From the NCBI RefSeq assembly GCF_003590145.2, contig NZ_CP060436.1, forward strand, positions 1,398,001 to 1,462,000: 64,000 bases of DNA, in the 5' to 3' direction. Every line of letters starts with the position of its first letter. Position 1 is the stretch's first letter. The notes beneath the pieces were generated by a model. The model did no database searches, had not been told where the DNA came from, and was given only the letters and a program-made list of their open reading frames with translations. This DNA comes from Pseudooceanicola algae. GTDB lineage: Bacteria > Pseudomonadota > Alphaproteobacteria > Rhodobacterales > Rhodobacteraceae. Both the position numbers and the translations under genes were made by a program. This document shows, in pieces, positions 1-64,000 of the stretch.

Positions 1-124
1 GGCCCGACCAGAACCGAGGGTCGCCAGCGCCGATATGCAACTATCCTGACGGACTGAACACATCCCCCGTCAGCGCAGGACAGTGCAGTCAGGTGAAACA
101 GTCAGGCACAGCGATTTCGCGCCC
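1..124. other. Window start, no gene seen
   Basis: Sequence after the 3' end of the sensor-like gene. No hairpin-T terminator or coding frame that I can support. Confidence 0.4.
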
Positions 125-685
125 TCACTTGTGGCGGTCTGCGGGTGGCTGGCTCAGGGCCTCTTCCAGCCGGTCGGCGACGGCCAGGCGATCGGCGCGG
201 GACATGCCGGCGATCCGTTCCAGCAGAACCTTCTGGCCAAGGGCCTGACGCCGCATCGCCTCGTCCAGCTGCCGCTGCACGCTCACCTCCAGGGCATCGG
301 GGTCGAAAGGCTCGGCGCGCAGGACCATCAGCAACTTGTCGAACTCGGCCCTGACGTCGTCCCGTTCCGGACGGTCAGAGCGCAGCTCGCGACCGATTTC
401 ACGTCCGATTTCGCGGCGATCCTCGCGGCTGAGCGCATAGGCGATCACGCCCCCGACCCGATCCGCGGGGGGCGGGGCGCTGCCCGGTCCCGGCCCGCTC
501 GGGCCGCGCATCACAGCGCCGATCACCAAACCGGCAACGGCCAGGTTCAGCGCCAGCGAAATGAAGAAGGCGATCCGGAGCCCCATGCTCTGCGTCGGGC
601 TCTGCGTCGGCTCTTGCTTCGGGCCGGGTGTCTGTTCGGGGCCGCCTGTGCCACCTGCCTGACCCGCCGTCTTGTTCTCGACCAT
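125..685 (-). CDS. Periplasmic heavy-metal-sensor-like membrane-anchored protein
   Basis: 186 aa. A Gly/Pro-rich cytoplasmic leader of about 35 residues is followed by one hydrophobic segment (MGLRIAFFISLALNLAVAGL) and a charged, helical periplasmic part with repeated Arg/Glu pairs (REIGREIGRELRSDRPERDD). This layout matches the CnrX/NccX-like heavy-metal-sensor fold family, in which a membrane-anchored helical hairpin senses envelope stress or metal. The ATG at 685 lies 4 nt after the stop of the preceding gene, so it is the last gene of the ECF sigma operon. No obvious His/Met metal-binding cluster is visible, so metal sensing is unproven. A longer reading frame starting at 739 would overlap the upstream gene and is less likely. 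Confidence 0.7.
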   Translation of the reverse strand: MVENKTAGQAGGTGGPEQTPGPKQEPTQSPTQSMGLRIAFFISLALNLAVAGLVIGAVMRGPSGPGPGSAPPPADRVGGVIAYALSREDRREIGREIGRELRSDRPERDDVRAEFDKLLMVLRAEPFDPDALEVSVQRQLDEAMRRQALGQKVLLERIAGMSRADRLAVADRLEEALSQPPADRHK

Positions 686-689
686 GCGC

Positions 690-1157
690 TTAACCCTCAA
701 CCTGACCGAAATCGTAGAAATCCGTGCTGTCGACCACATAATATTCGAACAATTCCTCGTTCGACGTGGACCCGATCATGGCTTGCATGCCGGTCTGCAA
801 GGCCGTTGGCGGCGTGATCCCGATCCAGACCCCGGCCATGGTGGCAGCCGCCAGACCCGCCAGCGCCGGTGCGCCGCCGATCGCCCCCAGGATCCGGGCC
901 CAAAGCCCCCTGAGCCCGGTCTGGCGCGCCGGTTCCCGGTCCACCGCACCCGACGCTGCCCGGTCCGCCGTCGCCCGATCGGCCAACGCGGTCTCGGCAT
1001 CGGCCAGGATGCGCGCCGTCAGTGTATCTGGCAAAGACCCGGTCTGGCCGCCGGCCCGACCCGCCTCCTGTTCGCTGCGCATTTCGGCAAAGAACGCCTC
1101 CATCGCGGCGTCCGAAAGCCCGGTGGAAAGCCCGGTGTCGTTGCTTCGGTCAGTCAT
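690..1157 (-). CDS. Putative membrane regulator (anti-sigma-like) in ECF sigma operon
   Basis: 155 aa. The soluble Asp/Ala/Arg-rich N-terminal two thirds precede one hydrophobic segment near residue 105 (ALAGLAAATMAGVWIGITPP) and an acidic tail ending in DFYDFGQVEG. The ATG at 1157 overlaps the end of the sigma factor gene by 8 bp, which indicates translational coupling. I recognise no defined domain. Position, single membrane pass and cytoplasmic N-terminus fit an anti-sigma factor or membrane accessory for the adjacent sigma factor, but no ZAS-type His/Cys zinc motif is visible. The role is inferred from context only. Confidence 0.65.
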   Translation of the reverse strand: MTDRSNDTGLSTGLSDAAMEAFFAEMRSEQEAGRAGGQTGSLPDTLTARILADAETALADRATADRAASGAVDREPARQTGLRGLWARILGAIGGAPALAGLAAATMAGVWIGITPPTALQTGMQAMIGSTSNEELFEYYVVDSTDFYDFGQVEG

Positions 1158-1743
1158 CCTGATACCCCAATTCATCGCGCCGTCCTGCCAGGATCTGGCT
1201 GAGCGCCCTCTTGCCCCGCGCCGTGAGACTTTCCACGGCTTCGGTGCTGATCTCCATGATCTCGGCGATCTCAGGATTGCCGAGTCCTTCCAGGTGACGC
1301 AAGATCACCGCCTGTTTCTGTCGGTCGGGCAGCGCATCGAGCGCGCCCTGCAGGGCCGCCATGCGGCTGCGCTGCTGCATTTGTTCGTCCACCGGTTTGG
1401 CCGGATCGGCCGGTTCCGGCACATCGTCGATATCCGTGGTGCCGCCCCGCCGACGACGCAGCCGGTCGGTGCACAGGTTTGCCGTGACCCGGTAGAGCCA
1501 GGTGGTCACCCGCGCTTCGCCCTGGCGCCAGTCCGGAGCGATCTTCCACAGGCGCATCATGGCTTCCTGGGTGACATCCTCGGCTTCGGCCCGGTCGCCC
1601 AGCATGCGCCAGGCCTGCGACAGGACCCGCGGGCCAAGGCGCGCCGTCAGGATTGCCGCGGCCGCCTGGTCACCATTGGAGAACAGCACCAGAAGCGCGT
1701 CGTCCGGTATGGCATCTGGGTCATCGAAGGCCATGTCATTCAT
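1150..1743 (-). CDS. ECF-type RNA polymerase sigma factor
   Basis: 197 aa, usual length for the sigma-70 ECF group. Region 2 is visible around residues 25-95, with the region 2.2/2.3 pattern GDRAEAEDVTQEAMMRLWK and the region 2.4-like stretch TTWLYRVTANLCTDRLRRRR. Region 4 follows (ALDALPDRQKQAVILRHLEG, then NPEIAEIMEISTEAVESL as the helix-turn-helix). The start at 1743 was chosen because it puts region 2 at the usual distance from the N-terminus. It overlaps by ATGA the stop of a small upstream reading frame (1740-1805). It is first in an operon with a putative membrane regulator and a periplasmic sensor-like protein, consistent with envelope-stress or metal-responsive transcription. Confidence 0.9.
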   Translation of the reverse strand: MNDMAFDDPDAIPDDALLVLFSNGDQAAAAILTARLGPRVLSQAWRMLGDRAEAEDVTQEAMMRLWKIAPDWRQGEARVTTWLYRVTANLCTDRLRRRRGGTTDIDDVPEPADPAKPVDEQMQQRSRMAALQGALDALPDRQKQAVILRHLEGLGNPEIAEIMEISTEAVESLTARGKRALSQILAGRRDELGYQDD

Positions 1744-1805
1744 GCCTTGGCGAGGTATCCGTTCGCGCAAGTCCTGGCAATCGGTTCCGTTTGAAAAGAC
1801 GTCAT
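1740..1805 (-). CDS. Possible 21-codon leader ORF coupled to the sigma factor gene
   Basis: Reading down from an ATG at 1805, this encodes a 21-residue peptide starting MTSFQTEPIARTC. Its TGA overlaps the sigma factor ATG as ATGA. A good Shine-Dalgarno (GAAGGA) sits 6-7 nt before this ATG, whereas the sigma start has only a closely spaced AAGG. The arrangement suggests translation of the leader may feed ribosomes to the sigma gene. Too short to judge by composition; it could be chance. Confidence 0.35.
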   Translation of the reverse strand: MTSFQTEPIARTCANGYLAKA

Positions 1806-1940
1806 GTGCTGTCCTTCGGCTGTCGTGCCGGGCCGGGTGGCGCGGCTGTCTATTGGTGGTGACCCAACCTGCAGGGACTGGGGATGCAGGCTCTGCAGGT
1901 CGGATCACCGTTCTTCGGAAGGTACGCCCCGAAGAAAATC

Positions 1941-1985
1941 CCGGCCCCGTCCCGCGCGGTGTTACCTGGTGCGGGACGGGGCCGG
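1941..1985 (-). terminator. Strong intrinsic terminator after the EF-hand gene
   Basis: A perfect 15-bp inverted repeat (CCGGCCCCGTCCCGC at 1941-1955 and its complement at 1971-1985) with a 15-nt loop. On the minus strand it is followed by a T-rich stretch (GATTTTC). It lies 14 nt past the EF-hand stop codon and separates that gene from the sigma operon. Confidence 0.8.
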
Positions 1986-1998
1986 ATATTGCTGCGGC

Positions 1999-2661
1999 TT
2001 AGCCCCGGTCACCGCCAAAGGGCCAAAGCGCCGGACCATCACCGCGGGAGTCATCACGGTGCTCGTCGTCCTGATGGCGCGGCCCGTGGTCGTCCCCGCG
2101 ACGGTCGTGGTCACTGCCGCGCCGGTCATGGTCGTCATCGCGTTGATCGCCACGGGGCGGCCCGCGCCGGTCGTCCTTGTGCTCGGCCATGTGGTCCTGC
2201 ATGGCCTGGAACTCCTCGGCCGAGATCACCCCGTCGTCGTTCTTGTCGACACGAGAGAACATCCGCTCACCGCGATCATCCTTTGGCGTCAGTTCTTCCA
2301 GGCTCAGCACGCCGTCGTCATTGGCGTCGCGGGCATCGACCAGCCGGGCGATCCGGCGGCTTTCCCTCTCGGCCCGGCGTTCGGCCCGCTGGGCTTCCAG
2401 CGTGGCGGCGATTTCATCGGCGTCCAGTTGACCGTCGCCATTGGTGTCCGCCTTGGTAAAGCGGTCCTCGATGCTGGCGCCGTGGCGGCTCTGGATTTCC
2501 TCGAGGGTCACCGAGCCGTCGCCATCCGTGTCCAGATCCGCAAAGCTCATCGCCGGTCCCGGCGGCGGCGTTGTATCACCGGTGTCCTGCGCCAGGGTCG
2601 TAGCTGCGAACCCGGTCAGGGACAGGGCTGTCAGCCCGCTCAGCAAAATGGCCTTGTTCAT
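1999..2661 (-). CDS. Secreted four-EF-hand calcium-binding protein
   Basis: 220 aa. A Sec signal peptide (residues 1-25, hydrophobic core LLSGLTALSLTGFAA, likely cleavage after TLA) is followed by four canonical EF-hand loops: DTDGDGSVTLEE, DTNGDGQLDADE, DANDDGVLSLEE and DKNDDGVISAEE. All have acidic residues at positions 1, 3, 5 and 12. The last 50 residues are a low-complexity Asp/Arg/His tail (repeats of DHDRRG), which could bind metal or nucleic acid. The ATG at 2661 gives a clean signal peptide. It is upstream of the ECF sigma operon on the same strand but separated by a strong terminator. A periplasmic calcium buffer or sensor is likely; the precise role is unknown. Confidence 0.85.
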   Translation of the reverse strand: MNKAILLSGLTALSLTGFAATTLAQDTGDTTPPPGPAMSFADLDTDGDGSVTLEEIQSRHGASIEDRFTKADTNGDGQLDADEIAATLEAQRAERRAERESRRIARLVDARDANDDGVLSLEELTPKDDRGERMFSRVDKNDDGVISAEEFQAMQDHMAEHKDDRRGPPRGDQRDDDHDRRGSDHDRRGDDHGPRHQDDEHRDDSRGDGPALWPFGGDRG

Positions 2662-2938
2662 GGCTCTCTCCTTCATGTTCCGTCTTCAGATCGGGCCAGC
2701 CTCCGTGGCCGTCATCTGCTAATAGATACGGGGGGGCCGCCGGGTTCCGTCGCGGGGAGGCACGCTTTTTTCCGCATCTCCCTTTCGCCGGCCGCTGCGC
2801 CTGCGCAATACGGGGGGCCAGCCCGCCCCCATGACAGCTTTGCGACATCGCGACGCGGAGACGTCGGACCACCTAGGCATTCCGCCCCGGCTGGGTCATG
2901 GTCCGCCGCGATGCGAACCCCGACAAAGGAGGCGCCAG

Positions 2939-3403
2939 ATGCGGAACGATCCTTCCCCAGACCTCAGCGAGCAGGCCTCTTTGCGAAAGGTCCAACCGTC
3001 GGACCCAACCGATACGCGCCCCCGGGGACAGCCCCCGGAAAGGCCCCTTTGGCCGGCATTGAGGCGTGGCTGGCAGCGGCGTTGCCCAAATTGCGGCAGC
3101 GGGCCGCTGATGCTGTCCTATCTGAAGGTGCGCGACAGTTGTCCGGTCTGCGCCGAGGTCTATTCCCATCACCGCGCCGATGACGGCCCGGCCTATCTGA
3201 CGATCCTGATCGTCGGCCATATCGCGGCGCCGGCGCTGCTCAGTACCTGGCTGGCATGGCGTCCCGATCCGATGGTCCTGTTCACCGGCTTCGCTATTGG
3301 CACGGTTGCGCTGTCGCTCTATCTTCTGCCCCGGCTCAAGGGGGGGCTGGTCGCCTTCCAATGGGCCCGGCACATGCATGGCTTCGCCGCCTCCGAGGGC
3401 TGA
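2939..3403 (+). CDS. DUF983 family zinc-ribbon membrane protein
   Basis: 154 aa. The ATG at 2939 is preceded by AAAGGAGG at 2925-2932, which settles the start. Near residues 49-73 there is a CPNCG...CPVC zinc-ribbon pair typical of DUF983. The motif YSHHRADDGPAY follows, then two membrane segments (LTILIVGHIAAPALLSTWLA and a second around FTGFAIGTVALSLYLLPRL). DUF983 proteins have no firmly established function; in this group they commonly sit next to the Nudix gene that follows here after 73 nt. Confidence 0.85.
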   Translation: MRNDPSPDLSEQASLRKVQPSDPTDTRPRGQPPERPLWPALRRGWQRRCPNCGSGPLMLSYLKVRDSCPVCAEVYSHHRADDGPAYLTILIVGHIAAPALLSTWLAWRPDPMVLFTGFAIGTVALSLYLLPRLKGGLVAFQWARHMHGFAASEG

Positions 3404-3476
3404 CAGGCAGCGGCGCAGCCCCGGCATGAAGGATCGGCCTGAAGGATCAGCAAGCAGGTTCAGCACGAAGGATCAC

Positions 3477-4166
3477 ATGCAACAGACCCCTCCGATCCGC
3501 GATGCGGCCAGTGTCATTGCCCTGCGCGACCGTGCAGGGACGCCGCGTATCCTGATGGGACAGCGCGGCGCGGCGGCGGTCTTCATGCCGATGAAATTTG
3601 TCTTTCCCGGCGGTGCCGTCGATCCGGGTGACGCCCGGATCCCCCTGACCGCGCTGCCCGAGCCCTGCGCCACCCGGCTGGCCGAGGCCAGCGCGCCCGG
3701 CATGGCCCCGGCGCTGATGGCCGCCGCGATCCGCGAATTCTGGGAAGAAACCGGGCTGATGCTGGGCCGCCCCGGCGCCTGGCCCGACGCCCCCGGCGAT
3801 TGGCAGGACTTTGCCGCCTCCGGCCACCGCCCGGACCCGAGCCTGCTGCGGTTCATCTTTCGCGCCGTGACACCGCCGGGCCGGCCCCGGCGGTTCGATG
3901 CGCGGTTCTTTCTGGTGGATGCCGATCGGGCCATTGTCGGCGACCCGGATGATTTCACCCATGCGTCGGACGAATTGTCGCTGCTGCAGTGGATCCCGCT
4001 GAGCGAGGTGCGCAATTTCGATCTGCCCTTCATCACCCGCGTTGTCCTGGCCGAGGTCGCCGCGCGCCTCGATCAGCCAGGCCCGCCCGAAAGCGTGCCC
4101 TTCTTTGCCCAGGATGAAGAAACGCAGATGTTCCGCCGGTTGAACGGCATCGCCCCGCCCCTTTGA
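3477..4166 (+). CDS. Nudix hydrolase (NUDT19-like, interrupted Nudix box)
   Basis: 229 aa. The Nudix box is recognisable as KFVFPGGAVDPGD at the front and REFWEETGLML at the back (REx2EExGU). About 35 residues are inserted between the Gly and the REUXEE part, as in NUDT19/NUDT7-like CoA and nucleoside-diphosphate hydrolases. Mg2+-dependent hydrolysis of a nucleoside diphosphate linked to X, possibly an acyl-CoA, is expected; the substrate cannot be read from sequence. The start at 3477 has AAGGA 7 nt upstream. An in-frame ATG at 3426 lacks a ribosome binding site. It probably shares a transcript with the DUF983 gene. Confidence 0.85.
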   Translation: MQQTPPIRDAASVIALRDRAGTPRILMGQRGAAAVFMPMKFVFPGGAVDPGDARIPLTALPEPCATRLAEASAPGMAPALMAAAIREFWEETGLMLGRPGAWPDAPGDWQDFAASGHRPDPSLLRFIFRAVTPPGRPRRFDARFFLVDADRAIVGDPDDFTHASDELSLLQWIPLSEVRNFDLPFITRVVLAEVAARLDQPGPPESVPFFAQDEETQMFRRLNGIAPPL

Positions 4167-4178
4167 TGCCCCTTGCGG

Positions 4179-5126
4179 CTAGTCCGTCGGCGGGCACCAG
4201 ATCGGGTGTGGCACAGGGTCCTTGGCGCGACGGAAATACCTGCGGAAGACCTCGGCATATGAGCGATAGAAATAGCCGCCGTTGCGCCGCAGGTAATGCG
4301 CCTTGCGGGCCCGGTAGAGCGCAGGCAGCTGGTACCATGGACGGCGCGGATGCATGTGATGGACGACATGCAGGTTGTTGTTCAGAAACAGCCAGGCCAG
4401 CGGGCCGCGATCTTCGATGATGACCGTCCGCCCCGAGGCGCGATCATGCGCCTGATGTTCAAGAAAGGTGCGGATCTTCAGGATCGACAGGCCCGCGTAG
4501 CTGCCCGTCAGAAAGGCCCAAAGCGGCATCTGCGACAGGCTCGCCTGCCAGACAATCACCACGCCCAAAGCCGGAAGATGCCCGAGCCAGCCGCGCAGCA
4601 CGGCAGGATCCCCGGCCCTGGCGCGGCAGATTTCGCGGCCTGCAAAGCCCAGCATTCCCAGCGTCGGACCGATCAAGATCCGCCCGGCCAGCCGGTTGTT
4701 GAATCGCAGAACCGCCTGCTGCCAGGGCGCGAGGCCATTCCAGACACGGGGGTCGGTAAAATTGCTTTCGGGGTCGTCATAGGGGTCGGTGATGACCTCG
4801 TCCCGGTGATGCGCCAGATGCGTCGCCTCGAAGCGCAGATAGGGCACAACCAGGCTCAGCGCCGGAAAGACCAGGGCCGCGTTCAGCCAGCGGAGCGCGA
4901 AGGGATGGCCATGAAGCGCCTCGTGGCTGAGCGAAGAATGCAACGCCCCGGTCACCGCGACACCGCAGATCGCCAGCGGCAGGGCCTGAGCAGCCAGCCA
5001 GGTGGTCGAAACCGCCCAAAGCGCGTAGCAGAAGCCGATCAGTGCCAGCGTCGGCCATTCGATCCCGTGGCGCGCGCCCCCCGAAGCCGGGCGTGGGGGG
5101 GCCAGTTGCCGGGCCCGCTCAGCCAT
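4179..5126 (-). CDS. Fatty acid desaturase
   Basis: 315 aa membrane di-iron enzyme. Histidine boxes are visible: HEALHGH near residue 73, HLAHH near residue 107 (preceded by FEATH), and HVVHH near residue 263 (NNNLHVVHHMHP). About four membrane spans flank them. Family knowledge predicts insertion of a cis double bond, or hydroxylation or desaturation of a lipid substrate, in the inner membrane. The start at 5126 overlaps the end of the upstream DUF2061 gene by 8 bp, so the two are translationally coupled. It is convergent with the Nudix gene. Confidence 0.88.
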   Translation of the reverse strand: MAERARQLAPPRPASGGARHGIEWPTLALIGFCYALWAVSTTWLAAQALPLAICGVAVTGALHSSLSHEALHGHPFALRWLNAALVFPALSLVVPYLRFEATHLAHHRDEVITDPYDDPESNFTDPRVWNGLAPWQQAVLRFNNRLAGRILIGPTLGMLGFAGREICRARAGDPAVLRGWLGHLPALGVVIVWQASLSQMPLWAFLTGSYAGLSILKIRTFLEHQAHDRASGRTVIIEDRGPLAWLFLNNNLHVVHHMHPRRPWYQLPALYRARKAHYLRRNGGYFYRSYAEVFRRYFRRAKDPVPHPIWCPPTD

Positions 5127-5337
5127 GTGCCTTGCCGTCAAGGCGCCCCCAGGACACCCGCGCCCAAAGCCGCTCATAAAGGAAATAGCAGGCCATCCCG
5201 AGGCCCGCATTGACCAGCGCCATACCCCCGCCAAGCCGCAAGGACCCGGTGAAGGCCACCCCGACCAGCGCCATGATCACCAACCCGATCCCGGTCCAGA
5301 CCCCCGCCTTCACGATGCTTCTTGCGCGCGTTTCCAC
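5119..5337 (-). CDS. DUF2061 small membrane protein
   Basis: 72 aa with two hydrophobic segments (AGVWTGIGLVIMALVGVAFT and GMALVNAGLGMACYFLYERL). The conserved end YERLWARVSWGR is characteristic of DUF2061. It is coupled to the desaturase gene by an 8-bp overlap, so a role linked to membrane lipid modification is plausible but not shown. Confidence 0.8.
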   Translation of the reverse strand: METRARSIVKAGVWTGIGLVIMALVGVAFTGSLRLGGGMALVNAGLGMACYFLYERLWARVSWGRLDGKAHG

Positions 5338-5425
5338 CTTCCGTCCCCTTGTCCTGACCCTGTCGGGCCAAGGCTATGGGCGGCTGATCCGTGGGGGAAT
5401 CCCGTGTATGATTAACAAATCTCGC

Positions 5426-5438
5426 AATATGTGATATT
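5426..5438. promoter_or_regulatory. Candidate operator palindrome in divergent promoter region
   Basis: AATAT-GTG-ATATT is a perfect 5-3-5 inverted repeat located 10 nt before the ATG of the XRE-type regulator, in the 110-nt intergenic region shared with the DUF2061/desaturase operon. There is no recognisable Shine-Dalgarno before that ATG, so the mRNA may be leaderless. The position fits autoregulation, but the palindrome is short and AT-rich. Confidence 0.35.
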
Positions 5439-5447
5439 TGACACCAT

Positions 5448-6308
5448 ATGCTGGATAAAGTTGACAAACGCTTGCGCGCCGAACAGTTCCGCCGCCGTCT
5501 GCGCGATGCCATGGCGCTGCGCGGTCTCAGCCAAAGCGCGCTTGCCCGCCGGATCGAGGTCGACCGTTCGACCATTTCGCAACTGCTGGGCGGTGACGGC
5601 GCGCGGTTGCCCAATGCGCAGGTGGTCGGCGAATGTGCTGCCGCGCTCGGGGTGTCTGCGGATTGGCTATTGTCGCTGTCGGAAAGGCCAGAAACGGCCG
5701 CCGACCTGCTGGCCACGTCCCTGACGCTGACCACTGCCCAGCGGGCGCTGGTCGATGAACAGATCTTTGCCTGGCATCAGGAGGCTGCAGGATACAAGAT
5801 CCGCCATGTGCCGGCCTCCCTGCCGGACATGCTGAAAACGACAGAGCTTCTTGAGTGGGAATATTCGCCCCACCTGGGACGGACAACGACCCAGGCCATC
5901 GGGGCCTCGGCAGACCGGCTGGAATGGATGCGGCATTCCAATTCGGATTACGAAATCGCCCTGCCCCGACACGAGATGATCGCCTTTGCCACCGGCACAG
6001 GCTATTACGCCGACCTGCCCGCCGATCTGCGACGGCGCCAAATCGACCAGTTCATCACCCTTAGCGAATCCCTTTATCCTCGGCTCAGACTGTATCTGTT
6101 CGATGCCCGGCGCCTGTTTTCCGCGCCAATCACCGTTTTCGGGCCACTGCTGGCGGTTCTATACGCGGGCCAGAACTACATCGCCTTTCGCGACATCGAA
6201 CGGGTCGAGGCCCTGTCACGACATTTCGATCAACTGGTCCGCGAAGCGGCGATCACCGCGCGTGAATTGCCCGGTTTCCTGCGCGAATTGCGGGTCTCGA
6301 TCCGCTAG
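5448..6308 (+). CDS. XRE-family helix-turn-helix transcriptional regulator
   Basis: 286 aa. An N-terminal HTH_3 domain (residues about 14-70, with LSQSALARRIEVDRSTISQL as the recognition core) precedes a C-terminal ligand or effector region of about 200 residues containing LPRHEMIAFATGTGYYADLP. The C-terminal part resembles no domain I can name with certainty. It is divergent from the DUF2061/desaturase operon and ends 6 nt from the convergent aldo/keto reductase. It may regulate the divergent lipid desaturase operon; this is inference from position. Confidence 0.85.
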   Translation: MLDKVDKRLRAEQFRRRLRDAMALRGLSQSALARRIEVDRSTISQLLGGDGARLPNAQVVGECAAALGVSADWLLSLSERPETAADLLATSLTLTTAQRALVDEQIFAWHQEAAGYKIRHVPASLPDMLKTTELLEWEYSPHLGRTTTQAIGASADRLEWMRHSNSDYEIALPRHEMIAFATGTGYYADLPADLRRRQIDQFITLSESLYPRLRLYLFDARRLFSAPITVFGPLLAVLYAGQNYIAFRDIERVEALSRHFDQLVREAAITARELPGFLRELRVSIR

Positions 6309-6314
6309 CACGCA

Positions 6315-7361
6315 TCAGAAGGGCATGGGGTGTTTCCTGTGCACCTCGTCGAGATCCTTCAGCACCTCTTCCGACAGGGTCAGGTCGAGACCGGCAAGGA
6401 TATGCGACAGTTGGGCCGTATTCGTCGCCCCGAAGATCACCGAGGCGGTGAAGGGCCGCTGCGCCACCCAGGCCAGAGCCATCTGGATCGCATCCAGATC
6501 ATGCTTGAACGCGATATCCAGGTAATCATCCACCGCCGGGAAGGCCCGTTTGGAGACGCGCCCGCCAAGTTCCGGCGACAGGGTGATGCGCGACCCGGCC
6601 GGTTTGGCGCGGCCCTGGTACTTGCCCGTCAGCAAGCCTGCAGCGAGCGGCGAAAAGGCCAGAAGGCCGACGTCTTCGTTCAGGCAAAGCTCTGCAAGAT
6701 CGGTGTCGAATTGCCGGCACATCAGCGAATATTCGTTCTGGATTGTCGCCGCGCGGGGGCGTTTGGCGGTGGTCGACTGATGAAGCCATTGGGCCATGCC
6801 CCAGGCGGTTTCGTTCGACAGGCCGAAAGCGCGGATCGTGCCCCGCTTGCGTTCCTTTTCCAGCGCATCAAGGCAGCCCTGCATGTTCTCGATCACCGCT
6901 GCCGGGTCCTGCGCCGAGGGGTCGTAGCGCCAGTTCTGCCGGAAATGGTAGGAGCCGCGATTGGGCCAGTGGAACTGGTAAAGATCGATGTAATCGGTCT
7001 TGAGGCGGCGCAGCGCGCCTTCGATCTCTTCGGGGATGGTCTTGGCGGTGATCGGCTCGCCATCGCGGGAATATTTCATCCCGGCGCCGGAATGCTTGGT
7101 GGCGATGACGATCTCGCTGCGGTGGCCCCGGGATTTTTCCAACCATAGCCCGATGATGCGCTCTGTCCGGCCAATGGTTTCCTCGCGAACCGGATTGACC
7201 GGGTACATTTCCGCCGTGTCGATGAAGTTGATCCCGGCCTCCAGCGCCGCGTCAAGCTGGCGATGCGCCTCGGCACTGCGGGTCTGGTTGCCCCAGGTCA
7301 TCGTCCCCAGACAATAATTCGAGACTTCGATGCCGCTGCGGCCAAGTTCATTCATGCGCAT
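6315..7361 (-). CDS. Aldo/keto reductase (Tas-like)
   Basis: 348 aa TIM-barrel NADPH-dependent oxidoreductase. The catalytic tetrad is visible: Asp and Tyr in FIDTAEMYPVNP (about residues 47-58), Lys in IVIATKHSG and His in YQFHWPNRG. The N-terminus MRMNELGRSGIEVSNYCLGT and the PVNP insertion match the Tas/YajO-type subgroup. An ATG two codons downstream (7355) is an alternative start. The physiological substrate is unknown. Convergent with the XRE regulator. Confidence 0.9.
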   Translation of the reverse strand: MRMNELGRSGIEVSNYCLGTMTWGNQTRSAEAHRQLDAALEAGINFIDTAEMYPVNPVREETIGRTERIIGLWLEKSRGHRSEIVIATKHSGAGMKYSRDGEPITAKTIPEEIEGALRRLKTDYIDLYQFHWPNRGSYHFRQNWRYDPSAQDPAAVIENMQGCLDALEKERKRGTIRAFGLSNETAWGMAQWLHQSTTAKRPRAATIQNEYSLMCRQFDTDLAELCLNEDVGLLAFSPLAAGLLTGKYQGRAKPAGSRITLSPELGGRVSKRAFPAVDDYLDIAFKHDLDAIQMALAWVAQRPFTASVIFGATNTAQLSHILAGLDLTLSEEVLKDLDEVHRKHPMPF

Positions 7362-7530
7362 ATGTCACCCGTCTCTCACCATGGTCCTGCAATATCCCGT
7401 GAAAGTTACGAATTTCCTGCGGCGCGTCACCCCGGAAATCTTCATTTTCAATCAATCGCGTCCTTTTTGGAAAGGCCCCGCCCGTCTCCACGTCCTCGAA
7501 TCCTCGCCGGGGGCCTGTCGCACGGCTTGA

Positions 7531-7545
7531 GAACATTTGGCGAAC
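7531..7545 (+). promoter_or_regulatory. LexA operator (SOS box), GAAC-N7-GAAC
   Basis: GAACATTTGGCGAAC is an exact direct repeat GAAC-N7-GAAC (GTTC-N7-GTTC on the other strand). This is the LexA binding site described for Rhodobacter and related alphaproteobacteria. It lies 17 nt before the ATG of the ImuA-like gene, where a repressor would block transcription. Confidence 0.75.
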
Positions 7546-7561
7546 ATGTCAATCTGATCCC

Positions 7562-8281
7562 ATGATTGCCCCTGCTTCCTCTCTTCTGACAGGACGTGAC
7601 CTGGCGCGCGCCGGTTCCGGCGACCCGGCTGCCCGGCTGGTGCTGGATGCCGGGCAGCAGATCACCCTGCGCCTGGCCCGGCTGCATGAATTCTGCGGCC
7701 CGGCCCGCGACACCCTGGCCCTGATGACGGCCGCCCGCGCCCTGGCGCGTGGCGACATCGCGGGGCCGCTTTACTGGATCAGCGGGTCCTGGCAGCAGGA
7801 CGCACTGCATGCAGCCGGCATCCTGCCCTTTCTCGATCCTGCGCGGCTTCTTTTCTTGCAGGCGTCGCGGCCCGCGGACATGCTCTGGGCGATGGAAGAG
7901 ATCCTGCGCTCGGGGGTTGTGCCGGTGGTCGTGGCCGACCTGCGCGCGCCCCCCGGACTGACCCAGGTACGCCGGCTGCACTTGGCCGCAGAGACCGGCG
8001 CGGCGGCGGGTGGCATCGCGCCGATCGGGTTGATCCTGACCCCGCAAGACGGTGGCGCGCCGGGGGTCGAGACCCGCTGGCACATGGCCCCGGCCCATGC
8101 CGGACCCGACCCCACCCGGGGTCGATGGCGTCTGGAACGCCGCCGCGCCAGGATGGAACCTCCGCGCGGCTGGTACCTGCACCATGGCCCCAAGGGCGCC
8201 GAACTCAACCCCAGCACCGACCCGCAGCGCCATCCGACAAAATCGTCACCGGATGTCGCCAATGAGCGGGCCGACGGGTGA
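7562..8281 (+). CDS. ImuA-like (RecA/SulA-superfamily) SOS protein
   Basis: 239 aa. The order LHEFCGP (residue ~38), then TLALMTAARALARGDIAGPLYWISG, then an FLDPARLLFLQASRPADMLWAMEEIL segment matches the diverged RecA-like fold of ImuA, which supports DnaE2/ImuB mutagenic repair. The P-loop is degenerate, with no GxxxxGKT, as is usual for ImuA. A LexA box directly upstream agrees with damage induction. Unlike classic imuA-imuB-dnaE2 cassettes, the next gene is an MFS transporter, so its partners must be elsewhere or absent. The assignment rests on motif order and the operator, not on a search. Confidence 0.65.
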   Translation: MIAPASSLLTGRDLARAGSGDPAARLVLDAGQQITLRLARLHEFCGPARDTLALMTAARALARGDIAGPLYWISGSWQQDALHAAGILPFLDPARLLFLQASRPADMLWAMEEILRSGVVPVVVADLRAPPGLTQVRRLHLAAETGAAAGGIAPIGLILTPQDGGAPGVETRWHMAPAHAGPDPTRGRWRLERRRARMEPPRGWYLHHGPKGAELNPSTDPQRHPTKSSPDVANERADG

Positions 8282-8302
8282 AACGAAAGCGAAAACAGAG
8301 CC

Positions 8303-9529
8303 ATGCGCCTGATTCTGAGCCTCTCTGCCCTGTTTCTGTCGGTCATCCTGCTACAGCTTTCCTCGGGAACGGTAGGACCGCTCGATGCCCTGTCGGGGAG
8401 CGCCCTGGGGTTTTCGCGCGGCGAGATCGGGATGCTCGGCTCGTCACATTTCATCGGGTTCTTCATCGGATGTTGGGGCGCGCCGCGTCTGATGGGGCGG
8501 GTTGGCCATGCCCGGGCCTTTGCCGCCTTCACCGCGCTTGGCGCCATGGGGCTGCTGGCGCACATGCTGGTCACCAACCCCTATGCCTGGGCGCTGATGC
8601 GCATCGCCTCGGGGCTGTGTATCGCCGGGTGCTACACGGTGATCGAAGGCTGGCTGATGGCGCGGATCACCAATGCCGACCGGGGCCGGGTGACGGGCAT
8701 CTACCGGGTCGCGGACATGAGCGCCTCGCTCGCCGCGCAATTGCTGATCGGGGTTCTCGCGCCAGCGTCCTATGTCTCCTACAATATCCTGGCGATCCTG
8801 TGCTGTGCCGCCCTGCTGCCGCTGGCCCTGTCCCGCGCCCCTGCCCCCGAAATGCCCGAAGCGCCCCGGTTGCGGCCACGCCTGGCGCTGGAACGCTCGC
8901 CGCTGGCGGTGGTCGCGGTGGTGGTCTCGGCGCTGTCGGGCGCGACCTTCCGGATGATCGGCCCGATCTACGGCCAGGAAATCGGTCTCGACAAGACGCA
9001 GATCGCCTGGTTCCTCGGCTTCTACGTACTGGGCGGCGCGCTGGTGCAATACCCCGCCGGCTGGCTGGCGGACAAGTTCGACCGCCGCTGGATCCTGATC
9101 GTGATTTCCCTGCTGACCATGGCAAGCTGCCTTGCCTCGGCGCTGACCTCGGGCAGCCCGGCCTCGGCGCAATGGAACGCCTTCATCTTCGGCGCGACCA
9201 GCTTTCCTGTCTATTCCATCGCCACGGCCCATGCTCATGATTTCGCCGATACATCCGAGCGGGCCGAGCTGTCGGCTGCCCTGCTGTTCTACTATGCCGT
9301 CGGCGCCATCGCCGCACCCTACCTTGCCTCGCAACTGATCGTGCTATACGGGCCGGCCGCCATCTTCGGAATGATCGCGCTTGGCCATGCGGCACTGCTT
9401 GCCTATGGGTTCAAGCGGATGCGCATCCGGCCCTCGCGCCCCATCGCGGAGCGCACGCGCTATACCTATGCGCCGCGCACCTCTTTCGTGATCGGGCGTC
9501 TGCTGCGCGGTCGCCGCGAACGGGACTGA
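8303..9529 (+). CDS. MFS transporter (YcaD-like)
   Basis: 408 aa with about 12 hydrophobic segments and a central loop near residue 180 (APAPEMPEAPRLRPRL). The MFS signature after TM2 is replaced by WGAPRLMGRVGHARAF; the repeat motif in the second half is WLADKFDRRW. The C-terminal cytoplasmic tail is Arg-rich (RLLRGRRERD). The overall pattern resembles the YcaD subgroup of putative proton-coupled transporters. The substrate cannot be predicted. It begins 21 nt after the ImuA-like gene, so co-transcription is possible. Confidence 0.85.
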   Translation: MRLILSLSALFLSVILLQLSSGTVGPLDALSGSALGFSRGEIGMLGSSHFIGFFIGCWGAPRLMGRVGHARAFAAFTALGAMGLLAHMLVTNPYAWALMRIASGLCIAGCYTVIEGWLMARITNADRGRVTGIYRVADMSASLAAQLLIGVLAPASYVSYNILAILCCAALLPLALSRAPAPEMPEAPRLRPRLALERSPLAVVAVVVSALSGATFRMIGPIYGQEIGLDKTQIAWFLGFYVLGGALVQYPAGWLADKFDRRWILIVISLLTMASCLASALTSGSPASAQWNAFIFGATSFPVYSIATAHAHDFADTSERAELSAALLFYYAVGAIAAPYLASQLIVLYGPAAIFGMIALGHAALLAYGFKRMRIRPSRPIAERTRYTYAPRTSFVIGRLLRGRRERD

Positions 9530-9640
9530 TCGCCCGCGCCCGCACCGTCCCGCAGGAAACCCCGCAACACCGCCTCGGCACTGGCGCTTCGCGGCGTGCA
9601 ATTGTATGGGGGGCGGACAGCGAAAATCGAAGGGCATCTC

Positions 9641-11353
9641 ATGGCACGGCATCTCATCACCTCGGCCATTCCCTATATCAACGGGATCAAGCACCTCGGC
9701 AATCTGGTCGGCTCTCAATTGCCGGCGGATGTCTATGCCCGGTTCCAGCGCGGCCGGGGCAACGAGGTCCTGTTCCTTTGCGCCACCGACGAACACGGCA
9801 CCCCCGCCGAACTGGCCGCCGCAAAGGCCGGCAAGCCGGTCGCAGAATACTGCGCCGAGATGCACGAGGTTCAGGCCCGCATCGCAGAAGGTTTCCGGCT
9901 GAGCTTCGATCACTTCGGACGTTCGTCTTCAGAGCGCAACAAGGCGCTGACCCAGCATTTCGCCGGCCGTTTGGCCGAAACCGGGCTGATCCGCGAAGTG
10001 TCCGAAACGCAGATGTATTCCGCCGCCGATGGCCGGTTCCTGCCCGACCGCTATATCGAGGGCACCTGCCCCAACTGCGGTTTCGAAAGCGCGCGCGGCG
10101 ATCAATGCGACAATTGCACCAAGCAGCTGGACCCGGTGGACCTGATCAACCCGCATTCCACGATCTCCGGCTCGACAGAGCTGGAAATGCGCCAGACCAA
10201 GCATCTGTACCTGTGCCAGTCGACCCTGAAGGACCAGATCGACGACTGGATCGAAAGCAAATCCGACTGGCCCGTGCTGACCACTTCGATCGCCAAGAAA
10301 TGGCTGCACGACGGCGATGGCCTGCAGGACCGTGGCATCACCCGCGATCTCGACTGGGGTGTGCCGGTGAAACGTGGAACCGAAGACTGGCCGGGCATGG
10401 AGGGCAAGGTCTTTTACGTCTGGTTCGACGCACCGATCGAATACATCGCCTGCGCGCAGGAATGGGTCGATGCGGGCAAGGGCGCGGATTGGGAACGCTG
10501 GTGGCGCACCGACAAGGGCGCCGACGAGGTGACCTATACCCAGTTCATGGGCAAGGACAACGTCCCCTTCCATACGCTGACCTTCCCGGCGACGATCATC
10601 GGCTCCGGCGAGCCCTGGAAGATGGTCGATTACATCAAGAGCTTCAATTACCTGAATTACGAGGGCGGCCAGTTCTCGACCTCGCGCGGGCGCGGGGTCT
10701 TCATGGATCAGGCCCTGTCGATCCTGCCGCCCGATTACTGGCGTTGGTGGCTGCTGAGCCATGCGCCAGAAAGCTCGGACGCAGAATTCACCTGGGAGAA
10801 CTTCCAGGCTTCGGTGAACAAGGACCTGGCCGACGTGCTGGGCAATTTCGTCAGCCGGGTAACCAAGTTCTGCCGGTCGAAGTTCGGCGAGACCGTGCCC
10901 GAAGGGGGCAGCTACGGCCCCGCAGAAGAGGCGCTGATCGCGGATATCACCAGCCGTCTGGCGCGCTACGAGGCCAATATGGAGGCCATGGAGGTCCGCA
11001 AGAGCGCCCAGGAGTTGCGCGGGATCTGGGCGGCCGGGAACGAATACCTGCAATCCGCCGCGCCCTGGACCGCCTACAAGGAAGACCCGGACCGGGCAGC
11101 AGCCATCATTCGACTGTCGCTGAACCTGATCCGGCTCTACGCCAGCCTGTCGGCCCCCTTCATCCCCGATTGCAGCGCCACCCTGCAAGAGGCCTTCGGA
11201 TTGGAAAGCCTCGACTGGCCGCAGGATGTCGCCGCCTCGCTTGCCGCCCTGCAGCCGGGCATGGCCTTCAGCGTGCCGGAAAATCTGTTCCGCAAGATCA
11301 CCGATGACGAACGGGATGCCTGGCAGGAAAAATTCAGTGGCATCCGCAGCTAG
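9641..11353 (+). CDS. metG: Methionine--tRNA ligase
   Basis: 570 aa class I aminoacyl-tRNA synthetase charging tRNA-Met. The N-terminus [20 protein letters not shown] contains the HIGH-type motif (HLGN). A zinc knuckle CPNC...CDNC lies near residue 140, and the KMSKS equivalent is QFSTSRGRG, the variant seen in this clade. The Rossmann core and the anticodon-binding helical domain are complete. No C-terminal tRNA-binding EMAP domain is present, as in the shorter alphaproteobacterial form. The start at 9641 fits the family N-terminus. A strong terminator follows. Confidence 0.97.
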
Positions 11354-11376
11354 GATCATCGAGCGGCCGCAAACAC

Positions 11377-11405
11377 AAAGGCCCGCCAATCGGCGGGCCT
11401 TTTGG
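11377..11405. terminator. Bidirectional intrinsic terminator between metG and the chemoreceptor gene
   Basis: An 11-bp perfect stem, AAAGGCCCGCC (11377-11387) with GGCGGGCCTTT (11392-11402), a 4-nt loop AATC and T runs on both strands. It serves the convergent metG (+) and chemoreceptor (-) genes. Confidence 0.9.
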
Positions 11406-11450
11406 TGTCATCCTTGCCAGGAAATTTCCCAACCGCAGTATACCCGACGC

Positions 11451-14000
11451 TCAGAATTCCTCCCAGGTCTTCCTGCTGGTTCCGGCAGATCCGCCGCGCG
11501 CGGCTGCAACCTTTCCCCCGTCCGTGGGCGGGATGATGCGCGGGGCCGCTCGTTTCACGCGTGGCGCGCTGACCTTGAACTTGCTTGCTGCATCGACAAG
11601 AGAATTGGCCTCGACCGTCAGGGAATGGCTGGCGGCGGTGGTTTCTTCGAACATGGCCGCGTTTTGCTGGGTCACCTGGTCGAGATCGTTCATCGCCGAG
11701 TTGATTTCGTGCAGCCCCATGGATTGTTCCCGCGCAGACGAGGCAATGGCCGAAACCCGCGTCGAAATATCGACGACCGAGGTGACGATCTCTCCCAGAG
11801 CCTCGCCCGTGCGGTCAACAAGATCGACCCCGGATTTCACATGCCCCCCGCTGGCCGAGATCAGCTGATTGATCTCGCGCGCCGCCTCCGAGGACCGCTG
11901 AGCCAAGGCCCGGACCTCGGTCGCGACGACGGCGAAGCCACGTCCGGCATCGCCGGCGCGTGCGGCCTCGACCCCGGCATTCAGCGCCAGAAGGTTGGTC
12001 TGAAAGGCGATATCATCGATCACGCTGGTGATCTTGGAAATTTCCTGTGAGGATGCCTGGATCGCATCCATCGCCGCGATGGCCTGGCGCGCGACCTGGC
12101 CACCGGTTTCCGCCTTTGATTGGGCGCTTTCGGCAATCTGACTGGTCTCATCCGCGCCCGAGGCCGCGGATTTCACCGAGGCCGTCAGTTGATCCAGTGC
12201 AGCGGCGGTTTCTTCCAGCGTGGCGGCCTGCTTTTCGGTCCGACGCGCCAGCTCGTCGGCGGCATTGCTGATCTCGCCCGTTTCGCCGCGGATCGAATCG
12301 GCATTCTGGACCACCGCGCACATGGCGGCATGCAGCGCCTCAACCGCTTGGTTGAAGTTGGTGCGAAGCTGTTCGTAGTCTTCCCGGAACGGCTGAGAAA
12401 TCGTGCTGGTCAGATCACCCTGGGCCAGCCGCCGCAGACCTACCTTCAGCGTATCGACAACCAGTTGCTGCTGCTCGGTCGTTTCTCGGTTCTGCCGTTC
12501 TGCATCCGCCCTGGCGACATGACTGTCTGTCACATCCGAGCCCACGAACACACAGCGTTCGATCCCGCCCTTGCTGTTCATGATCGGACTCAAGCTACCC
12601 TCGAAGAAATGTGTCTGCTCCGCTGTCGCGGTAAAGACAAATTTACCGCTCAGCGACTTGCCCTTCTGAAGGGCTTCGAACCCGGTCTTGAGCTCTTCAT
12701 CCGTCTCCCCCAGAATGCGAAGGATCTGGACCCTGCGGGCGCCCTTCAGGGCCTCAAGCCCCGCACCTGCAACCTCGGTCATGCGGCCATTCCAACCGAT
12801 CAGGGTGAACTTCTCGTCAAATTCCATCCGGACCTGCTGGGCATCAATCGCCGCCAGAACCGTCTCGTTCAGCTTACGTTGCGAGATGTCCTGCAATTCC
12901 GCCACATAGCCAAGGACGGACCCGTCGGCATCCAGGATCCTGTCCATCCACAGAAGGATGCGGGCGCCACCCCATTTTACCTCGATCTGTTTCGGCAGAG
13001 ATAGGTGCCCCGACCGGATGCCATCGCAAAGCTCGTCCAATCCCGGCAAAGACCGCATGGGCTGTCCCAGCAAGGCGTCGGGATCGAAGTCCATCCAACT
13101 GCTGCGAATGGCATCGGCGGCGCTGATCAGAAGCTTTTGACTGGCGGTATTGGAGAAAGCAATGTTCAGCTTGTCATCCAGCAGGATCATCGCCGAACCC
13201 GCCGTTTGCAGCGCCGCGCTCTTGAAGGCATTTTCTGTCTGGCTGGCCTTGGCCGCCATGAGGTCCTGACGGAATTCATCAAGACGCTTGGCGATGCCGC
13301 CGATTTCATCCGCCCGATCCCGGCTCTTGATGACTTCTTCGAAATGTCCCTTTGCCACATCGCCCATCTGATCCGCCACCTGGCCGAGCGGGGCCGAGAT
13401 GAAGCGATAGAAAAGGACCGCCGCGACGGAAACTGCTGCCATAAAGACCAACAAGGCCACCAGAATGGCCTGCAGGCGGTCCGCCATGGCTTCGGCAACG
13501 CGATGTTCGACGCTCCATTGCGTAACCAGGGCGCCGGCCACCTCCCGGCCGGCGCCGAACCGCGCCGGGGCCGCCCAGATCAGGGCCTCGTGATCGACAT
13601 AAAGCTGACCGGTTTCGATTGCCCGCTGCGCGGCGGAAAGGGCGGTGGTGCTGTCAAAATCCGCAACACGCAGTTCGTTCATGACATCGCCGTTCTGACG
13701 CACGGCCATGAGTCCGCGGATATCCTCGCCGACGTTGCCGACAAAGCCGCTCAGTACCGTGTCGACACCTTCCCGACGGTCGAACTTCAGAGCGCCGCCG
13801 ATCTGGGAGGCCAGTCCGCTGGTGGCTTCCTCGCCCCGGATTTCCGTCCAGTCGTTGATTGATTGGCGCACCTTGCCGAATGCGATGATTTCGGTCGTGG
13901 TGACGACCGACAGCACGCAGACCGCCACGATAAGGGTCGCCCGGAACAAGGTCGACTTGAAAAAGGGTATGGCACGACTGTCGCTGGCTGATCGGGGCAT
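11451..14000 (-). CDS. Methyl-accepting chemotaxis protein with two PAS domains
   Basis: 849 aa. Order: TM1 (about 16-38), a periplasmic sensor of about 140 residues, TM2 (about 180-203), HAMP (204-255), two PAS-like domains (about 265-390 and 395-520), a second HAMP-like stretch (LRRLAQGDLTSTI), and a methyl-accepting signalling domain. The hairpin tip is recognisable as DDIAFQTNLLALNAGVEAAR. The C-terminus TWEEF fits the xWxxF pentapeptide that tethers CheR/CheB. The start at 14000 has AAGGA upstream. It lies 193 nt downstream of a secreted Cache-like gene on the same strand, which may supply ligand sensing. Confidence 0.93.
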   Translation of the reverse strand: MPRSASDSRAIPFFKSTLFRATLIVAVCVLSVVTTTEIIAFGKVRQSINDWTEIRGEEATSGLASQIGGALKFDRREGVDTVLSGFVGNVGEDIRGLMAVRQNGDVMNELRVADFDSTTALSAAQRAIETGQLYVDHEALIWAAPARFGAGREVAGALVTQWSVEHRVAEAMADRLQAILVALLVFMAAVSVAAVLFYRFISAPLGQVADQMGDVAKGHFEEVIKSRDRADEIGGIAKRLDEFRQDLMAAKASQTENAFKSAALQTAGSAMILLDDKLNIAFSNTASQKLLISAADAIRSSWMDFDPDALLGQPMRSLPGLDELCDGIRSGHLSLPKQIEVKWGGARILLWMDRILDADGSVLGYVAELQDISQRKLNETVLAAIDAQQVRMEFDEKFTLIGWNGRMTEVAGAGLEALKGARRVQILRILGETDEELKTGFEALQKGKSLSGKFVFTATAEQTHFFEGSLSPIMNSKGGIERCVFVGSDVTDSHVARADAERQNRETTEQQQLVVDTLKVGLRRLAQGDLTSTISQPFREDYEQLRTNFNQAVEALHAAMCAVVQNADSIRGETGEISNAADELARRTEKQAATLEETAAALDQLTASVKSAASGADETSQIAESAQSKAETGGQVARQAIAAMDAIQASSQEISKITSVIDDIAFQTNLLALNAGVEAARAGDAGRGFAVVATEVRALAQRSSEAAREINQLISASGGHVKSGVDLVDRTGEALGEIVTSVVDISTRVSAIASSAREQSMGLHEINSAMNDLDQVTQQNAAMFEETTAASHSLTVEANSLVDAASKFKVSAPRVKRAAPRIIPPTDGGKVAAARGGSAGTSRKTWEEF

Positions 14001-14193
14001 CCTGGTTTCCTTGGTCTGGCTCGGTTTCGGCGGGTTTGCGCATTCCGGCGGGATTTCCCGACATTCTGGCCGAACGGCCCGGAAAGGCGGGCGCGCGCCA
14101 GGCTGGTTGCGCGTCTTCCGGGCAGCGCCGGATTGCGACGCGCAACGGCCCGGACCAAACGGCACGCATGGCGCCGTGTTTCAAAATCGGGTC

Positions 14194-14763
14194 TTAGTAG
14201 AGCATCTCGGCATTCAGACCGACGGTCATCGCCCCGATCGGTTCATTCGTTTCCGGATCGGTCAACGTCAGAGAGACCTGTCCCAGATAGGCCTGAACGG
14301 ATTCATCAAACTCGACCTCGTCGACAAAGACAGCACCAGGACCGACATCGAAGGTTTGCTGAAACTTCGCCTCGTCGCCCTGCCAGTAATCCGATGTGGG
14401 CACGGCCGCCGCGACGTTCAGCCCATTGGCGTCCATGATGAAGACCTCGACAACCGTTCCGGCCGAGGCCTCGATCTGGGCGCGCAGGAAATCGGAAGCA
14501 ATGTTGTTCAGGACCGGGCCGATGGTCGGCTGGTTGGCCGACCCGACCTCGGCCCGCCAGCGCAGATCGGCCGCGTCGATCCAGGCCTGGTCGATCCCGG
14601 CGGTTTCCACGTTATGGGCGCGGACCGCTTCGATGATCACCGGATCGAAGGCCCAGATCAGAAGCTCGCTTTCCAGATAATCCCGCATCGAGGCTTCATA
14701 AGGATTGGCAAGACCGGGCGTGGCGAGAGCGGCCAACGCAAGGCCGGCAAGAACAGATTTCAT
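14194..14763 (-). CDS. Secreted Cache/PDC-like sensor domain protein
   Basis: 189 aa. A signal peptide (KSVLAGLALAALATPGLA, cleavage near residue 19) precedes one domain with the hallmarks of a single Cache/PDC fold: a long first helix, then VVEVFIMDANGLNVAAAVPTSDYWQGDE, and a late strand NEPIGAMTVGLN. There is no membrane anchor and no output domain, so it would be a free periplasmic sensor. It is encoded just upstream of a chemoreceptor on the same strand, suggesting a ligand-presenting partner. Family assignment is by pattern only. Confidence 0.7.
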   Translation of the reverse strand: MKSVLAGLALAALATPGLANPYEASMRDYLESELLIWAFDPVIIEAVRAHNVETAGIDQAWIDAADLRWRAEVGSANQPTIGPVLNNIASDFLRAQIEASAGTVVEVFIMDANGLNVAAAVPTSDYWQGDEAKFQQTFDVGPGAVFVDEVEFDESVQAYLGQVSLTLTDPETNEPIGAMTVGLNAEMLY

Positions 14764-15101
14764 GAGGTTCCCCTTGTTTACGAGCTGGATCGTCCGGGGG
14801 CACCATTGAGCAAAAGAATTTCCGGCGGCTTAATACCGTCATGGGCTCAGAAAGCGCTTTTAGCTAAAATGCAGAAATAGAAGCGCCGCACGTCCGCCGC
14901 GCCCGGCATCGCATCCCGGCACAAGAACCGTCCCTCGCAGCCCGGTCGCAGCCCTGTCGTTGCTTCACTGAAAGCCCTTTCTTCCAGCAAGGGACCCGCG
15001 AGAAGGGCGACCGCCTGAAGAGACCCCGGCAGGGTCACTTTCCCGCTTCAAAACCTCGAGAACCCCAGTGCGCTTCCGGCAATTTCTGATATTCCCGAAG
15101 C
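14764..15101. other. 338-nt intergenic region with a 12-bp palindrome
   Basis: Divergent promoter region between the Cache-like gene (-) and the antiporter gene (+). A perfect palindrome TTTTAGCTAAAA lies at 14858-14869, within a locally AT-rich patch in otherwise GC-rich sequence. No credible coding frame is seen: the 63-codon minus-strand frame at 14847-15038 has no ribosome binding site and no family look. Confidence 0.5.
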
Positions 15102-17603
15102 ATGGACATAATCCTTATCACCACGGTCATTGCCTCCCTCTTCGTCGTCATCGGCGCGGCAGAGCCCTTTGCATCGCGCGTGCGGCTTCCCTACAGCGTG
15201 ATCCTTGCGGTTCTCGGCATCCTGATCGGGGCCGGAGCCACCTTTTTCCTGCGAACAGACCTGACGGATGCGCTCAACCCCGTCGCAGAGGCGATCCTTG
15301 GCCTGCCGATCAGGTCCAATGTCTTTCTATATGTCTTTCTTCCCATGTTGCTGTTCCAGGCCACGCTGGGGATGAACCTGCGGCGCATGCTGGACGATTG
15401 GGTGCCCATCCTGGTGCTGGCGGTGGTGGCCGTCGTGGTGGCGACGGTGTCCATCGGCTACGCCCTGTCCTGGGCCAGCGCGCTGCCGCTGGCGGCCTGC
15501 CTGCTGATCGGCTCCATCGTCTCGACAACCGATCCCTCGGCGGTGGTCTCGATCTTCCGCTCGATCTCGGCGCCGCGACGGCTGGCGCGGATCATCGAGG
15601 GCGAGAGCCTGTTGAACGATGCCGCGGCCATCGCATTGTTCGGTCTTTTCATGGGCTTCGTGATGCTGGGCCTGCCGGATCCGGACCTTGGCGATGCCCT
15701 GGCGCAATTTCCCGTCCTGATCGCGGGCGGCGCGCTAACCGGCTGGGTGGCCGCGCGCCTCGCGGTCTGGGTGATGGCGTTGTTCAGCCGCCATGAACTC
15801 GCCCAGCTCACGATTTCGGTCGCCTTGCCCTATCTCGCCTACATCGTGGCGGAGCAAAGTGTCGGGGCCTCCGGCGTCATCGCCGTGGTGGCTGCCGGGC
15901 TGACGCTGAACCTGACGGCGCCCGGACGCCTGCCGCCGCAGGCCTGGACCAGCCTGCGCGAGTTGTGGGACGTGCTGGCCCATTGGGCGGGCGCGCTGAT
16001 CTTCATCCTGGCCGCCTTGCTGATCCCCCGCCTGCTTGAATCGGTCCAGCTTGAGGATTTCTTCCTGGTCGGCGTGGTCATCCTGTCCGCCATCGCCGCG
16101 CGCTCGGTGATCCTGTTCGGGCTGATGCCGATCCTGACGATGCTGAAGCTGTCCCCGACCGTCGAGCGCCCCTACCGCGTGGCGATCCTATGGGGCGGGT
16201 TGCGCGGCGCGGTCACGCTGGCGCTGGCCCTTGCGGTGACCGAAAGCGTGCGCGTCCCCGACGATATCCAGCGGGTGGTCGGCATCCTTGCCACCGGGTT
16301 CACCCTGTTCACGCTGCTGGTACAGGGGACAACCCTGCGCTGGATCATCGGCTGTCTCGGGCTGGACCGGCTGTCCCCGATCGACGAGGCCCTGTCCCGG
16401 CAGGTCGTCGCCGTCGCCCTGCAGACCGTGCGCGAGGATCTGGCGCGGACCACGGAAAACTATGACCTGAACCGCGAAACCGTGCGCGCCGAGGCCAAGC
16501 GGTTCGGCGAGCGCCTCGACAAGGCCGTGAACATGGCCGAGGAAAACGCCGATATCCTGAAGCGTGACCGCATCGCCCTGGGCCTGATCGCCCTTGCCGG
16601 CCATGAACGCGACACGATTCTGGCGCGGGTGCGGGAACGCACGATCTCGGCCCGGATGGCGGATCTGGTGCTGTCTGACGCCGACCGGCTGATCGAGGGC
16701 GCGCGGACCCAGGGGCGCAGCGGATACCAGCGCGCGGCGCGCGAAAGCCTGGCCTATGGCCGGCCCTTTCAGGCTGCGGTTCAGCTGCATGGCCGCCTGC
16801 GCCTGTCGGGCCCGCTGGCACGCATGACCGCCGACCGGTTCGAACTGCTGCTGTCGCGCCGCCTGATCCTGCGCGACCTCGGGACCTTCATCAACGGGCG
16901 CATCCGGCGCATCCACGGACGCCGGGTCGCGGATCTGCTGCACGAACTTCTGTCCCGGCGGATCGAAGCCGTGGAAACCGCACTGGAAGGGCTGCGCCTG
17001 CAGTACCCCGGTTATGCCGAGGAACTTGAACGCCGTTTCATCCGTCGCACCGCGCTGCGGATGGAAGAACGCGAATATGTAGCGATGCGCGAGGACGGGT
17101 TGATCGGCGCCGAGGTCTACACCGCGCTGATGCAGGAACTCGCCGCCCGCCGGGTCTTTGCCGAGGAGCGCCCGCCGCTGGATGTCGCGATCCAGCGTGC
17201 CGCCTTCGTCCGGCAGTTCCCGTTGTTTGCGGATCTCGATGATGGCGCGATGAAACGCCTCGGACGGTCTCTGATGACGCGGTACGTCAATGCGGGCGAA
17301 ATGGTCCTGCGCAAGGAAAGCATGGCCAAAAGCGTGTTCTTCATCGCCTCCGGTGCCGTGGAACTGGAAAGTGCCGGCCATACCTGGCGTCTGGGGCGGG
17401 GCGAGATGTTCGGCCAGATGGCCGTGCTGACCAGAAAGGCCCGCCGTGCCGATGTGCGGGCCATTGCGCCGACGACGCTGCTGGTGCTGGACGAAGATAG
17501 GTTCCGCCGCCTGCTGTCGCGCAGTCAGGGCCTGCGCGAGGCGGTGCGCAACAGCGCCGAACAGCGCGGCATTGATCCCGCAGGCCTGTTGCCCGACGAA
17601 TGA
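15102..17603 (+). CDS. CPA1-family cation:proton antiporter with C-terminal cyclic-nucleotide-binding domain
   Basis: 833 aa. The N-terminal 410 residues form a 12-13 TM exchanger with the CPA1 core STTDPSAVVSIF and EGESLLNDAAAIALF (the ND pair) plus GLRGAVTLALALAV. A long helical cytoplasmic region follows (about 430-690). Residues about 700-815 are a cNMP-binding-like beta roll (FPLFADLDDGAMKRLGRSL, then GEMFGQMAVLTRKARRADVR, then DRFRRLLSR). It probably exchanges Na+ or K+ for H+ with control by a cytoplasmic ligand. The cNMP phosphate cassette is altered (GEMFGQMAVL, no clear PRxA), so ligand binding is uncertain. Confidence 0.9.
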   Translation: MDIILITTVIASLFVVIGAAEPFASRVRLPYSVILAVLGILIGAGATFFLRTDLTDALNPVAEAILGLPIRSNVFLYVFLPMLLFQATLGMNLRRMLDDWVPILVLAVVAVVVATVSIGYALSWASALPLAACLLIGSIVSTTDPSAVVSIFRSISAPRRLARIIEGESLLNDAAAIALFGLFMGFVMLGLPDPDLGDALAQFPVLIAGGALTGWVAARLAVWVMALFSRHELAQLTISVALPYLAYIVAEQSVGASGVIAVVAAGLTLNLTAPGRLPPQAWTSLRELWDVLAHWAGALIFILAALLIPRLLESVQLEDFFLVGVVILSAIAARSVILFGLMPILTMLKLSPTVERPYRVAILWGGLRGAVTLALALAVTESVRVPDDIQRVVGILATGFTLFTLLVQGTTLRWIIGCLGLDRLSPIDEALSRQVVAVALQTVREDLARTTENYDLNRETVRAEAKRFGERLDKAVNMAEENADILKRDRIALGLIALAGHERDTILARVRERTISARMADLVLSDADRLIEGARTQGRSGYQRAARESLAYGRPFQAAVQLHGRLRLSGPLARMTADRFELLLSRRLILRDLGTFINGRIRRIHGRRVADLLHELLSRRIEAVETALEGLRLQYPGYAEELERRFIRRTALRMEEREYVAMREDGLIGAEVYTALMQELAARRVFAEERPPLDVAIQRAAFVRQFPLFADLDDGAMKRLGRSLMTRYVNAGEMVLRKESMAKSVFFIASGAVELESAGHTWRLGRGEMFGQMAVLTRKARRADVRAIAPTTLLVLDEDRFRRLLSRSQGLREAVRNSAEQRGIDPAGLLPDE

Positions 17604-17643
17604 GGCCGGGACAGGGCTGGCGATGGTCAGACCCCGACGGGGA

Positions 17644-18189
17644 TCAGGCCGCGCCCTTCCAGGTCTGCGGCGTGACATAGACGACGTTTTCGCCTTCGCT
17701 GATCATCACTTCGCCATCCTGTATATTGACCTGGATCTTCATCGCCCGGCTCGCCATCCGGGCCAGGGCGTCCGTGTCGGCCTCGGCAAGGTTGACCACC
17801 TGAAGATTGTCGAATCGGGTGGTGCCGTTGCGGACCTTGTCCCACCAGACCTCGGCCACCCGGCCGCCGTAGGGATAGACGATCACCTTGGCGGCCTTGC
17901 TGCAGGACTGGCGCAGCACCTTTTCGCTCGGCAGCCCCAGGGCAACCCAAAGCTCGATTTCGCCGCTCAGGCTTTTCTGCCAGATGTCGGCTTCGTCCTC
18001 GGCCGACAGACCCTTGGTCATTTCCAGATGCTCATGGGCGTTGAGGGCAAAGGTGATGATGCGGACCATCAGGCGTTCATCCGTTTCCGAAGGATGCTTG
18101 GCCACGGTCAGCTTGTGGGTCTCGTAGTAGTGGCGATCCATGTCGGACACGGAAAGCTCGATCTTATGGATGGTGGCATTCTGCGCCAT
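17644..18189 (-). CDS. YaeQ family protein
   Basis: 181 aa, full length for YaeQ. The conserved start ATIHKIELSVSDMDRHYYET and the motifs HPSETDERLMVRIITFALNA and EIELWVALGLPSE are clear. YaeQ has a PD-(D/E)XK-related fold; its cellular role is not settled. Before integration of the element that begins at 18268, this gene would have lain about 80 bp downstream of tRNA-Leu on the same strand. It converges with the antiporter gene. Confidence 0.9.
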   Translation of the reverse strand: MAQNATIHKIELSVSDMDRHYYETHKLTVAKHPSETDERLMVRIITFALNAHEHLEMTKGLSAEDEADIWQKSLSGEIELWVALGLPSEKVLRQSCSKAAKVIVYPYGGRVAEVWWDKVRNGTTRFDNLQVVNLAEADTDALARMASRAMKIQVNIQDGEVMISEGENVVYVTPQTWKGAA

Positions 18190-18267
18190 GGTCTGTCCTG
18201 ACTCTGCGAGCCTCGGTAGGCATGTTCCACCCGGCGACCCTTGGAAATTTGCATTGTATCTTGAATA

Positions 18268-18284
18268 TGGTACCCGCGGCCGGA
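18268..18284. repeat. attL: 17-bp copy of the tRNA-Leu 3' end
   Basis: TGGTACCCGCGGCCGGA, identical to 38437-38453. Similarity stops at 18285, where the tRNA copy continues CTCGAA. It marks the tRNA-distal end of the integrated element. Confidence 0.88.
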
Positions 18285-18293
18285 ATTCCGCAC

Positions 18294-18608
18294 TTATTTG
18301 AAAACAGTACCTTGCACGAAATTTTGCGTAACCGATGCGGGCTCAACGTCCAAATCTGCTACTTCCCAGTAGATCCACATGTCAACTGTGCCCCTTCTGC
18401 CCGCAGCGCCGAGACCAAGATGCATTGCGTCGAACTGCTCGGGCAGTGCCTCATGGCGCGGGACTTCGACCGACAAGTCGCCGAAATGCAAGTCTGCATC
18501 GCCATCATGAACGGTTACACAGCCCCTGGTACCCCTATCACAGATAGCCGTGGAAACAATCCGTCCGGGGAGAGGGGAATCTCGGGTATCACAATCTTTG
18601 TGCAACAT
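18294..18608 (-). CDS. Hypothetical protein next to attL
   Basis: 104 aa from the ATG at 18608, which has AAGGGG about 9 nt upstream. It is acidic, with several His and Asp residues (DADLHFGDLSVEVPRHEALP), and has no signal peptide or membrane segment. No family is recognised. It reads toward attL and ends 10 nt from it. A plus-strand frame at 18222-18614 crosses the att site and is less convincing. Confidence 0.4.
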   Translation of the reverse strand: MLHKDCDTRDSPLPGRIVSTAICDRGTRGCVTVHDGDADLHFGDLSVEVPRHEALPEQFDAMHLGLGAAGRRGTVDMWIYWEVADLDVEPASVTQNFVQGTVFK

Positions 18609-18629
18609 GTATAACCGCCCCTTGCGCAA

Positions 18630-18859
18630 GAGATATTTCCAGAGCTGATTTTAGCGCGTCATCGGGTGCTGACATGTATCCGGCCTCACGATGCGGCGTC
18701 ACACATGCCGCGGGCCCGTATGGTGTTCGAGGGTCGGGTCCAGATCAAAGCCGCGTGCTCGAAGGCACTCTGTTGCACACTGGTTCTCCCGATCCCGTCT
18801 CACGACGATTGCGCCAAACTGCTCCTTCCGCTCCGACGTCCTCGCGACCTACAGCGGGC
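18630..18859. other. Noncoding flank downstream of the IS110-type transposase; possible bridge-RNA region
   Basis: About 230 nt without a convincing gene. IS1111-group elements of the IS110 family carry their structured guide (bridge/seek) RNA in the noncoding segment downstream of the transposase gene, and this segment has that position. I could not identify the element's ends or fold the RNA by eye, so the assignment is positional only. Confidence 0.3.
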
Positions 18860-19888
18860 TTACGCCGCCGCGGCCGGAGCTTTGTAGACGCCACCTCGGG
18901 CCATTAGGGCCCAGACGATCCGCGCCATTTTATTTGCGAGCGCCACCCGCACCAGCATCGGTGGCTTGCGCGTCAGCATCCCGCCCAGCCAAGTGCCGGG
19001 CTTGGCCGTAGCATGGACATGCCGCTTGATGATGACGCTGTTGGCCCCGATGATGAGCAACCGTCTCAGGGATCGCTCACCCATCCTGGTCGTGGCCCCG
19101 AGCCGCTGCTTGCCCCCGGTCGAATGCTGTCGCGGCACCAGACCAAGCCACGCCGCAAAGTCTCGTGCTTTGCGGAAGGTCTCAGGCGGTGGCGCCAGCA
19201 CTGCGATGGCCGTGGCAATCAGGGGCCCAATGCCTGGGATCGTCATCAGTCGTCGGGCCACGTCATTCTCTTTGGCCCGGCGGGCAATCTCTGCGTTCAG
19301 TTTCCCGATCTCCGCCTCGAGGTGAGCGAGTGCCAGAACCAGCACCTTCAAAGTGGCAATGGCATCGGCGTGTATGCCGCTGTCCGGGTCCTCGACGATG
19401 GCGATCAGCTTCGAGGCGTTGGCCGCCCCTTGCGGCACAATCTGGCCGAATTCTGTCAGATGACCGCGCAGAGCGTTGATCGCCTGTGTCCGCTGCCGGA
19501 TCAGCAATTCCCGCACGCGGAAAACCATCGCCGCACCCTGAACCTCTTCGCTCTTGACCGGAACGAAGCGCATTGTCGGACGCACAGCCGCTTCACAGAT
19601 TGCTTCGGCATCTGCCGCATCATTCTTCTGGCGTTTGACGTAGGGCTTGACGTAGGCCGGTGGGATGAGCCGAACGTCATGCCCCAATTTGCCGATCTCG
19701 CGCGCCCAGAAGTGAGCGCCGCCGCATGCTTCCATCGCGACAACGCAAGGCGGCAGCTGGCTGAAGAACGCCAACACCTGCATTCGCCTCAGCTTCTTAC
19801 GCAGCACTGCACGACCCGCGCCGTCCGCTCCATGGACTTGAAACACATTCTTTGCCAGATCGAGTCCGACCGTGATAATCTCCGACAT
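18860..19888 (-). CDS. IS110-family (IS1111-type) transposase
   Basis: 342 aa. The N-terminal DEDD RuvC-like domain starts ITVGLDLAKNVFQVHG with the first catalytic Asp and continues PPCVVAMEACGG and KNDAADAEAI. The C-terminal transposase domain has MTIPGIGPLIATAIAVL and the serine region LVPRQHSTGGKQRLG. The frame is complete and apparently functional. The start at 19888 was chosen from the family N-terminus MSEIITVGLD. The family has no conventional terminal inverted repeats, so its borders are not defined here. Confidence 0.93.
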   Translation of the reverse strand: MSEIITVGLDLAKNVFQVHGADGAGRAVLRKKLRRMQVLAFFSQLPPCVVAMEACGGAHFWAREIGKLGHDVRLIPPAYVKPYVKRQKNDAADAEAICEAAVRPTMRFVPVKSEEVQGAAMVFRVRELLIRQRTQAINALRGHLTEFGQIVPQGAANASKLIAIVEDPDSGIHADAIATLKVLVLALAHLEAEIGKLNAEIARRAKENDVARRLMTIPGIGPLIATAIAVLAPPPETFRKARDFAAWLGLVPRQHSTGGKQRLGATTRMGERSLRRLLIIGANSVIIKRHVHATAKPGTWLGGMLTRKPPMLVRVALANKMARIVWALMARGGVYKAPAAAA

Positions 19889-20064
19889 GACCGCTCCTCT
19901 TTGTGGATCCTCGCAGACACACCTTGGCACACAGATGTCGTCGGGGGGCGGTTACATCATCAGAGACGAGTGACCTGCTCTGTCCATTCAAGCCTTGGTG
20001 CCAAGCTGGATCCCCTCAAGGAACCAGCTCGCTTTTACGAGGCCAAGAGAAGACTTGCCGGGGC

Positions 20065-20232
20065 TCAGGTCATCGCGAAGACGAGAAACACCAATAAGAC
20101 GAGCAATATTGCCGCCGCGAACAACCATGGCTTCAAGGATTGGTAAGGAAGTTTAAGCGCGTAACATCTCCCGCAGTTGTCCCCGCCAATTCTCATTTTA
20201 TGTCCACACTCGTGACATTTAAAAACTCTCAT
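20065..20232 (-). CDS. Small zinc-ribbon membrane protein
   Basis: 55 aa. An N-terminal CHEC...CGRC zinc ribbon (residues 5-24) is followed by a single C-terminal membrane segment (WLFAAAILLVLLVFLVFA). The ATG at 20232 is preceded by a good AGGAG with short spacing, which supports a real gene despite its size. Composition is AT-richer than the core chromosome. No named family; the cytoplasmic zinc ribbon plus tail anchor suggests a membrane adaptor or regulator. Confidence 0.65.
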   Translation of the reverse strand: MRVFKCHECGHKMRIGGDNCGRCYALKLPYQSLKPWLFAAAILLVLLVFLVFAMT

Positions 20233-20598
20233 ACTCCTACAGCCCACATCATTTACAAAACCAAATAATTTCGCGCACCAAAAGTATCCCGCAATTTAAA
20301 ATCACTAGATCCCGTTACTGACATTATACAGGAAAAGCAAGAGGTTCCATGGGCAATTTGGGGTAAAAATGAAGTTCTGACATGCCAAAATATTAGCCAT
20401 GTCTTTACTAAATTGAGCAACCTGGAAAATAGAAACAACCGAAGATAGTTGGAGAGATGTCATTTCCGGCAGTATGCATGAAAAACGACCAATTTCGCAC
20501 CGATACTTTCATGATAAATGAAACGGCATTAACAATGCGCCCCATGAGGTTGGGGTAACCACGTGGCGGGCTCTGAAACATTTTCCCAACGCCCTATC
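20233..20598. other. 366-nt AT-rich region without a supported gene
   Basis: Clearly lower GC than surrounding sequence. A 61-codon minus-strand frame (20253-20438) lacks a ribosome binding site and family features, and I do not call it. The region probably holds the promoter of the zinc-ribbon gene and otherwise looks like foreign noncoding DNA. Confidence 0.4.
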
Positions 20599-20969
20599 CT
20601 ATCGGCTTAATGCTCCACGGCTCTGCCCCAGCCCCCGGTCACCATCTTGAGGATTGCCTCGGGCCGCGCTGAACGCGGGCAATCGAAAGCGCTGCCCCGC
20701 CTCATCCCAGACCAGCTCTGCGCTGTCGTCCCAAGTATTCTCGTCATAGCCATCCTTGGTGCCGGTCATCATCTCATGTGCCGGGTAGGTATCACCCGAG
20801 ATCAACACTTGGTTTTCGGCGCAGGTGACCGTGACCACATCGTCAAAGCCCGCCGTCGCGACCGAGGCAGTTACGGGCTCGCAGTGAAATGTTGCCTCCT
20901 GGGCTTGCCCAGGGGGGCGTAAAGACAGGCGAGGACGGCTAAGCCGGGCGAAAGGATGACATGACGCAC
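20599..20969 (-). pseudogene. Frameshifted small secreted protein
   Basis: The gene starts at a GTG at 20969 with GAGGA about 7 nt upstream and begins a signal peptide (RHVILSPGLAVLACLYAP). At a run of six C on the coding strand (20912-20917) the frame breaks. A -1 shift there continues as PGQAQEATFHCEPVTAS and on through VVTVTCAENQVLISGDTYPA to a stop at 20599. One extra C would restore a continuous exported protein with a plausible cleavage site at GQAQ|EATF and two Cys in the mature start. It may be a true mutation, a homopolymer sequencing error or a slippage site. No family recognised. Confidence 0.55.
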
Positions 20970-21136
20970 AGGGTTTCCTCTGAAAAGGTTCGTGACCGTA
21001 TGAAAGCTTAAACGCTGTGTTCGGGCTTTTCCGTCGGTTCTAAATAGATTTTTTTTGCGACGGGAGGCTCGGCCAGCAGCTACGCTTCCGTGCAAAATTC
21101 GACGTTGCAATTGCTTCGCTTCATAGGAGGGAAACA

Positions 21137-21346
21137 GTGTTCGTCAATTCAAGCCAACGGCCGCAAAAAGCGCGCCTCGTCTTTCTGAAACCGCCTTGGG
21201 CGCGGCGAAAAAATCCACTCTCTCCACAGAGAGATGATCAAGCATATAAGATACTTCAGGACGAACGATCACCGGCTTTTGCCAAGCTGCGGCGCGGCAC
21301 CAGGTGTGCCGGTGAAAGGCGGCTGCTGGCCGGAGGCGTCGTCTGA
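21137..21346 (+). CDS. Possible small basic protein
   Basis: 69 aa from a GTG with a strong AGGAGGG 7 nt upstream. It is rich in Arg and Lys with no membrane segment. No homology is recognised, and a longer frame overlaps on the opposite strand (21144-21464). The call rests mainly on the ribosome binding site. The rest of the 20970-21447 interval has no supported gene. Confidence 0.3.
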   Translation: MFVNSSQRPQKARLVFLKPPWARRKNPLSPQRDDQAYKILQDERSPAFAKLRRGTRCAGERRLLAGGVV

Positions 21347-21447
21347 GTTGGGAGCGGATGCTCCCGAAGCCAAGGCAACTTCCTGCGCAGAGCTGCCGCC
21401 TCCAGCTAAAGGTGCTCACAGGCCTTTCAGCTGCGAATGATGTGCCT

Positions 21448-21792
21448 TTAAGCGCCTGCGTCAAGCACCTCCGCGACCTTCGCGGCCGCGATACTCGCCA
21501 ACGCCCCCGGATCCGGCTTCAGCGCCTTGAGCGCGTCCGGCACACTGCGTTCGGCATGGGCAACGGCCGCCGCCACCAGCGCATCCTTGTCCACCCGCCC
21601 GCATTCCAGCGCCGCGCGGATCCCGGTCATCAGCGCCGTGTGCAGCGCCCGCTGGTGCTTTTCCTCGATCTGCACGCCGGTCCATTTCTGGAATCGCGCG
21701 GCCATCCAGCCTATTACAGCCAGAGCCATAACACTGACCACTTCGGTTAGCGCGGGCTCGAGCGCCGCGGGAATGAAAGCTTGGAAAGACAT
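21448..21792 (-). CDS. Phage holin-like small membrane protein
   Basis: 114 aa. One N-terminal membrane segment (EVVSVMALAVIGWMAARFQK) is followed by an amphipathic helical tail (EEKHQRALHTALMTGIRAAL) and an Ala-rich C-terminus. This arrangement is that of the LL-H-type holin family. The ATG at 21792 has AAAGGA upstream. It is the last gene of the lysis/tail operon, 24 nt after the amidase, consistent with a holin-endolysin pair. Confidence 0.65.
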   Translation of the reverse strand: MSFQAFIPAALEPALTEVVSVMALAVIGWMAARFQKWTGVQIEEKHQRALHTALMTGIRAALECGRVDKDALVAAAVAHAERSVPDALKALKPDPGALASIAAAKVAEVLDAGA

Positions 21793-21816
21793 GGAAGGTC
21801 CTTTCGGTCGATGGGC

Positions 21817-22353
21817 TCACGCCCGGATGAGGCGCCGAAACAGCGCAAGGAAGGATGCGAGGGGGCTGACCGGTGCCTCGGCAGGGTCCGGCGTCCAGTC
21901 TGCCTTCGGCGCGGCCATCGGCACGGCGGCATACCAGGACGGCACCCGGAATCCGGGACAGGCCTTGGCGGCATATTGATTGTGGCCGGTCACCGGCAGC
22001 GCGCCAAAGCGGTCCTGCAGGTCTGCCAAGAGGCTGCGCAGCGCGCGCTCCTGGGCCAACGTGAAGTGATCGCCGAAGGCGTCGTCGGCGGATGAGCCGT
22101 GGCCCCCGAAGAGCGAAATCCCGATGGTCCCGGTGTTTTGTCCGGCGACATGCGCCCCGGTGCGATCGAGCGGCCGCCCGGTGGCCAGGGTCCCGCCCCT
22201 GTCGATCAGGTAGTGATAGCCGATGTCGCTCCAGCCGTTGTCCTGGACGTGCCAGCGCCTGACCTCGGCCACCCGCTGCGCGGTCGTGGCGCCGGGCATG
22301 AAATCGGGCTTCGTTGCGGTGCAGTGGACGATCAGTCCGGTGATCTGCCTCAT
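21817..22353 (-). CDS. N-acetylmuramoyl-L-alanine amidase (T7-lysozyme type endolysin)
   Basis: 178 aa. Amidase_2/PGRP fold with zinc ligands visible as His in LIVHCTATK, His in VTGHNQYAAKACPGF and the Cys nine residues later. NGWSDIGYHYLIDRGG carries the conserved Tyr. Expected to cleave the amide bond between MurNAc and L-Ala during phage lysis. The start at 22353 (MRQITGLIVHC) has GGAG upstream and gives the usual N-terminus. Pairs with the holin-like gene downstream and a coiled-coil membrane protein upstream. Confidence 0.88.
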   Translation of the reverse strand: MRQITGLIVHCTATKPDFMPGATTAQRVAEVRRWHVQDNGWSDIGYHYLIDRGGTLATGRPLDRTGAHVAGQNTGTIGISLFGGHGSSADDAFGDHFTLAQERALRSLLADLQDRFGALPVTGHNQYAAKACPGFRVPSWYAAVPMAAPKADWTPDPAEAPVSPLASFLALFRRLIRA

Positions 22354-22414
22354 GGTGTTGCTCCAATGCTGGAAACCCCGCTGGCGGGGCATGTGGGTCA
22401 AAATTTAAAGAAGG

Positions 22415-22702
22415 TCAGTCGCGTCTGGTGCGATCCTCAAGGCGGACCACGATGTCGCGAACTTCACGCATTTCGCGGGTCATGTCTCGATCGTGCTCGT
22501 CCAGACGGTGGACAAGAGCCGACAGGATCGGGCGCATCTCCCCGACCTCACAAGCCGAGATAGAAGCAACCGCCTGCGCGGCCGGCGTCGGCTTTCCCCT
22601 TGCGGCTCCGCGCCATGCAACAAGGATTGTCGCGATGAACGCCGCAAACCCGGATCCAAATATCACCGCGTCTTGTTCAGTGAGACCGAGAGGCTCTAAC
22701 AT
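22415..22702 (-). CDS. Small membrane protein with C-terminal coiled coil (phage lysis module)
   Basis: 95 aa. One N-terminal membrane helix (VIFGSGFAAFIATILVAWRG) and a charged helical C-terminus with heptad-like spacing (RLDEHDRDMTREMREVRDIV). The ATG at 22702 has AGGAG about 9 nt upstream and overlaps the upstream gene by 26 bp. Location between a phage membrane protein and the endolysin suggests an Rz-like spanin or accessory lysis protein; no family motif proves it. Confidence 0.6.
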   Translation of the reverse strand: MLEPLGLTEQDAVIFGSGFAAFIATILVAWRGAARGKPTPAAQAVASISACEVGEMRPILSALVHRLDEHDRDMTREMREVRDIVVRLEDRTRRD

Positions 22703-23117
22703 CGGCACCGCTCCTGTAGGCTGCGAGGAAGTCGAACAGGGCAAGCGTCCCATAGGTCGCCGGCCCTGTGCTTAGGGCGATGTTCGAGTGCGTGATCCAA
22801 TTCCATGCAAAGGTGATTGTCAGCATGGTAAAGACGGTTGCGCCGACCACGGCCCCGACTGCCCGAAGCATCGGTGTGCGCTGCCAGGAGCCGTTGACGT
22901 AGAGCGCCACCAGCCGCATCGAGGCGAGCAGAGACAGCGGCGTTGATATCGCTGCTTCGTCAAATCCGAGGTTTCGAAACCCCTGATATGAAGGACTCAT
23001 TGTGAAAGTGTCGCCCGGCAGCGCCAGAGTCATAGCGAAGCCCAGAAGCACCAGGCTGGTCAGCCACTCAGTCGCGCGCCCGTGTTCGATCCGCGCAAAG
23101 GCTATACGGCGGGGCAT
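22677..23117 (-). CDS. Phage-associated multi-spanning membrane protein
   Basis: 146 aa with about four hydrophobic segments (TSLVLLGFAMTLAL; PLSLLASMRLVALYV; AVGAVVGATVFTMLTITFAW; TYGTLALFDFLAAY). No signal peptide and no recognised family. It lies between the tail-tip and lysis genes and is overlapped by the coiled-coil gene, so it probably belongs to the same late operon. Confidence 0.6.
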   Translation of the reverse strand: MPRRIAFARIEHGRATEWLTSLVLLGFAMTLALPGDTFTMSPSYQGFRNLGFDEAAISTPLSLLASMRLVALYVNGSWQRTPMLRAVGAVVGATVFTMLTITFAWNWITHSNIALSTGPATYGTLALFDFLAAYRSGADVRASRSH

Positions 23118-23141
23118 CAGCTTTCCCTCCTACCTAACCAG

Positions 23142-23975
23142 TCAGGCCGACCAGCTCACGACCGCCCCGACATGCGCCCGCAGGATCGCGTCCAGCGCTT
23201 CCACCTCTTCTGGGGTCAGACCCGCGCCGACAAACCATGCCCCAGCGTTGGCGGGCCCGTAGGTTGCGCTCTGTCGGCCGATCACAAGGTCGCCGTTCCG
23301 GACAGCGGCGCTCGCCCCCGTTCCCGTCAGGAGCGACGAACCGTTGCGGTAGAGCGCCGTCGCAGCGGCCCCGGTGCGCGAGGCTATCCAAAGACCCTCT
23401 TGCGCGGCGCCGCCGACACCCCCGGCAAGGTCAGCGCCAGACTGGATACGCGTTGCAACTGAGCCGCCGGTGGTGATGGCCCGCAGGTAGTTGTCCGGGG
23501 TTCCCGAAATCTCCATCCCCAGCAGGTAGTCATTGGAGGCGAAGCCGCTGCCGTCGAGAACCTGGATGCCGAAGCTCGCGCTGTTCTGGCTCAGATTCCC
23601 TGCGGTCGAGGGGTTAACGCCCATCGTGATGTAATCGCTGATGCCATCGCAGGTGAATCCGGTGGCACTGTCCCAGGTGGCGCCGTTATTCGCGCTCGCC
23701 GCGCCGCCGGTCCAGTCGATCAGACTGTCGGCTTCCGTCCGACCGTGGATGCAGAGCTGATCGAGCTTCGCCAGCAATCCGGCGTCCGTCAGATCCAGCC
23801 ACGTCTTGCCGAGCGTAAGGCGCTGCATCGCCGTGTAGGTGCCCGTGAGTTGGTCCAGGATGTTCTGGAACGACTCGGTCACATGCCATGCGTTCTGCAG
23901 GTTGGTCAGGGGGTTCGTCGCGGCGCCATCCGGGGCAGCAACGTCGAAGACGACTTCAAAGGGATAGGTGGTCAT
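23142..23975 (-). CDS. Phage tail-associated protein with lectin-like (LamG/concanavalin) fold
   Basis: 277 aa. A helical N-terminal part (about 1-85) is followed by a beta-rich Gly/Ser/Thr domain with DWTGGAASANNGATWDSATG, SFGIQVLDGSG and ALYRNGSSLLTGTGAS. The last motif is typical of concanavalin-like glucanase/laminin-G modules, which place a short strand with a Gly loop before a conserved Tyr. Ends in a short helix (TPEEVEALDAILRAHV). It probably binds surface glycans at the phage tail tip. It is encoded 11 nt downstream of the esterase-containing tail protein. Confidence 0.65.
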   Translation of the reverse strand: MTTYPFEVVFDVAAPDGAATNPLTNLQNAWHVTESFQNILDQLTGTYTAMQRLTLGKTWLDLTDAGLLAKLDQLCIHGRTEADSLIDWTGGAASANNGATWDSATGFTCDGISDYITMGVNPSTAGNLSQNSASFGIQVLDGSGFASNDYLLGMEISGTPDNYLRAITTGGSVATRIQSGADLAGGVGGAAQEGLWIASRTGAAATALYRNGSSLLTGTGASAAVRNGDLVIGRQSATYGPANAGAWFVGAGLTPEEVEALDAILRAHVGAVVSWSA

Positions 23976-23986
23976 TTATGCTGTCC

Positions 23987-26314
23987 TTAACCGATGCTGA
24001 TTTCTTGGTGGCAGAGGGGCTTGTGCATGGGAGCGCCCGTGAGGAAGGTCCCGGTCTGTTCGACCGCACGGATGGTGCTGCGGGGGATCGTGGCCTGTGC
24101 GCGCGGGCCGGCGCCGTGCCCGACCATAGCGGCCTGCACCGCCGTCGCACCGCTGGCAGCATCGCTGGTCGTGATGATCAATTCATCGCCGGCGACCGCC
24201 ACGCCCGAAACCGTGGCGCCGACCAGCGCGATCCCCGAATTTGCAAGACCGGCTTCATCGACAAGCCAGCCCGTGACGCTTTCCGCGTCTTCGGACAGCG
24301 TGACCGTGACCTCGTTTGCCCCGGTGAACGAGGCGCTGACCATGTGAAGCGGAAGCCAGCCCAGACCCTGCTCGATGCGATAAATCGCGGCCTGCTCCAT
24401 TTCCCCGCGCATCGCGTGCCCGACGCTGGTGTTGTGCAGGAAATCGTAGTCCGACCAGGGGAAGATATAGGAAGGCCCCGTGCAGAAGAAAACGCCATCC
24501 GTATCGGCCAGCGCTTCATCCAGGATCGACCGGCACCCCGCGCTGCTGTTGTAAAAGCTCGACGCCTGCGTCGAGACCATCCGCACCGGCGTTTGCTGCC
24601 CGAGGATCGCCTGCGCCTTGGCCTGCGTCTGCGCCCGCAGCAGGTTGTGATTGACGCCAAGCGTCGGAGTGGCAGGGTCAGATTCTCCCTGCTGCATCAA
24701 CATCCAGTCATAGACCGCGCTGATGCTGAGATCCGCGATCGAAGTCAGCACCGTGGTCATATTGGCCGCGTAATATTCCCCGGCGGGCGCGCCATCGAGC
24801 ATGCTCGCGATGAACTCGCCGCCCTCGGCATTCGACCAGGCCAAGATATTCGGCACCCAGTCGCCTAAGGCCGCATGGCCCGCAGCCGCATGCGCCCGCG
24901 CGGCCGCGCTGACCGAGATCGTCCCGTGCTTGTCGGCCGCCGAAATCGTGTCGACCAGATCCGTAACACCCGTGATGGCATCCGACGCCAGTTCGACAGA
25001 CGCCCCGCCCGAGGTTGCGATGCCGAGCCAGACATCCTTTGCCGCCGTCATAAGCATGGAAGGGCGATGCGCAAACTCCAGCGGGCCGGGAAACACCACG
25101 CTGCGGTCGTCGTTGGCCGTGCCCTCGGCATTGGACTGCCCGTCATTGGTCCAGATGCGATACCCGCCGAAGCGCCAGATAGATCCATCAGACAGCGCAA
25201 CGCGGACACTCACAGGAACACTGTTCTGGTCAAGGTACGTACCAATGACGCTGTTTCCGAAGACCTTGGCGGAGATCCAAGTCCGGTCAGCGCTGTCATC
25301 CAGCAGCCGAGCGCCGCCCGTGCCGGTGGATACGTAGAGCGCCCCGTCAACCACGTAGGCGTCACCCTGCGTCGGTCCGGGGTCAACCGGGGCCAAAGAG
25401 ACAATGTACCCGTCCTGATCCACCTCTCGAACAGAAATGGCCCCCTCCCCCTCCATGTACCCAAGAGTGCGGCGCATTTCGGCCAGGCTGACCTCGACGA
25501 TAGTTTGATCCACGGCAACACCCCCGGAAAGTCGCAGAGAACGGATGACGATGCCGTTGATGTCAACCAGTTGGGGAACCGCATTCAAGTTGAGCCCCTC
25601 CCCGGTCATGCGGCCAAGCGTTGCTCGCATCGTCTTGAGCGCGATTTCCTCCTGCGTCGCACGCGAAGAAAAGGCATCCGCGTCCTGAGCAGCAGCCGTG
25701 CCCACCTCCGCCTGCTGCACCGCTGTCTCTGCAAGGGCGCCCTGCGCGGCCGTGGCATAGGCCGCCGAAAGGCTGGCGAGATCGAGGAAGGCCGTAAAGC
25801 TGACAGGGTCGGTCCCGACTGAATTGATCGCGCTTGTGCAGACAAAGACCTGGTTGGCGTAGGTGCCGCCCGTGATCTGGATCGCCGCATTGGCGAACTC
25901 GCCCGCCTCGTCCATGTCCGTTGCGCGGGCCCATGCGCCGGCGGCCGTAATGTATGGCCCATTTTCTGCCGGGTTGGCCTGCCCGGCGACAAGAACGCGG
26001 CTCGCCGAGGTCATCACGCCGCTGACCGCCTGCTCTCCCGACAGGGCGATATCGCCGGTCGATACCGTGACAGCCGGAAGGCGCGGCGAAAGCCCCGCAG
26101 CCGAGATCGCTTGCAATTGCGAGATCTCGCCCTCGGCGGCGGCGACGCGATTGTCGAGCGCCGTCACCGCCTGAGCCTGCACCACCAGCCCTTGCTCGGC
26201 CGCTTCGATCGCAAGGTTCTGCTCTTCGCCGAACCGCGTCGCATCCTGGGGCAGCGGCTGGTGCAAGGAGGAATTTCCCTCCCAAACCTCCTGGGGTGTT
26301 TTCGTAAGTTGCAT
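23987..26314 (-). CDS. Phage tail protein with GQSN-type (SASA/CE6-like) carbohydrate esterase domain
   Basis: 775 aa. A helical N-terminus (about 30-70) precedes beta-rich phage tail segments (about 75-180, SGVMTSASRVLVAGQANPAE). From about residue 385 there is an SGNH-like hydrolase. The nucleophile motif NDGQSNAEG places Ser394, QQGESD lies at about 541-546, and an Asp-x2-His pair (DFLH) lies near 624-627. This matches the sialate O-acetylesterase/CE6 family, so deacetylation of host capsule or LPS is predicted. The ATG at 26314 has GAGG upstream. The C-terminal 90 residues form another beta module. Confidence 0.8.
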   Translation of the reverse strand: MQLTKTPQEVWEGNSSLHQPLPQDATRFGEEQNLAIEAAEQGLVVQAQAVTALDNRVAAAEGEISQLQAISAAGLSPRLPAVTVSTGDIALSGEQAVSGVMTSASRVLVAGQANPAENGPYITAAGAWARATDMDEAGEFANAAIQITGGTYANQVFVCTSAINSVGTDPVSFTAFLDLASLSAAYATAAQGALAETAVQQAEVGTAAAQDADAFSSRATQEEIALKTMRATLGRMTGEGLNLNAVPQLVDINGIVIRSLRLSGGVAVDQTIVEVSLAEMRRTLGYMEGEGAISVREVDQDGYIVSLAPVDPGPTQGDAYVVDGALYVSTGTGGARLLDDSADRTWISAKVFGNSVIGTYLDQNSVPVSVRVALSDGSIWRFGGYRIWTNDGQSNAEGTANDDRSVVFPGPLEFAHRPSMLMTAAKDVWLGIATSGGASVELASDAITGVTDLVDTISAADKHGTISVSAAARAHAAAGHAALGDWVPNILAWSNAEGGEFIASMLDGAPAGEYYAANMTTVLTSIADLSISAVYDWMLMQQGESDPATPTLGVNHNLLRAQTQAKAQAILGQQTPVRMVSTQASSFYNSSAGCRSILDEALADTDGVFFCTGPSYIFPWSDYDFLHNTSVGHAMRGEMEQAAIYRIEQGLGWLPLHMVSASFTGANEVTVTLSEDAESVTGWLVDEAGLANSGIALVGATVSGVAVAGDELIITTSDAASGATAVQAAMVGHGAGPRAQATIPRSTIRAVEQTGTFLTGAPMHKPLCHQEISIG

Positions 26315-26326
26315 GCTCGACCCTCG

Positions 26327-28108
26327 TCAGATGATTGTGATTGTTTCAGGCCCGGAGGCATTTGCAGGCAGCCCCCCGCCGGCGGATGGCACGCCCGAGG
26401 CGTTTATGGGCACCGCCCAATAAGTGTATGATCCCGAGGCCAGCCCGGTATCGGTCCAGGTATCCGCATTCCCCGGCAATCCGTATTCCGTCCGCACCAA
26501 CGCCGCGTCCGCGAAATCCGTGCTGGCATCGGCCCGGTAGATCCGGCTGGTGTAGTAATTGGGATCGTCAGGCGCCTCGATATCGATCACCGCCTGCGCG
26601 GCGCCGGCTGTTGCCGTGAAGGCGTCCAGCGCTCCTGGTGGCGTCGGGTTCGCCGTCGCCAGGACAGAAAGCGAGGCGGTCCAGTCCGACACCCGCCCCG
26701 AGCCGGTACGATTGCGCGCCTGCACCTCATAGGTCGCGCCGTCGACCAGGCCGCTGATCACCTGGGACGTGACCCTCGTCGTGCCGGATCCGGCCGGGAC
26801 ATAGGTATTCTGCCAATCAGCGATCCCGGCACCAGGCGCGCGGTATTGGATATCCTGCCCGACCCCCGAGGCCTGTTCATCCCACTCAAACAGCACCCGC
26901 GCGCCGCCGCCGGATCCCGCGATCCCGGTGAAGCTGAACCCGGTCAACGCCTCCGGCTCGCCGTCCTCGGTCAAGACCTCATAGGCCGGGCGATCGGGTT
27001 CCTCGGTCGCGGCCAGGAAATCGAAATCCTCGGCGATGACACTTGATGCCTCAAGGTCGAAGGTCAGCCGGTCCTGCCCGCGCGAGAGCTTGTCGATCTC
27101 AAACGTCATTTCGATCCCCAGTTCGGAATGCGAAAACCGGAAGAACCGCTTACCGACCAGATTGTAGCCGCCCAGCTTGACGGTCCCGCGCAGCCGATAC
27201 TTCGCATGGGTCTTGCGGGCGCGGCGCTTGTTTAGCCGGCTTGCCTGGTTGTGGTTACTGCAGGCAAGCACCGTGATCTCGTCGCGGCTTTCGCTGTTGA
27301 TCCCTGCGACCTCGAAAGCCCCGGAAGGCGTTTCCTGCCAATCCTGCAGCGGCTCGACATAGCGAATTGAAAAGCTGTCGGCCGCCCCGAAGTCTGCCCC
27401 TTCCGAGATCTCCAGGGCGATAAAATCTGCATCCGTCAGCGTCACATCCGGCGCGATGTAGCGCCCCACATAGAAGTCGGTCACGCCATCAGGGCGCTCG
27501 CAGAGGTAGCCATCACAAGCCGACAGCATGCGCACCAACACCGCGCCGTGTTCTTCATCATCCTCGCACCAGGTATCAATATGCCAGCGCGGCCGGTCGG
27601 CCCCCGCCGCATCCGTCAACAGCACATCCGAGGCATCCGCCTCGATCGCCACTCGATCCCAATCAACCGCATGGCCCTGATAGACAGAAAGCTCATGGGC
27701 GATAATCAAGGCCGCGTTGCGCGTCCAGCCGTAGCTGCCACTGCGCGGATCAAAGATCCGATCATTCCCATCCCAGACCGGCGCATAAGCCCACTCGCGG
27801 CCGTTCGGATAGCGCGTGTTGAAATCCGATTGCGCCACCCGGCGCGCCCGGATCGCGGCGTAGCTGATCCCGGCCAGGTCATGCGCGACAGTCCACTCGG
27901 GAAGCGCGCCGACCAACGTGCTATCGGCCGCCTGCCCAGGCTGGCCCGTATAGGTCCGCACATAGGCGATCGACCCCGAGAACCGCGTGACCTCGACACC
28001 CTCGTCGGTCTCAGGCGTAGCCAGGTCGTCGCCTTCGTCTTCGGTCAGGTAGTCGCCGAACGGCCAGGTGAACCCGTATACGGGCGCGAAGACCCGGCCG
28101 GTCCACAA
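26327..28108 (-). CDS. 5'-truncated phage tail tip protein (lambda J-like host specificity protein)
   Basis: 593 aa open frame, about half the length of intact J proteins. Preserved parts include a phage-tail core (RVAQSDFNTRYPNGREWAYA, ACDGYLCERPDGVTDFYVGR, YRLRGTVKLGGYNLVGKRFF) and C-terminal fibronectin-III-like modules from about residue 405 (YRAPGAGIADWQNTYV, VDGATYEVQARNRTGSG). The first residues come from sequence that overlaps the oppositely oriented HNH fragment, so the true N-terminal half is missing. The nominal GTG/ATG near 28108 is unlikely to be the native start. In an intact phage it would sit at the tail tip and bind the receptor; here it is probably non-functional. Confidence 0.75.
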   Translation of the reverse strand: MWTGRVFAPVYGFTWPFGDYLTEDEGDDLATPETDEGVEVTRFSGSIAYVRTYTGQPGQAADSTLVGALPEWTVAHDLAGISYAAIRARRVAQSDFNTRYPNGREWAYAPVWDGNDRIFDPRSGSYGWTRNAALIIAHELSVYQGHAVDWDRVAIEADASDVLLTDAAGADRPRWHIDTWCEDDEEHGAVLVRMLSACDGYLCERPDGVTDFYVGRYIAPDVTLTDADFIALEISEGADFGAADSFSIRYVEPLQDWQETPSGAFEVAGINSESRDEITVLACSNHNQASRLNKRRARKTHAKYRLRGTVKLGGYNLVGKRFFRFSHSELGIEMTFEIDKLSRGQDRLTFDLEASSVIAEDFDFLAATEEPDRPAYEVLTEDGEPEALTGFSFTGIAGSGGGARVLFEWDEQASGVGQDIQYRAPGAGIADWQNTYVPAGSGTTRVTSQVISGLVDGATYEVQARNRTGSGRVSDWTASLSVLATANPTPPGALDAFTATAGAAQAVIDIEAPDDPNYYTSRIYRADASTDFADAALVRTEYGLPGNADTWTDTGLASGSYTYWAVPINASGVPSAGGGLPANASGPETITII

Positions 28109-28358
28109 GCATCGTTATCTCTGGGAGCAGGAGAACGGGCCCATCCCCGCGGGCCATCGTCTGAAGTGCCTGGACGGCGACAAGACTAACACCGATCCGT
28201 CCAACTGGAAGCTCATCCCGATCGCCATGGCGCCCCGCTTGAACGGGCGCTTCGGGCGAGGCTATGACCAGGCACCGGCCGAGATCAAGCCCGCCATCAT
28301 GGCCGTGACCGAGCTGGAGCATGCGGCGCGTGAGGCGCGCAAGAGAGGCCAGGAATGA
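28068..28358 (+). pseudogene. HNH endonuclease, N-terminally truncated
   Basis: 96 codons keep only the end of a phage HNH_3-type nuclease: VHKHRYLWEQENGPIPAGH, then LKCLDGDKTNTDPSNW and LNGRFGRGYDQAPAEIKP. The upstream half, usually about 80-100 residues, is replaced by the truncated tail gene on the other strand. The GTG at 28068 is the first in-frame start but reads sequence belonging to the junction. It overlaps the next gene by ATGA, so the original phage operon continues downstream. Confidence 0.7.
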
Positions 28359-28639
28359 TCCGCACCTGCGCCATGCGCGGCTGCGCAAACGTCCTCAAGC
28401 CCTCGAACCGCTCTGGCGTCTTCTACCGGCACAGCCACAGCGCCAAGTGCCGATGCGACAAGTGCTGCCGCCGGCGCGGAGAAGCCCCGCCGGACGCCGT
28501 CAGGCTGCCTCAGCAGCCAGCGCCCACAACCCGCACCGATCGCAGGAAGGCCACCGTCACATATCCCACCGGCAACTCAGGGATCGCTGGCAAGGTCGCC
28601 GTCACGGTAGGCCGCGCGCCATGGGAGGGCGACCCGTGA
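28355..28639 (+). CDS. Small Cys-rich phage protein
   Basis: 94 aa. The N-terminal half is Cys/His-rich (CAMRGC, then HSHSAKCRCDKCCRRRG), suggesting a zinc-stabilised fold; the C-terminal half is unstructured. Start ATG overlaps the HNH stop (ATGA) and the stop overlaps the next start (GTGA). No named family. Probably a phage early or accessory gene. Confidence 0.6.
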   Translation: MIRTCAMRGCANVLKPSNRSGVFYRHSHSAKCRCDKCCRRRGEAPPDAVRLPQQPAPTTRTDRRKATVTYPTGNSGIAGKVAVTVGRAPWEGDP

Positions 28640-28857
28640 CTGACCGATACCTCAGCAAGACCCCGGCGGGCAGTGACGCAGACGAGAGAGCCACCGGCGT
28701 GGAATATCGCGCCCCTCAGGATCGAGCCACCAGGGACGCCCACGACGAAAGCGCGCAACTGGCCGATCTGCGCCACCGGCTCATCAGCCGGATCATGACC
28801 GCCGAAGAGTTTACCTTGGTCGTGATCGCCAACATCCTCGACATGAAGGAGCGATAA
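28636..28857 (+). CDS. Small hypothetical phage protein
   Basis: 73 aa from a GTG that overlaps the previous stop by GTGA, with GGGAGGG upstream. The N-terminus is polar and the C-terminus helical (LADLRHRLISRIMTAEEFTL, ending ILDMKER). It is translationally coupled to the Cys-rich gene and followed 2 nt later by the HTH gene. No family recognised. Confidence 0.6.
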   Translation: MTDRYLSKTPAGSDADERATGVEYRAPQDRATRDAHDESAQLADLRHRLISRIMTAEEFTLVVIANILDMKER

Positions 28858-28859
28858 AA

Positions 28860-29108
28860 ATGGGAACGCAGCAGACCTTCGTCATGGTGCCGGCAGAGGA
28901 TTTCGCCGCCCTTCGCTCCGAAATCCGCGCGCTGCGAGACCAGATCGACGGCGCCACCATCACTCCACGAGCCGAGTGGATCAGCATCGCTGAAGCTGCC
29001 AAGGCCAAGGGCGTCAATCGCAGCACAATCCACCGCTGGATCTCGTCCGGCAGGTTGGAAGCCCGGGGCAGCGGTCGGCTCCGCCAAGTCAAAACACGAT
29101 ATTCCTAA
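28860..29108 (+). CDS. Helix-turn-helix / excisionase-like DNA-binding protein
   Basis: 82 aa. The C-terminal half carries a MerR/excisionase-type winged HTH pattern: EWISIAEAAKAKGVNRSTIH, then RWISSGRLEARGSGR. The ATG at 28860 has AAGGAG nine nt upstream. Because it lies in an integrase-bearing element it is a candidate Xis or operon regulator, but it is about 8 kb from the integrase, so that is inference. Confidence 0.7.
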   Translation: MGTQQTFVMVPAEDFAALRSEIRALRDQIDGATITPRAEWISIAEAAKAKGVNRSTIHRWISSGRLEARGSGRLRQVKTRYS

Positions 29109-29321
29109 ACGGCTATCCGGCCCTTAGTGGCGATCGTCGTAAACTGCCCTATGCGGCCATTCATTGGGAGCCACCGCGCTGCGGCACAGCTTCGCCGAAG
29201 CGGCCGTTCGCGCCAGGGCGCAGCATCCGTATAGGTCGAAATCGCAGAAACTCCTTGATGGGACAGCGCTGCTACTGGCTATAGTTATCCATGTAGCAAC
29301 GATAACCGTGATTCTGCGAAA

Positions 29322-29564
29322 ATGGCTGATTATCACATTTCGAAGGATGCAGCTGGGTGGAAGGTCACCAAAGCAGGGGGTCAGAAAGCTTCCGCATCCG
29401 CTAGCACAAAAGCCGAAGCACAAGATATTGCCAAGAAATTGGCAATATCGTCAGGTGGCGGTGAGGTAAGAGAGTATGCTTCACGAGATGGTTCGGTTCA
29501 CAAAAGAGGCCAGATCATTGATAGCGACACGCACGGAAAACCCGATCCGAAAGGCAACGGCTGA
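29322..29564 (+). CDS. DUF2188 domain protein
   Basis: 80 aa. The full DUF2188 pattern is visible: N-terminal YHISKDAAGWKVTKAGGQKA, the STKAEAQDIAKKLA helix, and the end SRDGSVHKRGQIIDSDTHGK. Widespread small protein of unknown function, often on mobile DNA. The 213 nt before it (29109-29321) hold no supported gene. Confidence 0.75.
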   Translation: MADYHISKDAAGWKVTKAGGQKASASASTKAEAQDIAKKLAISSGGGEVREYASRDGSVHKRGQIIDSDTHGKPDPKGNG

Positions 29565-29768
29565 CGGCCCGAAGCCGACACTCGCCGCTTCTTAGTTTGC
29601 CGCATTGCAGCTCGACTTATCGAACCTTCGCGGCGGGCGGACAGCTTGAGGCTGCTGAACCGCTTTACGCGCAATGCAGGGGCTCTCGCGTCACCCTCCT
29701 GCATTCGGATCAATTGACGCTGCAAGCCGCGTGAGGTAGCCGCTACACTGGCTAAAGGGATTGGCGAG

Positions 29769-30155
29769 ATGTGGAAAAATATCTTCTTTGCGGCGCTTCT
29801 GCTTGGCATCGGCTACATCGGCTACGATGCGTACCGGCATGCAGTCTTTGATAAGCCAGCCGATTTGCCGGAAGGTGCTTGGACAGTCGCAGTCCGAAGC
29901 GGGTTCCGCGGCATGGTGACGGAAGTGCCTGAGGATCGCGACGCACGCCGCTATCTCGTATACCCGAACGAAGAGACGCCTAAATGGTACCTGAAGACGT
30001 GGGCAACATGCCGCGCCATTACAGATCAGGAGCGTGCGCAATACGAAGAGCATAGAGCACGCGAACCGGGGCTTCGCTGGGAGGCCGTGTGCGAGATTGA
30101 TGCCGACGGCGAGACTTTCATTCGCGGCTGGATTGCGTCTGTTCCGCGACTCTGA
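29769..30155 (+). CDS. Membrane-anchored hypothetical protein
   Basis: 128 aa. A short N-terminal membrane anchor (IFFAALLLGIGYIGY, residues 5-19) precedes a soluble domain of about 100 residues. The domain has two Cys (TWATCRAIT, WEAVCEID), which could form a disulphide outside the membrane. No family recognised. It lies between small phage genes and the McrBC-like operon and could belong to either. Confidence 0.6.
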   Translation: MWKNIFFAALLLGIGYIGYDAYRHAVFDKPADLPEGAWTVAVRSGFRGMVTEVPEDRDARRYLVYPNEETPKWYLKTWATCRAITDQERAQYEEHRAREPGLRWEAVCEIDADGETFIRGWIASVPRL

Positions 30156-30466
30156 GCTTCGTTTGGGCGTTCGCCCACCAGCAATAACTTGCTATTCTGT
30201 TTAGGAAACCCGCGTCTCCTGAGACTTGGGTGGAGCATCAACGGCCCGAAGCCGACCTTCGTGCCACGCGCGACGAATGACCGGTGTCAGCCCAATTCGC
30301 CGTTCTTGCCGTGCAATAGGTTCGACTGGAGGCCAGCCGTCGGCCAGGCGCCATGCAGCATCTACTGACGTCCCGAAGTGCAATCCGGATAGATCTGTCT
30401 CGAGCGCGATCATTGACCTTGGTCTGAGAAGTTCCCACTATGTAAGCCCAGGCAAAATCAAGATTT
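30156..30466. other. 311-nt region upstream of the McrBC-like operon
   Basis: Likely promoter region of the restriction operon. A 70-codon minus-strand frame (30201-30413, MIALETDLSGLHFGTSVDAA at its start) has an AAGG close to its ATG and could be a small divergent gene, but nothing else supports it. A 16-bp sequence ACGGCCCGAAGCCGAC at 30241-30256 repeats one at 29564-29579. Confidence 0.4.
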
Positions 30467-32992
30467 GTGTTATTAGAATACTTCTTTTCAGAAGATATCA
30501 GGGGCAGGCCGTTGGCGTCAAAAGATAAGAGATACTTTTTTTCAGTTGGGCAGAAGAGCTTTGAGGCCGGCACTGGCCCAAACCATTTTTCCACCGTCGT
30601 TCCGATTGCCGATGTGAACGGAGAGATCATCGGTGACCGCTTGGTGGAGTTCCCTAATCGCGGCCGGGTCTGGTGGATGCTGCGCGGCGAAGCTCGCGTG
30701 ACCCATGCGCCGCCAGGCTGTCTTATCATGTCTGGCATTGAGGACTCGATGGACCTGTCTTCGTCGCCAGAAAAGGACGTCTATCAGCTTCTACAGCCCA
30801 CCCTTCCCGGCCCGAAGGACTTAATTGAGGTCCTGACACCGGGCGCCGAGATCACCGATCCGAACGCCTTGCTCGACGGTTTCCGGATGCGCTGCGATCA
30901 TGAGCCGACGCGACATGTCCTCGTGCGGATCGGCGATCACCTTTATGGGCCGCTGAAGGTCGAATTGGACCGCCCCGAGAATGACCGGTTGATCGAGCCA
31001 GAAATCCATTTCAGCAAGCCGGTCGCGCCGCATGTTGTCTATAGGATTGCCGTTGGCGACGCGGAGGGACGCACTGGCCACATTCGGCACAAGGTGATCG
31101 TACAGCGTGACGCCAGCAAGCCGGACGATCAGATCGGGCACACTGTTCGTTACGAGGCGATCACCGGCGCTTTGTATGAAGACCTGCGGGAGGGGGCACA
31201 GGAGGTTGATCTCGTTTCCCTGCAGGATGCTGTCCGGCAGATTTCGCGCGATTTTTTGTCGCGAAAAGAGCGACGTGAGTTCATGGAACGGCTCAACCGA
31301 TTTGCCGACGAGGCGCAGTCAGGGCCGACCGTTATCGCACGGATTCAAAGCTTTCTGGACCAGCAGAACAAGGAACTCGACAGACTTGATCAGATTTTCG
31401 AAGCTCTCCTGACTGACGAGAGCTTCAAGCCAAAGATCGATCAGGCCGTCGCGACTGAGGTCGAAAAGCGCGTGGACGCGCAAGCCGCACGAATTGACGC
31501 CCTTGCGAAAGAGCGAGTCGCCAAGCTGACCGCGGAACTCGAGCAGCTTGAAGAGGTATTGCGAACGAAACGCGACGATTTCGATAGGGAAGCCGATCGC
31601 AAGCTGAAGGCTCTGGACGCGGAAATCGTCGCTCAGCATGAAGCAGCAAGAGAGAAGATCGCAAACCAGAAAGAAGAACTCGTCTGGCAGGAGCAAATCC
31701 TGGAAGAGAGTCTGAAGGAGATATCCGCCAAGCTCTCAGAGAACCGTATGGGGGTGGTGAACGACTTCCTTGCATTGGAGCCGCTTCTTTCGCGCCTCGG
31801 TCTCGGCGGATCGGCGCGACCGGATGATCGGAGGGACGCAGGAACGGTGAAGGAGGCGGCTGCACCCGCCTTGCACCTACCTGAGTATGCAACCCCAACC
31901 GAAGAGCGTGCAGCCCTACTCGAAGAGGACTTCTTCGAGCGGTTTGCTACGCATGTTGAGGAGAGCGGCTTCATCTTCGACCGCGGGGACCTTCTGGCTT
32001 TCCATCTATGCGCCAAGGAGCGTGCGCCTGTCATTCTGGGCGGTGTGTCCGGGTCCGGTAAATCGTCTCTGCCTGTGCTCTATGCAGAAGCAATTGCCGG
32101 GCAGGACGCCGACCAGAGCCATCTGGCTGTGGACGTGAACCCATCGTGGACTAGCCCTGCAGACCTACTCGGCTATACCGATGCACTGGAACACCGTTTC
32201 ATTCCGGCGGCGTCGGGATTGCTGAATCAAATGATCCTCGCCTCTCATGCGCGCAAGGTTCTTAGGGCGTCTGCGCCGGTATTCTCCGTCTGCCTCGAAG
32301 AACTGAACCTTGCGCAGCCCGAGCACTACCTTGCCGATGTGATTCAGGCGATATCACGAGCGCCGGGGAACCAGTTCATAAGCGTCTTCGATCCCAACGC
32401 AGTGCGGATCGACGATCCCTTCCGGCCATACGCACGCCTCGAACTTGCGCCGAACCTGATAATCGTCGGGACAGTGAACTTCGACGAAACGACGCGACCG
32501 TTGTCGATGCGCCTTCTTGATCGGTGCAACCTGATCGAATTCGTCGTGGATGAAAGTCTTCCCGTTCTCGGAATGTCTGCACAGACCGGCGCGCGGGTGG
32601 TTGAGGGACCAGGCGTGCTGCAGGCGGACCGGGACCGGTGGACACGGAACAGCAACGTCCCTGCGCGGGCAATTGAGATCTTGGGGAAGATACAGCCTGA
32701 ACTCAGTGTGCTTGGCTGCGGGCTCACCCACCGGCGCCAGACCTCGATCTGCCGATTCATCGCCAATGCTCCCGAGAGCCTTTGCAACTTCGATCAGGCA
32801 TTGGACATGCAATTGCGCCAACGCATCCTGCCGCAGATCCGGGGGCTGTATCGGCCGGGGGCGATGGAGGCCTTGGGACGTCTTGCCGAAAAGCTCGAGA
32901 AGGCAACCGATATTCCGAGGACCCTTCAATCGCTCGCCCGACTGGAGTCTGACGCACGAGCATCCGACGATATGTTCCTCGGTGAAGAATGA
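30467..32992 (+). CDS. McrB-like AAA+ NTPase with long coiled coil
   Basis: 841 aa. A novel-looking N-terminal region (about 1-240) precedes a long charged coiled coil (about 325-430, e.g. LTAELEQLEEVLRTKRDDFD). An AAA+ module follows with Walker A GGVSGSGKSSL (about 525-535), Walker B VFSVCLEELN (about 605-614), sensor 1 IIVGTVNFDE (about 664-673) and a likely arginine finger in MRLLDR. The GTxNxD sensor fits the McrB clade. It should act with the downstream nuclease to cut foreign, probably modified, DNA. The start is a weak GTG; a TTG at 30512 (reading ASKDKRYFF) is an alternative. Stop overlaps the next ATG by 4 bp. Confidence 0.8.
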   Translation: MLLEYFFSEDIRGRPLASKDKRYFFSVGQKSFEAGTGPNHFSTVVPIADVNGEIIGDRLVEFPNRGRVWWMLRGEARVTHAPPGCLIMSGIEDSMDLSSSPEKDVYQLLQPTLPGPKDLIEVLTPGAEITDPNALLDGFRMRCDHEPTRHVLVRIGDHLYGPLKVELDRPENDRLIEPEIHFSKPVAPHVVYRIAVGDAEGRTGHIRHKVIVQRDASKPDDQIGHTVRYEAITGALYEDLREGAQEVDLVSLQDAVRQISRDFLSRKERREFMERLNRFADEAQSGPTVIARIQSFLDQQNKELDRLDQIFEALLTDESFKPKIDQAVATEVEKRVDAQAARIDALAKERVAKLTAELEQLEEVLRTKRDDFDREADRKLKALDAEIVAQHEAAREKIANQKEELVWQEQILEESLKEISAKLSENRMGVVNDFLALEPLLSRLGLGGSARPDDRRDAGTVKEAAAPALHLPEYATPTEERAALLEEDFFERFATHVEESGFIFDRGDLLAFHLCAKERAPVILGGVSGSGKSSLPVLYAEAIAGQDADQSHLAVDVNPSWTSPADLLGYTDALEHRFIPAASGLLNQMILASHARKVLRASAPVFSVCLEELNLAQPEHYLADVIQAISRAPGNQFISVFDPNAVRIDDPFRPYARLELAPNLIIVGTVNFDETTRPLSMRLLDRCNLIEFVVDESLPVLGMSAQTGARVVEGPGVLQADRDRWTRNSNVPARAIEILGKIQPELSVLGCGLTHRRQTSICRFIANAPESLCNFDQALDMQLRQRILPQIRGLYRPGAMEALGRLAEKLEKATDIPRTLQSLARLESDARASDDMFLGEE

Positions 32993-34779
32993 CAGACTTC
33001 GTCATCTTCTCAGGTCGCTCGACGCTGCTCGAAGTCCCTCTTGGCAAGTCTCAAGCCGTACACAGCTTCGAGGTGCCGGAGACTGCGCGCATCGGTTTTG
33101 AGGTCGACGATTACGAAGAGGGCGTGATCTACCAAATAACTGTTGGGGACATTCCGATCGCTGAACGACCGCAGGAGCGCCGATCGCGTCTGGAGTGGCA
33201 GGCATCGCCTTGTCTGGATGGCGCATTCGGCGTGACCCCAATCAGTCTTCGGGATGCCACAAATGGCGAAATACTTGCCCGAACTCTCGCGCTTGTCGAG
33301 CCCAGCAAGCTGACCGTAAACGCTTATGACGCCATGTTCGAAGACATGCGGCGCATCAGTGTCGAGTTGTTGCTCGACCTGATCTCGAAATCCCGTCTGG
33401 CGCTTGCGCAGCTTCCCTCGTCGCGCGATGGCGGTGTGCAGCCCCTCACGGCACGTCTGGAACTGAGTCAGATCCGGCTCTTCTGGAAACGCTTCTCCCC
33501 AATCTTGGCGGATATTCTCGAGGATCCTCACACGGAGCTGCGACCACGACAAGTTACCCGGCAGCTTAAGCCGGGAGAGCGACTCACGCCCGACGTCTTG
33601 CGACGGTTTGCCCACAGAGGGCAAACCGCTCGCGACGCCGTGCGATCAGGTGGTCTCGTGGAACTTTCGACAGCAGTCCAGGACAGGAACACCAGCGAGA
33701 ACCGGGTGATCGTCGCGTTCATGGATCTCCTTCGGCGGCGGGTCGACCATAGCCTCAGGCGCGCCCGGTCAGAACGCGAGATGCGGCTTGCGCGTAAGAA
33801 TGGCTATGGAATCTCTGACGCAGGATTAGCCCGATTCGTACAACTGCGAGAGGACCCTAAGATCGCGAGGCTGCAGGAAATCGTCGACGCCTGCGAAGGC
33901 ACGATGTCCGAGATCCACAGGGCGATGCAGAGTTTCGCCGTGCCTGTCACTCGCATGGGGCGGCAGGACTTTCTCGCCAGCTTCAACTGTCCCTTTTTCC
34001 GAAGCCATCCGCTGTATGCGCGTGCTGCACGATTGATGTTGGCGTTCCTGAACAACACTACGATCGTCGTAGAGCAAGGAGACGTGGAAGGCGCCAAGTC
34101 GATCGAGACCATCTTCGAGCAGTGGGTTTTCTTCCAGGTATCCGCAGCTCTCCAGGCCGCTGGGTTGTCCTGCATTTCGCACAATTCAATTTTTGAACCG
34201 ATTGCAAGAGATCGTTTCTCGGTCGATCTGGATCGGAATGCGGCGATCGATTTTGAGGCCCCGGACAAGCGTATCGCGCGCCTGCGCTATGAGCCCACAA
34301 TCCTCCCGCGCGGAGCAGCGCAGGGCATGGATACTCTTTACCGCGGAAACTCGGCGTCTCCATGGACGCCGGATATAGTGTTGGAGATTTTGGCCCCGAG
34401 CTCCGATCTGCGCGACTACCGGGTCACATATGCCGCCGTGATCGACGCAAAATACACAACAGCGGGAAATGTGTGGGATCGTCTGGAGAAGATCGAGAAA
34501 TATCGCGAGATCAGAAGCGTCGATACCGATAGCCAAATTGCTCGCCAAGTTTGGATCGCGGCACCGATCGCGCCATCGCTACGACCGCGCGACGAAGCCG
34601 TAACCTGGTCAAAGAGCGGCTATGTAGGTGCCGATCCCCTTGACGTTATTCTGGGGGTCATTGGGGCAGATCCGGCCGATCGGGATGAGACCCGATCCAT
34701 GCTTAAAGCCTTTATCTTGGGTTTACTAAGGCATTCCAAGGAGTACGAAAAGGCCACCAGTCGGAATGTAAATAGTTAA
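32989..34779 (+). CDS. McrC-like DUF2357/DUF524-type PD-(D/E)XK nuclease
   Basis: 596 aa. The N-terminal DUF2357-like region runs to about residue 330. A nuclease domain with IFEQWVFFQV (about 375-384), TPDIVLEI (about 460-467) and VIDAKYT (about 484-490) gives the PD...DxK catalytic set of the restriction-endonuclease fold. The ATGA overlap with the AAA+ gene shows a two-gene translational unit. The pair corresponds to McrB (motor) and McrC (cleavage). It differs from E. coli McrBC by the coiled coil in the partner and the DUF2357 architecture here. The target modification is unknown. Confidence 0.82.
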   Translation: MTDFVIFSGRSTLLEVPLGKSQAVHSFEVPETARIGFEVDDYEEGVIYQITVGDIPIAERPQERRSRLEWQASPCLDGAFGVTPISLRDATNGEILARTLALVEPSKLTVNAYDAMFEDMRRISVELLLDLISKSRLALAQLPSSRDGGVQPLTARLELSQIRLFWKRFSPILADILEDPHTELRPRQVTRQLKPGERLTPDVLRRFAHRGQTARDAVRSGGLVELSTAVQDRNTSENRVIVAFMDLLRRRVDHSLRRARSEREMRLARKNGYGISDAGLARFVQLREDPKIARLQEIVDACEGTMSEIHRAMQSFAVPVTRMGRQDFLASFNCPFFRSHPLYARAARLMLAFLNNTTIVVEQGDVEGAKSIETIFEQWVFFQVSAALQAAGLSCISHNSIFEPIARDRFSVDLDRNAAIDFEAPDKRIARLRYEPTILPRGAAQGMDTLYRGNSASPWTPDIVLEILAPSSDLRDYRVTYAAVIDAKYTTAGNVWDRLEKIEKYREIRSVDTDSQIARQVWIAAPIAPSLRPRDEAVTWSKSGYVGADPLDVILGVIGADPADRDETRSMLKAFILGLLRHSKEYEKATSRNVNS

Positions 34780-35119
34780 GTTGTTCCTATCCCGGCAAAC
34801 AGTCTGCAATGCTCGCCGCAGGCGGTTTCGCCCGGGCGGTTGGGATCAACAGTGATGATACCGCTGAGAAATGGTCGCACTCTGCGCATAGCTGCCACTC
34901 ATGATCGGCGCAGCGAAAGTCAGCTTCCCGCCCTTCGTGTCGACAGACGTGAACGGCCCTGAGTTGACCTTGGCCAGTCTTCGCCTTGCTGCGGCGCAGC
35001 TTCCCAAAAGGGGACGTCTAACGACGCACCAGATCTAAGCATCATCTCCACTGCCGGATTTTGCTGGGCCTCTTCTAATGGTCCATAAGTCATGACATAT
35101 GCACCATTTTTCACTTGGG
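34780..35119. other. 340-nt gap between convergent defence operons
   Basis: Contains one weak candidate, a 64-codon minus-strand frame (GTG at 35114, ending 34920; first residues KNGAYVMTYGPLEEAQQNPA) starting 5 nt after the endonuclease stop. It could be a third gene of that operon, but there is no good Shine-Dalgarno and no family. Otherwise nothing is seen. Confidence 0.35.
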
Positions 35120-35968
35120 TTATGGCAATCCGTACTCGGCTCTGAGCGTCATCAAGTCAGCTATTAGCTGCTCTGCCATTTGCTTCGTATAGATACGCGT
35201 GATCCGCCCATCGTGTTGTCTCTGGATGAGCTTGCGCAGATCGTTCGCACGCGCCTTCCAGGTCAGACCGTCGGTAATCAACAGAAGACTGGCATCATTG
35301 CGCTTGGCGCCAATGATTGCATCAACATCACCGATGATATCGCTCATCTTGGACCCTGTTGCCCCGTAACCTTTCGCTTCAATCAAGATTAGTGGTGTCG
35401 CCTTGTTGGGAATGGCGAAGTCGCATTTCGCCGTGCCGTTTACGCCTTGAAACGTACATCTAGGCTCATAGCTGGGTCCAAAGACTTGCTGGATAATCTC
35501 TTCAACAAAATCTTCGAGCCCCCTACCCCTTTGTTGCCCCTGTATAGCACTTCCACGCCCAGATCTCAGCCGTTCGCGCAAGACATCGCTCCAGACAGGC
35601 TCTCGATTGACGATCGCTGTCATGGCGTCGCGAAGCCCCATCTCTTCGAGAACGTCGAGATATTCTTCACGGCCTGCTTGAAAACGTTTGACGCCGGTCC
35701 CACCTGGGCCAAGTTTTTCGGCCAACTCGCCATGCAATTTGTCCTTCGAAAACCCGAGGAACAAGCCAACGCAAAATCGAGACACCTCGAATGCTTTCCC
35801 ATCGTTTGCCTCGATCAAGGCGGCGATGTCGTCGCGACCATATTCACGCTTGATGGGAACCGCATGGATCCGATCCATGATGTCTTGCGCCATATCGTCC
35901 ATCCAGCTCGCCTCAAGTGGCGATAAACTGGCAATTATGTCATCGAAGTGCTGAACGACGGGTCTCAT
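35120..35968 (-). CDS. Type II restriction endonuclease (PD-(D/E)XK)
   Basis: 282 aa. The C-terminal half has the restriction-nuclease core AKCDFAIPN...LILIEAKGYGATGSK with catalytic Asp183, Glu197 and Lys199, followed by DIIGDVDAIIGAKRNDASLL. The N-terminal half is helical and probably recognises DNA. Its ATG overlaps the methyltransferase stop by ATGA, so the cognate methylase is made first from the same transcript. The recognition sequence is not predictable; similarity to DpnII-like enzymes is possible but unverified. GC content is well below the chromosome. Confidence 0.8.
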   Translation of the reverse strand: MRPVVQHFDDIIASLSPLEASWMDDMAQDIMDRIHAVPIKREYGRDDIAALIEANDGKAFEVSRFCVGLFLGFSKDKLHGELAEKLGPGGTGVKRFQAGREEYLDVLEEMGLRDAMTAIVNREPVWSDVLRERLRSGRGSAIQGQQRGRGLEDFVEEIIQQVFGPSYEPRCTFQGVNGTAKCDFAIPNKATPLILIEAKGYGATGSKMSDIIGDVDAIIGAKRNDASLLLITDGLTWKARANDLRKLIQRQHDGRITRIYTKQMAEQLIADLMTLRAEYGLP

Positions 35969-37059
35969 ACCTGACCCACGATGAGGTATTCCTCTACGGC
36001 TGCGCGTTTCACCTTGCTATGCGTCCCAAAGTGATAGGTGTGATCACGACGGAACACTCGAACATCTCGTTTGGTCTCGCCCATGAGAGATGTGAGCTCG
36101 TCCAGATCAGGATATCCATTGGAGCTATAGGATAGGACGATCGTCTGATGTTTGAAACGCGCGAAAAGGCGCCTGAACGCATCCACGGCTTCCTTGCGAT
36201 AGCTAAAGGGGGTGAACTTCTTTGGTATTTTTCGCACTTTGGTGGAGTAGTCGATGTCCAGTCCTTGCCAGTAGCAGGACAACCCCTCCAAGAAATGGTA
36301 GCGCTTGATGTAGCAGTTATCGTCAGCGCGCGGGACGTAAGGCGGATCCAGATAGACTAGATCAATGCCTTTGGTCGCCACCTTAAACACATCGTTTCGT
36401 TGTGCATGGTTTCGGCGGCCGTTCGAAAACACAGCCTCGTTGAACGCCTCTACTTGCTCGAAAAAGTGTTCTTCAACGGACAACCGAAGGTCCCGGCGGC
36501 CATCATCGTACTTGGAAAGATCCCCCGAGATCGTGAAAACCCCGCGTGGTTGCCGTTTGGCGCAGGATCGCATTAAGGCCGACATAGCGAGGGCCTGCTG
36601 ATGGGTGTTGTCGAGCTGGCGAATGTTGCACGAGATGCGATCAAGGAATCTAAGATCGGCATCGGTATAAAAAATCCCAGAGAACGTCTCTTCGATGAAG
36701 TTATGTGTGTTCGCAGGCCGTGACATGAGGGTTTTCATGGCAGGACCGTCAAGATGGACAGAGTTGTTCTGGATAAGAGCCTTTCCGATAGTGCTCGATA
36801 GGTTCAGAAAGTCAGAGGAAACTGTACGTTTATCCATAGATTTCAGTAGGTAAGCAACTGATGTACTTCCGCTAAAAGCATCTAGAGCTGTTTCGAACTC
36901 AAGAGTACTCAACACGTCATGGATCCAGGGCAACAAACGCTTCTTGGAGCCCATGTACCTGATCTCAGGGAACATGCCTATCTGATCCAGAGGGGGTCTT
37001 GTGAGATGTGAATGCTTTGTGACGGTTAGTGAGTCGTCTGGTATTACTTGAGGTTTCAT
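35965..37059 (-). CDS. DNA adenine (N6) methyltransferase, D12 class
   Basis: 364 aa. Motif X/I region RYMGSKKRLLPW (about 34-45) and DAFSGSTSVAYLL (about 60-72) bind AdoMet, and motif IV is DPPY at 238-241. Order and spacing fit the alpha-class (Dam/D12) N6-adenine methyltransferases. It is the modification partner of the downstream endonuclease (4-bp overlap). Low GC and distinct codon use indicate recent transfer. The recognition site is unknown. Confidence 0.9.
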   Translation of the reverse strand: MKPQVIPDDSLTVTKHSHLTRPPLDQIGMFPEIRYMGSKKRLLPWIHDVLSTLEFETALDAFSGSTSVAYLLKSMDKRTVSSDFLNLSSTIGKALIQNNSVHLDGPAMKTLMSRPANTHNFIEETFSGIFYTDADLRFLDRISCNIRQLDNTHQQALAMSALMRSCAKRQPRGVFTISGDLSKYDDGRRDLRLSVEEHFFEQVEAFNEAVFSNGRRNHAQRNDVFKVATKGIDLVYLDPPYVPRADDNCYIKRYHFLEGLSCYWQGLDIDYSTKVRKIPKKFTPFSYRKEAVDAFRRLFARFKHQTIVLSYSSNGYPDLDELTSLMGETKRDVRVFRRDHTYHFGTHSKVKRAAVEEYLIVGQV

Positions 37060-37333
37060 ACTGGATCCTGTTGCATGACATCGAGTTTAAGCTAACTGTT
37101 GCACCAGAGCCAGTTGGTTAGGGCATCTGTCGCAACCCAGACTAGAATGTGCCCTGCTAAGTTCATTTAGGCGTATGAGCCCTTGTATGTGATCTGTAGC
37201 ACATCACCAAGCCGCGTATGAATCGCTGGCCGAAAGTCCGCTCTATCAGCATCGCCATGATCGGCTCGCACTCGCAACGGAGGTCCGGTTTCCGCCCTAC
37301 TTCCATCATCATCTCGCTCTCACGCGCCGGATG
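37060..37333. other. 274-nt gap between methyltransferase and integrase genes
   Basis: Holds the promoter of the modification-restriction operon (reading left) and the 3' side of the integrase gene. No credible coding frame; GC rises toward the integrase, suggesting a junction between two acquired segments. Confidence 0.4.
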
Positions 37334-38296
37334 CTAGTCCAGACGTCGGGCCAACTCCTCGGCCGTTTCGTCATAGTAAATCATCAGCATCTTGATATCC
37401 CGGTGCCCCACCATCTTTGCCAGGGCCAAAGGATCCAGCTTCCGCGACAGCCGCGTGATCGCCTCATGCCGGGAGTCGTGGAAGTTCAACCCTTCAATAG
37501 CCGCCAAGCCGCGCAGCTTACGCCAGTTTGCATCCAACCGGGCCGAGGTCATCCCGAACACAGGCTCCGCCTTCGGTAGCGCTTCCAGAAGTCGCACCGC
37601 TTCCTTCGACAGGGGCACGTCGCGGCCCGCCCCATTCTTCGTCAGGTGCAGCCGCGCAACGCGCCGCTCGAGGTCCAGGTCAGCCCCCCGCAAGCCGCAA
37701 ATTTCGCCCGCCCGCATGCCGGTCTCGATCGCGAACAGGAAGGCAGCATGGGCGCGGGCCTGCGCCCGCGTCAGATCCTCGCCAGCCACGAAGGCCAGGC
37801 GGTCCAACTCATCCTTCGACGGCCGTCGTTCGCGCTTGTGCGGGGCCGTGGGGCGGCGCACGTCGGACATGGGGCTGGTCTTGATCATCCCCCACTCGCG
37901 TCGCGCCTGAGTCATCACCGCGGACAGCAGGTTCATTTCCCTGTTCACCGTCGCAGCCTGCACCGTGCGCAAACGACCATCCCGCCAACTCGCGAAATTC
38001 TCGGCCGTCAGATCGGCCACCATCTTGCGGGCCAGGTCAGAGCGCTTGAGCCGGTCGATTTGCCGGACCTCCCAAACTTCGCTGCGCTTGGTGACAGAGA
38101 CCTCCCTGGCGTATCGCTCCAGCACGTCGCCGAAGAGTGTAGCGGCAGCGACAGCCTCGCGGTTGAGGATCAGGTATTCCTGTCGGGCAGCCCAGTCCTT
38201 GGCTTCCCGTTGTGTTGGGAATACCTTCGAGGCGCGAACACCCTTGCGGGCGATCTCAGCGCGCCACCCCTTGGCCAGTTTCCGAATCGAAGCCAC
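37334..38296 (-). CDS. Tyrosine site-specific integrase
   Basis: 320 aa, complete. An N-terminal SAM-like core-binding domain (about 50-140) precedes the catalytic domain with Arg195 (TGMRAGE), His273-x2-Arg276 (FHDSRH), His298 (GHRD) and the nucleophile at Tyr307/308 (MIYYDET). It starts 140 nt from the tRNA-Leu 3' end and reads away from it, the usual position for the integrase of an element inserted at that tRNA. It should catalyse recombination at the 17-bp att core. Confidence 0.93.
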   Translation of the reverse strand: MASIRKLAKGWRAEIARKGVRASKVFPTQREAKDWAARQEYLILNREAVAAATLFGDVLERYAREVSVTKRSEVWEVRQIDRLKRSDLARKMVADLTAENFASWRDGRLRTVQAATVNREMNLLSAVMTQARREWGMIKTSPMSDVRRPTAPHKRERRPSKDELDRLAFVAGEDLTRAQARAHAAFLFAIETGMRAGEICGLRGADLDLERRVARLHLTKNGAGRDVPLSKEAVRLLEALPKAEPVFGMTSARLDANWRKLRGLAAIEGLNFHDSRHEAITRLSRKLDPLALAKMVGHRDIKMLMIYYDETAEELARRLD

Positions 38297-38436
38297 GTTT
38301 ACGCATCCTGCGGAATTTCTGCGTAATGAAATGCGAACATAGGGCCTTCAGATGCAACCTTTTTGCGATACACATTAGGCTAGGAGCCATATTTGCAACG
38401 CTCTGCGACAGCGTCGATTGCATCCTGCTGCTATGG

Positions 38437-38520
<84 letters not shown>

Positions 38521-38671
38521 CCGTTTCCGGGTGGCCGCACAATAGTGGCCCGCCCGGCAGAGTAAAGACGCAGCGCCCGCCCTGCCGGCCCGGAAGTCCG
38601 GGCCGTGATGCAGCCTGCCTTTCACGCGCACAGGCGCGCGCGGAAGAAAAAGAAGAAGAAGCCGACAGGGA

Positions 38672-39460
38672 TCAGGCGCGGCGGATGATCTTGGAGAACT
38701 TGTCGAACAGGGCCTCGTTGGCACAGATCACTTCGCCGTCAGAGACGATGTCGCCTTCGGGGTTCAGCGGCTGGATCAACCCGCCCGCTTCGCGCACGAT
38801 GACGATCCCGGCGGCGATGTCCCAGGCGTTCAGGCGGCGTTCCCAGAACCCGTCATAGCGCCCCGCGGCCACATAGGCCATGTCCAGCGCGGCCGAGCCC
38901 CAGCGCCGCACCCCGGCACAGACCGGCAACAGCTGCGACAGGTCCTTCAGGGTTTCGGGCAGATCGGCCCGGCCCCCGAAAGGCAGCCCCGTGGCATAGA
39001 TCGATTCGATCATCCGCGTTCGGCCCGAAGCCCGGATCCGCATGTCGTTCATCCAGGCGCCCTCGCCCTTTTCAGCCATGAACATCTCGTCCTTGGCCGG
39101 GTCGTAGATCACCCCGGACACGATCTGGCCCTTGTGTTCCAGCGCGATCGAGATCGCCCAATGCGGCAACCCGTGCAGGAAGTTCGTGGTGCCGTCCAGA
39201 GGATCGACGATCCAGCGTCGTGTCGGGTCCTCGCCCGCGATGGAGGTGCCCTCCTCGCCCAGGAATCCATAGGTGGGCCGGGCGCCCATCAGTTCTTCCT
39301 TCAGGATGTTCTCGGCGGCGACATCCGCGCGGCTGACGAAATCCCCGGCGCCCTTCATCGACACCTGAAGGTTCTCCACCTCGCGGAAATCCTTGACGAG
39401 GGACCGGCCGGCCTTGCGGGCGGCTTTCATCATGATGTTGAGATTGGCGCTGAAAGTCAT
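38672..39460 (-). CDS. suhB: Inositol-1-monophosphatase family protein (SuhB-like)
   Basis: 262 aa. The Mg2+/Li+-dependent phosphatase motifs are present: GEEGTS (FLGEEGTSI), WIVDPLDGTTNFLHGLP with the DPxDGT metal site, and WDIAAGIVIVREAGG near the C-terminus. It hydrolyses inositol monophosphate or a related sugar phosphate; SuhB homologues also assist transcription antitermination. The ATG at 39460 has GGAG upstream and the family N-terminus. Last core gene before tRNA-Leu. Confidence 0.92.
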   Translation of the reverse strand: MTFSANLNIMMKAARKAGRSLVKDFREVENLQVSMKGAGDFVSRADVAAENILKEELMGARPTYGFLGEEGTSIAGEDPTRRWIVDPLDGTTNFLHGLPHWAISIALEHKGQIVSGVIYDPAKDEMFMAEKGEGAWMNDMRIRASGRTRMIESIYATGLPFGGRADLPETLKDLSQLLPVCAGVRRWGSAALDMAYVAAGRYDGFWERRLNAWDIAAGIVIVREAGGLIQPLNPEGDIVSDGEVICANEALFDKFSKIIRRA

Positions 39461-39631
39461 CTGGGGGCTCCGTAGATCGGGGGGCGAGATCCGAAAAGGC
39501 CGTATAGACCGCGTAAACCGCCTTGCCAAGAGCAGGTTTCAAGGCTGGCGCCGCCTACCCGGCCCCTGTGGTGCGCCAGCTTGTCGACCCGGGGTGACGC
39601 AAGGGCGACAGCCCGAGCTTGCGGGGGATGT

Positions 39632-40558
39632 CTAGCCCGCCGTAGGCGGTTCGGCCCCGCGTTGCAGCTTGACCGCTTCGGTACGCGCGAGCCGGGTGAA
39701 ATGCGCCATATAGGGCTTTGCGGCCTCGTCGGCCCGGCAAGCGGCATACATGCGCCGCGTCACCTTGCCCGAGGTCAGCGGCCGGATGGCGAAATCCGCA
39801 CTGCTGCGGATCTTGCGCGTGACCCAGTCGGGCAGCACGGCCACACCGCGCCCCGAGGCAACCAGCAGCAGGATCACCTCGGTCAGTTCGACCTGACGGA
39901 TCGCGGCCGGATCGATGCCCGCCGGGTCCATGAGCATCTTGTAGACATCGAGCTTGCCGCGATCGACCGGGTAGGTCAGCAAGGTCTCTGTCTGCAGATC
40001 CTCGGCCTCGATAAAGGGCTTCGCAGCCAGCGGGTGATCGGCGGCGCAGATAAAGACCGGGGAATAGTCGAACAGCGGCGCGAAGGTCAGGCCGGGAATG
40101 TCCTCGGGGTCCGAAGTGATAACCACATCGACTACCTCGCGCTCCAGCGCCTCCAGCCCCTGGAAGGCCAGGCCGGGCCGGATGTCGATATCCACGTCGG
40201 ACCAGGCATGGCGGAACAGTTCCAGCACCGGCAGCAGCCATTCGAAACAGGCGTGGCACTCCAGCGAGATATGCAGACGCCCGGCGCTGCCGTCGCGCAG
40301 GCCTTCGAATTCGGCTTCCATCGCCTCGATCTCGGGCAGGACCCGTTCGGCGGCGCGCAGCATCCGCAATCCGGCCGCCGACAGGCGCATCGGCTTGGTC
40401 CGGCGCACGAACAGCTCCATCCCCGCCTGATCCTCCAGCCCCTTGATCTGGTGTGATAGCGCACTTTGGGTTATCCTGAGCAGATCTGCGGCCCGCGCCA
40501 GGCCGCCGGACTCGTGGATCGCCCGGATGGTCCTGAGGTGGCGCAATTCAATATGCAT
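39632..40558 (-). CDS. metR: LysR-type regulator MetR
   Basis: 308 aa. An N-terminal winged HTH (LRHLRTIRAIHESGGLARAA, then ITQSALSHQIKGLE) precedes an effector domain with LHISLECHACFEWLLPVL, which in MetR proteins contributes to homocysteine sensing. It is divergent from metF across an 88-nt promoter region that contains an AT-rich patch (TGAATTTTATGAAG) suited to LysR binding, though a perfect TGAAN5TTCA is not seen. Expected to activate methionine synthesis genes. Confidence 0.88.
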   Translation of the reverse strand: MHIELRHLRTIRAIHESGGLARAADLLRITQSALSHQIKGLEDQAGMELFVRRTKPMRLSAAGLRMLRAAERVLPEIEAMEAEFEGLRDGSAGRLHISLECHACFEWLLPVLELFRHAWSDVDIDIRPGLAFQGLEALEREVVDVVITSDPEDIPGLTFAPLFDYSPVFICAADHPLAAKPFIEAEDLQTETLLTYPVDRGKLDVYKMLMDPAGIDPAAIRQVELTEVILLLVASGRGVAVLPDWVTRKIRSSADFAIRPLTSGKVTRRMYAACRADEAAKPYMAHFTRLARTEAVKLQRGAEPPTAG

Positions 40559-40646
40559 GGGTCGACCTCATGATGATCGTGAATTTTATGAAGTTGTCTC
40601 ATTTCGCCGGGTTTGCCACAAGAGACCAACTCCAAAGAGGTTCCAG

Positions 40647-41513
40647 ATGACGACGCCCGCCGTATCCTTCGAATTCTTCCCGCCGAAAAATCTCGAGGCC
40701 TCGTTCCGGCTTTGGGATACGGTCAACGTCCTTGCGCCGCTGAACCCGCGGTTCGTTTCGGTGACCTACGGCGCCGGCGGCACGACCCGCGACCTGACCC
40801 GCGACGCAGTGGCGACGCTGCACAAGCACATGGGGCTGAACACCGCCGCGCATCTGACCTGCGTCAATGCCACGAAGGAAGAGACCCTGGCGATTGCCGA
40901 CGGCTTCGCCGAGGCCGGCGTGACCGAACTGGTCGCCCTGCGGGGCGATCCCCCCAAGGGCGAAGGCGCGTTTTCCGTCTACCCCGGTGGCTTTGCGAAT
41001 TCCGTCGATCTGGTCGAGGCGCTTGCTCAGACCGGAAAGTTCACCATCCGCGTCGGCGCCTACCCCGAACCGCATCCCGAAAGCGCCGAGACAGCGGCCG
41101 ATGTCGCCTATCTGGCGCGCAAATTCCAGGCCGGGGCGGACGAGGCGCTGACCCAGTTCTTCTTTGAGACCGACACCTTCCTGCGCTTCCGCGATGCCTG
41201 CGTGAAGGCCGGGATCGACAAGCCCATCGTGCCCGGCATCATGCCGATCGAGAACTGGAAGGGCATGCAGCGCTTTGCCAAGGGCTGTGGTGCCAATTTC
41301 CCCGCCTGGCTGGCCGAGGCCTTCGAGAAGGCCGACCGCGACGAGCGCGCCGACCTTCTGGCCACTGCGCTTTGCACCGAAATGTGTGACAAGTTGCTGG
41401 CCGAGGGTGTCCAGGACCTGCATTTCTACACGCTGAACAAGCCCGAGCTGACCCGCGATGTCTGCCATGCCCTTGGCGTCACTCCGCAGGGCAAGCTGGA
41501 AAACGTCGCGTAG
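40647..41513 (+). CDS. metF: Methylenetetrahydrofolate reductase
   Basis: 288 aa TIM barrel flavoenzyme that reduces 5,10-methylene-THF to 5-methyl-THF for methionine synthesis. The motifs VSFEFFPPK, FVSVTYGAGGTTRD, HLTCVNATKEE, LVALRGDPP and TQFFFETDTFLRF are all present. The ATG at 40647 has AAAGAGG seven nt upstream. Divergent from metR, which should control it. Downstream lies a T-rich palindromic repeat array. Confidence 0.96.
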   Translation: MTTPAVSFEFFPPKNLEASFRLWDTVNVLAPLNPRFVSVTYGAGGTTRDLTRDAVATLHKHMGLNTAAHLTCVNATKEETLAIADGFAEAGVTELVALRGDPPKGEGAFSVYPGGFANSVDLVEALAQTGKFTIRVGAYPEPHPESAETAADVAYLARKFQAGADEALTQFFFETDTFLRFRDACVKAGIDKPIVPGIMPIENWKGMQRFAKGCGANFPAWLAEAFEKADRDERADLLATALCTEMCDKLLAEGVQDLHFYTLNKPELTRDVCHALGVTPQGKLENVA

Positions 41514-41584
41514 GATTTGACGCCAGGGGGGTCAGAGGCCCTTCCGTCAGCCGGCCCCCAGGACAAGGACACGCCGAGCCACGA

Positions 41585-41657
41585 CCGGCCCGGCCCTTTT
41601 TACCGGCCCCGGCCCTTTTTACCGGCCCGGCCCTTTTTACCGGCCCCGGCCCTTTTT
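41585..41657 (+). repeat. Four tandem 18/19-bp GC-palindrome + T5 units
   Basis: Units alternate CCGGCCCGGCCCTTTTTA (18 bp) and CCGGCCCCGGCCCTTTTTA (19 bp), giving two 37-bp super-repeats; the last unit ends at T5. Each unit is a short GC palindrome followed by five T on the plus strand, so the array resembles stacked weak intrinsic terminators after metF. It ends exactly at the stop codon of the convergent DUF2235 gene. Confidence 0.8.
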
Positions 41658-42718
41658 CAGGCCAATTGCCCCTGCGTGGGATAGCTGCCGCGCGCCAGGG
41701 CGCTGTCATGCAGGCGCTCCGAAAGATCGGCGCCGACACTCCTTTGCCGGCGCAGCAGGAACAGCTTGGAATAGCCGCTCCATTGCCCGACCGAGGGCGC
41801 ATCGACATCCATCGGAAAGCGCCCCCGCCAGCCATCGGGAAGCGGCAGGCCGCGCATCTCGGCCTGCCCGAGGATCCAGACCAGCGGTATATTCGCCAGC
41901 GGGCGCGCCGCCTCGAAACCACCTAGCTGACCGCCGACATCGCCATGGGTGCCCGCGAACCAGACCTGTTCCAGTCGTCCGGCCCAGGCGGGATCGCTTT
42001 GCCACATGACGGGGGCGTAGACCTGCCGGGTTTCTTCCAGTGCCAGCGCGTGAAAGCCCGATTTCACGCAGGCCGAGAGCGCGTGATTGTGGAACCCGTG
42101 CTTGGTCTCGGCCATCCGCCACAGGAAAGGCAGCCGCAAGCCGAGGCTTTTTACCGTGTCAAAGGCGCCGATCATCTCGATCTGGGTCGTTTCATGGCTG
42201 AAGGCGCGGCGAAAGGCATCGCATGTCAGCGGATCGCCCCCATCCTGATACAGGCGATAGGCCTGACGCACATTGCGCTCGGTCGCCTGTTCGGCCCGCA
42301 ACAGGCCGACCCGGTCGATCATTCCGGTCAGCGAGCGCGCCGCATAGGCCCCGCGCGAATAGCCGAACAGCATGATCCGGTCACCGGGTCGATAGCGCGA
42401 CGCCAGCCAGCCATAGGCGCGCCGTATCTGCCGGTTTATCCCCCGGCCCAGAAGCACGTCCAGGGTGGACCGCCAGCTTTGCCACTGGATGCCCGCCTCG
42501 TAATAGACCGACAGCCCCGGTCCGGCCTGGTCGGTCAGCATCCGGTAAATCAGCCCGGCATTGCTTTCCTCGCCCGGTTCCAGTGACGACATGGTGCCGT
42601 CGAGCACGATGACATGCAGAACCGGATCGCGCAGCTTGCCCCCCGGACGGCGGCGCCTGCGGCGCAGCCAGGGCGGGCGCAGCCCGACAAGTATTCGTCT
42701 ACGCAGCCGTGTCAGCAT
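41657..42718 (-). CDS. DUF2235 alpha/beta-hydrolase-like protein
   Basis: 353 aa. A basic N-terminus (RLRRRILVGLRPPWLRRRRR) precedes a DUF2235/Tle1-like hydrolase. The nucleophile elbow is GYSRGA (within IMLFGYSRGAYAARSL), and AETKHGFHNHALS and WFAGTHGDVGGQ carry the later His/Asp region. The fold covers type VI lipases and many uncharacterised proteins. There is no signal peptide. Its start overlaps the end of the molybdenum hydroxylase gene by 20 bp, so the two are co-translated. The substrate is unknown. Confidence 0.8.
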   Translation of the reverse strand: MLTRLRRRILVGLRPPWLRRRRRRPGGKLRDPVLHVIVLDGTMSSLEPGEESNAGLIYRMLTDQAGPGLSVYYEAGIQWQSWRSTLDVLLGRGINRQIRRAYGWLASRYRPGDRIMLFGYSRGAYAARSLTGMIDRVGLLRAEQATERNVRQAYRLYQDGGDPLTCDAFRRAFSHETTQIEMIGAFDTVKSLGLRLPFLWRMAETKHGFHNHALSACVKSGFHALALEETRQVYAPVMWQSDPAWAGRLEQVWFAGTHGDVGGQLGGFEAARPLANIPLVWILGQAEMRGLPLPDGWRGRFPMDVDAPSVGQWSGYSKLFLLRRQRSVGADLSERLHDSALARGSYPTQGQLA

Positions 42719-44993
42719 CTTGCAGCATCTTCCAGACCCGCGCCGGGGTGAAAGGCATGTCCGCCCGGCGCACCCCGCGCCGCATCAGCGCATCCATCAC
42801 GGCATTGGCCCCGGCCGCCATGGAACCGACGGTCCCCGCCTCGCCGCAGCCCTTCATGCCCATGGGATTGGCGGTCGAAGGCACCGGCACCGAGGTAAAG
42901 CCGATCATCGGCACATCATCGGCCCGCGGCATGGCGTAATCCATGAAACTGGCGGTCAGAAGCTGGCCATCCGCGTCGTAGACGGCGTTTTCCATCAGGA
43001 CCTGCCCAAGGCCTTGCACCACCCCGCCATGCACCTGCCCTTCGGCCAGCACCGGGTTGATGAGATTGCCGAAATCATCGACGACCGTGTAGCGTTCCAG
43101 CGTGACGGCGCCGGTGTCGGGATCCACCTCGACCTCGGCCACATGGACCCCGTTAGGATAGGAACGGCCCGGCAGCGTCGCGGATCTTTCATGGGTCAAC
43201 AGATCGCTGCGCCCGGCCTCGGCCGCCATTTCGGCGACGTCCAGCATGGTCGGCGCGGCGTTCGAGCCCTTGATGCGGAAGCTTTCGTCGTCAAAGCTGA
43301 CGTCCTCGGGGGCGACCTGCATCTTTTCGGCGAGGAAATCCGTGAAGACCTGGATGATCTGCCCGGTCACCGCCAGCGTCGCATTGCTTTGCGTGGTGAC
43401 GGAACGCGACCCGCCGGTCCCGCCGCCCTTGGCGATCAAGTCGCTGTCGCCCTGAATGACGCTGATCAGTTCCATCGGGATGCCGGTCTGGTCAGACAGG
43501 AAACGGGCATAGACGGTCTCGTGACCCTGCCCGTTCGACTGTGTGCCCACATAGATATTCACCGTGCCATCCTTCAGGAATTCGACCTTTGCCGTTTCCT
43601 CAGCATCGCCCAGAATGCTTTCGATATAATAACAAAGCCCCATGCCGCGCAGTTTTCCCGCCGCCTGAGAGGCTTCCAGCCGCGTGGCAAAGCCCTTCAG
43701 GTCGGCTTCTTCGGCCGCGCGGTCCAGCAGTCGGGGGAAATCACCCACGTCATAAAGCTCGCCCGAATAGCTGCGATAGGGGAAGTTGCCCGGCTGGATG
43801 AAGTTGCGTCGCTTCAACTCCCACGGGTCGACGCCCAGTTCGCGCGCGGCGTAATCCATCATGCGTTCCAGCGCAAAGATCGCCTCGGGGCGGCCGGCGC
43901 CGCGATAGGCATCCGTGGGGGTGGTGTTGGTGTAATATCCCTCGGCCTCCAGCAGCGCCTCGGGGATGTCGTAGACGCCTGTGAAGACCTTGGTGAACAG
44001 CGTGCTCTGGATCATCTGGCCGAAGTTGGAATTATAGGCCCCGAGGTTGTATTTCGTCTTCACGTGATAGCCGGTGATCTTCAGATCCTTGTCGAAGGCC
44101 AGGGCAATGTCGTGGTCCAGATCGCGGGCGCCATTGTCGGCAAGCATCGATTCCGTCCGATCCGCGATCCAGCGCACCGGGCGTCCCAGGGCGCGGGCGG
44201 CAAAGGCGCAGGCGGCATATTCGGGGTAAAGCTTGGCCTTCATGCCGAAACCGCCGCCAACGTCCGGATGGGTGACGCGCACCATCTCGGGCTCAAGACC
44301 AAGCAGGCGGGCCAGTTCCCTTTTCGGGGCCCAGACGCCCTGCCCGTTATAGGACAGGTGGATGCGGCTGCCATCCCATTCGGCGAAACAGCCGCGCGGC
44401 TCCAGCGCGACGACCATGACGCGATTGTCGACAAGACTGGCGCGCACGACGTGGTCGGCCTGATCCATCACCGATTGCATCGCCTCAGGATCGCCCATGC
44501 AGAAATCGACACCCCGGTTGCCCGGCGCCTCGGGATGCAGGTCGGTCACCGCATCGCCCAGGGCCATCTGCACCGGCAGGTCGTCGTAATCGAATTCGAT
44601 CAGTTCAAGTGCGTCGCGGGCGGCGGCCGGGGTCTCGGCCAGGATCAGCGCGAGGGGTTCACCGACGAAGCGTACCCGCCCCTCCGCAAGGATCGGATAG
44701 CGGGGATCGGACCCCTTGCTGCCATCGCGGTTTTTGGCCTGGGTCGAGGACAGCCCGAGGGTCAGCCCGCCTTCGGCCAGATCGGCCGCGCTCAGCACCG
44801 CATGGACACCGTCAAGGGCGCGAGCCTCGTCAAGGTTCAGGCCGGTGATCGCGGCATGGGCGACGGGCGAGCGGAAGAAGATCGCATGCAGCGCATCCTT
44901 CGGAGCGATATCATCGACATAGACCCCCTTGCCGGTGACGAAACGAATGTCCTCGGTGCGCTTGACCGGCTGGCTTTTTCCGAACTTGTCCAT
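42699..44993 (-). CDS. Xanthine dehydrogenase/CO dehydrogenase-family molybdopterin-binding subunit (form II CoxL-like)
   Basis: 764 aa. The Ald_Xan_dh_C domain (about 20-130, FVTGKGVYVDDI) is followed by Mo-cofactor domains with HPDVGGGFGMKAKLYPEY, the active-site loop TDAYRGAGRPEA, TQSNGQGHETVYA and GCGEAGTVGSM, where the Glu is the general base. AYRGAGR marks form II rather than the AYxCSFR of true aerobic CO dehydrogenase, so CO oxidation is unlikely. An aldehyde or N-heterocycle hydroxylase is more probable. No FAD or 2Fe-2S subunit gene is adjacent. The ATG at 44993 has AAGGA upstream. Confidence 0.88.
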   Translation of the reverse strand: MDKFGKSQPVKRTEDIRFVTGKGVYVDDIAPKDALHAIFFRSPVAHAAITGLNLDEARALDGVHAVLSAADLAEGGLTLGLSSTQAKNRDGSKGSDPRYPILAEGRVRFVGEPLALILAETPAAARDALELIEFDYDDLPVQMALGDAVTDLHPEAPGNRGVDFCMGDPEAMQSVMDQADHVVRASLVDNRVMVVALEPRGCFAEWDGSRIHLSYNGQGVWAPKRELARLLGLEPEMVRVTHPDVGGGFGMKAKLYPEYAACAFAARALGRPVRWIADRTESMLADNGARDLDHDIALAFDKDLKITGYHVKTKYNLGAYNSNFGQMIQSTLFTKVFTGVYDIPEALLEAEGYYTNTTPTDAYRGAGRPEAIFALERMMDYAARELGVDPWELKRRNFIQPGNFPYRSYSGELYDVGDFPRLLDRAAEEADLKGFATRLEASQAAGKLRGMGLCYYIESILGDAEETAKVEFLKDGTVNIYVGTQSNGQGHETVYARFLSDQTGIPMELISVIQGDSDLIAKGGGTGGSRSVTTQSNATLAVTGQIIQVFTDFLAEKMQVAPEDVSFDDESFRIKGSNAAPTMLDVAEMAAEAGRSDLLTHERSATLPGRSYPNGVHVAEVEVDPDTGAVTLERYTVVDDFGNLINPVLAEGQVHGGVVQGLGQVLMENAVYDADGQLLTASFMDYAMPRADDVPMIGFTSVPVPSTANPMGMKGCGEAGTVGSMAAGANAVMDALMRRGVRRADMPFTPARVWKMLQDADTAA

Positions 44994-45327
44994 GACACGA
45001 TCCTTCTGACTGACCTGGCCTGCTGACGGGCTTGGGGTCTTGATAAATACCTGCTGACGGTCGGGCAATTGCATGGGGCTGCTTCGGGCCACCCAAGGCC
45101 CGGTCCCGACAGGGGGACACTAGCCTTTCGCGCCCCCCTGTCCAGACCCGTCCGACACCATGTGGCGCGGCCCGGCCAATTCCGCCACCCGGCGCAGGCC
45201 AGACGCCAGCCAAACGCCGCCGCTGCCCAACCGGAAGGCGGGGGCGGAACGGGATGCTCTTTCCCTTTCCGGTGAAATTCCGTATCCCGACGCCTGACAG
45301 GAATGCGCTGCAAGACGGGGAACCGAC

Positions 45328-48486
<3,159 letters not shown>

Positions 48487-48501
48487 AAATAGCAAGCCTG
48501 C

Positions 48502-48561
48502 ACGGGCCGCTTGTTGCAGGCGGCCCGACGCCTCCGGCGGGGATATTTGGAACAGGGAAAC
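48502..48561 (-). repeat. Palindromic intergenic repeat, copy 1
   Basis: On the minus strand: GTTTCCCTGTTCCAAATATC, then C, a GC-rich stretch and an 8-bp hairpin (CGGGCCGC at 48503-48510 with GCGGCCCG at 48520-48527). Shares its core with copies at 48923 and 52837. Sits between valS and the DUF2842 gene and may also stabilise or end the valS mRNA. Confidence 0.75.
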
Positions 48562-48628
48562 CTGGGGTATGGTGCCAAATTTGCACGACCGGGACTAAGC
48601 CGCCCGCGCGGCACGACATCGTTCCCAT

Positions 48629-48895
48629 TTAGCCCCGACTCTGATCCTGATCGACAGCCGCTTGCTTGCCCGTTTCGGGTGCGGCATCCGGATCCGCCTT
48701 GCCGATGCCGGAGAATACCAACTTGAACGGCACCGCCCAAAGCAGACCAAGCACGACGTAGACCAGCAGTTCGATCAGGATCGGCGGGCGTTCAAACAGC
48801 CCGATGATCGTCACCGCCAGCACGATATATAGTGGAAGTCCCACCACCAGGATCAACAGCGACCACCTGCGGCGCGCTTTGTAACTCAGTGCCAT
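48629..48895 (-). CDS. DUF2842 small membrane protein
   Basis: 88 aa. Two membrane segments (LLILVVGLPLYIVLAVTIIG and ELLVYVVLGLLWAVPFKLVF) with the conserved PFK.VF.GIG end of DUF2842, followed by an acidic tail. The ATG at 48895 has GGAGG-like sequence upstream. Function unknown; downstream of purA on the same strand. Confidence 0.8.
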   Translation of the reverse strand: MALSYKARRRWSLLILVVGLPLYIVLAVTIIGLFERPPILIELLVYVVLGLLWAVPFKLVFSGIGKADPDAAPETGKQAAVDQDQSRG

Positions 48896-48922
48896 GCTCC
48901 GCCTCCCACGCCGCTTTCGGCG

Positions 48923-48994
48923 TTTCCCTGTTTCAAATATCCCGGGGTGGGCGACGGGCTGCCTGCAGCCTGTCGCCCAGGGGCAGAGCCCCTG
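48923..48994 (+). repeat. Palindromic intergenic repeat, copy 2
   Basis: GTTTCCCTGTTTCAAATATC, then CCGGGG, an imperfect hairpin (GGGCGACGGGCTGCC...GCCTGTCGCCC) and the tail GGGGCAGAGCCCCT, itself a hairpin. It lies 12 nt past the purA stop and is probably its transcription end. Confidence 0.8.
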
Positions 48995-49005
48995 CCCGCC
49001 CGCCC

Positions 49006-50301
49006 TCAATCCGAGAAGGGGTCGGTGACCAGGATCGTGTCTTCGCGTTCGGGGCTGGTCGACAGCAGCGCAACCGGGCAATCGATCAGTTCTTCTACCC
49101 GGCGCACATACTTGATCGCGGCCGCCGGAAGATCCGCCCAGCTGCGCGCGCCTTCAGTCGATTCACTCCAGCCTTCAAGCTCCTCGTATATCGGGGTGCA
49201 GCGCGCCTGAGCTTCGGTGGCGGTCGGCAGGTAATCCTGCCGCACACCGTCAAGATCATAGCCCACGCAGATCTTCAGCACCTTGAACCCGTCGAGCACA
49301 TCGAGCTTGGTCAGCGCGATGCCATTCATCCCGCTGGTCGCCACCGTCTGGCGCAGCAACGCGGCATCGAACCAGCCGCAGCGACGCTTGCGCCCCGTGG
49401 TGGTGCCAAACTCGTGCCCTCGTTCACCAAGACGCTGGCCATCTTCATCCAGCAGTTCCGTGGGGAAAGGACCTTCGCCGACGCGGGTCGTATAGGCCTT
49501 CACGATACCCAGCACGAAATCGATCGCTCCGGGGCCCATGCCAACACCGGTCGCCGCCTGGCCCGCGATGACGTTCGAGGAGGTCACAAAGGGATAGGTG
49601 CCGAAATCGATGTCGAGCAGGCTGCCCTGGGCGCCTTCGAACAGGATCCGCTTGCCTGCCTTGCGCTTCTCGTTGAGCACTTTCCAAACCGGGGCGGCGT
49701 AGGGAAGGATCTGGGCTGCAACCTCCTGCAGGCTCGCGATCAGGGCCGCACGGTCCACCGGCTCCATCCCGAGGCCGAGACGCAGCGCATCGTGATGGGT
49801 CAGCGCGCGGTCGACGCGGGCTTCCAGCGTTGCCGGATCCGCCAGATCGGCGACCCGGATCGCGCGGCGCCCGACCTTGTCTTCATAGCAGGGCCCGATG
49901 CCTCGCCCGGTCGTGCCAATCTTGGTGCCCTTGCCGGCGGCCTCTTCACGGGCGCGATCCAGCTCTCCATGGATCGGCAGGATCAGTGGCGTGTTCTCTG
50001 CGATCATCAGCGTCTCGGGAGTGATTTCGACACCCTGGCCTTGAATGGTCGCGATCTCCTTCAGCAGGTGCCAGGGATCCAGCACCACGCCATTGCCGAT
50101 GACCGACAGCTTGCCGCCACGCACCACGCCCGAGGGCAGCGCATGCAGCTTGAAGACCTCACCGTCGATGACCAGCGTATGGCCGGCATTGTGGCCGCCC
50201 TGGAACCGCGCGATCACATCCGCGCGCTCGCTGAGCCAATCCACGATCTTGCCCTTCCCCTCGTCACCCCATTGGGCGCCGACGACAACTACATTGGCCA
50301 T
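49006..50301 (-). CDS. purA: Adenylosuccinate synthetase
   Basis: 431 aa, family length. The GTP-binding P-loop [16 protein letters not shown] lies at the N-terminus, HNAGHT binds substrate, and GIGPCYEDK and [11 protein letters not shown] are diagnostic. Catalyses IMP + Asp + GTP to adenylosuccinate, the first committed AMP step. Confidence 0.97.
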
Positions 50302-50572
50302 TTCCCGGTCCTTTCGACTTGGCAGGTAAACCCGCGCCGGTATAGCGAAGCGTCCGGCCCGGCGAAACCGGAATCTCCGGGCCCGCGCAAATCCCGCGGC
50401 TGGTGGCCGGTCCTGCCCTTGCTGCCCCGGGCCTGCATGCCTATTTCACCTTGCGAGCGGGGGGCACTTGTCCTAGAACCCGCCCATCCTGCCGTTGGTC
50501 CCCGGTCCAAGCGGCTGTCATGAATGCGAACCAGCGCCGAAACGATCCGCGCCGAAGCTCCGAAGGTCCAAG

Positions 50573-50959
50573 ATGGAAAACGTCGTCCTCATCATCCACC
50601 TGATCCTCGCGCTTTCGCTGATCGGCGTCGTCCTGGTTCAACGCTCCGAAGGCGGCGGCCTCGGCATGGGTAGCAGCGACGGCGGCGCGGTCTCGGGCCG
50701 GTCTGCGGCGACAATGCTGTCGCGCACCACCTGGGTGCTTGCCGGCGCCTTCATCATCACCTCGCTGGCGCTGACCATCATCGCGGCCGAAAAGTCCGCC
50801 GGCAGCTCGGTTCTGGACCGGATCGGCAACCTGACGGCCCCCGCTGCGGAAGCGCCCGCCGAAACGACCGACCCCGCCGACACCCCGGACGACAGCAGCC
50901 TGCTGCCGCCCTCTGCGGGTACCTCGGACCCAAGCAGCCTGACCCCCTCGGCCGACTAA
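50573..50959 (+). CDS. secG: Preprotein translocase subunit SecG
   Basis: 128 aa. Two membrane helices ([20 protein letters not shown] and [19 protein letters not shown]) with the conserved loop [13 protein letters not shown], then an acidic Pro/Ser/Thr tail. Accessory subunit of SecYEG. The ATG at 50573 has a modest AAGG upstream. Directly upstream of pyrG, a common order in this group. Confidence 0.93.
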
Positions 50960-51155
50960 GGCCGACCCCGCACATCCACAAGACCTTGCGGCGCAGCCTG
51001 TGCCCGGGTCAGCATCTTGCGGATACGGTTGCCCAATCCCTCCGAATCTGTTATCGGTCAAATCCCGTGATGCTGCGGTCCATCGGGCTGCTTTGGGCAT
51101 TCTGAATCGCGCTTTTGCGCCGTCATCGCACGACCACTCACGGGAGCCAGAGCAC

Positions 51156-52799
51156 ATGGCCAGATATATTTTCATCACGGGCGGCGTCGTGTCGTCCCTT
51201 GGTAAAGGCTTGGCCTCCGCTGCGCTCGGAGCCCTCCTCCAGGCGCGCGGTTTCTCGGTCCGCTTGCGCAAGCTCGACCCCTACCTCAACGTCGATCCCG
51301 GCACGATGTCCCCCTTCGAACATGGCGAGGTATTCGTCACCGACGACGGCGCCGAAACCGACCTCGACCTCGGCCACTACGAACGCTTCACCGGGGTGGC
51401 GGCGCGGATGACCGATTCCGTCTCCTCGGGACGGATCTATTCCAACGTGCTGGAAAAGGAACGCCGCGGCGACTACCTCGGCAAGACGATCCAGGTGGTT
51501 CCCCATGTCACCAACGAGATCAAGGATTTCCTCCACGTCGGTGATGACGAGGTCGATTTCATGCTCTGTGAAATCGGCGGCACGGTGGGCGACATCGAAG
51601 GCCTGCCCTTCTTCGAGGCGATCCGCCAGTTTTCCCACGACAAGCCGCGCGGCGAATGCATCTTCATGCACCTGACGCTGCTCCCCTACCTCGCGGCCTC
51701 CGGCGAACTGAAGACCAAGCCGACGCAGCACTCGGTCAAGGAGCTCCAGTCGATCGGCATCGCGCCCGACATTCTGGTCTGCCGCTCCGAACAGCCAATT
51801 CCGGAAAAGGAACGCGAAAAGATCGCCCTGTTCTGCAACGTGCGCAAGGAACATGTGGTTGCCGCCTACGATCTGAAATCGATCTACGAGGCCCCGCTGG
51901 CCTATCACCGTGAAGGCCTTGACCAGGCGGTTCTGGATGCCTTCAGCATCTCGCCGGCGCCGAAACCCGACCTCACGGTCTGGCAGGATGTGCAGGACCG
52001 AATCTACAACACCGATGGCGAGGTCAATATCGCCATCGTCGGCAAGTACACGCAGCTTGAAGATGCCTATAAGTCGATCAAGGAAGCCCTTGTGCACGGC
52101 GGCATGTCGAACCGGATCAAGGTCAATGTCGAATGGGTCGACGCCGAGGTCTTCGATCACGAAGACGCCGCCCCGTACCTCGAAGGCTACCATGCGATCC
52201 TGGTGCCCGGCGGCTTCGGCGAACGCGGCACCGAGGGCAAGATCAAGGCGGCCCAGTTCGCCCGGACCCGCAAGATCCCCTACCTCGGGATCTGCCTCGG
52301 GATGCAGATGGCGGTGATCGAAGCGGCCCGCAACCTGGCCAATATCGAAACCGCCGGTTCCGAGGAATTCGACCACGAATCCGGCCAGAAACGCTTTGAA
52401 CCCGTGGTCTACCACCTCAAGGAATGGGTGCGCGGCAACCATGCCGTGAAACGCCGCGTCGATGACGACAAGGGCGGCACCATGCGCCTTGGCGCCTATA
52501 CCGCCAATCTCGCCGAAGGCTCCAAGGTGGCGCAGGTCTACAAATCCACCACGATCGAGGAACGCCATCGCCACCGCTACGAGGTCGACATCAAGTACCG
52601 CGAGCAACTGGAAACATGCGGCCTGACCTTCTCGGGCATGTCCCCCGATGGCCGCCTGCCCGAAATCGTCGAGGTCAAGGACCACCCCTGGTTCATCGGC
52701 GTCCAGTTCCACCCCGAACTGAAATCCAAACCCTTCGCGCCGCATCCGCTCTTTGCCGACTTCGTCCGCGCTGCCAAGGACGTCTCGCGCCTGGTGTGA
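51156..52799 (+). CDS. pyrG: CTP synthase
   Basis: 547 aa. The N-terminal synthetase domain begins [20 protein letters not shown] (P-loop) with [19 protein letters not shown]. The C-terminal glutamine amidotransferase has the nucleophile in [10 protein letters not shown] and the His/Glu pair in FHPELKS. Converts UTP + Gln + ATP to CTP. The ATG at 51156 gives the invariant N-terminus. Confidence 0.97.
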
Positions 52800-52836
52800 C
52801 CTGCGCCTGGCTCGGGCCGAGGAGACCCCTGCAAAG

Positions 52837-52915
52837 GTTTCCCTGTTCCAAATATCCCGGGGGAACGCCGGACCGCAGGCAAGGCCTGCGGTCCGGCGTG
52901 GGGGCAGAGCCCCCC
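52837..52915 (+). repeat. Palindromic intergenic repeat, copy 3
   Basis: GTTTCCCTGTTCCAAATATC, then CCGGGGG, then a perfect 15-bp stem (52866-52880 with 52884-52898, loop AAG) and the tail GGGGGCAGAGCCCCC. Located 38 nt after the pyrG stop; the strong stem probably acts as its 3' end. Confidence 0.85.
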
Positions 52916-53068
52916 GGCACCTCGCCCCAAACTCTCTCTTCAGTCGAAATCGTGACCCAAGCGCACCGCCCGACGGAACCGTTTCGCCCCTGCACCGTTA
53001 TATCCGCAGAACACGTGAAGCAGGAGACGCGGCGAAGACCCCGCCCTCCCGAATTTTAGGAGAGAGTC

Positions 53069-53137
53069 ATGAATTCCATTATCTACCTCGTCGGCCTCGT
53101 TGTTATCGTTCTGGCCATCGTCGGCTTCGTCCTCTGA
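53069..53137 (+). CDS. 22-residue hydrophobic membrane peptide
   Basis: ATG at 53069 with AGGAGAG spaced 3-6 nt upstream. The product MNSIIYLVGLVVIVLAIVGF plus VL is one complete transmembrane helix with almost no soluble part. A strong terminator follows 38 nt later, so this is a self-contained transcription unit. No function is known to me; size and composition fit small membrane regulators or type I-toxin-like peptides. Confidence 0.7.
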   Translation: MNSIIYLVGLVVIVLAIVGFVL

Positions 53138-53175
53138 CCCCCCGGGTGCCCTTGCCGGCGCCTGGAAGACTTCCG

Positions 53176-53215
53176 AAAAGACGGCTCCCCTTTCCGGGCG
53201 GGCCGTCTTTTCCAT
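53176..53215. terminator. Bidirectional intrinsic terminator
   Basis: Stem AAAAGACGGC (53176-53185) and GCCGTCTTTT (53202-53211) with a 16-nt GC-rich loop and T/A runs on both sides. Serves the 22-codon gene (+) and the LysR gene (-), which ends at 53244. Confidence 0.85.
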
Positions 53216-53243
53216 TTCACCCAACTCCCACCGACCCAAAGCC

Positions 53244-54146
53244 TCAGCCGGTCAGATCCAGCGTCCGGATCACCTTGTCGAGGCAGGCGGCGAACATGTG
53301 CTTTGCCGGGCCGATTCCGGCAGAGTCGGACGCAATCCAGCCAATTGTGTTCTGCATCAATTCCGGCGCGACGATCTGCGCAAAGTGGATCTCTCCGCGA
53401 TCGATTTCGTCCAGAAACCCGATCCTTGTGTAGATCCCGATGCCCCGGTTCGCCACGATCATCGCCTTGGCGAGGTTTAGGTTATTGGCCACCAGCTTTG
53501 TCTGCATCGCCGCGCCCTGAGCCACCCGATCCAGCACCGAGGTCCGGGATTCCGCATCCATCGAACGCAGCAGCGGATAGCCCTCCAACTCTTCGACAGT
53601 CAGGCTGGGGCGCTCGGCCAGCGGGTGATCGGGACGCATCAGCGCACCGATCGGGGCCAGCTTCTCGGACAGGATCCGCACGCCCGGCGGCAGGTCCCGA
53701 CAGTATAGCGTCACTCCAAGATCCGCCTTGCCCGAAATCACCGCCTCGGAAATCTGGTCACGTTCGGCGCTGACCACGCTGAAGGAAATTCCGGGATATT
53801 GCTCCGAAAAGCTGTTGATCGCCGCCGGCAGGATGCGCCCGGCAAAGGCGTCGATGGAGTAGATCACCATATGCCCGCTGCGCATGTCGCGGATGTCCTC
53901 GATCAGGCGCCGCACGTTCTGGAAATCATAAAGGGTCCGGCGGCAGTGTTCGACCATGACCCGCCCGACCGATGTCATCTCGACCCCCTCGGGATGGCGT
54001 TCGAACAGGCGCACGCCCAGTTCTTCCTCGACCGACAGGATCTTGCGATTCACCGTGGTCGAGGACACGTTCAGCACATTGGCCGCCCGCCGGATCGACC
54101 CCTGCCGCGCGACCTCGTCGACATAGCGCAGGAATACACTGTGCAT
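53244..54146 (-). CDS. LysR-family transcriptional regulator of the divergent ABC/CoA cluster
   Basis: 300 aa. The N-terminal HTH is FLRYVDEVARQGSIRRAANV and LNVSSTTVNRKILSVEEELG; the C-terminal two-lobed sensor contains GHMVIYSIDAFAGRILPAAI and LGVTLYCRDLPPGV. The start at 54146 fits the family. Divergent, 265 nt away, from an ABC importer operon, so it very likely controls that operon in response to the imported substrate. Confidence 0.88.
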   Translation of the reverse strand: MHSVFLRYVDEVARQGSIRRAANVLNVSSTTVNRKILSVEEELGVRLFERHPEGVEMTSVGRVMVEHCRRTLYDFQNVRRLIEDIRDMRSGHMVIYSIDAFAGRILPAAINSFSEQYPGISFSVVSAERDQISEAVISGKADLGVTLYCRDLPPGVRILSEKLAPIGALMRPDHPLAERPSLTVEELEGYPLLRSMDAESRTSVLDRVAQGAAMQTKLVANNLNLAKAMIVANRGIGIYTRIGFLDEIDRGEIHFAQIVAPELMQNTIGWIASDSAGIGPAKHMFAACLDKVIRTLDLTG

Positions 54147-54411
54147 CTTCTCTGTCCTCCCCGTGGGGTCAAACTGCCCCGAAATTACGCATCTATCCGA
54201 ACCATGCCCAAAGGCGCGCATTTGCCGCCATCAGATCTGGCCTTGCAACGCCTGCCCCGCAAGCCTGCCGCAGACCAGCCCCGGGGGGCGAGGCAAAAAA
54301 TGCACCACTGCGGGCAAGTTTTAATCCTATGCCCTTGCAGTGCCCCGTGCCTATCCTCGGAGAAAGAGCATCCAAGAGAGATGCCCATCCAGCCAACAGC
54401 GAGGATTTGAA

Positions 54412-55467
54412 ATGACAGAATTTTCCGCAAACCGCCTTTCGGACAGACTTTCCGGCAAGCTTTCCCGCCGCGCCTTCCTGGCCGGCAGCGGCGCTCTGGC
54501 CGCCGGGTCGATGCTGCATATCGGTCCGCTGCGCGCCGATGGGCTGCGCAGCCTCAACCTGCAACTGGGCTGGCTTGCCTCCAACGGCATTCTTGGCGAA
54601 ATCTGCGCGGACGAGCTTGGCTATTTCGCCGATGCCGGCATCGCGCTGGACGTGATCGCGGGCGGTCCCAATATCGACGGCGTGGCCACCGTGGCCGCCG
54701 GACGCGCCTCCATGGGTCAGCTGTCCTCCAGCCCGTCGCTGATGATGGCGCGCAGCCAGGGCATTCCGGTGAAATGCATCGCCGCCGGGTACCAGCAACA
54801 CCCCTATACCTATTTCTCGCTGGAAAAGAGCGCCATCCGCACGCCTCAGGACATGATCGGCAAGCGGATCGGCACCCAGGCCACCGGACGCATCCTGCTG
54901 GACGCGCTTCTGGCCTACAACAATATCTCGCAGGACGATCTGGAAATCCAGATCATCGGTTCGGACATGACCCCGCTGATGACCGGCCAGGTCGATGCGA
55001 TCACCGGCTGGACCACCAACGTCAACGCCCTGTCGATCCTCGGGGACGAGCGCGTCGACCTGTCCCTCTGGGATGCCGGCATCCAGCTTTACGCCAATCC
55101 CTACTACGTCACCGACAAGAGCCTCGAGGAAGACTTCGACTTTGTCGCCGCCGCGCTTGGGGCCATCGCCAAGGGCTGGGGCTGGGCCCGCGAAAACCCC
55201 GAAAAGGCCGCCGAAATGCTGGTGGCGCGCTATTCCAACCTGAGCCTCGAGGCAGAGCTTCAGGCGGTGCCACTGGTGCTGGACTATTCCTTCAACGGCA
55301 CCACTGCCGACAGCGGCTGGGGCGCTATGGACCTGGAAACGTGGGCGGCGCAGATCGAGATCTACGACCAGCTTGGCCAGTTTCCCGATGGCGCGCCCAA
55401 GGTCGAAGACGTGGCCACGCTCGACGTGCTTGAAGCCACGGCAGCCCAGCGTCCGAAGATCGGATGA
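54412..55467 (+). CDS. ABC transporter substrate-binding protein (NMT1/THI5-like, Tat-exported)
   Basis: 351 aa. A twin-arginine signal ([19 protein letters not shown], residues 18-36) precedes a type 2 periplasmic binding fold resembling NMT1/THI5/SsuA. It shows [39 protein letters not shown] and [20 protein letters not shown]. The Tat route implies folding or cofactor loading before export, or simply a lineage habit. Ligand unknown; family members bind pyrimidines, sulfonates, nitrate or aromatic acids. Stop overlaps the ATPase start by ATGA. Confidence 0.88.
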
Positions 55468-56291
55468 GCGCCGTGCTGGACCAGGCCCCAACCACAAGCT
55501 CGGCCCTGACCTCGGCCACAGGAACGGGGGACAGCGGTCACGCTGTCTCCCTGCGCAATGCCCAGGTCCGCTTTGACCGGTTCGTCGCCTTGCAGGACAT
55601 CTCGGTCGACCTGGAACAGGGCGGCTTCTATTCGATCCTCGGGCCCTCGGGCTGCGGAAAATCGACCCTTCTGCGGCTGATCTCGGATCTGGTGCCGGCG
55701 GATCGGGGCGAGGTCACGATCCATGGCAAGCCGACCGAAGAGGCGCGCCTGGCGCGGGAATTCGCCTTTGTCTTCCAGGATGCGACCCTGCTGCCCTGGC
55801 GGTCGGTACTGGCCAATGTCTGCCTGCCGCTGGAAACCGGACGCAAGCGCGGCGTTGCCATCAACGCGACCGAAGACGACGCGCGCCGCCTGATCCGCAT
55901 GGTCGGCCTGGAGGGGCGCGAAAAGGCTCTGCCCCATGAACTGTCCGGTGGGATGCGCCAGCGCGTCGCCATTGCCCGCGCCCTGATCTGCAAGCCCAAG
56001 GTGCTGCTGATGGACGAACCCTTCGGTGCGCTGGACGAGATGACCCGCGACCGCCTGAACCTTGAACTGCTGGATATCTGGCGCGACAGCGGCGTGACCG
56101 TCGCCTTCGTCACCCATTCGATTTCCGAAGCGGTTTTCCTTGGCACCCATGTGCTGACCCTGGCCGCACACCCCGGCCGGGTCCGCGACCTGACCCGGAT
56201 CGAGCTGAGCCACCGCAATATCGACATCCGGGAAACCCCTGAATTCAACGCCTATTGCGGCCGCTTGCGGCGCGTACTGGAGACCTGCTGA
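55464..56291 (+). CDS. ABC transporter ATP-binding protein
   Basis: 275 aa. Walker [13 protein letters not shown]-loop [11 protein letters not shown], signature [15 protein letters not shown], Walker [14 protein letters not shown] and switch His in FVTHSISEA are all intact. Closest in layout to SsuB/TauB/NrtD-type ATPases that partner NMT1-like binding proteins. Stop and the permease ATG overlap (TGATG). Confidence 0.94.
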
Positions 56292-57121
56292 TGACCATGG
56301 CGACGTCTTCCCACACCCCCACCGCGCAAGAGCTGGATGATGATATCCGGGCCGAGCGCCGCGCCTCCCGCCGGGCCAGCCTGCGCGCGACGATGATCCC
56401 GATTGCCACGGTCACGGCGCTGATCCTGCTTTGGCAGGGCGTGGTGACCTGGCTTCAGGTGCCCTCCTACATCGCGCCCGCCCCGACCCAGGTGGTCGGT
56501 GTGATGATCAGCGACTGGGACAACCTGCTGGCCAATCTGTGGCCGACCCTGATCGAAAGCCTTGCCGGTTTTGCCCTTGGCAACATCATCGCCGTCATCC
56601 TGGCCACGGTCTTTGTCTATTCGCGCACCGCCGAACAGGCCTTCTATCCGCTGGCGGTCTTCGTGAACACGATCCCGATCCTGGCCGTCGCGCCGATCCT
56701 GGTGCTGCTGTTCGGCCCCGGCATGACCGGCAAGGTGGTGATCGCGGCGCTGATTTCCTTCTTCCCGACGCTTGTGAACATGGTGCGCGGGCTGCGGTCC
56801 CTGTCGCCCCAGATGCTGGAGCTGGCGCGGATCTGTTCCGCCACCCCGGCCGAGGTCTTCTGGAAATTCCGCCTGCCCGCCTCGCTGCCCTACCTGTTCT
56901 CTGCCCTGCGCATTGCCGCCACCACCTGTGTGATCGGGGCGCTGGTCGGGGAATGGATCGGCTCTGACAAGGGGCTGGGCGCCTTGATCATCGAGGCCAC
57001 CTTCAACTACCGCTCCGGCCTGCTTTACGCGACGGTGATCCTGTCGTCGGGCCTGTCGGTCTTCCTTTTCGCCATGGTCGCGCTGGCCGAGCGCGTGTTT
57101 CTGCGCTGGCGTCCCGAATGA
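56291..57121 (+). CDS. ABC transporter permease
   Basis: 276 aa with about six membrane spans. The EAA loop (LARICSATPAEVFWKFRLPA, residues about 190-210) contacts the ATPase. BPD_transp_1 family, SsuC/TauC-like. Start overlaps the ATPase stop by one base. Completes the importer encoded from 54412. Confidence 0.92.
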   Translation: MTMATSSHTPTAQELDDDIRAERRASRRASLRATMIPIATVTALILLWQGVVTWLQVPSYIAPAPTQVVGVMISDWDNLLANLWPTLIESLAGFALGNIIAVILATVFVYSRTAEQAFYPLAVFVNTIPILAVAPILVLLFGPGMTGKVVIAALISFFPTLVNMVRGLRSLSPQMLELARICSATPAEVFWKFRLPASLPYLFSALRIAATTCVIGALVGEWIGSDKGLGALIIEATFNYRSGLLYATVILSSGLSVFLFAMVALAERVFLRWRPE

Positions 57122-57215
57122 TCCCTTACCGCCTTTCCTAGATCCCGCGCGGCGGCCACCACGGCCTCCGCCCCCCATTCCCACAGCAACGGGCCCTTGC
57201 CCGGCAGGAGAAGCC

Positions 57216-58595
57216 ATGTCCGATACCTTGACCCTTAACCGCTCCGAAACGATCCCCGTCGTGGCCGATTGCGATGTCGTCGTCGTCGGGGGTGGCCCCG
57301 CCGGTCAGACCGCTGCCGTTTCAGCCGCCCGCAATGGCGCCAACGTGGTGCTGTGCGAACGCTATCACCACCTAGGGGGCATGGCGTCCGGCGGGCAGGT
57401 GCTGGTGCTGGACGACATGGTGAACCCCCGCTACGGCAGCGACCTCGGCCCGGAAATCGTCACCACCGGCATCGTGTCCGAAGTGGTGGAACGCATGGAC
57501 CGCCTTGACGGCGCGGTCTTTCCGCCGCCCGAGGATTGCATCAAATCCTGGGAAATGTGGAAGAAATGGTCGCGCTGGGGCGCCATCGACTTTCACCAGA
57601 CGGGCATGCCGCAGCCGATCATCCACGCGGTCGCCTTCGACCCCGACGCCTGGAAGCGCGTTGCGCTGGACCTGGTGCGCGAAGCCGGGGTGAACCTGCG
57701 CCTGCATTCCTGGTTCTCCGAAGCGCTGGTCGAGGATGGCAAGATCACCGGCGTGATCCTGCAGACCAAGATGGGCCGTCAGGCCGTGCGCGCCAAGATG
57801 GTGATCGACGCGACAGGCGACCTTGACGTGGCTGCCTCCGCAGGGGCCGAATTCCTGACCGGGCAGTTCATCGTCACCACCGTCTTCCGGCTGGCCGACG
57901 TGGATACCGACAAGGCAACCGCCTTCGAATACGAACACCCGGAGAAGTACAAGAAGCTCGACCGCGAGGCCCGGCGCGTGATCGGTGGCGCCTGGGGCAT
58001 GTGGTGGTTGAAGACCCCGCTGCCCGGCATCGTCTGGTGCAATTGCCCGCATATGCCCGGCTATGACGGCATGTCGCCCGAACATATGGTCGCTGCCGAA
58101 TACGAGGGCCGCGACCGGATGCAGAAACTGCTGCATTTCGCCCGCGCCAATATCCCCGGCTTCGAGAACGCCAAGATGCTCGGCGCCGCCGAACAGATGG
58201 GCATTCGCCAGACCCGTCTGCTGCAGGGCGAATACGTGGTGACCAAGAAGGACGTGACCTCACGGCGCTGGTTCGAGGATTCTGTCTGCCGGGGCCGCGA
58301 CTACTACACCCCCTACCGGGCGCTGCTGCCCAAGGGCATCGACAACCTGATCGTTGCCGGGCGGCATTACTCGGTCGAAAGCGATGCGCAGAAGACCTCG
58401 CGCGAAATCCCGCCCTGCATGTCTCAGGGCGAAGCCGCCGGCATTGCCGTGGTCCAGGCCCTGCAGGCCGGTGTTGCCCTGCGCGACGTGGATGTCTCGG
58501 GCATCCAGAAACAGATGCGCGCCCAGGGGGCCGATCCCGGCGACCAACCTGCCAGCAACGCCCTGGTCCAAACCACCGAAGAAATCGAGGCCTGA
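57216..58595 (+). CDS. FAD-dependent oxidoreductase
   Basis: 459 aa. The N-terminal FAD-binding dinucleotide fold is DVVVVGGGPAGQTAAVSAAR with the ribose-binding Glu in VVLCERYHHLGGMASGG. VIDATGDLDVAASAGAEF and the C-terminal FAD contact GIDNLIVAGRHYSVESDAQ follow. Fits the FAD_oxidored (PF12831-like) group, which includes oxidases and dehydrogenases of organic acids. GenBank-type annotation would be generic. Located between the importer and CoA transferase, it may oxidise or reduce the imported compound using the ferredoxin encoded downstream. Confidence 0.85.
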   Translation: MSDTLTLNRSETIPVVADCDVVVVGGGPAGQTAAVSAARNGANVVLCERYHHLGGMASGGQVLVLDDMVNPRYGSDLGPEIVTTGIVSEVVERMDRLDGAVFPPPEDCIKSWEMWKKWSRWGAIDFHQTGMPQPIIHAVAFDPDAWKRVALDLVREAGVNLRLHSWFSEALVEDGKITGVILQTKMGRQAVRAKMVIDATGDLDVAASAGAEFLTGQFIVTTVFRLADVDTDKATAFEYEHPEKYKKLDREARRVIGGAWGMWWLKTPLPGIVWCNCPHMPGYDGMSPEHMVAAEYEGRDRMQKLLHFARANIPGFENAKMLGAAEQMGIRQTRLLQGEYVVTKKDVTSRRWFEDSVCRGRDYYTPYRALLPKGIDNLIVAGRHYSVESDAQKTSREIPPCMSQGEAAGIAVVQALQAGVALRDVDVSGIQKQMRAQGADPGDQPASNALVQTTEEIEA

Positions 58596-58598
58596 CCC

Positions 58599-59768
58599 AT
58601 GACGACCCAACCTGCCCCCCTGCCCCTGGATCATATCCGCGTGCTCGATTTCACCCAGGTCATGCTTGGCCCCTGCGCCACCCAGACGCTGGCCGATCTT
58701 GGTGCCGATGTGATCAAGGTCGAACGCCCCGGCGCCGGCGACCTGTCACGCAATTTCTTCGGGGAAGGCACCGAAGCCTCGATGAACAACGCGGTCTTCG
58801 CCTCTCTCAACCGCAACAAGCGGTCGATGGAGGTGGACACCAAGTCCGAAGAAGGCCGCCGCATGATCCTGGACCTGGTGGCGCATTGCGACGTGGTGGT
58901 CGACAATTTCCGTGCCGGGGTGATGAAGCGGCTCGGTTTCGACTACGCCAGCCTGGCAAGGATCAACCCCCGCATTATCTGCGCCTCTGGCACCGGATAT
59001 GGCCCCGTGGGACCCCATGCGCGCAAGGGGGGCCAGGATGTGCTGGCCCAGGCGATGACCGGCACGATGGAAAAACGCTCTGATCCCTCGATCCCGATGT
59101 CGGTATATCCCACGACGATCTGCGATTATTCCGCCGGTCAGCACCTTGTGCAGGGGATCATGGCCGCCCTGTTCCAGCGCGACAAGACCGGGCGTGGGCA
59201 GCAGGTGAATGTCTCGCTCTATGATTCAATGCTCGCCTGCCAGATGCAGGAAGTCGCCCAATGGACCGCCCACGGCCAGGTGCTGAACTGGGCCGACATG
59301 CCGCTGACCGGGGTCTTCCCGACCTCGGACGGGGCACTGGTGCTGGTGGGGGCGTTCAAGGCCAATCCGCTGCAGGACATCTGCCGCGCGCTCGGGATCG
59401 AGGATCTGTCGACGCTTTATCCCGATGTGCCCACGCAACGCCCCGTGAAGCCGATGCTGCAAACCCGCTTTGCCGAGGTCTTTGCCACCGACACCACCGA
59501 TCACTGGCTGACACAGCTTGAGGCCGAGGACCTGCTTTGCGCCCGGGTCCGCAGTCTGGGCGAGGCGCTGGAGGATGAACAGACCGAAGTGAACGGCATG
59601 TTGGTGGATTACGACCATCCCTTCCTTGGCCCGATCCGGCTGGCCGGACTGCCGCTGCATCTGACCGATGCGCCGCTGACAATCCGGCGCGGCCCGCCGC
59701 GTCTTGGCGAGCACACCGATGAAATCGTCGCCGAATTCGCCCTGGCCCAGAAGGCCGAAGCGCAATGA
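58599..59768 (+). CDS. CaiB/BaiF-family (class III) CoA transferase
   Basis: 389 aa, family length. VLDFTQVMLGPCATQTLADL and GADVIKVERPGAGD at the N-terminus, DNFRAGVMKRLGFDY, and the catalytic Asp region TTICDYSAGQHLVQGIMAAL (near residue 172) followed by GRGQQVNVSLYDSML are all present. Transfers CoA between carboxylic acids, activating the substrate. Stop overlaps the hydratase start (ATGA). Starts 3 nt after the oxidoreductase stop. Confidence 0.92.
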   Translation: MTTQPAPLPLDHIRVLDFTQVMLGPCATQTLADLGADVIKVERPGAGDLSRNFFGEGTEASMNNAVFASLNRNKRSMEVDTKSEEGRRMILDLVAHCDVVVDNFRAGVMKRLGFDYASLARINPRIICASGTGYGPVGPHARKGGQDVLAQAMTGTMEKRSDPSIPMSVYPTTICDYSAGQHLVQGIMAALFQRDKTGRGQQVNVSLYDSMLACQMQEVAQWTAHGQVLNWADMPLTGVFPTSDGALVLVGAFKANPLQDICRALGIEDLSTLYPDVPTQRPVKPMLQTRFAEVFATDTTDHWLTQLEAEDLLCARVRSLGEALEDEQTEVNGMLVDYDHPFLGPIRLAGLPLHLTDAPLTIRRGPPRLGEHTDEIVAEFALAQKAEAQ

Positions 59769-60538
59769 CCGTCCTGTTCGAAAAGGACGGCGCGGTCGCG
59801 CGGGTCACCATCGACCGGCCCGAGCGGATGAATGCCGTCGATCCCGCCACCGAGACCGAGCTGATGCGGATCTGGGACGAGATCGACGCCGACCCTGCCC
59901 TGCGCGTCGCGGTGCTGACCGGCAGCGGGGAACGGGCCTTTTCCGCCGGAGCGGACATGAAGGCCACGGGCAATGCCACCGGGCTGGAATATTGGTGCGC
60001 CCAGAACCCCGATGGGTTTGGCGGCATATCGATGCGGCGCCTGCGGGTGCCGCTGATCGCGCGGGTGAACGGGCTGGCGCTTGGCGGCGGCATGGAAATG
60101 GTGCTGGGCGCCGATATCGTCATTGCCGCCGAAACCGCCCGCCTTGCCCTGCCCGAGGCCAAGGTGGGCCGGATGCCGCTGGACGGCGGCATGGTGTTGC
60201 TGGCGCGGATGATCCCGGAAAAGATCGCCCTTGGCCTGATGATCACCGGCCGGATGATGGGCGCCGAGGAAGCTCAGCGGCTGGGTCTGGTGAATGCCGT
60301 GGTCGCGGCTGGCGATCTTGACGCCGAGGTCACGCGCTGGTGCGACGACATCCTGTCTTGCGCCCCGCTGTCGGTGCGCGCCATCCGCGCACAGGTCGCC
60401 GAGGCCCGCAGCGCGCCCCCCGCCGAGGTCCGCCGCCGGCTGACCCCGGAATTGCGCGCCGCCCTGCTCAGCCCGGACGCGGACGAAGGCGTCGCGGCCT
60501 TTGTCGAAAAACGCGCTCCGGTCTGGACCGGGGAATGA
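59765..60538 (+). CDS. Enoyl-CoA hydratase/isomerase family protein
   Basis: 257 aa crotonase fold. The oxyanion-hole segments are FSAGADMKATG and NGLALGGGMEMVLGADIVIA, followed by LALPEAKVGRMPLDGG and AEEAQRLGLVNAVV. Expected to hydrate or isomerise the acyl-CoA produced by the upstream CoA transferase. CaiB-, CaiD- and ferredoxin-like genes together recall the carnitine (cai) arrangement, but the FAD enzyme here is not CaiA-like. Confidence 0.88.
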   Translation: MTVLFEKDGAVARVTIDRPERMNAVDPATETELMRIWDEIDADPALRVAVLTGSGERAFSAGADMKATGNATGLEYWCAQNPDGFGGISMRRLRVPLIARVNGLALGGGMEMVLGADIVIAAETARLALPEAKVGRMPLDGGMVLLARMIPEKIALGLMITGRMMGAEEAQRLGLVNAVVAAGDLDAEVTRWCDDILSCAPLSVRAIRAQVAEARSAPPAEVRRRLTPELRAALLSPDADEGVAAFVEKRAPVWTGE

Positions 60539-60554
60539 ATCGGACAGCCCGCCC

Positions 60555-60902
60555 ATGGCCCTTGTAATCACCTCAGCCTGCATCGACGTGAAGGACGGCG
60601 CCTGCACCAAGGTCTGTCCGGTGGACTGCATCTATGAAGGCGGGCGGATGTTCTATATCCATCCGGTGGAATGCGTCGAATGCGGGCTGTGCGAAACCAT
60701 CTGCCCCGTCGATGCCATCGCCTATGACGACGAGTTGACCCCCGAGATGCTGCCCTTTGCCACGATCAACCGCGATTATTTCTCGGACGCGGTGACGCGG
60801 CTCGGGGAGCCCGGCGGCTGGAGCGTCGAGACCACGACGACCCTGGACCACCCCACCGTGAGCGACTGGCAGGCGAACGGACAGGAGAAGCCCCAGACAT
60901 GA
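60555..60902 (+). CDS. Ferredoxin (7Fe/8Fe type, FdxA-like)
   Basis: 115 aa. Two iron-sulfur motifs: CTKVCPVDCIYEGG preceded by an isolated Cys (TSACIDVKDGA), and CVECGLCETICPVDAI for a full 4Fe-4S cluster. The spacing of the first set suggests a 3Fe-4S or atypical cluster. The C-terminal extension (TINRDYFSDAVTRL) is typical of FdxA proteins. Starts 14 nt after the hydratase and is the probable electron carrier for the FAD oxidoreductase. Confidence 0.88.
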   Translation: MALVITSACIDVKDGACTKVCPVDCIYEGGRMFYIHPVECVECGLCETICPVDAIAYDDELTPEMLPFATINRDYFSDAVTRLGEPGGWSVETTTTLDHPTVSDWQANGQEKPQT

Positions 60903-60914
60903 GAAGGCCGCGAC

Positions 60915-61385
60915 TTGTGTGACCTCTGGCACGCCCGCTTCATGCAGGTCTGCGATCTGATGGCCAGCTTTTCCGAAGACCCGCAACGTCAGGTCGGCGC
61001 GGTGATCACCGGTCCCGGCCATGTGATCTGCGCCACCGGCTGGAACGGGCTGCCGCGCGGCGTCTCGGCCAGCGATCCGGCCCGTTTCGACCGCGATAGC
61101 GGCGAGAAATTCCACTGGGTCGAACATGCCGAGCGCAACGCCATCTTCAACGCCGCCCGTATCGGAACCCCGCTGGCCGGCACCCGACTATATACCAACG
61201 TCTTTCCCTGCGCCGATTGCGCCCGCGCCATCGTCCAGTCGGGCATCGCCGAGGTCTGCACCCCCGATGCCCCGCCAGCGGACAGCAAGCTTGGCCGCAG
61301 TTTCGCCGTCTCGGAGCAGATACTGCAGGAAGCCGGGGTGCGCGTGATCCGGTTGGAATCTGCCCGCCCGCAGGTCACGATCTGA
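60915..61385 (+). CDS. Deoxycytidylate/cytidine-type deaminase
   Basis: 156 aa. Zinc site HAERNAIFNAAR (His and catalytic Glu) and PCADCARAIVQSG (two Cys) with the usual spacing; the front DPQRQVGAVITGPGHVIC is dCMP-deaminase-like. The start is a TTG with AGAAGG eight nt upstream; the first ATG (60942) would remove conserved N-terminal helix. The substrate (dCMP or a related base) is uncertain. Only 12 nt after the ferredoxin gene, so probably in the same operon and possibly part of the pathway. Confidence 0.85.
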   Translation: MCDLWHARFMQVCDLMASFSEDPQRQVGAVITGPGHVICATGWNGLPRGVSASDPARFDRDSGEKFHWVEHAERNAIFNAARIGTPLAGTRLYTNVFPCADCARAIVQSGIAEVCTPDAPPADSKLGRSFAVSEQILQEAGVRVIRLESARPQVTI

Positions 61386-61533
61386 CCGTCAGGGGCGCAT
61401 GGCCCGCCCGCCGGCCCGATCTGCCGATCTTCCTTGGCAAACAAAGCAAAACTGTCACACTCCTCTGACATAACGGCCGGACCCGGCACAGCCCCTGCCG
61501 CCGGGTCTTCCTGCTTGCGTGAAAGGAGCCACC

Positions 61534-62469
61534 ATGCCCGATGATGATCTGACAGGACCCGCGACCGGGACGGAATACGAAGATTGGCTGGAAGCCGAGC
61601 TGAAAGACGAGCTCGACGAGGATTACGAGATCGAGCTGGAAGATGCTGTCCTGTCGATGAAGATCCGCGAAATCTATCGCAAGGCGCATGGCCCCTCGAT
61701 CCCGCGCCCGGAATATTTCCGGTCGCTCCTGCATCTTCAGGCCGAACTGATCCGGCTTCAGGATTGGGTCATCCATTCGCGCGAAAAGATCGTGGTGATC
61801 TTCGAAGGCCGTGATTCGGCCGGCAAGGGCGGCGTGATCAAGCGGCTGACCCAGCGGCTGAACCCGCGCGTGGTGCGCACCGTGGCGCTTCCCGCCCCGT
61901 CCGACCGCGAAAAGACCCAGTGGTATTTCCAGCGTTACGTGCCGCATCTGCCCGCAGGCGGGGAAATCGTGCTGTTCGACCGCTCCTGGTACAACCGCGC
62001 CGGGGTCGAGCGCGTCATGGGCTTTGCCGATGAAGACCAGGTGCAGGATTTCTTCAACGACGTGCCCGAATTCGAACGCATGTTGGTGCGCTCGGGCATC
62101 AGGGTGGTCAAATACTGGTTCTCGGTCACCGACGAGGAACAGCAGATGCGCTTCCTGATGCGCATTCACGACCCCCTGAAGCAGTGGAAACTGTCGCCCA
62201 TGGACCTGCAGAGCCGGGTGAAATGGGAAGATTACACCAAGGCCAAGGAAGAGATGCTGGCGCGCACCAATATCCCCGAGGCGCCCTGGTACATCGTGCC
62301 GGCCAACGACAAGAAACGCGCCCGGCTCAACTGCATCGACCACCTTTTGTCCCTGATGCCCTACGAGGATGTCGAACAGGAGGAAGTCACGCTGCCGGAC
62401 CGCGTCTACAACGGTGATTACGAACGCGCCGTCCTGCCGCCCGAGCTGTACGTTCCCTCGAAATACTGA
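61534..62469 (+). CDS. ppk2: Polyphosphate kinase 2 (PPK2)
   Basis: 311 aa, PPK2 class I length. Walker A is VIFEGRDSAGKGGVIKRLT, Walker B/lid elements are LFDRSWYNRAGVERVMGF, and the tail VSDEE-type element is FSVTDEEQQMRFLMR. Uses polyphosphate to phosphorylate nucleoside diphosphates (or the reverse). ATG at 61534 with AAAGGAG upstream. An acidic N-terminal stretch (residues 1-40) precedes the core. Confidence 0.93.
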   Translation: MPDDDLTGPATGTEYEDWLEAELKDELDEDYEIELEDAVLSMKIREIYRKAHGPSIPRPEYFRSLLHLQAELIRLQDWVIHSREKIVVIFEGRDSAGKGGVIKRLTQRLNPRVVRTVALPAPSDREKTQWYFQRYVPHLPAGGEIVLFDRSWYNRAGVERVMGFADEDQVQDFFNDVPEFERMLVRSGIRVVKYWFSVTDEEQQMRFLMRIHDPLKQWKLSPMDLQSRVKWEDYTKAKEEMLARTNIPEAPWYIVPANDKKRARLNCIDHLLSLMPYEDVEQEEVTLPDRVYNGDYERAVLPPELYVPSKY

Positions 62470-62556
62470 TCTCAAAACGCGCACCCACGCGACAGTGAAA
62501 CAGCCGTGACCTTTTTGCGGATTGGCGGGGCGGCAAAATGCGGGCTATATGGCGAA

Positions 62557-63000
62557 ATGTTTGCAGATTTCCTCACCCGCCTCACCGCCCCGCGCCCGGA
62601 TCCGCTGACCGATGGCGACGCCCGTCTGGCTTTGGCCGCACTTCTGGTGCGCGTTGCGCAATCGGACGGGATCTATGAAACCGCCGAGCGCAAGACGATC
62701 GCCCGCATCCTGGCTACCCGCTATGCTCTTGGGACCGCCGATTGCGAGGCGCTGATGCAGAATGCCGAAACCCTGGAAGGTCAGGCCCCCGACACGGTCC
62801 GCTTCACCCGCGCGATCAAGGATACCGTGCCTTACGAGGACCGGCTGTCGGTGATCGAATCGCTCTGGGCCGTGGCCCTGTCGGATGGCGAACGCGAGGC
62901 CGAGGAAGACGCGCTGTTGCGGGTCGTGGTCAGCCTGCTGGGAATTTCCGACCCTGACAGCGCGCGCGCCCGCCACATGGCGCAGAACAACCTGCAGTGA
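62557..63000 (+). CDS. TerB family tellurite-resistance-like protein
   Basis: 147 aa all-helical protein with the TerB repeat pattern: ALAALLVRVAQSDGIYETAE near residue 30 and ALSDGEREAEEDALLRVVVS near residue 113, each carrying D-G-x-x-x-x-E metal-like motifs. ATG at 62557 chosen; an upstream GTG (62506) gives an unlikely extension. Despite the name, single TerB-domain proteins rarely confer tellurite resistance; role unknown. Confidence 0.82.
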   Translation: MFADFLTRLTAPRPDPLTDGDARLALAALLVRVAQSDGIYETAERKTIARILATRYALGTADCEALMQNAETLEGQAPDTVRFTRAIKDTVPYEDRLSVIESLWAVALSDGEREAEEDALLRVVVSLLGISDPDSARARHMAQNNLQ

Positions 63001-63070
63001 CATCCCAGGCGTCGGCAGGCCCTGACGCCGCTGTCCGGACCCCGGGGGCCTTGTTGCGGGTGACCTGGCC

Positions 63071-63838
63071 TTGAACGGCCTGATCGCCTCCTTCCCGATG
63101 TATGACCGGCCCGAAACGGCTCCGGTCTATGACCGGCTCTGGTCCGGCATCCGCGACAGCCTTGGCGAGGGACCGGTCCAGCTGACACGGGATGCCGACC
63201 TCTGGGCGCAATGGCGCAGCCCCGATCTGCTGCTGTCACAGACCTGCGGCCTGCCGTTTCGGTCGCGCCTCAAGGGCCGCGTCACCCTGGTGGGCACGCC
63301 CGACCCCGGCTTTCCCGGCCTGCCGTCGGGCCAGTACCAAAGCGCCCTCATCCTACGCCGAGATGACCCGGCACGGGAATTTGCCGAACTGGATGGTGCT
63401 CCCTTCGCCTACAACGACGCGCTGTCGCAATCGGGTTGGGCTGCGCTTCAGACGCTCTGCGCCGCGCAGGGCGTCATGCCGGGCGGACTGCTGGAAACCG
63501 GCAGCCATGCGGCCTCGGCCCGCGCCGTCGCGGCGGGGCAGGTCCGCGCCGCCGCGCTCGACCGCCATAGCTGGCATCTGATCGACCTTTTCGATGACAT
63601 CGCCCGCGACCTGCGGGTGCTCTGCCTCACCCCGCCGACCCCGGCCCTGCCGCTGATCACCGCCACAACGCGCGACCCCGAGCGGCTTCGCTACGCGATC
63701 TCCGCCGCCCTGACCGCGCTCTCCCCGGACGAACGGGCGCTGATCGGCTTTCACCGGCTGGTGCGCATCCCGTCCGATGAATACGACCAACAGCCCCTGC
63801 CCAGCCCCCCCGCTTCCGGTACAAATTCGCCCGAATGA
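63071..63838 (+). CDS. PhnD-like solute-binding-domain protein without signal peptide
   Basis: 255 aa from a TTG. The pattern ASFPMYDRPETAPVYDRLWS, LLLSQTCGLPFRSRL, FAYNDALSQSGWAALQTL and HAASARAVAAGQVRAAALDR is that of PhnD/phosphonate-type binding proteins. There is no signal peptide and no transporter genes nearby, so it is either cytoplasmic or uses another export route. Acidic/Pro tail. Substrate unknown. Confidence 0.75.
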   Translation: MNGLIASFPMYDRPETAPVYDRLWSGIRDSLGEGPVQLTRDADLWAQWRSPDLLLSQTCGLPFRSRLKGRVTLVGTPDPGFPGLPSGQYQSALILRRDDPAREFAELDGAPFAYNDALSQSGWAALQTLCAAQGVMPGGLLETGSHAASARAVAAGQVRAAALDRHSWHLIDLFDDIARDLRVLCLTPPTPALPLITATTRDPERLRYAISAALTALSPDERALIGFHRLVRIPSDEYDQQPLPSPPASGTNSPE

Positions 63839-64000
63839 TCGGGCTCCCGCGCCCGAATGCCCCGGCGCGGCGATTTTCGCGCGGAAAGACTTGCCACGGC
63901 ACGCCGGGGCTGAGATCATGTGTCCACCCGATAATTTGATCATGTTTTGCAAACTCCCCCTCCAGGCGCCCCTGCGACGCCGCTTTGCCGCGATGGCAAT
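63839..64000. other. Window end; possible start of next gene
   Basis: No complete gene. A frame opens with ATG at 63942 and runs to the window edge, too short to assign. Confidence 0.3.

Follow-up and report, generated by a model that had tools for sequence, protein, structure and literature searches.

A Type I CoCoNuT-like GTPase-nuclease gene pair in a likely integrated element of Pseudooceanicola algae

The window analyzed here, a stretch of 64,000 nucleotides from contig NZ_CP060436.1 of Pseudooceanicola algae, harbors two plus-strand open reading frames that overlap by four bases in the ORF list of the window and that exist as described in the initial annotation. Their features, in window coordinates, are as follows.

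30467 to 32992, plus strand: ORF of a CnuB-like NxD GTPase, 841 aa from a GTG (PADLOC PDC-M26A, 5.9e-26)
30506 to 30823, plus strand: predicted OB-fold, cold-shock-domain-like (residues 14-119)
30824 to 31171, plus strand: second all-beta domain with only an OB-like hint (residues 120-235; secondary structure of the model)
31430 to 31774, plus strand: coiled coil (residues 322-436; periodicity against shuffles)
31934 to 32989, plus strand: McrB-family AAA+ GTPase module (residues 490-841; alignment with relatives)
32039 to 32065, plus strand: Walker A, GGVSGSGKS (residues 525-533; alignment)
32297 to 32302, plus strand: Walker B, E611-E612 (D-E at the same place in six relatives; alignment)
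32477 to 32488, plus strand: NxD(E) signature, N671-F-D673-E674 (alignment; meaning of the motif as described in PMC11090510)
32989 to 34779, plus strand: CnuC-like McrC homologue, 596 aa from an ATG (Pfam and predicted structure)
32989 to 33306, plus strand: Ig-like beta-sandwich (residues 1-106)
33271 to 33780, plus strand: DUF2357 match (residues 95-264; Pfam)
34111 to 34479, plus strand: PD-(D/E)XK nuclease domain (residues 375-497, Pfam; PD at 461-462, DAK at 486-488)

The two motifs previously reported for the first gene, GGVSGSGKSSL and GTVNFDE, are both present, and the AAA+ module aligns along its full length with NxD McrB-family GTPases, which argues against a position outside the McrB clade. 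The earlier description of an McrB-type module holds to that extent, but GTVNFDE is an NxD motif and not the NxxD of canonical McrBC. NxDE is found in all seven members of the family formed by the window protein and six relatives, in every one of which Walker B and NxD lie 59 residues apart (46-76 at the other loci measured). The PADLOC match covers residues 303-626, spanning both coil and GTPase, and comparison of the whole 841-aa protein with Pfam and NCBIfam returned nothing at E <= 0.1. A TTG at 30512, behind AGGGGCAGG, provides an alternative start; since it agrees with the starts of the relatives and residues 1-15 of the model have a pLDDT below 50, the gene probably starts there and encodes a protein of about 826 aa.

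The N-terminal region had been called unrecognised, and it does lack any Pfam or NCBIfam match; its model, however, resembles an OB/cold-shock-like domain followed by a second beta domain. For the latter, Foldseek alignments to tandem-OB proteins are long and of low TM, and at E <= 0.001 Foldseek returned nothing for the model of either protein. Pfam detected neither EVE nor MrcB_N nor any further known reader in the N-terminal region, and no match in the second beta domain of the window protein. Among six family members scanned, nothing in that region rose over cut-off; under cut-off, L022 showed TOBE_3 (0.098) and L024 showed Colicin_Pyocin (0.016). No YTH-like domain was recognized between the OB-like domain and the coil. 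Three other resemblances were discarded. TEAD rows in the Foldseek output, with a query TM of about 0.1, were taken to be fortuitous; hhalign gave no support (E 0.13) to a shared origin of the second beta domain and the CnuC Ig domain; and a collinear 49-column local match to the N-termini of Type I-B CnuB proteins was non-significant (E 0.075) and absent in global mode. The consensus motif set of the seven N-termini is VxQxPFE, FPNRGxxWW and YQ, with L024 deviating in the second.

The coiled coil of roughly 100 residues previously proposed is confirmed by sequence, although it is better placed at about residues 322-436. This span has two Pro/Gly in 115 residues and 47% D/E/K/R/Q, and its amphipathic periodicity was equalled by 6 of 400 shuffles (0 to 12 of 400 for the six relatives). 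In a plain 3.5-residue Fourier test with 70-residue windows, those within 297-436 did not stand out, so the coil is called from helix character and the band test.

In the second gene product, PF04411 (PDDEXK_7) is matched above its curated cut-off (2.5e-5) and PF09823 (DUF2357) slightly below it (7.5e-5), in agreement with the DUF2357-type nuclease originally suggested. PD...DxK is kept in 7/7 family members (six by pattern, L026 by eye) and the predicted structure matches solved McrC chains, both of which speak for an intact PD-(D/E)XK fold. The protein carries an Ig-like (RhoGDI1-like) domain at its N-terminus, as in Type I-C CoCoNuTs, and its sequence contains no CPxC motif.

This nuclease would also suit a canonical restriction of modified DNA, in which the N-terminal domains recognize modified bases of duplex phage DNA, and GTP-driven translocation is followed by DNA cleavage by CnuC. 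The N-terminus of E. coli McrB is a methylcytosine reader, some NxD relatives carry EVE or MrcB_N readers, and some have methyltransferase neighbors. Against such a role stand the lack of a known reader in the N-terminal region by Pfam, the NxD in place of NxxD, and a long coil foreign to canonical McrB, and we deem it unlikely.

The genomic surroundings of the pair include the following features.

35120 to 35968, minus strand: DpnII-like restriction endonuclease, convergent to the pair (Pfam 8.2e-8; PADLOC)
35965 to 37059, minus strand: D12-class adenine methyltransferase (Pfam 9.2e-16; PADLOC 4.9e-102)
37334 to 38296, minus strand: phage-type integrase adjoining tRNA-Leu (Pfam, PHROGs)
38437 to 38453: 17-bp repeat, att-like, at the 3' end of tRNA-Leu (repeat search)
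18268 to 18284: second occurrence of this 17-bp repeat, a candidate for the far end of an element (repeat search)

The endonuclease and methyltransferase frames overlap by four bases. The 17-bp direct repeat, taken from the 3' end of tRNA-Leu, arose in none of 100 shuffles, and the G+C content of 1-kb bins is 51-60% between 29 and 38 kb and 62-66% in the flanking bins. Rightward of about 38.67 kb, the flank is common to all 22 genus genomes searched, that of the host included, while 36.9-38.4 kb is mostly absent from them (in one, G008, positions 437-1621 of the query match at 65%). On the left, core sequence stops at about 18198 in relatives, and no clean empty site was seen: the boundary on this side stays a candidate because the left-flank core sequence was not found beside the tRNA in relatives. 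Positions 18268-38453 are therefore likely to be an integrated element with integrase, tail-fibre genes, a restriction-modification pair and the CoCoNuT-like pair, its far end being a candidate. Upstream of the pair, 29322-29564 encodes a DUF2188 protein that also matches the PADLOC candidate PDC-S16 (5.1e-9). The stretch 21468-24000 has a second copy, 98% identical, at G000:C1:634543-637075, so that the host holds another stretch with the same tail-type genes. At 15102-17603 lies the gene of an 833-aa Na+/H+ antiporter-like protein with C-terminal matches (residues 702-821) that all fall under cut-offs; the models matched there presumably hold cyclic-nucleotide-binding domains.

This location bears on two further explanations. 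In ten proteins scanned, PHROGs recognized no functions other than integrase and tail fibre, the latter with one virion-structural match as a secondary hit, and Walker B has E for D, as might be expected if a degenerate prophage carried the pair in decayed or inactive form; yet both frames are full length with their four-base overlap, and the invariant residues of Walker A, NxD, PD and DxK are kept, making decay quite improbable. Alternatively, the pair might serve the element as an anti-element or abortive-infection device, in which a phage structure or stress triggers degradation of host nucleic acid. Its position in a likely element, linked to tRNA-Leu and bearing genes for phage tail and integrase, would be in keeping with this, and CoCoNuTs have been proposed to include an abortive arm, but in the same account RNA killing by CoCoNuTs is tied to HEPN or other extra nucleases (PMC11090510), none of which was recognized beside the pair among the neighbors scanned with Pfam. 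We therefore hold this explanation to be possible but doubtful, and retain the Type I CoCoNuT-like reading.

A GTPase alignment served to search genome contigs for relatives of the pair, and out of 466 confirmed stretches the best 80 were kept; in six of these 80 the blastp match extends past the GTPase. The six come from MAGs of Vicinamibacteria (L022), Phycisphaerales (L023), Planctomycetota (L024 and L026) and Victivallales (L041) and from an uncultured isolate (L025, the N-terminal part of which is encoded in a different frame). Residues 1-300 alone match five of them at E <= 1e-3 (L022, L026, L041, L023 and L025); L024 is unmatched by this query, and its full-length match begins at residue 21. 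A nuclease ORF is found at the end of the GTPase gene in 6/6, that of L026 being weak by tblastn (0.099) yet containing RPDI...DAK. The family of seven is rare near home. GTPase-level matches occur in 1/59 other relatives of the lineage (G011) and 1/384 other genomes of the class sample (G101), the N-terminal profile in 0/397 other genomes of the phylum sample and 0/389 of the order sample, and the nuclease in 0/294 of the family sample, the phylum, order and family samples overlapping. Plasmids yielded 85 matching records by tblastn, all below 60% identity and none reaching 80% coverage of the query, the 60 matches listed mostly spanning the GTPase module; neither nuclease nor N-terminus was found in plasmids, and the N-terminal profile was not found in viral contigs. 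A peptide-pattern search detected no close relatives in genome contigs, viral contigs or phage records. Sequence searches of the PDB with either single protein gave no match, and those with profiles gave P-loop, coil and chance-like matches. Separately, three NxD GTPases of 908-991 aa (L051, L068 and L088) form a tight group of their own, with N-terminal regions devoid of Pfam matches over cut-off, and the same-genus genome G011 encodes another, distinct NxD GTPase (L019, 7239-9257), which has its coil fused and groups with II/III-like systems.

For phylogenetic placement, reference labels were assigned here from gene context, and the rows included no published sequence of Type I-A or I-C. The I-B-like label reflects an upstream coil-rich ORF in 14/15 loci (none is in view for L033), while the II/III-like label reflects two upstream genes, one of them encoding an AAA domain, for L012 and L103, and coil plus tree position for L016, L019, L082 and L105. 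In a 53-row tree the seven members group together (85/76) and join the I-B-like (15 rows) and II/III-like (6 rows) sequences (90/87); forcing the window GTPase inside the I-B-like set was rejected (AU p 0.0001). The corresponding supports in a 91-row quick tree are 96 and 86 (SH-aLRT only), and a 56-row tree with long-branch rows lacks the wider group. No adjoining upstream coil ORF was seen at the window locus or in the six relatives, the neighbors being mostly judged from ORF lists, and the coil score of the GTPase protein is 0 to 0.47 in the I-B-like set and 0.58 to 0.73 in the six relatives.

Taken as a whole, the pair is probably best explained as a Type I CoCoNuT-like two-gene McrBC system, its layout closest to Type I-C, working as a GTP-driven nuclease triggered by nucleic acid. 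GTP-driven restriction with RNA or single-stranded nucleic acid as its trigger is proposed from the domain types and from what is known of E. coli McrBC, and by this analogy the assembly, ligand, substrate and defence role of the pair can be sketched. CnuB would probably assemble into an AAA+ ring that hydrolyses GTP and is borne by long coiled-coil stalks, at the ends of which the OB-type beta domains might bind single-stranded nucleic acid, be it phage or tRNA/mRNA-like RNA or ssDNA. Such binding would drive the ring, on which CnuC would dock through DUF2357 and stimulate GTP hydrolysis; its PD-(D/E)XK domain would then cut nucleic acid, most likely DNA, and its Ig-like domain may regulate the GTPase.

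To judge from its sequence, this two-gene bacterial system of defence type looks intact, and it is rare. According to Bell et al. (2024; PMC11090510), none of the NxD McrB GTPases had been characterised by then, and that CoCoNuTs target RNA was a prediction. Judged by title and start of abstract, none of the literature matches listed describes experiments on Type I CoCoNuTs, which is no proof of absence. A compact pair that keeps its nuclease signature is hence a convenient test case for NxD McrB GTPases and, as no helper gene was seen, its trigger and substrate could be assayed with two proteins. The N-terminal consensus motifs of the seven members can be used to find more relatives.

The system with which the pair was first compared, E. 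coli McrBC (Type IV restriction), likewise combines an AAA+ GTPase with an McrC that has DUF2357-like and PD-(D/E)XK parts; the window pair differs by its NxD, long coiled coil, OB-like N-terminus and additional Ig-like domain in the nuclease. PDC-M26A, the PADLOC profile matching CnuB, is a candidate family only, and its name was unused among the matches listed in the literature searched. Druantia Types I and II, named Type IV CoCoNuTs, share a homologue of CnuB whose coiled coil is extended, but their CnuB is described as inactivated and accompanied by a YprA-family helicase (PMC12458937), no counterpart of which was seen in the window. The phrase 'coiled-coil nuclease tandem' occurs in literature records from 2023 onward, including the preprint of the eLife paper, and the hallmarks described for the group are an extensive coiled coil, an NxD GTPase (the motif usually followed by E or D) belonging to the CoCoNuT clade, and an McrC homologue with DUF2357 (PMC11090510). 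CoCoPALM, characterized there by FtsB-like and pilus-linked features, was also considered. Type I-B, as described there, shares the NxD GTPase and a CnuC with an Ig-like domain, and I-B-like rows belong to the joining group of the tree, but it has a separate CnuA coil protein, encoded upstream, and a CnuB without coil, whereas in the window pair the coil is fused into the GTPase. The two-gene plan of CSD, coil and NxD GTPase plus Ig-like domain, DUF2357 and nuclease is given for Types I-A and I-C (PMC11090510). Type I-A, known here by that description, shares two genes, fused coil and, by prediction, a CSD-like OB-fold, but features a helical insert between Walker B and NxD; the window family lacks this extra spacing, and the window nuclease has no CPxC. 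From the shared plan and the absence of the insert it follows that Type I-C is the best fit by layout, with two genes only, a CnuB of predicted CSD-like OB-fold, coiled coil and NxD GTPase, and a CnuC of Ig-like N-terminus, DUF2357 and PD-(D/E)XK. By comparison with the published description of Type I-C, the second beta domain sits where a YTH-like domain often, though not always, occurs between CSD and coil (PMC11090510). A further Type I subtype ('I-D') may tentatively be envisaged, in which a tandem of OB-like domains takes the place of the CSD-YTH reader and a minimal two-protein NxD machine, spread across phyla by mobile elements, would sense single-stranded nucleic acid and not a modified base, and cut with an active McrC nuclease; we rate it well below the general assignment. 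As CSD-like OB-folds were already reported for the CoCoNuT group (PMC11090510), the pair is less new than first thought. The initial suggestion, that it could belong to or extend the group of coiled-coil McrBC variants, describes the locus best, and the pair fits as a fresh example of these relatives, the CoCoNuTs, already described from sequence.
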